This document shows positions 1 to 34,757 of a stretch of 34,757 nucleotides of DNA, piece by piece. The stretch is from Chryseobacterium gleum (lineage in GTDB: Bacteria > Bacteroidota > Bacteroidia > Flavobacteriales_D > Sanyastnellaceae): assembly GCA_945878635.1 (NCBI GenBank), contig CAMCTV010000011.1, forward strand, positions 1-34,757. Reading direction: 5' to 3'. Under the pieces are notes generated by a model, which did no database searches, was not told the origin of the DNA, and saw only the letters and a list, made by a program, of their open reading frames with translations. A program made the translations under genes and the position numbers. Each line of letters starts with the position of its first letter. The first letter of the stretch is position 1.

Positions 1-1268
1 ACACTGCTCAATCGATCTTGTTGAATGCTCAACTCATCGGCCTTTTCTGTTACCGCGTAGTAGTCTTCTTTGACAAATTCCTCACCATACAAAAACACAC
101 CATCTTGCACTTCAGGGACAAATCTTCCCCTGCGATCCACCAATGTCAACGATGCAATGCCATTCTGTTTGGCCACGCGGAAGTCATCGGCACCAAATGA
201 AGGGGCGATGTGAACAATACCCGTTCCATCTTCAGTGGTTACAAAATCACCGATAATCACTTCAAAGGCTTTCCCTTCTGGTATAACAAAAGGCAACAAT
301 TGGTGGTAAGACTGGCCTGCCAATTCTTTTCCTTTGACTGTTTTTAATACAACATACGGCAATGTCTTATCCCCAGCTTTAAAATCTTCAAAAGCCATGG
401 CTGCACCAGCCTCAGAGAAGTATTTTCCCATCAGGTTCTTGGCCAAAATCACGACCTGTGGCTGGGCGTTAAAAGGATTGCAGGTTTTTACAATACAATA
501 ATCAATCTCAGCTCCAACCGCCAAAGCAGTGTTGGAGGGCAAGGTCCATGGCGTTGTCGTCCATGCCAAAAAATACAAAGGCAATCCAGCACGAACATCG
601 GCCATAAAGGCCTCGTCTTTGGCTTGAAACTGAGCAACCGCTGAGGTGTCTTTGACTTCTTTGTAGCAACCCGGTTGATTCAATTCATGCGAACTCAAAC
701 CCGTTCCGGCCGCAGGACTGTAGGGCTGAATGGTGAAACCTTTGTACAATAAATTCTTCTGAAAAAATTGTCCTAAAAGCCACCAAACGGTTTCGATGTA
801 CTTATTGTCATAAGTGATATAAGGGTCTTGCATGTCCACCCAATAGCCCATTTCACGGGTGAGGGACTCCCAGAGATCCGTGTATTTCATGACCTCCTTT
901 CGGCAGGCCTTGTTGTAATCTTCAACGCTTATTTTGGTGCCGATGTCTTCTTTCTTGATGCCCAAGGTTTTTTCAACGGCCAATTCAATGGGTAAACCAT
1001 GCGTATCCCATCCAGCCTTGCGTTGAACACGCTTGCCTTTTAAGGTTTGGTAGCGGCAAAAAACATCCTTGATGGCACGTGCCATGACGTGGTGAATCCC
1101 AGGAATACCGTTGGCAGACGGGGGGCCTTCAAAAAACACAAACGAATTGGACGGATCTTTCTCCTCCACACTTCTGCGGAAAACATCTTTCTCCTCCCAA
1201 TGCGCCACTATTTCCTTGGCGATGGCGGGTAAGTTGATTCCTTTGACTTCACGGTATAGGTTTCCCAT
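1..1268 (-). CDS. ileS: Isoleucyl-tRNA synthetase, N-terminal part (cut by left edge)
   Basis: Charges tRNA-Ile with isoleucine in the cytoplasm. About 422 residues are visible from the ATG at 1266-1268; the frame stays open to the window edge, so the KMSKS loop and anticodon domain lie outside. The class I signature is near residue 45: GPPSANGIPGIHH, the HIGH-type ATP-binding motif in its ileS form. It is followed by GWDTHGLPIE, typical of the Ile/Val/Leu group. The editing (CP1) domain is entered with AWTTTPWTLPSNTA, which carries the Thr-rich editing motif. GTGIVHIAPSFGADD, another editing-domain motif, is also readable. Upstream is a 53-base gap with a -7-like box, then pyk on the same strand. 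The product is clear; only completeness is unknown. Confidence 0.95.
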   Translation of the reverse strand, partial: MGNLYREVKGINLPAIAKEIVAHWEEKDVFRRSVEEKDPSNSFVFFEGPPSANGIPGIHHVMARAIKDVFCRYQTLKGKRVQRKAGWDTHGLPIELAVEKTLGIKKEDIGTKISVEDYNKACRKEVMKYTDLWESLTREMGYWVDMQDPYITYDNKYIETVWWLLGQFFQKNLLYKGFTIQPYSPAAGTGLSSHELNQPGCYKEVKDTSAVAQFQAKDEAFMADVRAGLPLYFLAWTTTPWTLPSNTALAVGAEIDYCIVKTCNPFNAQPQVVILAKNLMGKYFSEAGAAMAFEDFKAGDKTLPYVVLKTVKGKELAGQSYHQLLPFVIPEGKAFEVIIGDFVTTEDGTGIVHIAPSFGADDFRVAKQNGIASLTLVDRRGRFVPEVQDGVFLYGEEFVKEDYYAVTEKADELSIQQDRLSS

Positions 1269-1292
1269 TTTTGGCTAGATTCAGTAAGCCTG

Positions 1293-1300
1293 CGAAGATA
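1293..1300 (-). promoter_or_regulatory. Candidate -7 box upstream of ileS
   Basis: On the minus strand this reads TATCTTCG, one mismatch from the Bacteroidota -7 consensus TAnnTTTG, 24 bases before the ileS ATG. No well-spaced -33 TTG was found, so this is weak. Confidence 0.35.
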
Positions 1301-1321
1301 ACAAAGGAAAGGCAACCTATC

Positions 1322-2740
1322 TTACACCTTGCTGATTTTGACCATATTGGTCATGCCTTGCTCATTGATGGGCATGGAAGCAATGTTGATGAGGTATTCG
1401 CCATCCTTTATAAAACCTTGTTTTTTCAGCTCGTAACGGATATCTGCAATGGTTTGGTCTGTGCTTACCATTTTGTCATAATAGAAAGCTTTTACACCCC
1501 AAACCAAATTCATTTGTGTTAAAATTCTCTTGTTGCCAGTGAAAACAAAAACATTGGCTTTGGGTCTCCAGCTGGAAACTTTGTAACCTGTATATCCTGA
1601 GAAAGACATGGCTACAATGGCTGCAGCGTGTGTACGTTGAGCCAAGCGACAAGCCGAGAAACATACGCTATCCGTAAGGAAACGCGACTCATCTGTCCCA
1701 TCGGGTGCTTCTTCTTTGTGGTAAACATCCTCACAGAGCTCTGCTTGTTGCACAATATTGTTCATCATTTGGATGGCTTCCACTGGATATTTACCAACGG
1801 AAGATTCACCACTCAACATCACGGCATCTGCGCCATCGATAACTGCATTGGCCACATCTGTCACTTCAGCGCGGGTGGGGGTCATGCTGGTGATCATACT
1901 CTCCATCATTTGGGTAGCAACAATTACAGGCTTTGCATTTTCCACACATTTGCGCACAATCATCTTTTGCACCAATGGGACATTTTGAATGGGTATCTCC
2001 ACACCCAAATCACCACGCGCAACCATTACAGCGTCAGTCTCAGCAATGATTTCATCAATCTGATCCACAGCTTCCGGCTTCTCAATCTTGGCTACTACTT
2101 TGGCATGCTTTCCACTCTCGTGAATTATGGCTTTTAATGCAACAACATCAGCCGCATTTCTGACAAAAGACAAACCAATCCAATCCACATCACAAGACAA
2201 AGCAAAGTGCAAATCTTCAATGTCTTTCTGAGACAATGAGGGCAAAGAAACCTTGGTGTTGGGCAGATTCAGACCTTTCTTAGAAGACAAAATACCACCT
2301 TGAATCACGCGGGCCATCACTTCTTTTTGGCCATCTGTTGATTCAATCATCATCACCAATTTTCCATCATCCAATAGAATGGTTTCACCGGCCTTGACAT
2401 CGGCTGGAAATTCTTTGTAGTTGGTATAAATCACTTCACTGGTTCCAATTTGCTTCTCTGTTGTAATCTTTACCAACGCGCCAACGGACAAATCCACCCC
2501 ATTGTTTTCCATTTCACCCACGCGCAATTTAGGACCCTGCAAATCAGCCAAGATGGCGGTATTTGTTCCCAACTCAGCATCAATGGACCTGATGTTCTGC
2601 ACAACCTCCTCATGAATCTCATGTGCTCCGTGTGAAAAATTCAAACGAGCAACATCCAAACCGGCTTGGACCATGGCTTTTAAAACCTCACGACTGGACG
2701 ACGCAGGTCCAATGGTGGCAACAATTTTTGTCTTTTTCAT
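1322..2740 (-). CDS. pyk: Pyruvate kinase
   Basis: Last step of glycolysis: phosphoenolpyruvate + ADP to pyruvate + ATP. With the ATG at 2740 the protein is 472 aa, normal for bacterial pyruvate kinases. Visible motifs are ATIGPASS at the N-terminus, LNFSHG near residue 35, the catalytic-lysine region KIEKPEAV followed by MVARGDLGVEIP, and ATQMMESM with PTRAEVTDVANAV before the C-terminal domain. The frame extends upstream to 2857, but that extension overlaps the preceding gene and has no homologous character. The ATG at 2740 overlaps the stop of the IPExxxVDY gene as ATGA, which is strong evidence for this start and for translational coupling. It is transcribed with that gene from the promoter near 3210. 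Confidence 0.96.
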   Translation of the reverse strand: MKKTKIVATIGPASSSREVLKAMVQAGLDVARLNFSHGAHEIHEEVVQNIRSIDAELGTNTAILADLQGPKLRVGEMENNGVDLSVGALVKITTEKQIGTSEVIYTNYKEFPADVKAGETILLDDGKLVMMIESTDGQKEVMARVIQGGILSSKKGLNLPNTKVSLPSLSQKDIEDLHFALSCDVDWIGLSFVRNAADVVALKAIIHESGKHAKVVAKIEKPEAVDQIDEIIAETDAVMVARGDLGVEIPIQNVPLVQKMIVRKCVENAKPVIVATQMMESMITSMTPTRAEVTDVANAVIDGADAVMLSGESSVGKYPVEAIQMMNNIVQQAELCEDVYHKEEAPDGTDESRFLTDSVCFSACRLAQRTHAAAIVAMSFSGYTGYKVSSWRPKANVFVFTGNKRILTQMNLVWGVKAFYYDKMVSTDQTIADIRYELKKQGFIKDGEYLINIASMPINEQGMTNMVKISKV

Positions 2741-3177
2741 CTTCTGTCCGTCTGTGGGAAACAGGCTTGTATCAGCCGTTCCAATGTTTTTATTTTGGTT
2801 AACTCTATTTCTAACGCAGCAGCAACGCCTGGTATTGCTTTGATTTTTGGACCCCAAAGCGGGGCAATCGGCTCTCGCTCATGATCCAATTTTAAAATAT
2901 AATCCCAACGCGCCCAATCTGGAATCAATGGACCATATGGCGATTTGTTCTCAAACAAATTTACTTCCATTTTTTCCTCATCACTGGTAAACATAAAACG
3001 TGTGTGCTGAGAAAAATCGTTGTCCCGTTGCGTGACTTTAATGTCTTGCATACGGCACAAATCCAACTTCAAATGGGTATTGAGCAACCAAGCCAAACGA
3101 ACCTCCATCTCTGATGAGCTGATAACAATGAACTCCATCGCGGATTCACTATATCCCATTTCATCTAAGGTAGACAT
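2737..3177 (-). CDS. IPExxxVDY family protein
   Basis: A 146-aa cytoplasmic protein of unknown function. The family is named for a motif that here reads IPDWARWDY, near residue 86, a slightly diverged form of IPExxxVDY. From memory, this family is found in Bacteroidota and habitually sits immediately before pyruvate kinase, often after ribonuclease III; here pyk follows with a 4-bp overlap. No rnc gene is seen upstream, where an S66 peptidase operon ends instead. The sequence is rich in charged residues, with a C-terminal helix, and has no signal peptide or membrane segment. A role tied to pyk expression or assembly is only a guess from the conserved neighbourhood. The start follows a 30-base leader after a TACCTTTG promoter box. 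Confidence 0.85.
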   Translation of the reverse strand: MSTLDEMGYSESAMEFIVISSSEMEVRLAWLLNTHLKLDLCRMQDIKVTQRDNDFSQHTRFMFTSDEEKMEVNLFENKSPYGPLIPDWARWDYILKLDHEREPIAPLWGPKIKAIPGVAAALEIELTKIKTLERLIQACFPQTDRR

Positions 3178-3190
3178 TGCTTTTTTACTT

Positions 3191-3207
3191 AGTGTACTTA
3201 TTACACT
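3191..3207. promoter_or_regulatory. Palindrome just downstream of the pyk-operon -7 box
   Basis: Inverted repeat AGTGTA, 5-base spacer, TACACT. It lies 3 bases downstream of the -7 box at 3210-3217, where the transcription start and early leader should be. The placement suits a repressor operator; no regulator is identified. Confidence 0.4.
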
Positions 3208-3209
3208 TA

Positions 3210-3217
3210 CAAAGGTA
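3210..3217 (-). promoter_or_regulatory. -7 promoter box of the IPExxxVDY-pyk operon
   Basis: On the minus strand this is TACCTTTG, a perfect match to TAnnTTTG, 32 bases before the ATG at 3177. No clear -33 TTG is present at the usual distance. Confidence 0.6.
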
Positions 3218-3234
3218 AGCGATAATTTTATAAT

Positions 3235-4161
3235 CTAAACCAATTCCATGGTGAAACATTGGTTATCCTTTTTATCTTGGACAATGCGCACCGGGCGGGC
3301 CATGTATACAGCTTCATTCTGTTCCCAGTGTCCCGATGGGAAATCAAAAACGATGGGGATGTTCAGATCCTGAGCGTAGGATAAAAGAATTTCCTCGGCT
3401 GATCTGCCCCAGGAATTGTCTGTAGAAAAACCAAACGCCTTGGTGTTGTCTTTTATTTGGGTCAATCCACCCACCACAATTCCCTTGATGTCCTTCAGCA
3501 ATCCCGCTCGCATCATCCCTTGCATCATTCGGTCCACATGGTACAACATCTCATCTACATCTTCGAGCAATAAAAAACATCCAGCTGTCTTGGGTTGAGA
3601 AGGAGAACCCAGCTGAGAATAGATGACACTGAGGTTTCCACCCACCAATGGGGCTTCTGTATCCTTCCAACCCCATGCATTGCCTTTCCACAATCTACTT
3701 TCCCAATGTCCCATCAATGCTCCTTTCAATTGGGACAATGCTAGCGGTGTGCAAGATGGAAATGAAATCGGCATGGTGCAGTGTATGGAGGACACGCCCA
3801 AATTGTTCCAACGGTTGTGCAACACAGTAACATCACTGTACCCACACAACCACTTGTTGCTTTTTAAGATAACATCATCAGGAATCGCATCCACTACCCT
3901 AACTGATCCGTAGCCTCCTCGCGCAATCAAAACCGCTTTGATTTCTGGATCAAGCAAACAATGCATCAATCCTTCAGTACGCTCTTGATCCGTTCCCGCC
4001 AATTGTCCATTCTGAAAAAAAACTTGCGGCATCACCACCGGAATCAATCCCCAACTCTCCAAAACTATTCGCGCAGGCTCCCATTGCTCTGCCGTTAACC
4101 AACGTGCAGTGGCACAAATGCCTATTCTATCTCCCTTCTTTAAAAAAGGTGGTTGTATCAT
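3235..4161 (-). CDS. LD-carboxypeptidase, peptidase family S66 (LdcA/MccF type)
   Basis: Family S66 enzymes cleave the L,D bond in tetrapeptides during murein recycling (LdcA) or hydrolyse modified peptides (MccF). The 308-aa length fits. The catalytic triad is readable: nucleophile Ser109 in CGYSDVT, a Glu in FLLLEDVDE near residue 200, and His278 in PSGHWEQNE. ARGGYGSVR, a conserved family segment, precedes the serine. There is no signal peptide, so it is cytoplasmic, as expected for murein recycling. Its ATG overlaps the metG stop by one base (TAATG), placing it last in the asd-nuclease-metG operon. Recycling of tetrapeptides is more likely than microcin immunity, given the housekeeping context. 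Confidence 0.9.
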   Translation of the reverse strand: MIQPPFLKKGDRIGICATARWLTAEQWEPARIVLESWGLIPVVMPQVFFQNGQLAGTDQERTEGLMHCLLDPEIKAVLIARGGYGSVRVVDAIPDDVILKSNKWLCGYSDVTVLHNRWNNLGVSSIHCTMPISFPSCTPLALSQLKGALMGHWESRLWKGNAWGWKDTEAPLVGGNLSVIYSQLGSPSQPKTAGCFLLLEDVDEMLYHVDRMMQGMMRAGLLKDIKGIVVGGLTQIKDNTKAFGFSTDNSWGRSAEEILLSYAQDLNIPIVFDFPSGHWEQNEAVYMARPVRIVQDKKDNQCFTMELV

Positions 4162-6230
4162 TAGGCAACAATATTTCCTGGTTCTGCATTCCGATCTGGC
4201 ACCAAGGCCGTCAATTGTCCTTGAGCATTTTCTGCCATGAGAATCATTCCCTGACTTTCCACTCCCTTGATTTCTCTTGGGGATAGGTTGACCAACATCA
4301 AAACAGTCTTGCCCAAAATATCTTCTGGTTTATAATGCTCCGCAATACCACTAATCACCGTGCGTTGATCAAAGCCAGTATCCACTTTCAACTTCAACAA
4401 TTTCTTGGTTTTGGGCACTTGTTCCGCCTCAATAACCTTCACCATGCGTAAGTCCATTCCTTGAAATTGCTCAAAAGTGATGTTCTCCTTGGCTCCTTCC
4501 ACCACTGCTTGACTTTGTGCCTTGGCTTGCTGCAACTTTTCTACTTGAACCGCAACTTGCTCGTCTGTGATTTTCTCAAACAAGATTCCCAAATTTCCGA
4601 TGGTATGCCCGGGAGGAAGGAGAACTTTGCTCTCACCATCCTGCCAAGACCACTCAGGTGCATGTAAAGCTTGTTTCAACTTGGCTGCAGTAAATGGTAA
4701 AAATGGCTCTATGGCAATGGACAACTTGGCAATGATTTGGGCACATTGGAACATGATAAATGCTGTGCGCTCTGGATGGGTCTTTTGTAACTTCCAAGGC
4801 TCTGTCTCGGTTAAATATTTATTTCCCCAACGCGCCAATTGCATGGCTTCAGCCAATGCCTCTCTGAAACGAAACGATTCTATTTTCTCACCTACAGCGC
4901 GGAAACTCTGCTCCAATCCCAACAACACTTCCTTGTCCAACTCATCCGGCTCATAGGAAGTTATGTCTGGTAAAATTCCGTTGTAGTATTTGTTATTGAG
5001 TACAAAAACGCGATTAACCAAATTACCCAAGATATCTGCCAATTCATTGTTTATCCTGTCCTTGAAATCGGTCCAGGTAAACTCACTGTCCTTTTGTTCT
5101 GGCATGATAGAACAAAGTACATAGCGCATCTCGTCTTGCTTGCCAGGAAACTCTTCCATGTACTCATGCAACCAGACAGCCCAATTGCGTGAAGTGGAGA
5201 TTTTATCTCCTTCCAAATTCATGAATTCATTGGCGGGTACGTTGTATGGAAGAACAAATTCGCCATGCGCCTTCAGGATAATTGGGAAAATGATACAATG
5301 AAAAACAATATTGTCTTTTCCGATAAAATGAATCAATCTGGAGTCGGGACTTTTCCAATAATCTTCCCAATTTTTTCCATTGGCATCTGCCCATACCTTG
5401 GTATTGGTGATATAACCAATGGGGGCATCCATCCATACATACAAAACCTTTCCGTCAGCACCTTCAACTGGCACGGGTACACCCCAGTCTAAGTCTCTGG
5501 TCATTGCTCTGCTTTGCAATCCGCCGTCAATCCAACTCATGCATTGACCCAATACATGGGCTTTCCACTCCTTGGTAACGTGGTGTTGCACACCATCCAA
5601 CACCCCATCTTGAATAAAAGATTTGATCCATCCTTCATGGTTGGCCATTGGCAAGCACCAGTGTGACGTTTCTTTGAGCACGGGGGCGCTGCCTGTCAAT
5701 GTCGACTTTGGATCGATTAATTCCAATGGACTTAGCGCGCTTCCGCATTTTTCACATTGATCGCCGTAAGCTCTGTCATTGCTGCATTTGGGACATGTGC
5801 CAGTGATGTATCTATCCGCCAAAAATTGTTTGGCTTCTGGATCATAATATTGTTGTGAGGCCTCTACTTCAAACATTCCTTTGTCCAAGAGTTGTTGAAA
5901 TACACCTTGACTCATTTGATGATGCTCAGGAGCAGAAGTTCTGTGGTAAACATCGAACTGAATGCCGAAATCCGCAAAGGCTTGTTTCATCAGTTCATGG
6001 TAGTAATCAACGATTTCCTGCGGTTGCTTTCCATCTTTGCGCGCGCGCAAAGTAATGGCAGCGCCATGCTCATCCGAACCACAGATAAACACAGCGTCCT
6101 TTTGATTGGCTTTTAAATAACGAACATAAATATCCGCAGGGAGATACGCTCCTGCGATGTGACCAATGTGCAATGGGCCATTGGCATAAGGAAGGGCGGC
6201 AGTAATTAAAAATCGTTTGGGTTGATTCAT
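4161..6230 (-). CDS. metG: Methionyl-tRNA synthetase
   Basis: Charges initiator and elongator tRNA-Met. The 689-aa length matches the long MetG with a C-terminal tRNA-binding domain. ANGPLHIGH (HIGH at residues 21-24) starts the class I fold. A zinc knuckle with two CxxC pairs (CPKC and CEKC) follows around residues 145-165. The KMSKS-like loop reads KISTSR near residue 340. The helical anticodon-binding region follows, and from about residue 585 the EMAPII/Trbp111-like domain begins (MDLRMVKVIEAEQVP). It lies 9 bases downstream of the nuclease-like lipoprotein gene and overlaps the S66 peptidase gene by one base, so it is probably co-transcribed with asd. Confidence 0.97.
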   Translation of the reverse strand: MNQPKRFLITAALPYANGPLHIGHIAGAYLPADIYVRYLKANQKDAVFICGSDEHGAAITLRARKDGKQPQEIVDYYHELMKQAFADFGIQFDVYHRTSAPEHHQMSQGVFQQLLDKGMFEVEASQQYYDPEAKQFLADRYITGTCPKCSNDRAYGDQCEKCGSALSPLELIDPKSTLTGSAPVLKETSHWCLPMANHEGWIKSFIQDGVLDGVQHHVTKEWKAHVLGQCMSWIDGGLQSRAMTRDLDWGVPVPVEGADGKVLYVWMDAPIGYITNTKVWADANGKNWEDYWKSPDSRLIHFIGKDNIVFHCIIFPIILKAHGEFVLPYNVPANEFMNLEGDKISTSRNWAVWLHEYMEEFPGKQDEMRYVLCSIMPEQKDSEFTWTDFKDRINNELADILGNLVNRVFVLNNKYYNGILPDITSYEPDELDKEVLLGLEQSFRAVGEKIESFRFREALAEAMQLARWGNKYLTETEPWKLQKTHPERTAFIMFQCAQIIAKLSIAIEPFLPFTAAKLKQALHAPEWSWQDGESKVLLPPGHTIGNLGILFEKITDEQVAVQVEKLQQAKAQSQAVVEGAKENITFEQFQGMDLRMVKVIEAEQVPKTKKLLKLKVDTGFDQRTVISGIAEHYKPEDILGKTVLMLVNLSPREIKGVESQGMILMAENAQGQLTALVPDRNAEPGNIVA

Positions 6231-6239
6231 GAGGCGAAT

Positions 6240-7181
6240 TTACCGCACAGAAACGCTTGCCCAAACAGGAATATGATCACTTATTAGCCGTGCACTTTTC
6301 AAATCGTCGTAGCGTCGGGTAAAATCAACAGTCCCCTTTGAGGAAATCTGCAATTCTTTTTTCTCAAAATACATGTGGTCAAAAGGATTGGCCAGGTGAT
6401 TGCCTTTTTTGTCTGGCTTCATTTTGATGGTGGTCTTGGTGTTGTTCAAGGCATCTTTAAAACCCTGTTCCATGAGCGCTTGACCACCATATTCTTGATT
6501 CCCTGCATTAAAATCACCCACCAAAATTAGATGATCTTCACTGTACCACTTTGGGAAATCTTTGAGCAACTCAATTTCTGCATTGGGGTACTTGCTTTGC
6601 GGAACTGCATGGAAACTGGCCACTGTAATTGTTTTTCCTGCCTTCTCAAATCGCGCTATAAAAGGCTCTCTATCCACGGCATCGGCGACGTTTACATCCA
6701 ACCATGCTTTTCCTTTTAATTTCACCCTTGAAGGTTTCCATAAAAACGCATAACGTTCCACCCCTTTTCCTCCTGACGTTGGATTGCTCACCACATAATC
6801 CCATTTGCTTCCTTTTCTATTCAGTGCGTCCACCAATCTGGACACTGCCTGAGACCCACCAGGACCCGCCACTACTTCTTGAATTGCTATTACTTCGAAA
6901 TCCTTGATTACCCGAACCATGGCGTCAATCTCACCATCATCTTTGGATTTTCCAAGGTTGGCAATGTTCCAAGACAACAATTTGATCTCCGCATTCGTGT
7001 TGTTTTCTACAGCAACTTCTGAATCATCAGAAACTGACTCGTCATCGGTCTGTATGGAATCAACATTTTCAACAGGAGAAAACCCTCCCGATTGATGCGT
7101 GCTGTTTGGAGAACCATTGTTGCCACATGAGACAACAAACAAAAATAATACAAGACCAAAAAATGATTTTAAGAAACCCAT
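6240..7181 (-). CDS. Lipoprotein of the endonuclease/exonuclease/phosphatase (DNase I-like) family
   Basis: A 313-aa protein with a hydrophobic N-terminus ending in the lipobox VVSC (Cys19), then a Ser/Asp/Glu-rich linker, so it is predicted to be anchored outside the cytoplasm. The rest carries the DNase I-like fold marks: LLSWNIANLG, the metal-binding Glu in IAIQEVV, SFHAVP, the GDFNA motif, and the C-terminal SDHIPVW with the catalytic Asp-His pair. The substrate could be nucleic acid, a sugar phosphate or a phospholipid; family membership does not decide this. The start overlaps the end of asd by 13 bases, and metG follows after 9 bases, so an exported phosphodiesterase-fold protein is embedded in a housekeeping operon. 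Confidence 0.85.
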   Translation of the reverse strand: MGFLKSFFGLVLFLFVVSCGNNGSPNSTHQSGGFSPVENVDSIQTDDESVSDDSEVAVENNTNAEIKLLSWNIANLGKSKDDGEIDAMVRVIKDFEVIAIQEVVAGPGGSQAVSRLVDALNRKGSKWDYVVSNPTSGGKGVERYAFLWKPSRVKLKGKAWLDVNVADAVDREPFIARFEKAGKTITVASFHAVPQSKYPNAEIELLKDFPKWYSEDHLILVGDFNAGNQEYGGQALMEQGFKDALNNTKTTIKMKPDKKGNHLANPFDHMYFEKKELQISSKGTVDFTRRYDDLKSARLISDHIPVWASVSVR

Positions 7182-8158
7182 TGCGCTACAATTTCTGCTA
7201 TTTGCACTGCATTGGTAGCTGCGCCCTTACGCAAATTGTCAGACACCACCCATGCATTGAGCGTAAAAGGATGGGTATCATCTCTTCGCAGCCTTCCTAC
7301 AAAAACAGCATCATCATCATGAGCATGAATCAAAGGCATGGGATACAAAGCATCAGTGGGATTGTCCAATAATACAATACCTGGAAACTGAGACAAGGCT
7401 TCTCTTACTTTCTCCATATCAAACTCCCGATCAAAGGTAACATTGATGCTCTCGGAATGACCACCCATCACAGGCACACGAACTGCGGTGGCTGTCACTG
7501 CAATATTCTCATCACCCATGATTTTCTTGGTCTCCAAGATCATCTTCATCTCCTCCTTGGTGTATCCGTTCTCCATGAAAACATCAATTTGCGGAATCAA
7601 ATTCATGTCAATGGGATAGCGATACACCATTTCACCCTCAATACCCTGACGCTCATTCATCAATTGATCTACAGCCTTTTTCCCTGTGCCCGTTACACTT
7701 TGATATGTGCTTACTATAACCCTCTTAATCCCATACAGTGCATATAAGGGTTGCAGAAACATGACCATTTGAATGGTTGAACAATTGGGGTTGGCGATGA
7801 TTTTATCCTCTGGTGTTAAAACTGATCCGTTGACTTCTGGAACAACCAACTTCTTGGTAGGATCCATGCGCCAAGCACTGCTGTTGTCAATCACCGTGCA
7901 CCCTATCTCAGCAAACTGGGGAGCCCACTCCAAACTGGTTGATCCACCTGCTGAAAAGAGTGCGATTTGAGGTCCCATGGTCAGTGCCTGCTGAGGTGTA
8001 ACCACTGTATACGCTTTGTCTTGAAAAACAATTTTCGTTCCTGCTGATTTTTCAGTTGCTACGGGAATAAGCTCCGTTATTGGGAATTTTCTTTCCGCCA
8101 AAATCCGCAACATTTTGGTGCCAACCAAGCCTGTTGCGCCTACTACTGCCACTTTCAT
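7169..8158 (-). CDS. asd: Aspartate-semialdehyde dehydrogenase
   Basis: NADPH-dependent reduction of aspartyl phosphate to aspartate semialdehyde, the branch point for lysine/diaminopimelate, threonine and methionine. The 329-aa length is typical. The dinucleotide-binding GATGLVGT is at residues 7-14, catalytic Cys126 is in NPNCSTIQ, and the active-site His234 is in GGHSESINV. It is the first gene of a four-gene minus-strand operon (nuclease-like lipoprotein, metG, S66 peptidase). The supply of diaminopimelate for peptidoglycan and the S66 murein-recycling enzyme give the operon a loose cell-wall link. It is divergent from the lamin-tail gene. Confidence 0.96.
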   Translation of the reverse strand: MKVAVVGATGLVGTKMLRILAERKFPITELIPVATEKSAGTKIVFQDKAYTVVTPQQALTMGPQIALFSAGGSTSLEWAPQFAEIGCTVIDNSSAWRMDPTKKLVVPEVNGSVLTPEDKIIANPNCSTIQMVMFLQPLYALYGIKRVIVSTYQSVTGTGKKAVDQLMNERQGIEGEMVYRYPIDMNLIPQIDVFMENGYTKEEMKMILETKKIMGDENIAVTATAVRVPVMGGHSESINVTFDREFDMEKVREALSQFPGIVLLDNPTDALYPMPLIHAHDDDAVFVGRLRRDDTHPFTLNAWVVSDNLRKGAATNAVQIAEIVAQWVS

Positions 8159-8190
8159 ATATGCGCCTTATGTGTTTGTTTTTAGAACTA

Positions 8191-8198
8191 CGAAGGTA
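8191..8198 (-). promoter_or_regulatory. Candidate -7 box of the asd operon
   Basis: Reads TACCTTCG on the minus strand, one mismatch from TAnnTTTG, 32 bases before the asd ATG. It lies 3 bases from the divergent box at 8202-8209, so the two promoters would compete for polymerase. Confidence 0.4.
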
Positions 8199-8201
8199 AA
8201 A

Positions 8202-8209
8202 TAGTTTCG
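8202..8209 (+). promoter_or_regulatory. Candidate -7 box of the lamin-tail gene
   Basis: Reads TAGTTTCG, one mismatch from TAnnTTTG, followed by the ATG after 4 bases. A TTG at 8176-8178 is about 23 bases upstream. The very short leader is common for genes of this phylum. Confidence 0.4.
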
Positions 8210-8213
8210 CAGC

Positions 8214-10442
8214 ATGAAAAGATTATTCACCCTTTTTATTTCGCTATTGTTTCACCTTGGCCATGGTCAATGGTTAGATTCATTTTCCGACAATTGGCCG
8301 TCGATAGGATGGAGCGGAGACCTTGATGAATTCGCCAACAACAGCAATCAGCAACTGCAATCCCATTTCAGTCAGCCTGGTTTTTTTCAATTGCACCATG
8401 ACCTATCTGCTGAAGAAAACTACAATGAAATTTCCTGTTTTCTCCGTCAAAACTTTGCTGGGAGTAGCAATAATTTCGGTCGTCTTTTGATTTATGATCA
8501 AGGCACACCGGACAGTGTGGGTCACAACAACAATGCGGGGATCCGGGGTTGGGTCATTCAATGGGGCAATGCAGGAAGTACGGACTTGATTCAAATCTTT
8601 TGGAACGATGGCGTGTTATGGGAACCTCTGGTAGAAGTCTTCCCAATTGCCAATGGTGTTTATGGCCATTTTAAACTCGTTCAAGATTCGATGGTTCATT
8701 TTTACTTTCAAGACAACGACTCCATAGCGTTTTTTCCATTGTTCACTGCGCCCATTCCGCAAGGATTTCAACCCTCGCACCTTTGTATTCAATCCCAATG
8801 CACCAGTTCCAATGCGCTCAATTTTTATTGGGACGATTTTTATTTTGGGCCTCCCATCGTTCCGCAGCAACCCATGAATACCGGTAAAAGAAGCATTGTT
8901 ATCAATGAAGTACTTCCCGACCCTGAACCCGCAACGCTGTCTGGCAAAAGTGAATTCATTGAACTTTACAACAACACCACAGATAGCATTTGGTTAAAGG
9001 ATTGGACATTATACAATACAACAACAGCGCATCCATTGCCGGAGAGATTCATTAAGCCCCATGCATATATCGTTCTTTGTCAAGCGGATGACACTATATT
9101 CTATGAAGACAACAGATGGGGATTGGAAAGCTTTTCAGCATTGACCAATACCGGAGACAGCCTCACCTTATGCGCTCCTGATGGTAGCGTTGTTGATGTC
9201 TTTCAATACAACATGGAGACATATCAAAATGCAAACAAGACAGATGGTGGGTGGTCATTGGAACAGCGCAATCCTGATTTGCCGTGCTCTGGAAATTTCA
9301 ATTGGTCCGCTTGCATCAGCAACAGTGGCGCAACACCGGGAAGACCCAATTCGATTTTAGATTCATCTTTTCAGGCCCCTCCTCCGCAGCTCACCGATTG
9401 GGGTTTGAGCGATGATCAGCGACTCTTTCTTTGGTCCAATCTACCCTGGGAGCAGGATAGTATGGTTATTCAACTAGATAATGAACTGCTCTCCATTCCT
9501 TGCCAATCATCCAGCGACAGCTTGATTCTTCAACTCCCTGAGTATGCAGAAAACGCTATTCTGAGCATTGATTCCATTTCCTTCTGCGCCAAATCCATTC
9601 CTGTTGAAATAGAAATGAATCTTCCCATCGTTGAAACGTTTTCAGGTCAAAAGATTTTACTCAATGAAGTGCTTTTCGACCCCAAGGAAGGTCAAAGCCC
9701 TTTTGTTGAACTATACAACAACAGTGATCAAAACATTGTATTGGATCAAGTTTGGATTGAAAACCAAAGTGGGACACTCTACGGTATTCAACGCCACCAT
9801 CATTTTATTCGTGCTCATGACAGAATTGCTTTGACCGAAAATCCAATCCCTATTCAATGTTCGTCAGAAAATGTGCATCTGGTAAATCAACTTCCCTACA
9901 TGACGATTGAAGAAGGTACCATTTATTTGGGCTATTCTTTCTACAAAATAGATACCTTGATTTACCAAGACAGCATGCACCATCCTTACCTCATCGATAC
10001 AGAAGGAGTATCGCTGGAAAGGGTAGAAGGAGATTTGACCAAAGAAACTTGGCTATCTGCAAGTTCCGGCGAAGGAGGTCAAACGCCAGGTTGTCCCAAT
10101 TCACAACAATGGAATTATGTATTGGACGAAATCCAATTTCAATGCACACCAGAATACTTCAGTCCCAATCAAGATGGATACCAAGACATCATTGCCTTTT
10201 CATATCAGGGCGAACATGCCGGTGTTGAAACCCAATTGAGGATCCTATCCAAAGATGGCTATGAAATGAAAACCATCTCTGCGAGGGATTGGCAAGGCCA
10301 TCACGCCCAGTGGACTTGGGATGGAACGGACAATTTCAATGGCCTTTGTCCACCTGGACTTTACTATGCACTATTAGAAATATGGACAGGACAAAGCACA
10401 CGTGCTCTCAAGACCATTAAATCCTTTGTACTTTCGCCATGA
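8214..10442 (+). CDS. Secreted lamin-tail domain protein with FlgD-like C-terminal Ig domain
   Basis: A 742-aa secreted protein. Residues 1-19 form a signal peptide (hydrophobic core, then HGQ). Residues about 20-220 resemble a concanavalin-like beta-sandwich. Two lamin-tail repeats follow: one starts near residue 225 (SIVINEVLPDPEP, then EFIELYNNT) and a second near residue 480 (KILLNEVLFDPKEG, then FVELYNNS). The last ~100 residues (YFSPNQDGYQDI, then WDGTDNFNG and PGLYYALLEIW) resemble the FlgD/gliding-type Ig domain found at the end of exported Bacteroidota proteins. It likely sits on or is released from the surface; its ligand is unknown. The polysaccharide deacetylase gene starts 3 bases after it. 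Confidence 0.85.
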   Translation: MKRLFTLFISLLFHLGHGQWLDSFSDNWPSIGWSGDLDEFANNSNQQLQSHFSQPGFFQLHHDLSAEENYNEISCFLRQNFAGSSNNFGRLLIYDQGTPDSVGHNNNAGIRGWVIQWGNAGSTDLIQIFWNDGVLWEPLVEVFPIANGVYGHFKLVQDSMVHFYFQDNDSIAFFPLFTAPIPQGFQPSHLCIQSQCTSSNALNFYWDDFYFGPPIVPQQPMNTGKRSIVINEVLPDPEPATLSGKSEFIELYNNTTDSIWLKDWTLYNTTTAHPLPERFIKPHAYIVLCQADDTIFYEDNRWGLESFSALTNTGDSLTLCAPDGSVVDVFQYNMETYQNANKTDGGWSLEQRNPDLPCSGNFNWSACISNSGATPGRPNSILDSSFQAPPPQLTDWGLSDDQRLFLWSNLPWEQDSMVIQLDNELLSIPCQSSSDSLILQLPEYAENAILSIDSISFCAKSIPVEIEMNLPIVETFSGQKILLNEVLFDPKEGQSPFVELYNNSDQNIVLDQVWIENQSGTLYGIQRHHHFIRAHDRIALTENPIPIQCSSENVHLVNQLPYMTIEEGTIYLGYSFYKIDTLIYQDSMHHPYLIDTEGVSLERVEGDLTKETWLSASSGEGGQTPGCPNSQQWNYVLDEIQFQCTPEYFSPNQDGYQDIIAFSYQGEHAGVETQLRILSKDGYEMKTISARDWQGHHAQWTWDGTDNFNGLCPPGLYYALLEIWTGQSTRALKTIKSFVLSP

Positions 10443-10445
10443 AAC

Positions 10446-11078
10446 ATGTATCTACACCAAACCCCTCGGTTGATTCGTGCATTGGGCACAGATTTTTTTT
10501 GGCGCATCCCGACCGAAAATAAAGAGGTTTTCTTGACTTTTGATGATGGGCCTACACCCATCATTACAGAAAAGGTGTTGGACCTATTGTCGCAATACCA
10601 AGCCAAGGCAACATTCTTTTGCATTGGCAAAAATGTAGACAATCATCCACAACTGTTTCAAAGAATTTTGGACGAGGGGCATCAAATAGGCAACCATACC
10701 CAAAACCATAAAAATGGCTGGAAGACTGGGTATGCACAGTATTTGCGGGATGTTCTCACTGCCAAAAAGAACAATCCTTCCACCTTGTTCAGACCGCCAT
10801 ATGGACAAATCAGTCGCACACAAACCAAAGCATTATTGAAGCATTATTCCATCATCATGTGGGATGTGCTCACCGGAGACTTTGATGCTTCCATGTCGGT
10901 TGAAACCTGCATTGATAAGGTGTTGCAACTCACCAAACCCGGCTCCATCATCGTATTTCACGACAGCCTCAAAGCCAGTCCCATCCTATTACAAACCCTT
11001 CCTGCGGTGTTAGATGCACTTAGTCAAAAAGGGTATCAATTTTCATCCATTCAACCACACCATGTACGTCGCTCCTAA
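10446..11078 (+). CDS. Polysaccharide deacetylase (NodB homology, carbohydrate esterase 4)
   Basis: Removes N-acetyl groups from amino-sugar polymers such as peptidoglycan or chitin-like glycans. At 210 aa it is a bare NodB domain. The conserved motifs are in order: LTFDDGP near residue 34 (catalytic base and metal Asp), GNHTQNH near residue 80 (metal-binding His pair), RPPYG near residue 120, WDVLTGD, and IIVFHDS near the end with the last catalytic His. No signal peptide or membrane anchor is evident, so its location is uncertain. It begins 3 bases after the lamin-tail gene and overlaps rsmA by 17 bases, so the three genes are probably co-transcribed. Confidence 0.9.
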   Translation: MYLHQTPRLIRALGTDFFWRIPTENKEVFLTFDDGPTPIITEKVLDLLSQYQAKATFFCIGKNVDNHPQLFQRILDEGHQIGNHTQNHKNGWKTGYAQYLRDVLTAKKNNPSTLFRPPYGQISRTQTKALLKHYSIIMWDVLTGDFDASMSVETCIDKVLQLTKPGSIIVFHDSLKASPILLQTLPAVLDALSQKGYQFSSIQPHHVRRS

Positions 11079-11826
11079 AAAACACCTGGGTCAACACTTT
11101 TTGATCAACCCACAAATCGCCGCTGACATTGCCCATGCATTAACCGGTTTTGGAGGCTATAAAAAAATCCTAGAAATTGGACCAGGGACCGGAGCACTGA
11201 CCCAACATCTATTGGCATTGCCTTATGAAACGCATGTTGTAGAAGTAGATCAGCAATCCATAGTGTATTTGCACTTGCATTATCCCCAACTGAAAAACCG
11301 CATCCATTCGGCTGACTTTCTCAGGATGAATTTGGAAGAGTTCTCTAAAGAGCCCATTGCTATCATTGGAAATTTTCCTTACAACATCTCGTCACAAATA
11401 TTGTTTCATGTTTTGGATTTCAAAAACCACGTTCCAGAATTGGTAGGCATGTTTCAAAAAGAAGTTGCCCTTCGCGTGGCCAATGGGCCTGGCACAAAAG
11501 ATTATGGCATTCTTAGCGTATTGATACAGGCATGGTACGATGTAGAGTATTTGTTCACTGTTCATGAAAATGAATTCAATCCGCCACCCAAAGTAAAAAG
11601 TGGAGTCATCCGCATGAAGCGAAAAGACAATACTTCATTGGGTTGTAACGAAGCACAATTTATTCAGTTGGTTAAATTGGCCTTTAATCAACGCAGAAAG
11701 ACATTGCGCAACTCTATCAAAAGTCTCATTGCACACAAAAATTGGGAACATGAAATTCTCCAGAAACGACCAGAACAATTGGGTGTTGCAGAGTTTATAT
11801 GGCTCACCAATGAAGTTTTTTCCTGA
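11062..11826 (+). CDS. rsmA: 16S rRNA dimethyladenosine transferase
   Basis: Dimethylates the two adjacent adenosines in the 3' terminal helix of 16S rRNA using S-adenosylmethionine. With the ATG at 11062 it has 254 aa, beginning MYVAPKKHLGQHFL, the family's normal N-terminus; the longer reading from 11014 only extends into the deacetylase gene. SAM-binding motif I is ILEIGPGTGALTQ (residues 37-49), the acidic motif II is VVEVDQQS, and the catalytic motif IV is NFPYNIS (Asn104). FNQRRKTLRNS, the RNA-binding C-terminal signature, is present. Overlap with the deacetylase gene suggests translational coupling. Confidence 0.95.
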   Translation: MYVAPKKHLGQHFLINPQIAADIAHALTGFGGYKKILEIGPGTGALTQHLLALPYETHVVEVDQQSIVYLHLHYPQLKNRIHSADFLRMNLEEFSKEPIAIIGNFPYNISSQILFHVLDFKNHVPELVGMFQKEVALRVANGPGTKDYGILSVLIQAWYDVEYLFTVHENEFNPPPKVKSGVIRMKRKDNTSLGCNEAQFIQLVKLAFNQRRKTLRNSIKSLIAHKNWEHEILQKRPEQLGVAEFIWLTNEVFS

Positions 11827-11835
11827 GGAATTTCA

Positions 11836-11865
11836 TTGTCCACTATGGGGGTATCGTTACCTTTG
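11836..11865 (+). promoter_or_regulatory. Strong promoter of fbp
   Basis: TTG at 11836-11838, 19-base spacer, TACCTTTG at 11858-11865: a textbook Bacteroidota primary-sigma promoter. The first fbp ATG is only 4 bases beyond the box, so the transcript must have a very short or no leader, or use the ATG at 11876. Confidence 0.75.
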
Positions 11866-11869
11866 AAGC

Positions 11870-12877
11870 ATGAGTATGGTTACCTTGAATGAATTCATCA
11901 TGGAGCGTCAAGCGGACTTTCCGTTTGCCTCTGGAGATTTGAGTAGATTGTTAGCGGACATTAGCATTGCTGCTAAAATCATCAATCACAAGGTAAACAA
12001 GGCCGGCCTTCAAGATATCTTGGGAGCAGAGAGTACTACCAATATTCAAGGAGAGACCCAAATGAAATTGGATGTTTTCTCCGATCAAGCCTTGCTCAAT
12101 GCCGTGAAATGGGGCGGACAAGTTTGCGGTGCAGGAAGTGAGGAAAATGAAAAGTATTTTGCTTTTGAATTAGAACATTGCCGGAAAGCCAAATACGTCA
12201 TCCTCTTTGATCCTTTGGATGGCTCGTCCAATATTGATGTCAATGTCAGCATTGGAACCATATTTTCTATTCACAGAAGAAAAAGCTCTCTCGGTGATTT
12301 GGCCAATGTCAATGATTTTCTGCAGAAGGGCTCTGATCAGGTAGCTGCCGGTTATGTCATATACGGATCATCCACCATGTTGGTTTATACCACAGGACAT
12401 GGCGTCAATGGTTTTACTTTAGAACCGAGTATTGGAGAATTTTGCTTGTCACATGCAGACATGAAGTTTCCTGAGAGCAGCACCATGTACAGCATCAATG
12501 AAGGCAACATGGCCAGCTGTTCCAAGGGTGTTCAAACCTACATCAACTACTGCAAGAGTGTTGACAAAAAGAACAACTTACCATACACAGCCCGATACAT
12601 TGGATCCTTGGTAGCAGACTTTCACAGAAACCTCATCAAGGGAGGAATTTACATTTACCCCGGTACTAAAAAAAATACAGAGGGCAAATTGCGATTGCAA
12701 TACGAATGTAATCCATTGGCCTTTATCGCTGAACAGGCGGGCGGAAAAGCATCCGATGGTAAAAACAGAATTCTTGATATCCAACCCAAAGACCTTCACC
12801 AAAGAACGCCATTTTTCATCGGACCTGTTAAAATGGTTGAAAAGGTAGAAGAATTTATTCGCGAATTGGACAACTAA
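11870..12877 (+). CDS. fbp: Fructose-1,6-bisphosphatase, class I
   Basis: Hydrolyses fructose 1,6-bisphosphate to fructose 6-phosphate, the committed step of gluconeogenesis. The 335 aa match class I FBPases. The metal-binding signature [12 protein letters not shown] is at residues 112-123; GAGSEENE, a loop with metal-binding glutamates, is near residue 87; the substrate-binding region includes [23 protein letters not shown] near the end is also typical. ATGs at 11870 and 11876 are both possible; the first is annotated. It has its own promoter. The presence of pyk (glycolysis) elsewhere in the window on a separate operon fits independent control of the two directions. Confidence 0.95.
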
Positions 12878-12891
12878 TCATTGTGCCATTC

Positions 12892-12899
12892 TATATTTG
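12892..12899 (+). promoter_or_regulatory. Candidate -7 box for the glycosyltransferase-dihydroorotase operon
   Basis: Reads TATATTTG, matching TAnnTTTG, with a TTG 23 bases upstream inside the end of fbp. It implies a start of transcription near 12905, just before the GTG at 12916 and downstream of the GTG at 12883. Confidence 0.45.
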
Positions 12900-12915
12900 T
12901 AACAATTCCACTTTT

Positions 12916-13623
12916 GTGAAAAATCCATTGGTCATCATACCCACTTACAACGAAAAAGAAAACGTTGTAAACATGATTCAAACCGTCATGAATTTATCAA
13001 TGGCGTTTGACATTTTGTTTGTGGATGATGGTTCGCCTGATGGAACCGCACAATTGATACAAGAACAACAATCTCATTTTCCCAATAGAATTCACCTCCT
13101 ACAACGTACAGGAAAATTGGGTTTGGGAACTGCCTACATTGCGGGATTCCGTTGGGCAATAGATGAAAAATATGATTTCATCTGTGAGATGGATTGCGAT
13201 TTCTCTCATACTCCACAAGATTTGGTTAGACTGGTTGAAGCCTGTCATCAAGGAGCTGACATGAGTGTAGGTTCTCGGTATACCAGAGGCGGGGGCGTAA
13301 TGGATTGGCCTTTGAAAAGAAGGGTGATGAGCAGAGGAGCTGGAGTCTACGTCAATTTGGTCTTGGGACTAGGTGTGAAAGATGCTACTGCAGGATTTGT
13401 TTGTTACAAAAGACAAGTTCTTGAATCACTTGATTTGGGAGGCATCCAATTCATAGGGTACGCTTTTCAAATTGAAATGAAATACAAAACCAAGCGCAAA
13501 GGATTTACCATCAAGGAAGTGCCCATCATCTTCAAAGACCGCATCTTGGGAAAAAGTAAAATGAGTCTAAATATTTTCAATGAAGCCTTTATTGGTGTCT
13601 TGAAAATGCGTTTAAACGCTTAA
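12916..13623 (+). CDS. Polyprenol monophosphomannose synthase-like glycosyltransferase (GT2)
   Basis: A cytoplasmic-face GT2 enzyme resembling dolichol-phosphate mannose synthase, which transfers a sugar from a nucleotide sugar to a polyprenyl phosphate. The core is IIPTYNEKENV at the N-terminus, FVDDGSPDGT near residue 45, and the metal-binding MDCDFSHTP near residue 95; GSRYTRGGG and RILGKSKMS complete the family pattern. There is no C-terminal membrane domain, like the short DPM1 type. The GTG at 12916 gives 235 aa and the usual N-terminus; an upstream GTG at 12883 would add 11 unlikely residues and lies before the putative transcription start. The next gene, dihydroorotase, starts 1 base after its stop. 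The actual sugar is not determined by the sequence. Confidence 0.85.
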   Translation: MKNPLVIIPTYNEKENVVNMIQTVMNLSMAFDILFVDDGSPDGTAQLIQEQQSHFPNRIHLLQRTGKLGLGTAYIAGFRWAIDEKYDFICEMDCDFSHTPQDLVRLVEACHQGADMSVGSRYTRGGGVMDWPLKRRVMSRGAGVYVNLVLGLGVKDATAGFVCYKRQVLESLDLGGIQFIGYAFQIEMKYKTKRKGFTIKEVPIIFKDRILGKSKMSLNIFNEAFIGVLKMRLNA

Positions 13624-13624
13624 T

Positions 13625-14962
13625 ATGAAAACTTTAATCAAAAATATCACTGTTGTCAATGAAGGCAACATGGTGTTGGCTGATGTGATTTTAGAAAATG
13701 AAATCATCGCTGACATTTGTCCTGCCAATAGCATTTCCAGCGAGCAATTTTCGAATGTGATTGATGGAACCGGAAAACACCTATTGCCTGGTTTGATAGA
13801 CGATCAGGTTCATTTCAGAGAGCCCGGCTTAACGCACAAAGGAGAGATTTATACAGAGGCCAAAGCCGCAGTGGCCGGGGGAATAACCAGCTATATGGAA
13901 ATGCCCAATACTGTTCCCAATACTGTCACTTTTGAGGAGTTGGAAAAAAAATACCAAAGGGCTTCAGAGGTGTCGTTGGCCAACTATTCTTTTTACATGG
14001 GTGCCACCCAAACCAATGCCCACTTGATGCCTGATATAGATATCAAAAATGTTTGCGGCGTAAAAATATTCATGGGTTCGTCGACAGGAAATATGTTGGT
14101 GGATAATGAGGAAAGCCTGAACGCCATTTTCAAAAATGCAAAGACATTGATTGCAACGCATTGTGAAGATGACAACATGATTGCCGATAACTTAGAACGC
14201 ATACAGAGACTTTATCCCGCAGGCATTCCCGTGGAGCAGCACCCCATTATTCGCGATGCTGAGGCATGCTATGCATCCTCGTCCAAAGCCATCGCTTTGG
14301 CCAAAAAACATGATGCGCAATTGCATATACTGCATATCAGCACCGCCAAAGAAATTGCTTTGTTTACCAATGATCAATTAAAAGACAAAAGGATAACAGC
14401 AGAAACATGCGTGCATCATTTGTGGTTTACGGATGAGGATTATGCAACCAAGGGAAGCCGAATCAAATGGAATCCTGCAGTAAAAACGGCAGATGACAGA
14501 GCCGCTATCCGTCAAGCCTTGAAAGATGGGTTCATCGATGTGCTCGCAACAGATCATGCTCCCCATACCTTGGCTGAAAAAGCCAATGCTTACGGTTCCT
14601 GCCCAAGCGGCGGTCCGCTTGTTCAGCACGCACTACCTGCACTTTTGGAAATGTGCCGTCAAGGGGTATTCAACTTGACAGATGTGGTACAAAAAGCGTG
14701 TCACAATGTTGCTCTTTTGTACAATATCGCACACCGCGGATTTATTAGAAAAGGATATCAGGCTGATTTGGTCATGGTTGATCTCAACGCAACCTGGTTG
14801 GCTACAGATGAAAACAGTTTGTACAAATGTCAGTGGACACCATTTCACAATACCCTATTCCACAACAAAGTGGAACGCACATGGGTCAATGGTAGATGCG
14901 TTTACAACAATGGTCAATTTGATGAACAAGTAAAAGGTCAACAACTCACTTTCCAGCGATGA
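13625..14962 (+). CDS. pyrC: Dihydroorotase (amidohydrolase family, Bacteroidota type)
   Basis: Predicted to cyclise carbamoyl aspartate to dihydroorotate in pyrimidine synthesis. The 445 aa fit class I dihydroorotase. The metal-binding HxH motif reads DDQVHFREPG (Gln61, His63): the first metal-binding His is replaced by Gln. Other site residues are present: Lys147 in CGVKIFMGSS (the position expected for the carbamylated lysine), His179 in ATHCED, His237 in LHILHIST and Asp310 in LATDHAPHT. From memory, other Bacteroidota dihydroorotases share the Gln, so it is probably a clade trait and not decay. It is flanked 1 base upstream by the glycosyltransferase and overlaps DUF4296 by ATGA. An allantoinase-like or hydantoinase activity is the main alternative. 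Confidence 0.85.
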   Translation: MKTLIKNITVVNEGNMVLADVILENEIIADICPANSISSEQFSNVIDGTGKHLLPGLIDDQVHFREPGLTHKGEIYTEAKAAVAGGITSYMEMPNTVPNTVTFEELEKKYQRASEVSLANYSFYMGATQTNAHLMPDIDIKNVCGVKIFMGSSTGNMLVDNEESLNAIFKNAKTLIATHCEDDNMIADNLERIQRLYPAGIPVEQHPIIRDAEACYASSSKAIALAKKHDAQLHILHISTAKEIALFTNDQLKDKRITAETCVHHLWFTDEDYATKGSRIKWNPAVKTADDRAAIRQALKDGFIDVLATDHAPHTLAEKANAYGSCPSGGPLVQHALPALLEMCRQGVFNLTDVVQKACHNVALLYNIAHRGFIRKGYQADLVMVDLNATWLATDENSLYKCQWTPFHNTLFHNKVERTWVNGRCVYNNGQFDEQVKGQQLTFQR

Positions 14963-15363
14963 AAGCCATCAGCATACTCTTAATCGCAATCATCTGGGTG
15001 GCCTGCAGCAATAACACCACTCCTGATAAAGCCAAAATGAATATCAAACAAACAGCAGAAGTGGTGCTAGAACTAAGATTGGCCAATGCTGCATACAACC
15101 TTTACCACAATCAATTGGAAGAGAAAGACAGGGATTGGACTCCTTACCAAGCAGAAATATTCCAACGGCTTAAAGTACAACCTGAAGATTTTTCATCTTC
15201 CTTAAAAATTCACTCGCAATACCCTGATAGTATCCTTCTGATGGACAGTTTAATTCTGGCTAAATTGGAAATGAAATCAAGGAAGGAGATTCAACCAGGC
15301 ATTGATGCTCATCATCCCATAAAAAAGTACAAGGGACACATCCACAGACAAGGCGGTGAGTAA
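14959..15363 (+). CDS. DUF4296 lipoprotein
   Basis: A 134-aa predicted lipoprotein: a hydrophobic N-terminus ends in WVAC (Cys16). The mature part is helical (IKQTAEVVLELRLANAAY and the following YHNQL segment), matching the pattern of the DUF4296 family, which in Bacteroidota commonly follows dihydroorotase. Function unknown. It is coupled to dihydroorotase by a 4-base ATGA overlap. Its last 87 bases overlap, on the opposite strand, the 3' end of the membrane-protein gene that converges on it, so the C-terminal tail (Lys/His/Gly-rich) is encoded in antisense to another coding region. The DUF assignment is by recall of the family pattern, not by a search. Confidence 0.75.
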   Translation: MKAISILLIAIIWVACSNNTTPDKAKMNIKQTAEVVLELRLANAAYNLYHNQLEEKDRDWTPYQAEIFQRLKVQPEDFSSSLKIHSQYPDSILLMDSLILAKLEMKSRKEIQPGIDAHHPIKKYKGHIHRQGGE

Positions 15364-16074
15364 TTTCTTTTTGGTCCAAAAGACAACAAAAGGAATCAGA
15401 ATACACAATAGAATCCAACCTGAACTAATCTTGGCGGAGAATCCGAGTTGAATTACCACCTCTGCCAACAAGGCCAATAAAAAAACACCCAACCACATTG
15501 ATCTACTCGATTGACTTTCTCTATTCTCATTGATATCGGTAATCATGACCAAAGCGCTAATGAGTAAAAAGGAAACAACAAAAGCGCTCCAAAAAAAATG
15601 AACCTCTTGAAACATCATGGGTATAGTGGCCCAAACAGACCAGCACCAAGCCACTGAAAAAGTCTTGATAAAATATACATCTCTGCTGGACCAAGTAATC
15701 ATTTTTAGCAATGCCTTAGGGTAATAAACCAAAGCCATCACTGCTGCTGAAACAATCATAACAATGGGAAGCGCGGAAATGGATGTATGAGAACCAAGCT
15801 GGGCACTCTGAATGATATAAGCCGCTGCAGATAATACAAATCCATACAAGGTAGCAAAACGATAGGGGCTCTTGCGCTGATGCTTTGGCCACCGTAAAAT
15901 CAAATAAAAAAGTGCCGAAGAAACCGCTGCCATGGCCACTATGGGCATCGGTATGTGACCCATAAAAATATTGACCATTCGTTCAGCCGTCATCCAAGCA
16001 GACATGTAAAACACCATGGCGATGCCAGATACCAAAGAGTAAATCCACCACCAATTGCATTGTAATCTCTCCAT
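15277..16074 (-). CDS. Multipass membrane protein, possibly a degenerate UbiA-like protein
   Basis: About 265 aa with seven to nine hydrophobic segments. The start at 16074 overlaps the preceding gene's stop as TAATG and is preferred over 16095, which would overlap it by 22 bases. The segment around residue 130 (DVYFIKTFSVAWCW) and the acidic motif ITDINENRES near residue 185 resemble the second aspartate-rich region of UbiA-type prenyltransferases. No first DDxxD motif is seen, so enzymatic activity is doubtful. Otherwise I do not recognise it. It is last of a lipoprotein > DUF2490-type > membrane-protein operon, and its 3' end overlaps the convergent DUF4296 gene by 87 bases. Confidence 0.6.
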   Translation of the reverse strand: MERLQCNWWWIYSLVSGIAMVFYMSAWMTAERMVNIFMGHIPMPIVAMAAVSSALFYLILRWPKHQRKSPYRFATLYGFVLSAAAYIIQSAQLGSHTSISALPIVMIVSAAVMALVYYPKALLKMITWSSRDVYFIKTFSVAWCWSVWATIPMMFQEVHFFWSAFVVSFLLISALVMITDINENRESQSSRSMWLGVFLLALLAEVVIQLGFSAKISSGWILLCILIPFVVFWTKKKLLTALSVDVSLVLFYGMMSINAWLNLLP

Positions 16075-17345
16075 TATTTTGTCATCAAAAAACAAAACAA
16101 CCCTGTGACGGATCCCAAGCTACTCCATATCATGGCCTTATTCAATCTGCGACCTCTGGCCACAGGTTCAAAGCCCTCTGCATACAAGTCGTTGTATTTT
16201 AATGCATCATTGCTGATGTGGTGTTTTCGCACCCTAATCTTTCCGGGAATGTGCGCCAAAGTATACAACATGGGTGGGCCAATGAGTGACATGATTCCAT
16301 CACCACCCAAATAGCTAATGGCACCACAAGTTAAAAATCCAATGATCGCAGTATGCCTAGCCTCATAACGCTGAAATGCATCCTTTTCTCCCAATAAGAA
16401 AATACGCATTTCTTCCTGTGAATATCGATCACCCAAAGTTGTGTCTGGCGCATAAAAAATCATCTCCTTGCCCGCCTTGGTTACACTAAAAATCTCACTG
16501 CGGTGCAATTCAATTTCTTTCCACTTTCCATACACGCCGCGGTATCTAATCTTAACCAACAACGTAGAGTCTAAAAAAACCTCTCCCCTCATTTCTCTGC
16601 CATTCATCAATTGAACCTCATCCTGGATTTGACTCTGATCTGCAACGCCGTCCTTTCCCTTGGTCAAAACCAATTCTTTCTCCTTCCAACGTTTAAACTG
16701 GTACACCCATCCCGCAGTAACCACAAAATCTTGATCTCCTGACTGTTGATCCCGTTGAATCAAATAACCCAATTTCAAATTCTGATTTTTGCTCAGCTCC
16801 TTGCTTAATCCACCTTGCCATCGCCAACTGGTGTATTGCAGATTGGTTGAATTAAAAAACAACTCATGAGAGGTGTAAAAGTTGAGCTTTTTTGTTACTT
16901 CATATTTCAATGAAACCCTTGCTCTGCTTACTGTTCTGGTATCCAAATCTACCTTATCTGAAAAATCAAAATTGGACTGACCCCATTGCTGTCGCAACAT
17001 CATACCCAATTCCCAATCTCCCATGTTTAATTCACCTGACAATCCTAAACCCCATCTTTGTCGGTAACTCAGGTATTCCCAATCTTGTCTAATACCCGCT
17101 CTCCATTCAGCTTGCAATTGAACACCTTTCACAATCTTCTGTTGAACACCAAAATCAGAAAACGCTCCTGAAACACGTGACAAATTTTCATCCAAACGCA
17201 ATTCAGGTGCAACATAAAACACGCGCCCATCCTTACCGTCGAAGCTAACCTTGGATGAAAACCAACCTCCAGCATCTTGGGTATACTGGGCGTTGGCCTC
17301 CACTATGAAGCAAATCAGTAAAAAAAGAATGCTACTTCTTTTCAT
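16074..17345 (-). CDS. Outer-membrane DUF2490-like beta-barrel fused to a C-terminal inner-membrane-type module
   Basis: About 423 aa. Residues 1-20 are a signal peptide (ending ANAQ). Residues about 25-210 are strand-rich with alternating aromatic residues (YRQRWGLGL, WRAGIRQDW, YTSWRWQGGLS), like DUF2490 outer-membrane barrels. From about residue 230 the character changes: a compact strand-rich domain (VQLMNGREMRGEVFLD), then GEKDAFQRY and two hydrophobic helices separated by YAEGFEPVARGRR. That layout (G-x-DA-xx-Y, Pro-containing helix, Y-xx-G-F, A-R-xx-R, last helix) resembles a separate Bacteroidota membrane-protein family known to me only as a pattern. The ATG at 17345 is chosen over a TTG at 17354. 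It overlaps the lipoprotein gene by 14 bases. Function unknown. Confidence 0.6.
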   Translation of the reverse strand: MKRSSILFLLICFIVEANAQYTQDAGGWFSSKVSFDGKDGRVFYVAPELRLDENLSRVSGAFSDFGVQQKIVKGVQLQAEWRAGIRQDWEYLSYRQRWGLGLSGELNMGDWELGMMLRQQWGQSNFDFSDKVDLDTRTVSRARVSLKYEVTKKLNFYTSHELFFNSTNLQYTSWRWQGGLSKELSKNQNLKLGYLIQRDQQSGDQDFVVTAGWVYQFKRWKEKELVLTKGKDGVADQSQIQDEVQLMNGREMRGEVFLDSTLLVKIRYRGVYGKWKEIELHRSEIFSVTKAGKEMIFYAPDTTLGDRYSQEEMRIFLLGEKDAFQRYEARHTAIIGFLTCGAISYLGGDGIMSLIGPPMLYTLAHIPGKIRVRKHHISNDALKYNDLYAEGFEPVARGRRLNKAMIWSSLGSVTGLFCFLMTK

Positions 17346-17751
17346 ATACCACAAGTGGATCTATTTCTTTCACCTGATCTCGCTCTGTAATTTTCACCTT
17401 AGCTACTATTGCCATATTGGAAAGAACAGCTGTTGCTGTTGCCGCAGTATCTTGAGAATAAGTATAAATGGTGTAATCTCCTTTTCTCAACCCAGTAAAT
17501 GAAAATGCTCCCTCGTAGTTGGTTACTACTTTATCATCTGGTGAAATGTTGTCTCCATATACAATATACATCTCTTGGTCCATGGCAGGCAATTGTTCCC
17601 CCAATACAGTGGACGGGTTGCTCAATACGGAGCGGTACTCTCTATTGATGACCCCTTTAATGGTCGCCAATCCTCCGTCTCCTGGTTCTTTCTGACATTG
17701 CGAAAAAAGCATGGCGGCGCCAATTGCAATGGATAAAATGTACTTTTTCAT
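17332..17751 (-). CDS. Small lipoprotein with a CarboxypepD/Ig-like domain
   Basis: About 139 aa from the ATG at 17751, preceded by a purine-rich AAAGAG. A short hydrophobic leader ends in LFSQC, an acceptable Bacteroidota lipobox (Gln before Cys is unusual). The mature part is strand-rich: ATIKGVINREY, then GAFSFTGLRKGDYTIYTYS, the pattern of the carboxypeptidase-regulatory-like/prealbumin-type beta-sandwich, in which an FxFxxLxxGxYxI segment recurs. It probably sits at the outer membrane with the DUF2490-like protein encoded next. Start at 17751 is supported by the TATGTTTG box at 17760-17767; the longer reading from 17772 would start upstream of it. Function unknown. Confidence 0.65.
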   Translation of the reverse strand: MKKYILSIAIGAAMLFSQCQKEPGDGGLATIKGVINREYRSVLSNPSTVLGEQLPAMDQEMYIVYGDNISPDDKVVTNYEGAFSFTGLRKGDYTIYTYSQDTAATATAVLSNMAIVAKVKITERDQVKEIDPLVVYEKK

Positions 17752-17759
17752 ATCTCTTT

Positions 17760-17767
17760 CAAACATA
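17760..17767 (-). promoter_or_regulatory. -7 box of the lipoprotein-DUF2490 operon
   Basis: Reads TATGTTTG on the minus strand, matching TAnnTTTG, 8 bases before the ATG at 17751. It lies between comF and the operon, so the operon can be transcribed independently of comF. Confidence 0.55.
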
Positions 17768-17777
17768 ATCATTTTTT

Positions 17778-18491
17778 TTAAATCACCAGCCGGTTGTGCA
17801 CAGGAATTGCCAATGCCGCCACTGAAAGTTGTACATTCTTAATTTGGACCAAAGCCCTGTAACACTGCTCCAATGTTGCACCTGTTGTCACCACATCATC
17901 CAAAAGCAAAATATGCTTCCCTTCCCACCTGCCTGGATCCAGCACCTCAAATGGATTTTCAACGGATGAATTGCGCATGATTCTGGATTTCAAAGTTTGA
18001 CTCTTGCTTCCCTTTCTCTTCATCAATACATCCTGCACCAATGGAATGTTCCAACGCTCACTCATGGGCCTTGCAATACAATCACATTGGTTGTAACCGC
18101 GCTTCCTTTTCTTCTCTGAAGTGAGCGGGACGGTAATCATCACATCCCAGTTTGGTCTTCCGTATTGCCACTCAATTTTCTGAGCCCACCACTTCCCCAA
18201 AGCTATTCCAACTTGCGGACAGTGCCGGTACTTCAGACTGTGCAAGACATCTCTCACAGGACCACTCTTTTCCATTTTCAAAAAAACCCATTGTTCTTCC
18301 CAAGAACATCGACCAAAAAAAATCTTCTTCATTTGAAGATGATTCAGCATCATCAAAGTATGCGGCAAAGCATGCAAACACCGCATGCAAATACCCTCTT
18401 CATGTTGGTACAAATCCCATCCACATTGGGCGCAATTTCGGGGATAGAAAAGCCGAAACATGGCCATTAGGTATTGCGACATCTTTTGCAT
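17778..18491 (-). CDS. comF: ComF family phosphoribosyltransferase-like protein
   Basis: Role in DNA uptake during natural transformation or in purine salvage-like chemistry; ComF proteins are required for competence in several bacteria. The ORF is open from 18614, but the likely start is the ATG at 18491 (237 aa) or 18482: the extension upstream crosses the panD promoter. The N-terminal zinc finger has two CxxC pairs (CAQC and CMRC) around residues 20-40. HSLKYRHCPQVG is the conserved ComF segment. VPLTSEKKRKRGYNQC is the next conserved block, and the PRPP-binding loop is LLLDDVVTTGAT near residue 200. It is divergent from panD. No other competence gene is seen here. Confidence 0.88.
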   Translation of the reverse strand: MQKMSQYLMAMFRLFYPRNCAQCGWDLYQHEEGICMRCLHALPHTLMMLNHLQMKKIFFGRCSWEEQWVFLKMEKSGPVRDVLHSLKYRHCPQVGIALGKWWAQKIEWQYGRPNWDVMITVPLTSEKKRKRGYNQCDCIARPMSERWNIPLVQDVLMKRKGSKSQTLKSRIMRNSSVENPFEVLDPGRWEGKHILLLDDVVTTGATLEQCYRALVQIKNVQLSVAALAIPVHNRLVI

Positions 18492-18571
18492 GGCACAAAA
18501 TTTCAAAGAACCCAGTTCACCCGCAAGCATCATATAAGGTGCATATATTTTCGCAATTGCACTGATATGCG

Positions 18572-18579
18572 TACTTTTG
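18572..18579 (+). promoter_or_regulatory. -7 box of the panD operon
   Basis: TACTTTTG, a perfect TAnnTTTG match, 7 bases before the first panD ATG. A TTG at 18557-18559 is too close to be the -33 element. Confidence 0.5.
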
Positions 18580-18586
18580 CGCGCAC

Positions 18587-18946
18587 ATGATGACCATCGA
18601 AGTTTTAAAATCAAAAATTCACCGGGTAACGGTCACGGAAGCGGACCTCAACTACATCGGTAGCATTACCCTAGATCCGCTGTTGATGGAAGCCGCCAAT
18701 ATGATCGAAGGAGAAAAGGTTCATATTCTCAATTGCAACAATGGCGAACGTTTTGAAACTTACATCATTACCGGCGAACGCAACTCTGGGGTTGTTTGTT
18801 TAAATGGTCCTGCTGCAAGACGCGTGGCTGTAGGAGATATCGTTATTGTTTGTTCATACGCATCCATGGAATTTGAAGCTGCAAAAACCTTTAAACCTTG
18901 GATTGTTTTTCCCGATACTGCATCCAATAAAGTTTTAGTACCATGA
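18587..18946 (+). CDS. panD: Aspartate 1-decarboxylase proenzyme
   Basis: Makes beta-alanine from aspartate for pantothenate and coenzyme A. The 119 aa are typical. The proenzyme self-cleaves at Gly-Ser in NYIGSIT to generate the pyruvoyl cofactor; counted from the second ATG at 18590 this is Gly24-Ser25, the family's standard numbering, so 18590 may be the true start. [11 protein letters not shown] (the conserved Arg/Tyr active-site region) and LNGPAARR follow, then [12 protein letters not shown]. The next gene overlaps its stop by ATGA. From memory the trio panD, flippase-like protein and rfaE2 recurs in Bacteroidota, though the functional link is unclear. Confidence 0.96.
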
Positions 18947-19944
18947 TCAAAGGCTTAAAATATACCCTGTTTCTTTGCATAGGCATCGGATTAGCATACT
19001 ATGCCTCTATGGACGCCGATTTTGATACCATTTGGAATGCGGCTGCCAATCTGAATTGGGGTTGGGCCTTCCTTTCCATGTTGGCCAGCTATGTCGCCAT
19101 GATGTTCCGCGGATGGCGCTGGCGCATTTTGATTGAACCGCTGGGATACACTACCCGAGCATCAAGCCCAGTCCACGCGGTTGCCTTTGGTTATTTGATG
19201 AACGACTTGATTCCTCGCTCAGGTGAAGTAGCGCGCTGTGCAGTCCTCAACAAAGCCGAGGAAATTCCCATGGACAAATTGGTAGGGACGGTAATCCTTG
19301 AAAGATTGGTGGACACGTTGAATCTATTGATGGTTATCGCCTTGGTTTCTTGGCTCCAATCCGATGCGCTTGTTGCTCTTTGGGACAAAATCACAGACGC
19401 CAAAGCAGCCGTTCCTGGTCAAGCTCAAGAAAAAAACTATCTGTTAACCTATATCCTCTTTGCCGGATCTTTGGCCACGCTAATCGGTTGGTGGACACTA
19501 AAAAAACTCCAACACATCGCATTCTTTGGAAAGATTTATCATTTTATCCTTGGTGTTTTGGATGGTTTAAAATCAATCTTGGCATTGAAACAAAAAGGTT
19601 GGTTTGCCATTCACACCATCGGCATTTGGGTTTGCTGGCTGCTGATGGCGTATTTCATGATGAAAGCTTTGGCCGAAACCAATTACATGAACATGGCCGA
19701 TGCCTTATTCTTTTTGGTAGCGGGTAGTTTTGGGATGGTTGTGCCTACACAAGGTGGATTAGGTGCCTATCACTTGACATCCAAATGGGGATTTGAGGCC
19801 CTGGGTTACGCTGGATCGCTGGGCTTGACCTTTGCTTGGATTTCTTGGTTGGGCAAAACCGTTATTGAGATTATTGTTGGTGTGATTGGTTTTGTTGTTT
19901 TGGATCAACGCGCAAAAAAGAAAATCGTTGATACCACAACTTGA
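18943..19944 (+). CDS. Lysylphosphatidylglycerol synthase TM-region / flippase-like membrane protein
   Basis: A 333-aa inner-membrane protein with about eight hydrophobic segments, of the UPF0104/LPG_synthase_TM family (MprF flippase-domain type without the synthase domain). Conserved elements are [10 protein letters not shown] near residue 65, a loop [15 protein letters not shown] near residue 85, VILERLVD near residue 110, and [10 protein letters not shown] near residue 270. The family moves or exports lipid-linked material, but the substrate here is not known. It overlaps panD by four bases and the adenylyltransferase frame by up to 59 bases, so all three are probably translated from one message. 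Confidence 0.85.
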
Positions 19945-20395
19945 TCAATGGAAAAAAGAAGGTAAAAAGATTGTTTTTACCAATGGCGTCTTTGACATCT
20001 TGCATGTTGGACACGTTTCCTATTTGCAAAAAGCCAAATCCTTGGGAGATATCCTCATCATAGGTCTCAATGATGACGATTCCGTCAGAAAATTAAATAA
20101 GGGCCCTGAAAGACCCATCAACAATGAATTGGCACGCAAGACCGTTTTAGAAGCCCTGCGTGCAGTGGACGGGGTAGTCATTTTCAAAGAAGAAACTCCT
20201 TTGGCATTGATACTTTCTATTCAACCCGATGTATTGGTCAAAGGTGGTGATTACGATGCTGATCAAACAGACCCTACACACAAGCAGTACATGGTAGGAT
20301 CAAAAGAAGTCAGATCTTGGGGCGGATCTGTAGAAGTGATTGACTTTGTCGCTGGATTTTCAACAACGGCTGTAGTCAATAAACTCAAGGCTTAA
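19886..20395 (+). CDS. rfaE2: D-glycero-beta-D-manno-heptose 1-phosphate adenylyltransferase (RfaE2/HldE C-domain type)
   Basis: Nucleotidyltransferase of the cytidylyltransferase-like fold; the family activates heptose 1-phosphate with ATP for ADP-heptose and LPS core. The signature FTNGVFDILHVGHV carries the HxGH motif near residue 40. GLNDDDSVRKLNKGPERPI and VKGGDY are the standard family blocks. The 170-aa single domain is the RfaE2 form; the sugar kinase half of HldE is absent here. There is no ATG in frame at the expected position; the frame opens at a TTG at 19886 (a stop precedes it), and TTGs at 19892, 19895 and 19928 are alternatives, so the start is uncertain and overlaps the previous gene. 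Its stop abuts the convergent TonB-like gene with no gap. Confidence 0.85.
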   Translation: MVLLFWINAQKRKSLIPQLDQWKKEGKKIVFTNGVFDILHVGHVSYLQKAKSLGDILIIGLNDDDSVRKLNKGPERPINNELARKTVLEALRAVDGVVIFKEETPLALILSIQPDVLVKGGDYDADQTDPTHKQYMVGSKEVRSWGGSVEVIDFVAGFSTTAVVNKLKA

Positions 20396-21133
20396 TTACT
20401 GCGCTGAGAATCTGAAAACGATTGTTCCATTTTGATTGGCCTTGCCCAATACCGCATTAAAACGCCACTTCTTGGCATGCGCCAAACTCTCATCCAACAG
20501 ACATTCAAAATCTGTTGAGGATGGATCAATACTGGCCGACTTGACTTGCCCTTTGTCATCTACGACAACATTCACTTTCACCATTCCACCTTGTTTACAA
20601 CGATAAGTGGGCTTAGGTCCATTGCTTACCGTTCTTCCTGCCAAACTCCATTCAGCGGTTACTGCACCTGCAGTATTCTTTCCTGAGGGCGGTGTAGGAT
20701 CTTTTTCTGGTCTATCGGGATTAGCTGGATTGGAATCGTTACGGGTAGGCTTGGGATCGTTTTTGTGCTTTTCCTTCAATTCATCAAACGTGCGCTTGGC
20801 ATATTCCTCCGGAGACATTTCATTGCGTTGACCGGTATGGTCATAAACTCCATCACCCAACTCAGCGCCTTCCATGGACATCACATTGCGCAATGGCCCT
20901 TCCTGCTGATCCCCATTGGCAGCAGGGGTCTCGTCTTCAAACTGCAATGGAATCTCTTCCTGGATTTCTTCATTCACTGTGGCATCTGCGGCATCGTATC
21001 CATTGGAGGTTGTAAAAAAGACAATGGCTGTTGTAAATACTTGAATAGACACAGCGATGAGCAGCGCCTGCATGGCCCATTTCCAGCCTCCAGAAGGTCT
21101 CTCCGACAGTATAAAATCCAAGTTTGTCTCCAC
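20396..21133 (-). CDS. TonB-like energy-transducing protein
   Basis: A 245-aa protein with one membrane helix at about residues 18-40 (WAMQALLIAVSIQVFTT), an acidic periplasmic region, a Pro/Asn/Asp/Lys-rich spacer (residues 130-155), and a C-terminal domain whose VKVNVVVDDKGQV and AKKWRFNAV segments match the TonB C-terminal fold. Such proteins couple the proton motive force to outer-membrane receptors. No exbB, exbD or receptor gene lies beside it. Start is GTG at 21133, the first start after an in-frame stop; the -7-like TACCTTTA lies 5-12 bases upstream. A paralogous scaffold function cannot be excluded. Confidence 0.8.
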   Translation of the reverse strand: METNLDFILSERPSGGWKWAMQALLIAVSIQVFTTAIVFFTTSNGYDAADATVNEEIQEEIPLQFEDETPAANGDQQEGPLRNVMSMEGAELGDGVYDHTGQRNEMSPEEYAKRTFDELKEKHKNDPKPTRNDSNPANPDRPEKDPTPPSGKNTAGAVTAEWSLAGRTVSNGPKPTYRCKQGGMVKVNVVVDDKGQVKSASIDPSSTDFECLLDESLAHAKKWRFNAVLGKANQNGTIVFRFSAQ

Positions 21134-21137
21134 CCAC

Positions 21138-21145
21138 TAAAGGTA
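21138..21145 (-). promoter_or_regulatory. Candidate -7 box of the TonB-like gene
   Basis: Reads TACCTTTA, one mismatch (G to A) from TAnnTTTG, 5 bases before the GTG start. It is divergent from the box at 21184-21191. Confidence 0.35.
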
Positions 21146-21183
21146 AACTGATTTTTGATTGAATAAAAATTCAATTTTCAGCT

Positions 21184-21191
21184 TATATTTG
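21184..21191 (+). promoter_or_regulatory. -7 box of the Cys-rich protein gene
   Basis: TATATTTG, a perfect TAnnTTTG match, with a TTG at 21159-21161 (22-base spacing); the ATG follows after 17 bases of A-rich leader, an arrangement typical of well-expressed Bacteroidota genes. Confidence 0.55.
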
Positions 21192-21208
21192 TTTAAATAC
21201 TCAAAACA

Positions 21209-21526
21209 ATGAAAAAGATTTTTGCATTCGTAGCCTTCATGATTTTGATGGCTGGTGTAGCTTCTGCTCAAACGCAAAACGCTGCCGCTAATACCAATAC
21301 TGAGAAGAAAGAACAAGTTATCAAAGAGAAAAGCTCTTGCGGTAAAGCAGAGAATGGTAAAGCTTGTTGTTCAAAGGACAAAGGAGTTACTGGTTCAACT
21401 GAAAAAGCAGCTTGCTGCTCCAAAGGTGAGAAAAAAGAAGGTGCTGCTTGTTGCTCTAAAGACCAAAAGAAGGAAGGTGGTAAGTGTTCTGGAGATGGCA
21501 AAAAAGAAGAAACTCCAAAGCCCTAA
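21209..21526 (+). CDS. Secreted Cys/Lys-rich repeat protein
   Basis: A 105-aa protein with a clear signal peptide (residues 1-20, ending ASAQ). The mature part is nearly all Lys, Glu, Gly, Ala and Cys. It contains three ACCSK units (ACCSKDKG, ACCSKGEK, ACCSKDQK) and two single Cys (SCGK and KCSG), eight Cys in all, with spacers rich in KKE. The three units are also similar at DNA level, suggesting local duplication. Codons are biased to GCT, GGT, AAA and GAA, as in highly expressed genes. A metal-binding or thiol-buffer role is possible, but I do not recognise the family. It has its own promoter and a strong terminator. Confidence 0.75.
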   Translation: MKKIFAFVAFMILMAGVASAQTQNAAANTNTEKKEQVIKEKSSCGKAENGKACCSKDKGVTGSTEKAACCSKGEKKEGAACCSKDQKKEGGKCSGDGKKEETPKP

Positions 21527-21546
21527 TCTTATCCAATGATAATATG

Positions 21547-21574
21547 AAAAGCCGCATCAACTGCGGCTTTTTTT
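21547..21574 (+). terminator. Intrinsic terminator of the Cys-rich gene
   Basis: Ten-base-pair stem AAAAGCCGCA/TGCGGCTTTT with a 5-base loop (21557-21561), followed by a run of seven T in total, 20 bases after the stop codon. Confidence 0.85.
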
Positions 21575-21594
21575 GTATCCTCGTCATTGTCTCC

Positions 21595-21690
21595 ATTCCT
21601 AGGACCTATTCCGGCTATCCGTTTCAAGTCCTCGGGCCGCTGCGCGGCCCTGCGGGCTTTCCACTGCTATCCGGGGTATGGCGTTCCTAC
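21595..21690 (-). ncRNA. GC-rich structured element in the 3' region of the sensor operon (RNA or REP-like candidate)
   Basis: An isolated GC-rich patch in AT-rich intergenic DNA. On the minus strand GGGCCGC pairs with GCGGCCC around a 3-base loop (hairpin 21634-21650), with a flanking imperfect arm AAGCCC/GGACTT. An alternative hairpin GCCC-GCA-GGGC overlaps the first, so the two exclude each other. The octamer GCTATCCG (CGGATAGC on the minus strand) occurs twice, at 21614-21621 and 21666-21673, one on each side, next to CCGG sequences that can pair. It starts about 30 bases past the stop of the response regulator gene and would be on the minus-strand transcript. I recall similar elements scattered in Bacteroidota, possibly the Flavo-1 RNA motif, but cannot confirm it. 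Confidence 0.45.
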
Positions 21691-21721
21691 TTGGCTATCT
21701 CAGCCTTTGAATGACCATTTT

Positions 21722-22411
21722 CTAAAAACCAAAACCAATGTTCAGGTCGCTTTCCACTTGTTCAATGCCTGGATCTTTTCCTTGACTATCCAAGTATTTC
21801 AAAGCAAACTGGGCAATGTCATTTCGGTTCCATTGGTCCATGTTACAATCAAAAATCTGAAGCAAAGCTTTGAGATCTTTTTGCGACAACTTGGCTCTTT
21901 TCTCTGAATCGTAAAGAAACACGGAAATGACCGCCAAGGAGGCCAATGATGGTTTGGTCAAGAGATCCTTCAGAGAAGGATCCGCATCAATCAAACTCCA
22001 AATGGCGGGCAGCAATGAAGTAGATTGGGTGTTGCTTTGGTATTTTTCTACAGCATTTTTAAGACAAATGCGCAAATCATGTTCATCCCAAGGTTTGGCC
22101 ACATAGCGGTAAATCTCACCTTTGTTAATGGCATTGACAACGGCTTCGATATCCGCATAGCCCGTCACCAAAATGCGCACCGATCGAGGGAAATCCGGAA
22201 GAATCATTTCAAAAAATTCAACCCCCGAGATATCAGGCATTTTCTGATCGGACAAAATGACCGGAACCTCATTTTGGTTCAGGTACTCCACCGCTTCACG
22301 TGCAGATGTGGTGGTAAAGACCTCGTATTCTCTTCTGAATAAAGCTTTAAAAGCTACCAGGTTGTTTTCCTCATCGTCTAGGTAGAGGATTTTAATTTTT
22401 TCTTCGCTCAT
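21722..22411 (-). CDS. Response regulator with receiver domain and novel C-terminal region
   Basis: A 229-aa protein. Residues 1-125 form a receiver: acidic pair LDDE (Asp12, Asp13), phosphorylation site Asp55 in ILSDQKMPD, the Thr in LVTGYAD, and the conserved Lys in YVAKPWDE. The receiver resembles the RpfG/HD-GYP group in sequence, but no HD-GYP domain follows. Residues about 130-229 (helical, ALLQIFDCNMDQW region) match no DNA-binding or output domain I recognise. It overlaps the kinase gene by 4 bases (ATGA) and is the last gene of the ThiF-GNAT-kinase-regulator operon. It is probably phosphorylated by the neighbouring kinase. Confidence 0.85.
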   Translation of the reverse strand: MSEEKIKILYLDDEENNLVAFKALFRREYEVFTTTSAREAVEYLNQNEVPVILSDQKMPDISGVEFFEMILPDFPRSVRILVTGYADIEAVVNAINKGEIYRYVAKPWDEHDLRICLKNAVEKYQSNTQSTSLLPAIWSLIDADPSLKDLLTKPSLASLAVISVFLYDSEKRAKLSQKDLKALLQIFDCNMDQWNRNDIAQFALKYLDSQGKDPGIEQVESDLNIGFGF

Positions 22412-24456
22412 AGGTTTGAATGATTAGCGTTGATGGGCAATAAAATGGTAAAGCTAGTTCCTTTGTTCCACTCACTATCGATTTGAATTTCACCGCCGTG
22501 TTCTTGAACAATTCCCAAGACAATAGAAAGGCCAAGTCCCGTTCCCTCACCTACTTGTTTGGTGGTGAAGAAAGGATCAAATATTTTCTTTCTAACCTCC
22601 TCTTTCATTCCTGTTCCATTGTCTTTTACAACAATTTTAATGAAATCATTTTCTTTGCTAGTGTTTACCTCCACCGTACGTTCCTCAATAGATCTTCCCT
22701 CCATCTTGGTAGCATGCACGGCGTTAGAGATGAGGTTCATCAACACTTGATTCAATTTTCCTGGAAAGCAATGGATTTGCGGCAATGACGTATCCAAATG
22801 CGTAGATAAAGTTACTTCTTTTGACGTGATGTTTTTCATCACCATAAGTGTAGAGGTGATGCATTCATTGACATCGGCCAACACCAGTGCATCACGGTCC
22901 ATTCTTGAAAAGACGCGCAAAGAACGCACGATATCTGCTGTGCGTTTGGAACCCTCATCGATTCCTTGAAGAAGTTGATAGATTTCCTTTTGAAGGTAGT
23001 CGACATCAAGTTCTTTGTATTTCTGTTGAAGCGCGTTCCATTTGGATTGCAGGTCATCCATGGGCAAGCTTGGATTGATCTGAGAAATAATCTCAATCAG
23101 TTCATCCACATCGCGCTTGAGGGGTTGCACGTTGGAGCGAACAAAGTTGACCGGGTTATTGATCTCATGGGCGATACCGGCTGTCATTTGACCCAGGGAG
23201 GCCAATTTCTCGGACTCCACCAATTGTTTTTGCGTCAATTGGAGATTGGCCAATGTTTTTTCTAGATCATGGTTGGTAGAAGTAATCTCTCTTGTTCTAG
23301 CCTCTACTTCTTTTTCAAGGATCGCATTTTGTTCATGAATAAGGCGTTGGTTTTCTTCCATCATAAGGATGGCATGGGCTTGAGACGCTTCCTTTTCCCG
23401 CTTCAAGATATTAATCCTATCCGCCAAAGCGAGGGAGAGGAGGATGGCTTCGATCATTACACCTACAGGTAAAGAATATTTCGTAACACTCGAATAAGTA
23501 ATTACTCCGTAATCTTTTAATGCAAATACAGTGACACCAATCAAAAAAGTTGAAAAAGCAACCATAAAATAGATTGCAGGTCTATAACCTTTTTTCATAG
23601 CGTTATAGGCAGCTATCAATAATAAAATAGAAAGACTCGCATTGGCATTAATAAGATTAAAACTAAAATCGTTAAAATCCAATAATAAAAAGAGAAAAAC
23701 CAAAAGATAGGAGCAAATTGACAAAATAGAAATCCTGTAAATCCAAATTGAGTACTTCTTAATCGACAGAAATTCTAAAGCAAAATATATGGTAATTAAA
23801 CCGCTCATTGAACCAAAAAACAAAACCCACTCGCTTTTGTAACGCAAAATATCTTTTAAAAAAAGTTCAAGTTGACCGAAAAGACACAACTGTGTTAAGA
23901 GGAGAATTAATACAAAAAAGACATAGATTAAATAAATCAAATCTTTTGTGCTTAAGTATATAAAAACATTATACAACAAAACAGATAACATAATGCCAAT
24001 AAAAAAGAAAAAGAAATTTTCTATTTCGTTGTTATCCTTCTTTATTTGATCAATCTTTTTAAATGAAAAGGGTGCAATTATTGGCGTTTTAGACTTTATT
24101 CTGATCAATAAGGAGTCTACCCCCATTTCATTTATTAAAGTTTGAGAATATCCGAGATTACTCGATTTTAATAGCGTTAAATGACCATAGTCTAAAGCAA
24201 TAAAATCTACTGAATCTAACAAAGGATTCTCTACTGATATTGCAAACTGAGAGTTGTATAACTCAGTAACTAAAAAATATCTTGATTTATTACTCAATCC
24301 CAAATTAACAAAGTGATTCGATAAAGCTTGGAATGCTTTGCAATCCTTAATTATTTCTTTTGGCAAATTCTCTTCACCATGATAAACTGCAATTGATTGA
24401 GAATGTACATATCCTGATAACAAAATCAAAAAAAATAAGATTAATCTTTGTTTCAT
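22408..24456 (-). CDS. 7TMR-DISM-type sensor histidine kinase
   Basis: A 682-aa membrane kinase. Signal peptide to about residue 20, then a ~120-residue extracytoplasmic domain of the 7TMR-DISMED2 type, then seven hydrophobic helices (residues ~145-350), a coiled-coil linker (EREAxxxxHAILMMEEN region), and HisKA with the phosphorylated His near residue 430 in AGIAHEINNPVNF. The ATPase domain has LMNLISNAVHAT (N box), VKDNGTGM (G1) and GEGTGLGLSIV (G2). 7TMR-DISM proteins sense extracellular ligands, often unknown. It overlaps its neighbours on both sides by four bases. The sensor half (from about 23,480 up to 24,456) is AT-rich, the kinase half is not, suggesting mosaic origin. Confidence 0.92.
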   Translation of the reverse strand: MKQRLILFFLILLSGYVHSQSIAVYHGEENLPKEIIKDCKAFQALSNHFVNLGLSNKSRYFLVTELYNSQFAISVENPLLDSVDFIALDYGHLTLLKSSNLGYSQTLINEMGVDSLLIRIKSKTPIIAPFSFKKIDQIKKDNNEIENFFFFFIGIMLSVLLYNVFIYLSTKDLIYLIYVFFVLILLLTQLCLFGQLELFLKDILRYKSEWVLFFGSMSGLITIYFALEFLSIKKYSIWIYRISILSICSYLLVFLFLLLDFNDFSFNLINANASLSILLLIAAYNAMKKGYRPAIYFMVAFSTFLIGVTVFALKDYGVITYSSVTKYSLPVGVMIEAILLSLALADRINILKREKEASQAHAILMMEENQRLIHEQNAILEKEVEARTREITSTNHDLEKTLANLQLTQKQLVESEKLASLGQMTAGIAHEINNPVNFVRSNVQPLKRDVDELIEIISQINPSLPMDDLQSKWNALQQKYKELDVDYLQKEIYQLLQGIDEGSKRTADIVRSLRVFSRMDRDALVLADVNECITSTLMVMKNITSKEVTLSTHLDTSLPQIHCFPGKLNQVLMNLISNAVHATKMEGRSIEERTVEVNTSKENDFIKIVVKDNGTGMKEEVRKKIFDPFFTTKQVGEGTGLGLSIVLGIVQEHGGEIQIDSEWNKGTSFTILLPINANHSNL

Positions 24457-25148
24457 ATCTCGAAATGAATTTTCAAATTCTTACCTCTATCATTGAATTC
24501 TTGAGAAAAAACTTTACTTGTCCTTAAATTTATTATTTTCTCTTGCTCTTCCTCTTTTGCATTGGATAAATCAAACTTATCTTGAAGAAAATTGATTGTA
24601 CTCATCCACCGTTCATCTGGAAATGGAAATTTCCCCTTTTGTCCAAGACTTTCAAAAGCTCTAAAACCGTAGTCATCTGCAAATCTCGAAACAAAAGGAG
24701 AGCAGAAGGTAAATACACTTTTAGGAGGTAAAAATGCTGCTGCCGCAATTGAAGTTCTTATTATATGCTCACTTCCAAGTCCCAATCCTGCCACTGCCCT
24801 AGAGTTCCATAAACCAGCTATCTCAACTATTCCGCCATTATCTCTAGCCCAATCATCAACGACAACATATATTTTGGGCTCTAATTGACTTAAAAAAGAC
24901 TGCAGTGGTAGAGGTTCTATTCCATCCCAAATGTGAAGTCTAGCTCCACCGAAGCAAATACTTCTATCTAATGACTCTGCAACAAGCAAATAAACCGAAT
25001 CCAAACTTCTCCAATAATCGTAACCTTTTGAAAGCGAAACCCCATTCAACAACAATACTTCTTCATGACCATGAATGTATTTCGCTACAGTATCTTGATC
25101 GTCTGTTGCCTTTAAAAATCTCAATCTAACCTCATTTATATCTGACAA
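24453..25148 (-). CDS. GNAT/N-acyltransferase-like protein (LuxI/FeeM-like fold suspected)
   Basis: A 231-aa cytoplasmic protein, Trp/Asp/Gly-rich in its N-half. The segment AGLGLGSEHIIRTSIAAAA (residues 120-138) resembles the acyl-CoA/ACP-binding glycine loop of the GNAT superfamily. Upstream WNSRAVAG and a strand with EIAGL, and downstream CSPFVSRFADDYGFR and FPFPDERW, resemble the N-acyl amino acid synthase (FeeM)/acyltransferase group that shares its fold with acyl-homoserine lactone synthases. I cannot identify the acyl donor or acceptor. Its start is 3 bases after the ThiF gene and its stop overlaps the kinase gene by ATGA, so it is translated with both. The fold call is moderate; the function is inference. 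Confidence 0.6.
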   Translation of the reverse strand: MSDINEVRLRFLKATDDQDTVAKYIHGHEEVLLLNGVSLSKGYDYWRSLDSVYLLVAESLDRSICFGGARLHIWDGIEPLPLQSFLSQLEPKIYVVVDDWARDNGGIVEIAGLWNSRAVAGLGLGSEHIIRTSIAAAAFLPPKSVFTFCSPFVSRFADDYGFRAFESLGQKGKFPFPDERWMSTINFLQDKFDLSNAKEEEQEKIINLRTSKVFSQEFNDRGKNLKIHFEI

Positions 25149-25151
25149 AGT

Positions 25152-26171
25152 CTATAGATGTTTAAGGTTATCGCAATTTATATATGCACGTTGACTCATG
25201 AGCTCTTCCCCAAGCAAAATTCTTCTTACCACATTTGCCGTATTTCCCGCTCCACTAACAACGTCCTCAGCCAGTTGAGGCCAAGAACTTATTGACTTTC
25301 CTATTTCAGTGAACGAATAAATTGATCGATCTGAGGCATTACCAATCTCACAAAATTCAGCTATAATTCTCCCGACATTCAACTTCAACTCTTCTTCTGA
25401 ATAATCAACGAAATTCAGCAAATAAGAAGAGTATTCCTTTTCCAAGGAATAATTCTCAATATCCAACATCCCTCTATCACTAGTATGCATTACCAATGGA
25501 ATGCTATTCCGTTTCGCATATTGACGCAATAAAATCTTAATTCTTAAAGAATCGCATTCATCAATTACTAAATCTAAATCACTGGCAGATTTACCGAAAA
25601 AACTTTCTGCGTTAACTTCGTTGATTCCTTCATTAAAAATTTCAACATCAATAAATGGATTTGACTCTTTAATCCACCTATATACCAATTCTATCTTACT
25701 TTTTCCGATATCAAACACACCCCAGTCAATTCTATTGGTATTTGACAAGTCCAAAGTGTCATAATCTGCGATTTTAACTTTTCCACAGATTCCCTCCATA
25801 ACTATCGTTTTAACTATTGAACACCCAACTGATAGTCCAACAACTCCGACAGTTTTTGCCAGTAATTCTCCCTGTTCGGACGAATTAATCTTGTAATTGT
25901 TCCGTGTGTACTTAATGGCGTTAAAGATGTCCTTTCCATGCGTTATTAAAACGGAATTTCGCCATGGATAATACACAAAAACTGAGGATGTTGGAACATT
26001 GTGATTTTCAATTTGTCTCCTATCACCTCCCCTGTGTAATGATCCAAGAGTTGGGTTACTCTGCAATTCCTTTATTTCTTGTTCTATCAAACAATTAATA
26101 GAGACATTCACTCCTGAGCCAGAAAGAAACGAAATGGCCTCATCAAAATCTAAAAAAACAATCTCTTCCAT
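25152..26171 (-). CDS. ThiF/E1-like adenylyltransferase (Rv1355c-like ThiF half)
   Basis: A 339-aa protein of the ThiF/MoeB/HesA family, which adenylates the C-terminus of a carrier protein or a small molecule. An ~105-residue N-terminal region is followed by the Rossmann part: VGVVGLSVGCSIVK (Gly112-Gly116, the GxxxG nucleotide loop), KIADYDTLDLSNTNR (Asp136/Asp138 and Arg147), and VIDECDSLRIK. No CxxC zinc motifs and no obvious catalytic cysteine are seen, which argues against a canonical MoeB/E1. The C-terminal DVVSGAGNTANVVRR pattern resembles the linker end of Rv1355c-type proteins, which from memory carry a second nitroreductase-like domain; none is present here. It is the first gene of the sensor operon. 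Confidence 0.75.
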   Translation of the reverse strand: MEEIVFLDFDEAISFLSGSGVNVSINCLIEQEIKELQSNPTLGSLHRGGDRRQIENHNVPTSSVFVYYPWRNSVLITHGKDIFNAIKYTRNNYKINSSEQGELLAKTVGVVGLSVGCSIVKTIVMEGICGKVKIADYDTLDLSNTNRIDWGVFDIGKSKIELVYRWIKESNPFIDVEIFNEGINEVNAESFFGKSASDLDLVIDECDSLRIKILLRQYAKRNSIPLVMHTSDRGMLDIENYSLEKEYSSYLLNFVDYSEEELKLNVGRIIAEFCEIGNASDRSIYSFTEIGKSISSWPQLAEDVVSGAGNTANVVRRILLGEELMSQRAYINCDNLKHL

Positions 26172-26189
26172 TCAATGGCTAAACTAGCT

Positions 26190-26243
26190 AACCATTAACT
26201 AAATCACACCTTAAGTAATATTTGATATCAACGTTAAATGGTT
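26190..26243. repeat. Inverted half-sites in the ThiF/unknown-gene divergent region
   Basis: AACCATT at 26190-26196 and its exact complement AATGGTT at 26237-26243 are 40 bases apart. A third AATGG at 26174-26178 faces the first in an imperfect palindrome. This is placed symmetrically between the two divergent genes, as expected for a shared operator; short and unproven. Confidence 0.3.
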
Positions 26244-26279
26244 CATTTCATTATATTTACTATTCTTAAACTCCACCGT

Positions 26280-27383
26280 ATGAAAAATAGAAAAACACTT
26301 GGAAAGGATTTTTCAAAAATTGTCTTTCCTACTTGGGATGAAGTAGTGTATTCATTTCTTGGTCAAAATCTGAACAATGACCCAATAGCTAGTTCAGAGT
26401 ACTTTATAACTTTCTTCGATAAAATCGATAAAATCAGAAATATCGGATTTGGAAACCACATTGCAGAAACTATGATGCTCGCAGTAGATGCCAGAGCATT
26501 GTCTTCTCCAGATGTTTCTAAGCAAGAAATTTGTGATTTATTGAAAAAATCAATGAATGAAATCAATGAATTCTTTTCTGTTTTTGAACTTACATCTGGA
26601 AATTTCATTGAGGTAGATTCCACCATTGAGAATAAACTTGGAGTCAAGCCAGAGTATTTTTCAATTCCCAATCTTTTTGCATTAAATCCGGATATTCAGT
26701 TCTATCATAAGGCGGATGTTTGTCAGGTAATAAGATGGGCTGGAATCGCATATGCCGTTCTTGGACTCCCAAATTTTAAAATTGACAACTTCAGCGACTA
26801 TTACAAAATCTCTTTCAGGGTTCCAACAAATCTAAGTTCTCATGAATCCTTGAGATCAAAGAACTTTGTCACTTTAGAAAAAAAATGCTTTCTTTTTTGC
26901 GACACGCCATCGCAAGCGCTGAAATTCCCTAAATATCATTTCGATAGATGGAGTATTTATGACGCCGAAAACTTTACTCATGTTCAACCCCTTTTCATTT
27001 CAACACCCGATCAAACAGATAAACTCAACTCGCTTGCTTATCTTATGAATGCATTTCTACTAGATATTAATCCTAAGTATTTACTCATGTTGAATCAAAA
27101 AAGATTCACTGATAGAAACAAAGAAGTTTCCAATAACATTAATGCAAAGATTGAACACCATTTTGGTATTTCTAACTATTTCTCAGAAAATCAAATAGCA
27201 GATTCATTTGCAAAAACTATAAGAAATAAAGTTCATAGCATGTCATTAAAATGGGACTTTATAGATGAGGCTCATCCGATTAATTCAGATCAACAAGCCC
27301 TCGAAACGTGCACTAGATTTGGTTTGACCCCCATCCCATCTACAATCGAAAACTTAATTTATAGTTGCATCACATTCGAATAA
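26280..27383 (+). CDS. Unrecognised protein, divergent from the ThiF operon
   Basis: About 368 aa from the ATG at 26280; a frame from 26238 would add 14 hydrophobic residues, but MKNRKTLG is the more natural start and -7-like TATATTTA (26252-26259) lies before it. Predicted soluble, alpha/beta. The region of residues 140-200 (ADVCQVIRWAGIAYAVLG, then YYKISFRVP) has a PAS-like feel, but this is weak. FTDRNKEV (near residue 285) and FAKTIRNKVHS (near residue 325) are readable landmarks. No known DNA-binding or catalytic motif was found. Its AT-rich composition matches the neighbouring operon, so the two probably travelled together. It ends at a strong terminator. A regulator or partner of the divergent operon is possible; I cannot assign a function. 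Confidence 0.55.
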   Translation: MKNRKTLGKDFSKIVFPTWDEVVYSFLGQNLNNDPIASSEYFITFFDKIDKIRNIGFGNHIAETMMLAVDARALSSPDVSKQEICDLLKKSMNEINEFFSVFELTSGNFIEVDSTIENKLGVKPEYFSIPNLFALNPDIQFYHKADVCQVIRWAGIAYAVLGLPNFKIDNFSDYYKISFRVPTNLSSHESLRSKNFVTLEKKCFLFCDTPSQALKFPKYHFDRWSIYDAENFTHVQPLFISTPDQTDKLNSLAYLMNAFLLDINPKYLLMLNQKRFTDRNKEVSNNINAKIEHHFGISNYFSENQIADSFAKTIRNKVHSMSLKWDFIDEAHPINSDQQALETCTRFGLTPIPSTIENLIYSCITFE

Positions 27384-27406
27384 AATGCATCCCTTCGAAA
27401 ATTTCG

Positions 27407-27431
27407 AAAACCAGCTCCGGCTGGTTTTTTT
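27407..27431 (+). terminator. Intrinsic terminator after the divergent unknown gene
   Basis: Nine-base-pair stem AAAACCAGC/GCTGGTTTT with a 4-base loop, then a seven-T run, starting 24 bases after the stop codon. It separates the unknown gene from the XRE gene. Confidence 0.85.
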
Positions 27432-27436
27432 GTGCC

Positions 27437-27444
27437 CATGTTTG
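27437..27444 (+). promoter_or_regulatory. Candidate -7 box of the XRE regulator gene
   Basis: CATGTTTG, one mismatch from TAnnTTTG, 4 bases before the ATG at 27449 and immediately after the terminator T-run. No -33 element identified. Confidence 0.35.
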
Positions 27445-27448
27445 TCTC

Positions 27449-27895
27449 ATGAATAAAACAACCATCAAAAACAACAAAAAATCCAAAATCCCTAAAAACA
27501 TGATCAGATATCCTAAAATCAGAGAATTCAGAATTCTTCACGATCTCAAACAAGAATTCATCGCAGAAAGACTCGGCATCTCTCAACCTGAATATTCCCG
27601 CCTCGAATGCGGTTTCAGAAAAGCCCGACTCGAAGACTTTAAAACACTTGCCAAAATCTACGATGTGCACATCAATATCCTAATGGTCCGCGACCAAGAA
27701 TCCGTATACGACCGCCCCAAAAAACGCCCCATCTCTCCTTCCATCCTCGCCGATGAACAAATCATGAGCCTGCTGGATCAACACGCACAAATACTATCCT
27801 TCCTCAAACAATCCAATATAGAATCCCAACAAATCATCCAAAAACTCATTCCCTTTCAACCCACCAACCTTCAATCCCCAAGTTCCAACCTCTAA
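27449..27895 (+). CDS. XRE-family transcriptional regulator
   Basis: About 148 aa from the ATG at 27449; a longer frame from 27365 would run through the upstream terminator. The alternative ATG at 27500 would give MIRYPKIREF. An HTH domain covers roughly residues 22-72 (IREFRILHDLKQEFIAERLG, then ISQPEYSRLECG and LAKIYDVHINIL), of the XRE/Cro type. The C-terminal part is helical and Gln/Ser-rich (ILSFLKQSNIESQQI) and may dimerise. Codons end in C far more often than in the AT-rich genes to its left, so it does not share their origin. Its targets are unknown; the neighbouring receiver-like gene is a natural candidate. Confidence 0.85.
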   Translation: MNKTTIKNNKKSKIPKNMIRYPKIREFRILHDLKQEFIAERLGISQPEYSRLECGFRKARLEDFKTLAKIYDVHINILMVRDQESVYDRPKKRPISPSILADEQIMSLLDQHAQILSFLKQSNIESQQIIQKLIPFQPTNLQSPSSNL

Positions 27896-27928
27896 CTTCT
27901 CCCAATTCTAACCCTTTTCCTCCACCTG

Positions 27929-27959
27929 AAAAGGAGATTCTACCCAGAATCTCCTTTTT
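27929..27959 (+). terminator. Intrinsic terminator after the XRE gene
   Basis: Thirteen-base stem AAAAGGAGATTCT/AGAATCTCCTTTT with a 4-base loop, then T. The 97 bases before it (27832-27928) contain only one G before the G at 27928. Confidence 0.85.
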
Positions 27960-28103
27960 ATTGCTCCATTCTCTCTTTCGATTTTGCAACTTTATTCACT
28001 TTTTTTACACTGTTTTTCAATTACTTAAATATTTTTTCAACATTTTTTGTAACCTTTATTTTTCTCCTCTCGTTAAATCCATCAACAACAAACACAAACA
28101 GTC
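27960..28103 (+). promoter_or_regulatory. A/T-rich leader and upstream region of the receiver-like gene
   Basis: About 140 bases, T-rich with repeated T-tracts (28002-28060), then an A/C-rich unstructured stretch before the ATG at 28104, of the kind that replaces a Shine-Dalgarno in this phylum. No TAnnTTTG box is recognised, so the promoter itself was not located. Confidence 0.3.
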
Positions 28104-28571
28104 ATGAAAACAAGCAACAACTACAAAGTAATGGTCCTCTCCACCAACGCTACTTTTACAAACGATGTAAAAGGCGCTTTAAACCAAAACTTTGACGTAC
28201 TTGAAGTACACTCTACCCAAGCTGCATTAGACGCTCTTCTACCTGAACAAGTTCAAGTAGTTGTTGTAGATCAAATGCTTGACCAAGTTACCGGAGAAAA
28301 CTTCCTCTCCACCCTTAAACTTCAGTTCCCTCAAGTGAAAAGTGTTTTCGTAGTTCAAAACAGCGCAGACCTTAACTGGGAATCTTTGGTAAACAATGCC
28401 AATCCATTCCGTGTAGTTTCTGTTCCTGTTAACCTTACCACCTTGGCCAAACACGTAACTGATGCTGCCAACCAATACAATAAAGAATTTGAATGTGAGC
28501 AAAACCTTGAGCAACTGAACCGCCAAAATCAACAAATGCAGTTCCTTTTAACGCAAAGCTTGCTCTCTTAA
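28104..28571 (+). CDS. Degenerate (pseudo-)receiver protein
   Basis: A 155-aa protein shaped like a receiver: strand-helix alternation with Asp56 in VVVVDQML at the phosphorylation position. The acidic pair is missing (VLSTNATF in place of Asp-Asp) and the conserved Lys near the end is replaced (SVPVNL where KP is expected), so normal Mg-dependent phosphorylation is unlikely. A Gln/Asn-rich helical tail (residues 125-150, EQLNRQNQQMQ) suggests coiled-coil contacts. Codon choice (GTA, CAA, AAC, CTT, GAA) is biased as in highly expressed genes. No kinase neighbours it. Function unknown; it may act by protein-protein contacts. Confidence 0.7.
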   Translation: MKTSNNYKVMVLSTNATFTNDVKGALNQNFDVLEVHSTQAALDALLPEQVQVVVVDQMLDQVTGENFLSTLKLQFPQVKSVFVVQNSADLNWESLVNNANPFRVVSVPVNLTTLAKHVTDAANQYNKEFECEQNLEQLNRQNQQMQFLLTQSLLS

Positions 28572-28607
28572 GATGCTATCCTGACTGTGTCGGATATGTT
28601 GTTGTTG

Positions 28608-29156
28608 TTAATTCAGGGCGGCCTTTTGGTCGCCTTGTTTCATTTTAAAAAAATGCCCACTCAAAGATGCTAACATCTGCGAGAATGTATTCATTGCACT
28701 TTCGGTATCTGCGGATATGGCTTCACGCCTCAATCGCAATACCAATAATCCATACAAAGCGTGCAGACATAATTCCACTTCATTTTGACTTACCCCTTTG
28801 GAACGTCGGATGTATTCCTCCAAATTGGGTCGTGCAGCTTCATACATTTGAATGTAATCCGCATCCTTCCATACCTTGAGCAAGGTTTGATGCAAGTAGG
28901 TAAGTTCTGCCAATATCTCCTCCAATGCTGTCAAATGTCCGCGCTTCTCAATCTTCTCTGACTTCATGTCCTTGATCAACTCCTGAAACCACTTGCGCTC
29001 TTCCTGCTGCTGTGACGCATCCTGTGTCAAGGTTGTAATAAAACCATCCAATGCATCGATATCAAAATTGACCGCACGCACCAAATCCTCCATTTGCCAC
29101 ATGAACAATAAATACTCCGCGGCTCCACTTAAATATTTCTGATGCGCAAATACCAT
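28608..29156 (-). CDS. DUF4924 family protein
   Basis: A 182-aa all-helical cytoplasmic protein, recognised by its pattern: HQKYLSGAAEYLLFMWQMEDLVRAVNFD-type opening, MKSEKIEKRGHL near residue 65 (charged turn before a helix), ALYGLLVLRLRRE near residue 135, and a final helical hairpin. DUF4924 is a Bacteroidota family of unknown function. It follows the OmpH gene by 2 bases and is the last gene of the operon that starts at 32503. The family call is by recall of the pattern, not by a search. Confidence 0.75.
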   Translation of the reverse strand: MVFAHQKYLSGAAEYLLFMWQMEDLVRAVNFDIDALDGFITTLTQDASQQQEERKWFQELIKDMKSEKIEKRGHLTALEEILAELTYLHQTLLKVWKDADYIQMYEAARPNLEEYIRRSKGVSQNEVELCLHALYGLLVLRLRREAISADTESAMNTFSQMLASLSGHFFKMKQGDQKAALN

Positions 29157-29158
29157 AT

Positions 29159-29785
29159 CTACTTCTTTTTCTCTTGTTGATACTCCTCATTCAATCCCTT
29201 CAAAACCTCAGAGGTCACATTAAAGGCATTGTTGCCATACAACACAATGGGAATGCCTTCTTGGTAGTTCAACACAAAATCAATGTTCTTCATTTTGGCA
29301 TATCGATCCAAGTACTTCTTTACTTTATTGTTCAATTCTATGGTCATGGCCTCCTTCTTGGCAGCAATGTCTTCAGACATCTTAGCATCTATCTGCTGCA
29401 ATTCACCTTGCAGCGTGGCCAAACGTTCCTCTACCACACGGGCCTCATCCTCTGGCAATTGCTTGCTATTGGCATACTGCAGCAAATCTTGCGCTTCCTT
29501 CTCACGCTTGGCATATTCTCTTTGAAATTCAGCGTCAGCTCCTTTCAAACTGCTTTGCAAACGAGCTTCTTGATCCTTGATGTATTGGAAATGGGTGTTA
29601 ATACTATCCCCATTGATGTAGGCAACAATGGCCGATTTAACGTTGGCCGTATCCTGAAACGCCGATGCCTCTGGTGCATCCGGTAATTCCGAAGGAAGAT
29701 TACCGTTGCGCTGGTTCCAAAATAAATATCCCAAGGCCACAAATTGCACTGCCATCACAGCAATGATCCAAATGTTTTTTTTCAT
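29159..29785 (-). CDS. OmpH/Skp-like periplasmic chaperone
   Basis: About 208 aa from the ATG at 29785 (ATGA overlap with the preceding gene; a longer start at 29812 would overlap more). One hydrophobic segment at residues 3-22 acts as a signal anchor or uncleaved leader. The body is a long coiled coil (residues ~65-150), rich in Glu, Gln and Lys (AEFQREYAKREKEAQDL), then a return strand segment VLNYQEGIPIVLYG. This is the architecture of the Skp/OmpH chaperones that carry outer-membrane proteins across the periplasm. DUF4924 follows after 2 bases. Confidence 0.8.
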   Translation of the reverse strand: MKKNIWIIAVMAVQFVALGYLFWNQRNGNLPSELPDAPEASAFQDTANVKSAIVAYINGDSINTHFQYIKDQEARLQSSLKGADAEFQREYAKREKEAQDLLQYANSKQLPEDEARVVEERLATLQGELQQIDAKMSEDIAAKKEAMTIELNNKVKKYLDRYAKMKNIDFVLNYQEGIPIVLYGNNAFNVTSEVLKGLNEEYQQEKKK

Positions 29786-30015
29786 TCTTTTGGTTTTATC
29801 GTTCGGAGCCAATCATGCATCTTGTGCATCTGCTCCATCATTTGTTCTGCGTTGATCAACACCCACTCTTGGACAGCAGTCAAATCATAATTCTCTTTGT
29901 CAAACTTAAATCCTTGCTTGCATCTTCCTCCTTCCACCTCAACAATATACTTTCCGTTGTATTCATGTACAACAAGACGCAAATGAGGATGAGGGATTTG
30001 GGCTACCAATCGCAT
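29782..30015 (-). CDS. Small conserved hypothetical protein
   Basis: A 77-aa protein beginning MRLVAQIPHPHLRL. The N-terminal half is strand-rich (LRLVVHEYNGKYIVEVEGG), the C-terminal half helical (AEQMMEQMHKMHDW). I recognise the opening pattern QIPHP as recurring in small Bacteroidota proteins but know no function. Its stop overlaps the OmpH start as ATGA and it begins 14 bases after the MFS gene, so it belongs to the same operon. A coding assignment is supported by the tight packing. Confidence 0.65.
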   Translation of the reverse strand: MRLVAQIPHPHLRLVVHEYNGKYIVEVEGGRCKQGFKFDKENYDLTAVQEWVLINAEQMMEQMHKMHDWLRTIKPKE

Positions 30016-30029
30016 GGCACGAATTTATA

Positions 30030-31262
30030 TTATGCCGGTGTCTTTCTTGCAGTTATTTTTTTTATTCTTCTAACAATCAACAATGATATCAGCGTAAAAA
30101 AAACAGCCAAATATCCTACCCAATGATAATTTTCCAAGGGGGAATATTCATCCTTCTGCGAAATAATTACCCCAGCGATGATGGCACTTGTACCGCTGGC
30201 CAAGCTCTGCGCACTGCTGTTCAAACTCATGAAACCCGCACGCTGCGCAGGGTTCACTAAGGCGGATATGATGGTGTTGGCGGGAATCATTCGACCTGAA
30301 ATAAACGTGAAAAAGAATACGGCAATAAACAATACCACGTACAATGGCACATGTGTCAAGTGAGTATTGGCTAACATGGTCAGGCAAGACATCCAAGCAA
30401 AAAAAGTAAAAACCCTAAACCTTCCCCAGCGATCCACCGCCTTGCCGATGGCTATTCCTGACATCACCGTTGCCGCTCCGCCCGTAATGTATATGTACTT
30501 GATTTGGCTTTGCTCCAATCCCACATTGTTGATCATAAAAGGTGTCAGAAAACTAATGACGGTAAATTGACCCAATACCAACATAACCGTGAACAACAGC
30601 GCATTGCGCTGAGCAACTGAACCCAAGACTGATTGGATGGTTGCCAAAGGTTGAAAAGGTACTGTCTTGTTCAAGTGAGATTGAATGGGCGGCATCACTT
30701 TAATGGCCAATAACAAAATCAAAAAACTCAATCCGCTGATGACATAAAACGGGACATGCCAATTGTTGTCAAATGCATCCACCAGAACCAATGCCAATGG
30801 CACGCCCAAAACAGCTGCCAAAGAAAAGGACAGCGTTACTACACCCATTGCTTTGCCCCTTCTTTCCAAAGGAATCAAATCCCCAACGATAGACATCACC
30901 AATCCTCCCAATAATCCACCTGTCAAGCCTGTCAAAACACGGGTGCCGAGAAACAAATAATAGTTCAGATTTGGATCATCGGTGTTGGGGACAATAGCGC
31001 TAGACATCGTGCCCAGAATAAATCCCATGTAGGCCACCAACAAAGCCTTCTTTCTATCCAGACTATCCAAATAAAACACCCCTAAAAAAGAAGATAGTCC
31101 TGCCGCCAACCCATAAGAAGATACCAAAAAGCCATAAGCACCAGGACCAATCATGAGCTCTTTTTTCAGAATATCACCCATGGGCATCATGATCATAAAA
31201 TCCACAATGTTAGTGAACTGAATGGCTGCCAAAATCAACAAAATACTTCGCTCTTGCCGCAT
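30030..31262 (-). CDS. MFS transporter
   Basis: A 410-aa major facilitator protein, about twelve hydrophobic segments. Motif A-like DSLDRKKALL is in the loop after helix 2, and the loop after helix 8 has the related AVDRWGRFRV. The N-half has GAYGFLVSSYGLAAGLSSFLG and the helix-5 region carries LGVPLALVLVDAF. The drug:proton antiporter group is the nearest type, but the substrate is unknown. It lies 2 bases after the FemAB-like gene and 14 before the small hypothetical gene. Confidence 0.88.
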   Translation of the reverse strand: MRQERSILLILAAIQFTNIVDFMIMMPMGDILKKELMIGPGAYGFLVSSYGLAAGLSSFLGVFYLDSLDRKKALLVAYMGFILGTMSSAIVPNTDDPNLNYYLFLGTRVLTGLTGGLLGGLVMSIVGDLIPLERRGKAMGVVTLSFSLAAVLGVPLALVLVDAFDNNWHVPFYVISGLSFLILLLAIKVMPPIQSHLNKTVPFQPLATIQSVLGSVAQRNALLFTVMLVLGQFTVISFLTPFMINNVGLEQSQIKYIYITGGAATVMSGIAIGKAVDRWGRFRVFTFFAWMSCLTMLANTHLTHVPLYVVLFIAVFFFTFISGRMIPANTIISALVNPAQRAGFMSLNSSAQSLASGTSAIIAGVIISQKDEYSPLENYHWVGYLAVFFTLISLLIVRRIKKITARKTPA

Positions 31263-31264
31263 GA

Positions 31265-32503
31265 TTATTTCGGCAAAAGTAGGGTCAATTTTTCCTCAAC
31301 CTCTTTTTTCCAAGGCTGACGCATGCCCTGTGCGTTGTACTCGATGGATCCTGTCAACCAACGAACAGCAAGATTGGTTAGCGGTTGTGCATGTCTCAAA
31401 GATGCTGAGTAATTAACAGGCAGCGCTCCCAATGCCGACTTCATTTCAATGGCCGTTCGTCCAAAAACGATTCTAGGCACTTTATGATTGATGCCCAATT
31501 CCACATAATCGTACAATATGCGCGAGTACAAATAATGCGTTTTGTTCTTTTCGTAATCAAATCCCACTACATGGGCCTCCATCTCCTCTTCTCCAATAAT
31601 GGCTGTTGAAAAACCAACGACCTCTCCTGCTAAAGTGTAAGCGTTAAAAATCATTTTGTCTTTTAAACCTACTTTCATTTGGATCAATGCATCAGCCGTC
31701 AACTGCTGCCAGCGGTGACTGGCTCGGCGATATACTTGATCATACAACGGATACCATTCATCTCTTCTAGCACTGATGGCGTCTTCATTCCAAACCTCTT
31801 GAATCAATTGACTAGAGCGGGCTTTGGCTGTTTGTGCTTTGGATCTAAATTTACTGGATAGGTCACTGAGGTAATCGCTAAAATTGATCCATTCCTGAAG
31901 AATAGGCAATACCATAATGGGATCAGCCTCCATCGTGGCAAAACCACAACCATTCAAGGCTTGCTGTAAATCCTTCCGATGATTATGGAAATCCTTGATC
32001 AAACAAATGTTTACCTTCCAGCCTTGGTTGCGCAAATCCACTACCTTCTTGTTCATGGATAAGCACAATATTTCTGATTGTACCTCCAATGAAATGCCAT
32101 CCTTAAAAACAAAACCATGCTCTCCTGACACAAATGGATTACCCATTAACAAAACCCATTGCGAGGCTCCTCTGCGCTGCCACTTCTGAATTACCCATTG
32201 CCTAATGCCCACACATTGACTAGCGTCAATGGGCAGCGCTTGACTGGTAAAAGATGAGAGAAACAAAACAGCCCAACCAATGGGCTCTCCTTTTTGTCTG
32301 TATAAGCAATACATCACTTTGTATGGCCCTTCCAAAGCTGTGAGATACGCTGGCGATAAAAAAATACTTGGTGATTGAATTTGCTGAAATGACTTAGGGA
32401 TATCCTCCCAGTGCTCTTGCCAAGCCACTTCCAATTCATGGTTGTCATCCACCCATGCCCATTGACAAGCCTTTCTTGCCATTTCCTTCAAACTTCCAAC
32501 CAT
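31265..32503 (-). CDS. GNAT/FemAB-like acyl-transferase family protein
   Basis: About 412 aa from the ATG at 32503. The frame also opens at a TTG at 32554, but the -7 box TAGCTTTG at 32509-32516 lies between the two, so 32503 is the better start. The N-half holds a strand-rich GNAT-like region (YCLYRQKGEPIGWAVLF). The C-half has LSSKFRSKAQTAKARS, then a second GNAT-like core (GEVVGFSTAI, then AHVVGFDYEKNK, then KVPRIVFGRTAIEMKS). This pairing of two GNAT-like folds is characteristic of the FemAB/peptidogalycan-type transferases, which attach amino acids or acyl groups to cell-wall or lipid precursors. Substrate unknown. First gene of the MFS-OmpH-DUF4924 operon. Confidence 0.65.
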   Translation of the reverse strand: MVGSLKEMARKACQWAWVDDNHELEVAWQEHWEDIPKSFQQIQSPSIFLSPAYLTALEGPYKVMYCLYRQKGEPIGWAVLFLSSFTSQALPIDASQCVGIRQWVIQKWQRRGASQWVLLMGNPFVSGEHGFVFKDGISLEVQSEILCLSMNKKVVDLRNQGWKVNICLIKDFHNHRKDLQQALNGCGFATMEADPIMVLPILQEWINFSDYLSDLSSKFRSKAQTAKARSSQLIQEVWNEDAISARRDEWYPLYDQVYRRASHRWQQLTADALIQMKVGLKDKMIFNAYTLAGEVVGFSTAIIGEEEMEAHVVGFDYEKNKTHYLYSRILYDYVELGINHKVPRIVFGRTAIEMKSALGALPVNYSASLRHAQPLTNLAVRWLTGSIEYNAQGMRQPWKKEVEEKLTLLLPK

Positions 32504-32532
32504 TTGTGCAAAGCTAATATCGTTTACCTTTG
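32504..32532 (+). promoter_or_regulatory. Promoter of the plus-strand membrane protein gene
   Basis: TTG at 32504-32506, 18-base spacer, TACCTTTG at 32525-32532, a perfect Bacteroidota promoter. It begins inside the minus-strand promoter region, so it interlocks with the one at 32509-32516. Confidence 0.65.
32509..32516 (-). promoter_or_regulatory. -7 box of the FemAB-MFS-OmpH operon
   Basis: Reads TAGCTTTG on the minus strand, a perfect TAnnTTTG match, 5 bases before the ATG at 32503. A TTG is about 23 bases upstream. Confidence 0.6.
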
Positions 32533-32554
32533 AATGAAACAATTGGATGGGCAA

Positions 32555-32572
32555 CTTGTTCCCTCCAACAAG
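32555..32572. repeat. Inverted repeat in the leader of the membrane protein gene
   Basis: CTTGTT, 6-base spacer, AACAAG, 9 bases before the ATG at 32582 and downstream of the promoter. It would form a small hairpin near the start of the message, or bind a dimeric regulator. Confidence 0.35.
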
Positions 32573-32581
32573 AATTAACAG

Positions 32582-33250
32582 ATGCTTGAGATTCCATACA
32601 ACATGTCCATGGTTTATGCAACCTTGGCCATCATTTTTATTAGCCTTCTGCCTTTGTGGAGAAGCTTAGATGACAAAACCAAGAGCAATACCCACTTCTT
32701 TGCTTTAGCTTGGGTACTTTGGGGATTGTTTCAAAGCGTACTTTCATTGAACCGCTGGTACATGGACAGAAAAGGTGGTCTCATTCATTTTCTTTATCCT
32801 TGGATACTATTGGGTCTCATCATATGGTTTGTGCTATATAGCAAAAAAGGACTTAGATGGTCCAACACCCTCAATGCAAAATGGCTTTTTGCGCCAGCAA
32901 TTGTTTCCATTTCTTTGGTTCCATTGTACCAAGGCCTTCAAGATTATAAACAAGTTTCAACTTTATTGTGCAGCCCTTTGATATATGCGCTGCCGGTCTT
33001 AGGCATTGTTGGACTGACTTTGTGGAGCAAATTCAACTCGGCTTTGATCAAATCGGTTCATGCCCTTATTCTCATGTGCATCATCGCACAAATGGTACTG
33101 GGATACGGCGGTATTCCCAACGCGCATCAAGCCTGGGATTATGCCAATCCCAACTACGCTTTTCAACATTTTCCTTACACGTTGATGCCCAATCTCATTT
33201 ATCCTTTGATCTTCCTTTTCAGTGCCATTGGATTTTCAAGAGGAAAATAA
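32582..33250 (+). CDS. Multipass membrane protein of unknown function
   Basis: A 222-aa protein with about six hydrophobic helices (MVYATLAIIFISLLPLW, WVLWGLFQSVL and others). ATG at 32582 or 32603 could be the start. A Trp/Tyr-rich loop (QAWDYANPNYAFQ, residues ~190) stands before the last helix. I do not recognise a family. It is convergent with the YfhO-type gene and the stops are one base apart. It has its own promoter. Confidence 0.6.
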   Translation: MLEIPYNMSMVYATLAIIFISLLPLWRSLDDKTKSNTHFFALAWVLWGLFQSVLSLNRWYMDRKGGLIHFLYPWILLGLIIWFVLYSKKGLRWSNTLNAKWLFAPAIVSISLVPLYQGLQDYKQVSTLLCSPLIYALPVLGIVGLTLWSKFNSALIKSVHALILMCIIAQMVLGYGGIPNAHQAWDYANPNYAFQHFPYTLMPNLIYPLIFLFSAIGFSRGK

Positions 33251-33251
33251 T

Positions 33252-34757
33252 TCAACGTTTTTTGTAAGCCAAGAAAGTTGTTCCCAATAACAACAAAATC
33301 ATCATCACAGAACCAATGCTTGATAAATTGGTCCCTGTCTTCCAAACCGCTGGTTCAAACTTCCATTCTACCTGGTGCTCTCCCGCAGGCACTACGGCCG
33401 CGCGAAGTATAAAATTGACTTGTGCAACTTCCGCCAACTGACCGTCTATGTAACAATTCCATCCTTCGGGATAGTAAATTTCCGAGAAGACTGCAGTCCT
33501 ATTGGATTTTGCATTTGTTGCGTAGACCAAGTGATTGGGCGCGTATTGCGTTAACGCAATTTTATCCAAACTATCTGCTGTTGAGGAAACCAACTGGTTC
33601 GAAAATTTTTCGTTAACTACCAACTCCATCTTTGGATCAATCGAGGCCAATGCTTGAATTTCTTCATTGGCATTTTTGACAATATTCAATTTTTCTACAA
33701 ACCATGCGGCACCGCAAGCGTTGGGATTGACCAACGGGGGATTCTCAGCATTGTACACGACATACTTTGCGTTGAGCATGTTCAACACTGGGGTATTCTC
33801 AAACGCCCCTTGCTGTCTCCCAGAGCGCAAAGAATCAATCATGTCTTTCATCTCTGGCTGTATGCAAAACTCTATCACCTCTTGGTAGCGTTTTAGTTTG
33901 GCCCCATGATAACCTCCTATGCTCTTGTGCAAGTAACTTATATCAGCATTATTGAAAGGGTTTTGTAATGTAAATACGCGGTAATGCGAAGACAAATTCA
34001 ACGCGGCAAAAGATGCGATTTGATCTTTCACTTCCCCGTTTTTGTATGTTTTCCAATGCTCATCTTCGGACATTGCTTGCAAGATGGTCTTCTTGCTTTC
34101 CGCCCAACCTTTGGCATCTCTTTTTTCATTTTCTAGGATGAACAAATCTGATTGGGTTGGAATCACTGGGACATTTTTTTCATCTGCCTTAACATAACGC
34201 ACATACTTCCCCTTCTCCTTGTCATTGTTTAAGTGTCGCCTGCAAACGCCCCATTGATCTGCCCAAATCATCAGTCCAATAATGACTAACATTGGGAGTT
34301 GTAATTTAGACCAACGCAACATCACAAATGCGCTTCCTAAAAGCAAAACAACAAATAACAAAGCTCTTTGCACATCAGCCGTAAACATATTGATGCGAGC
34401 ATCAACTACTGCAGTTTCCACCTTATCTACTAGGGCTATTTCCTGGGCTGAGATAGCATTGGGATTCTTAATCACCTCAAACTGCACCAAACGATTGGTT
34501 ATCTTGTCGGCCTCATCCTCGGTTTCAAAATTCCCTATCATTTTGGGCTGTGCCATCATCAATAATACCACCGCCAAAATCCCACCAGAGACCATCAACC
34601 ACTTCTTACCCATCTCTTCCCATTTCATTTTTTGCTCCAGCATTTGATTCAACATCAAGCCAGCCATGCTCACCCAAGCAATGGGCAAAAGCATCAGGAT
34701 CATTTTAGAATCTCTAAATTTCTTGTACATCGGAAAGTGATGAATGAAAAAATCATT
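33252..34757 (-). CDS. YfhO-family membrane protein, C-terminal part (cut by right edge)
   Basis: The frame is open to the edge of the window: the nine codons upstream of the apparent ATG at 34730 read NDFFIHHFP without a stop, and FFIHHFPMYKKFRDSKM has the form of the YfhO segment just before a membrane helix. So 502 residues are visible of a longer protein. Hydrophobic helices are at about residues 20-35, 50-70, 130-145, 155-170 and 480-495, with a long extracytoplasmic domain between (HYRVFTLQNPFNNAD, then LNMLNAKYVVYN). EIYYPEGWNCYIDG near the end is the family's C-terminal signature. YfhO proteins are GT-C-like membrane proteins involved in glycosylation of lipid or wall polymers; the substrate here is unknown. 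Confidence 0.85.
   Translation of the reverse strand, partial: NDFFIHHFPMYKKFRDSKMILMLLPIAWVSMAGLMLNQMLEQKMKWEEMGKKWLMVSGGILAVVLLMMAQPKMIGNFETEDEADKITNRLVQFEVIKNPNAISAQEIALVDKVETAVVDARINMFTADVQRALLFVVLLLGSAFVMLRWSKLQLPMLVIIGLMIWADQWGVCRRHLNNDKEKGKYVRYVKADEKNVPVIPTQSDLFILENEKRDAKGWAESKKTILQAMSEDEHWKTYKNGEVKDQIASFAALNLSSHYRVFTLQNPFNNADISYLHKSIGGYHGAKLKRYQEVIEFCIQPEMKDMIDSLRSGRQQGAFENTPVLNMLNAKYVVYNAENPPLVNPNACGAAWFVEKLNIVKNANEEIQALASIDPKMELVVNEKFSNQLVSSTADSLDKIALTQYAPNHLVYATNAKSNRTAVFSEIYYPEGWNCYIDGQLAEVAQVNFILRAAVVPAGEHQVEWKFEPAVWKTGTNLSSIGSVMMILLLLGTTFLAYKKR

Follow-up and report, generated by a model that had tools for sequence, protein, structure and literature searches.

Can a single transcript encode both the synthesis of a small lipid-like signal and the machinery that senses it? 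This question is raised by a gene cluster in a 34,757-nucleotide stretch of DNA (the window), which is contig 11 of a 170-contig, 2.35 Mb assembly that is 93% complete. The preliminary description had proposed a four-gene minus-strand operon with a divergent open reading frame (ORF), and we recovered all of these ORFs as it had given them, with a 3-bp gap between the ThiF and GNAT-like genes (25149-25151) and a 4-bp ATGA overlap at each of the GNAT/kinase and kinase/regulator junctions. The same gene order recurs in more than 100 genomes, far above chance expectation. A near-identical locus in a Flavobacteriales metagenome-assembled genome (MAG) was the sole match in a search of genome contigs that used the single ThiF protein as query. 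The features of the locus are as follows.

21722..22411, minus strand: receiver-domain regulator with a C-terminal extension (229 aa)
22408..24456, minus strand: 7TMR-DISM sensor histidine kinase (682 aa)
24453..25148, minus strand: predicted FeeM/OxzA-like N-acyl amino acid synthase, GNAT-like (231 aa, TTG start)
25152..26171, minus strand: ThiF-type cyclase lacking the flavin oxidase half, assigned to the Rv1355c/TrzS family (339 aa)
26238..27383, plus strand: divergent protein resembling a PAS and LuxR-type HTH regulator (381 aa as listed)
27365..27895, plus strand: XRE-type HTH protein (PF01381, E = 8.9e-10)
28104..28571, plus strand: receiver-only protein, matching divergent receivers of other loci

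Predicted enzymes of acyl-oxazolone synthesis

A FeeM-like acyltransferase and a ThiF protein make up the known enzyme pair of acyl-oxazolone biosynthesis (OxzAB, TyzACB and TrzAS). Members of the Rv1355c/TrzS family close the oxazolone ring and desaturate it, and TrzS, which is Rv1355c itself, carries out both steps in forming N-acyl tryptazolone (PMC12856293). The window ThiF matches PF00899 in Pfam (E = 5.8e-20) and the NCBIfam model NF005901, 'Rv1355c family', with E = 6.9e-86 (residues 53-335 on model positions 55-337). The latter match lies about 230 bits above any E1, MoeB or ThiF model, and the MoeB, ThiF and TcdA models score far below it. At 289 bits the window protein falls under the 476-bit whole-protein cut-off of NF005901 because its oxidase half is absent, whereas oxidase-fused relatives from the equivalent operon match over their full length with 708 bits, above the cut-off. 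The ATP-site residues N, R, K and D are invariant across 104 ThiF homologues, the window's included, and alignment of ThiF folds suggests that the Asp is the residue whose loss abolished cyclisation by TrzS. By its sequence, the window ThiF is assigned to the Rv1355c/TrzS cyclase family.

The flavin oxidase is fused to ThiF in 56 of 126 loci, and none was detected in the window's genome or in ten relatives by searches that did detect three positive controls. Because the window's genome lacks this enzyme, the lineage probably makes an oxazolone that stays saturated, or a derivative of it formed by opening or transfer. We also considered the ThiF protein as part of an E1-E2 defence system and set this aside, the matches being weak, at the level of fold and confined to the E1 part (best E = 5e-9); PADLOC returned zero hits for any operon neighbour.

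The acyltransferase matches no Pfam or NCBIfam family. Structure prediction, as the preliminary description had proposed, gave an AlphaFold model (pLDDT 93.8) whose top Foldseek match is FeeM (2g0b, E = 1.3e-8), with AHL synthases next. The model aligns with FeeM over 182 residues (VIA Z 16.8, rmsd 2.9), although certain general GNAT proteins nearly equal FeeM in Z with fewer residues aligned. The two structures nearest to TyzA are likewise reported to be FeeM and BjaI (PMC10404671). In profile comparison with hhalign, the acyltransferase was related to the gene adjoining a Rhodococcus Rv1355c gene (E = 2.9e-6), and no relationship to the GNAT adjoining a Streptomyces ThiF was detectable. Judged from its model, the enzyme thus resembles the amino acid N-acyl synthases of the FeeM/OxzA-like type. 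The locus combines a ThiF cyclase with an adjacent FeeM-like acyltransferase but has no flavin oxidase, and because of this last feature we file it as oxazolone-like and not as a full member of the acyl-oxazolone clusters.

A sensor kinase linked to the acyltransferase

The kinase carries a 7TMR-DISM_7TM domain (PF07695, E = 2.2e-34) together with HisKA (PF00512) and HATPase_c (PF02518) domains, and its phospho-acceptor His is present in an HEINNP motif. Pfam detected neither DISMED1 nor DISMED2 in the window kinase; the DISMED2 extracellular domain, a fold usually associated with sugars rather than lipids, is found in 13 of 15 kinase orthologues. The operon regulator contains a receiver domain (PF00072, E = 2.5e-17) and a C-terminal extension of about 100 residues with no recognised fold, at the place where relatives elsewhere have HisKA-HATPase. 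A role for this extension as a phosphotransfer domain was set aside, as it contains no histidine. Beyond its own genus, the receiver-only protein (28104-28571) is most similar to receivers encoded divergently at other loci (E values down to 8e-19), and on this sequence likeness we take it to correspond to the divergent receiver that is conserved there. Domain searches recognised no DNA-binding output in any receiver of the system.

We searched whole genomes, many of them MAGs, for homologues of the acyltransferase, finding them in 60 of 245 from the order, 85 of 396 from the class and 14 of 392 in a sample of the phylum, and typed their neighbourhoods using profiles built from the collected loci. 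In 122 of the 126 loci with a called acyltransferase, the 7TMR-DISM kinase follows it on the same strand, at most two genes away. These counts are approximate, since some genes escaped the simple script used to call ORFs (in L178 and L183, ThiF and the kinase are called but the acyltransferase is not). The exceptions are L036, which is at a contig edge, and L104, L166 and L167, in which the absence of a kinase holds at the ORF level. The loci span about 24 families, with one in another class (L168). Their common order is a divergent receiver, ThiF (often fused to the oxidase), the acyltransferase, the kinase, a receiver-HisKA-HATPase hybrid and a small receiver. Among the 110 loci of the initial set, a receiver follows the kinase in 90 and a divergent receiver lies upstream in 70.

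When the sensor alone was used as query within the order, high scores were obtained at the locus and mostly lower scores elsewhere. The best unlinked relatives that were scanned with Pfam had a SpoIIE phosphatase output and housekeeping surroundings (three of three), so these off-locus homologues were rejected as orphan copies of the kinase. Because all but four of the 126 loci show the linkage and the scanned unlinked relatives are SpoIIE proteins, we conclude that the 7TMR-DISM kinase is tied to the acyltransferase. The co-occurrence check suggested in the preliminary description found the acyltransferase homologues usually beside a kinase and not apart from one. Pairwise distances of acyltransferase and sensor are also correlated (rho 0.42, against a permutation maximum of 0.15; 0.29 after removing ThiF), as joint inheritance alone would be expected to produce.

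Exchange of the tailoring enzyme and the proposed signal

ThiF is absent from eight loci, in which the kinase is retained and another enzyme stands between it and the acyltransferase: a SAM-dependent methyltransferase in six and an ICMT-type membrane methyltransferase in two. On a tree of the acyltransferase, obtained by a quick search and with single-gene support, parsimony places six changes of tailoring enzyme, two of which fall within 99%-supported clades (L115 with L121; L140 with L162 and L187). The SAM-dependent replacements hit models for UbiE and for methyltransferases in general, and ICMT is, by name only, a carboxyl methyltransferase family. The replacement methyltransferases may act on the carboxyl group of the product, and we read their exchange with ThiF as interchangeable masking of that carboxyl to give a neutral product: ring closure and carboxyl methylation would each leave an N-acyl amino acid with its acid group no longer free, by analogy with the lactone of an AHL. 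To us, the strongest hint that the receptor-like kinase reads the product is its retention through these changes of capping chemistry.

With reasonable though far from complete confidence, we propose that the locus forms a synthase-receptor module complete in itself, in which a product of the acyl-oxazolone type is sensed by the operon-encoded 7TMR-DISM kinase. With acyl-CoA or acyl-ACP as the donor, the FeeM-like enzyme would attach a fatty acyl chain to the amino group of a probably aromatic amino acid, and ThiF would use ATP to activate the carboxyl so that the oxazolone ring closes, leaving a product without a free acid. In many relatives the fused flavin oxidase would then desaturate the oxazolone, a step missing from the window lineage. 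The neutral, lipid-like product would exit the cell or stay in the membrane and be sensed by the kinase translated from the shared mRNA. The kinase would in turn phosphorylate the receiver protein downstream and the separate receiver-only protein. The N-acylation and capping steps are predicted from enzyme family membership; the exact substrate, product and output are those that we infer, and the linkage and the enzyme swapping suggest that the kinase senses the product. Of the earlier proposal that the locus makes a small signal or lipid and senses it, the first half is thus sharpened to the acyl-oxazolone enzyme families, and the second becomes a reading of linkage and swapping.

More tentatively still, and at a little under even confidence, we extend this to self-sensing throughout the Bacteroidota, with N-acyl amino acids capped as oxazolones or methyl esters serving as autoinducers, the 7TMR-DISM kinase as their receptor, and capping chemistry exchanged between lineages to yield private signals. 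Counted against the synthase-receptor module are the occurrence of DISMED2, a fold commonly tied to sugars, in most of the sensors examined (13 of 15), the lack of a recognisable DNA-binding output in the receivers, and the report that oxazolones are unstable and detected mainly inside cells (PMC12856293).

A less likely reading is that the two-component system responds to an external cue unrelated to the product, such as a sugar or envelope stress, and controls production of an acyl-oxazolone that serves as a membrane lipid, antioxidant or antimicrobial, the linkage then reflecting regulation. The frequency of DISMED2 among the sensors would fit such a cue, as would the induction of oxazolones in proteobacteria by sublethal antibiotics, their reported link to stress, and the finding that N-acyl tyrosines can be antimicrobial (PMC12856293). 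However, the kinase persists even where the tailoring enzyme has been swapped for unrelated chemistry, the operon receivers have no DNA-binding output with which to switch a pathway, and no conserved export or immunity gene was seen in the neighbourhoods. Far less probable is modification of a protein or peptide by ThiF and the acyltransferase, in a ubiquitin-like or RiPP-like pathway with the kinase as a passenger: the E1-E2 defence models do match the ThiF fold weakly, but the margin of the Rv1355c match over every E1, MoeB or ThiF model and the likeness of the acyltransferase to amino acid N-acyl synthases speak against it, and no conserved ubiquitin-like, E2 or precursor gene was seen adjoining ThiF. 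That the neighbours stay together by chance, or are passively inherited as a group where rearrangement is slow, has a negligible probability, since gene distances correlate as in any co-inherited genes but the block recurs in about 24 families and another class, patchily within the phylum (14 of 392) and amid differing surroundings, which points to selection on the block.

The divergent gene was proposed earlier to encode a 368-aa partner or regulator. The listed ORF, from 26238, is 381 aa long and the following ATG, at 26280, gives 367 aa, a near match. No Pfam family was found for the protein or for nine homologues. Its model (pLDDT 79) aligns with 3clo across both domains (VIA Z 10.4 over 233 residues, rmsd 9.6), with PAS matches on residues 106-245 and LuxR HTH matches on 275-364 (Z 7 to 8). 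Thirteen copies occur in 12 of 20 genomes searched, 11 of them at the locus and two elsewhere, and the gene is missing from most loci, being restricted to part of the family. The role of regulator is therefore upheld to the extent that the modelled fold is regulator-like, of PAS and LuxR-type HTH, and that of core partner is not, so that we regard the gene as accessory. We had also considered it as the missing flavin oxidase, which was rejected on the basis of this fold and of its position beside a full ThiF-oxidase fusion in L047. Homologues of the XRE-type gene adjoin the PAS-LuxR gene (eight copies); the true start of the XRE-type protein is probably downstream of 27365. We speculate that the divergent protein, together with the XRE-type gene, may read the same signal a second time, inside the cell.

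Comparison with known systems

The authors of the pathway's description regard the physiological role of acyl-oxazolones as a major question still to be resolved (PMC12856293). A sensor kinase encoded in the same operon and kept over many families offers a candidate receptor and a read-out for that role, which makes the question directly testable, in bacteria that are harmless and can often be cultivated. If the product is a signal, the Bacteroidota would gain a synthase-receptor chemical language of their own, and the enzyme swap predicts new compounds, namely methyl esters of N-acyl amino acids.

As in the TrzAS, TyzACB and OxzAB clusters of Mycobacterium, Rhodococcus and Pseudoalteromonas, a FeeM-like N-acyltransferase adjoins a ThiF protein of the same family, often fused to an oxidase (PMC12856293). 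Unlike those clusters, which are not described with a kinase, the loci reported here include a 7TMR-DISM kinase and receivers, and the window's genome lacks the oxidase; trzAS of Mycobacterium tuberculosis adjoins c-di-GMP genes (PMC12856293). The NasY clusters for N-acyl tyrosines (stieleriacines, thalassotalic and kyonggic acids) are similar in placing the synthase with ThiF and a nitroreductase, and sometimes a methyltransferase, but they come from different phyla and, in the parts of that report available to us, no conserved two-component system is reported for them (PMC12479983). The preliminary description knew of no described system with this arrangement. That holds for the kinase linkage of acyl-oxazolone enzymes, of which we found no description in the open-access literature searched (an absence that is not proof), and it does not hold for the enzyme roles, which have been described in mycobacteria and proteobacteria.

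The placement of a signal synthase gene next to those for a membrane kinase and a regulator is familiar from the quorum-sensing systems LqsA/LqsS/LqsR, CqsA/CqsS and LuxM/LuxN. These systems differ in synthase, receptor and signal, and the ligand of the window module is a putative one. RetS and SagS are 7TMR-DISM proteins of the same seven-helix sensor family as the window kinase and, to our knowledge, neither is encoded alongside a signal synthase. The chemistry is known; what is new is the arrangement of synthase, kinase and regulator with a synthase of the oxazolone type.

Small secreted protein beside the regulator

Adjacent to the receiver-domain regulator gene of the operon lies a short gene:

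21209-21526, plus strand: Lys/Glu-rich secreted protein of 105 aa with repeated CCSK motifs

This protein is possibly metal-binding. An ORF of equal length adjoins the regulator in the close relatives L037 and L045.

Acyltransferase loci with other layouts

Divergent acyltransferases (E about 1e-55) were found in genus g192 of family f62 (loci L166, L181 and L169); the adjacent kinase is missing at L166, with gene calling there unsure. At L150 (genome G660), the kinase immediately follows the acyltransferase, and no capping enzyme was recognised nearby. L109 (G774) carries a tandem pair of acyltransferases within a single locus, which may supply two products for one kinase. Beside the ThiF-oxidase fusion at L047 (G013), the PAS-LuxR/XRE gene pair occurs twice.

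Relatives of the sensor and of ThiF

A family of proteins joining 7TMR-DISM to a SpoIIE phosphatase (L192, L193 and L195), encoded in housekeeping neighbourhoods, has its sensor in common with the operon kinase but differs in output. On a plasmid of Streptomyces sp. NBC_01471 (L188), a ThiF of the Rv1355c/TrzS family occurs with an unrelated GNAT gene and an adjoining MerR regulator, with neither kinase nor oxidase alongside. On a Rhodococcus qingshengii plasmid (L189), the Rv1355c-family gene has as neighbours one TrzA-like and one GGDEF gene, a repeat of the c-di-GMP setting described for Mtb trzAS.
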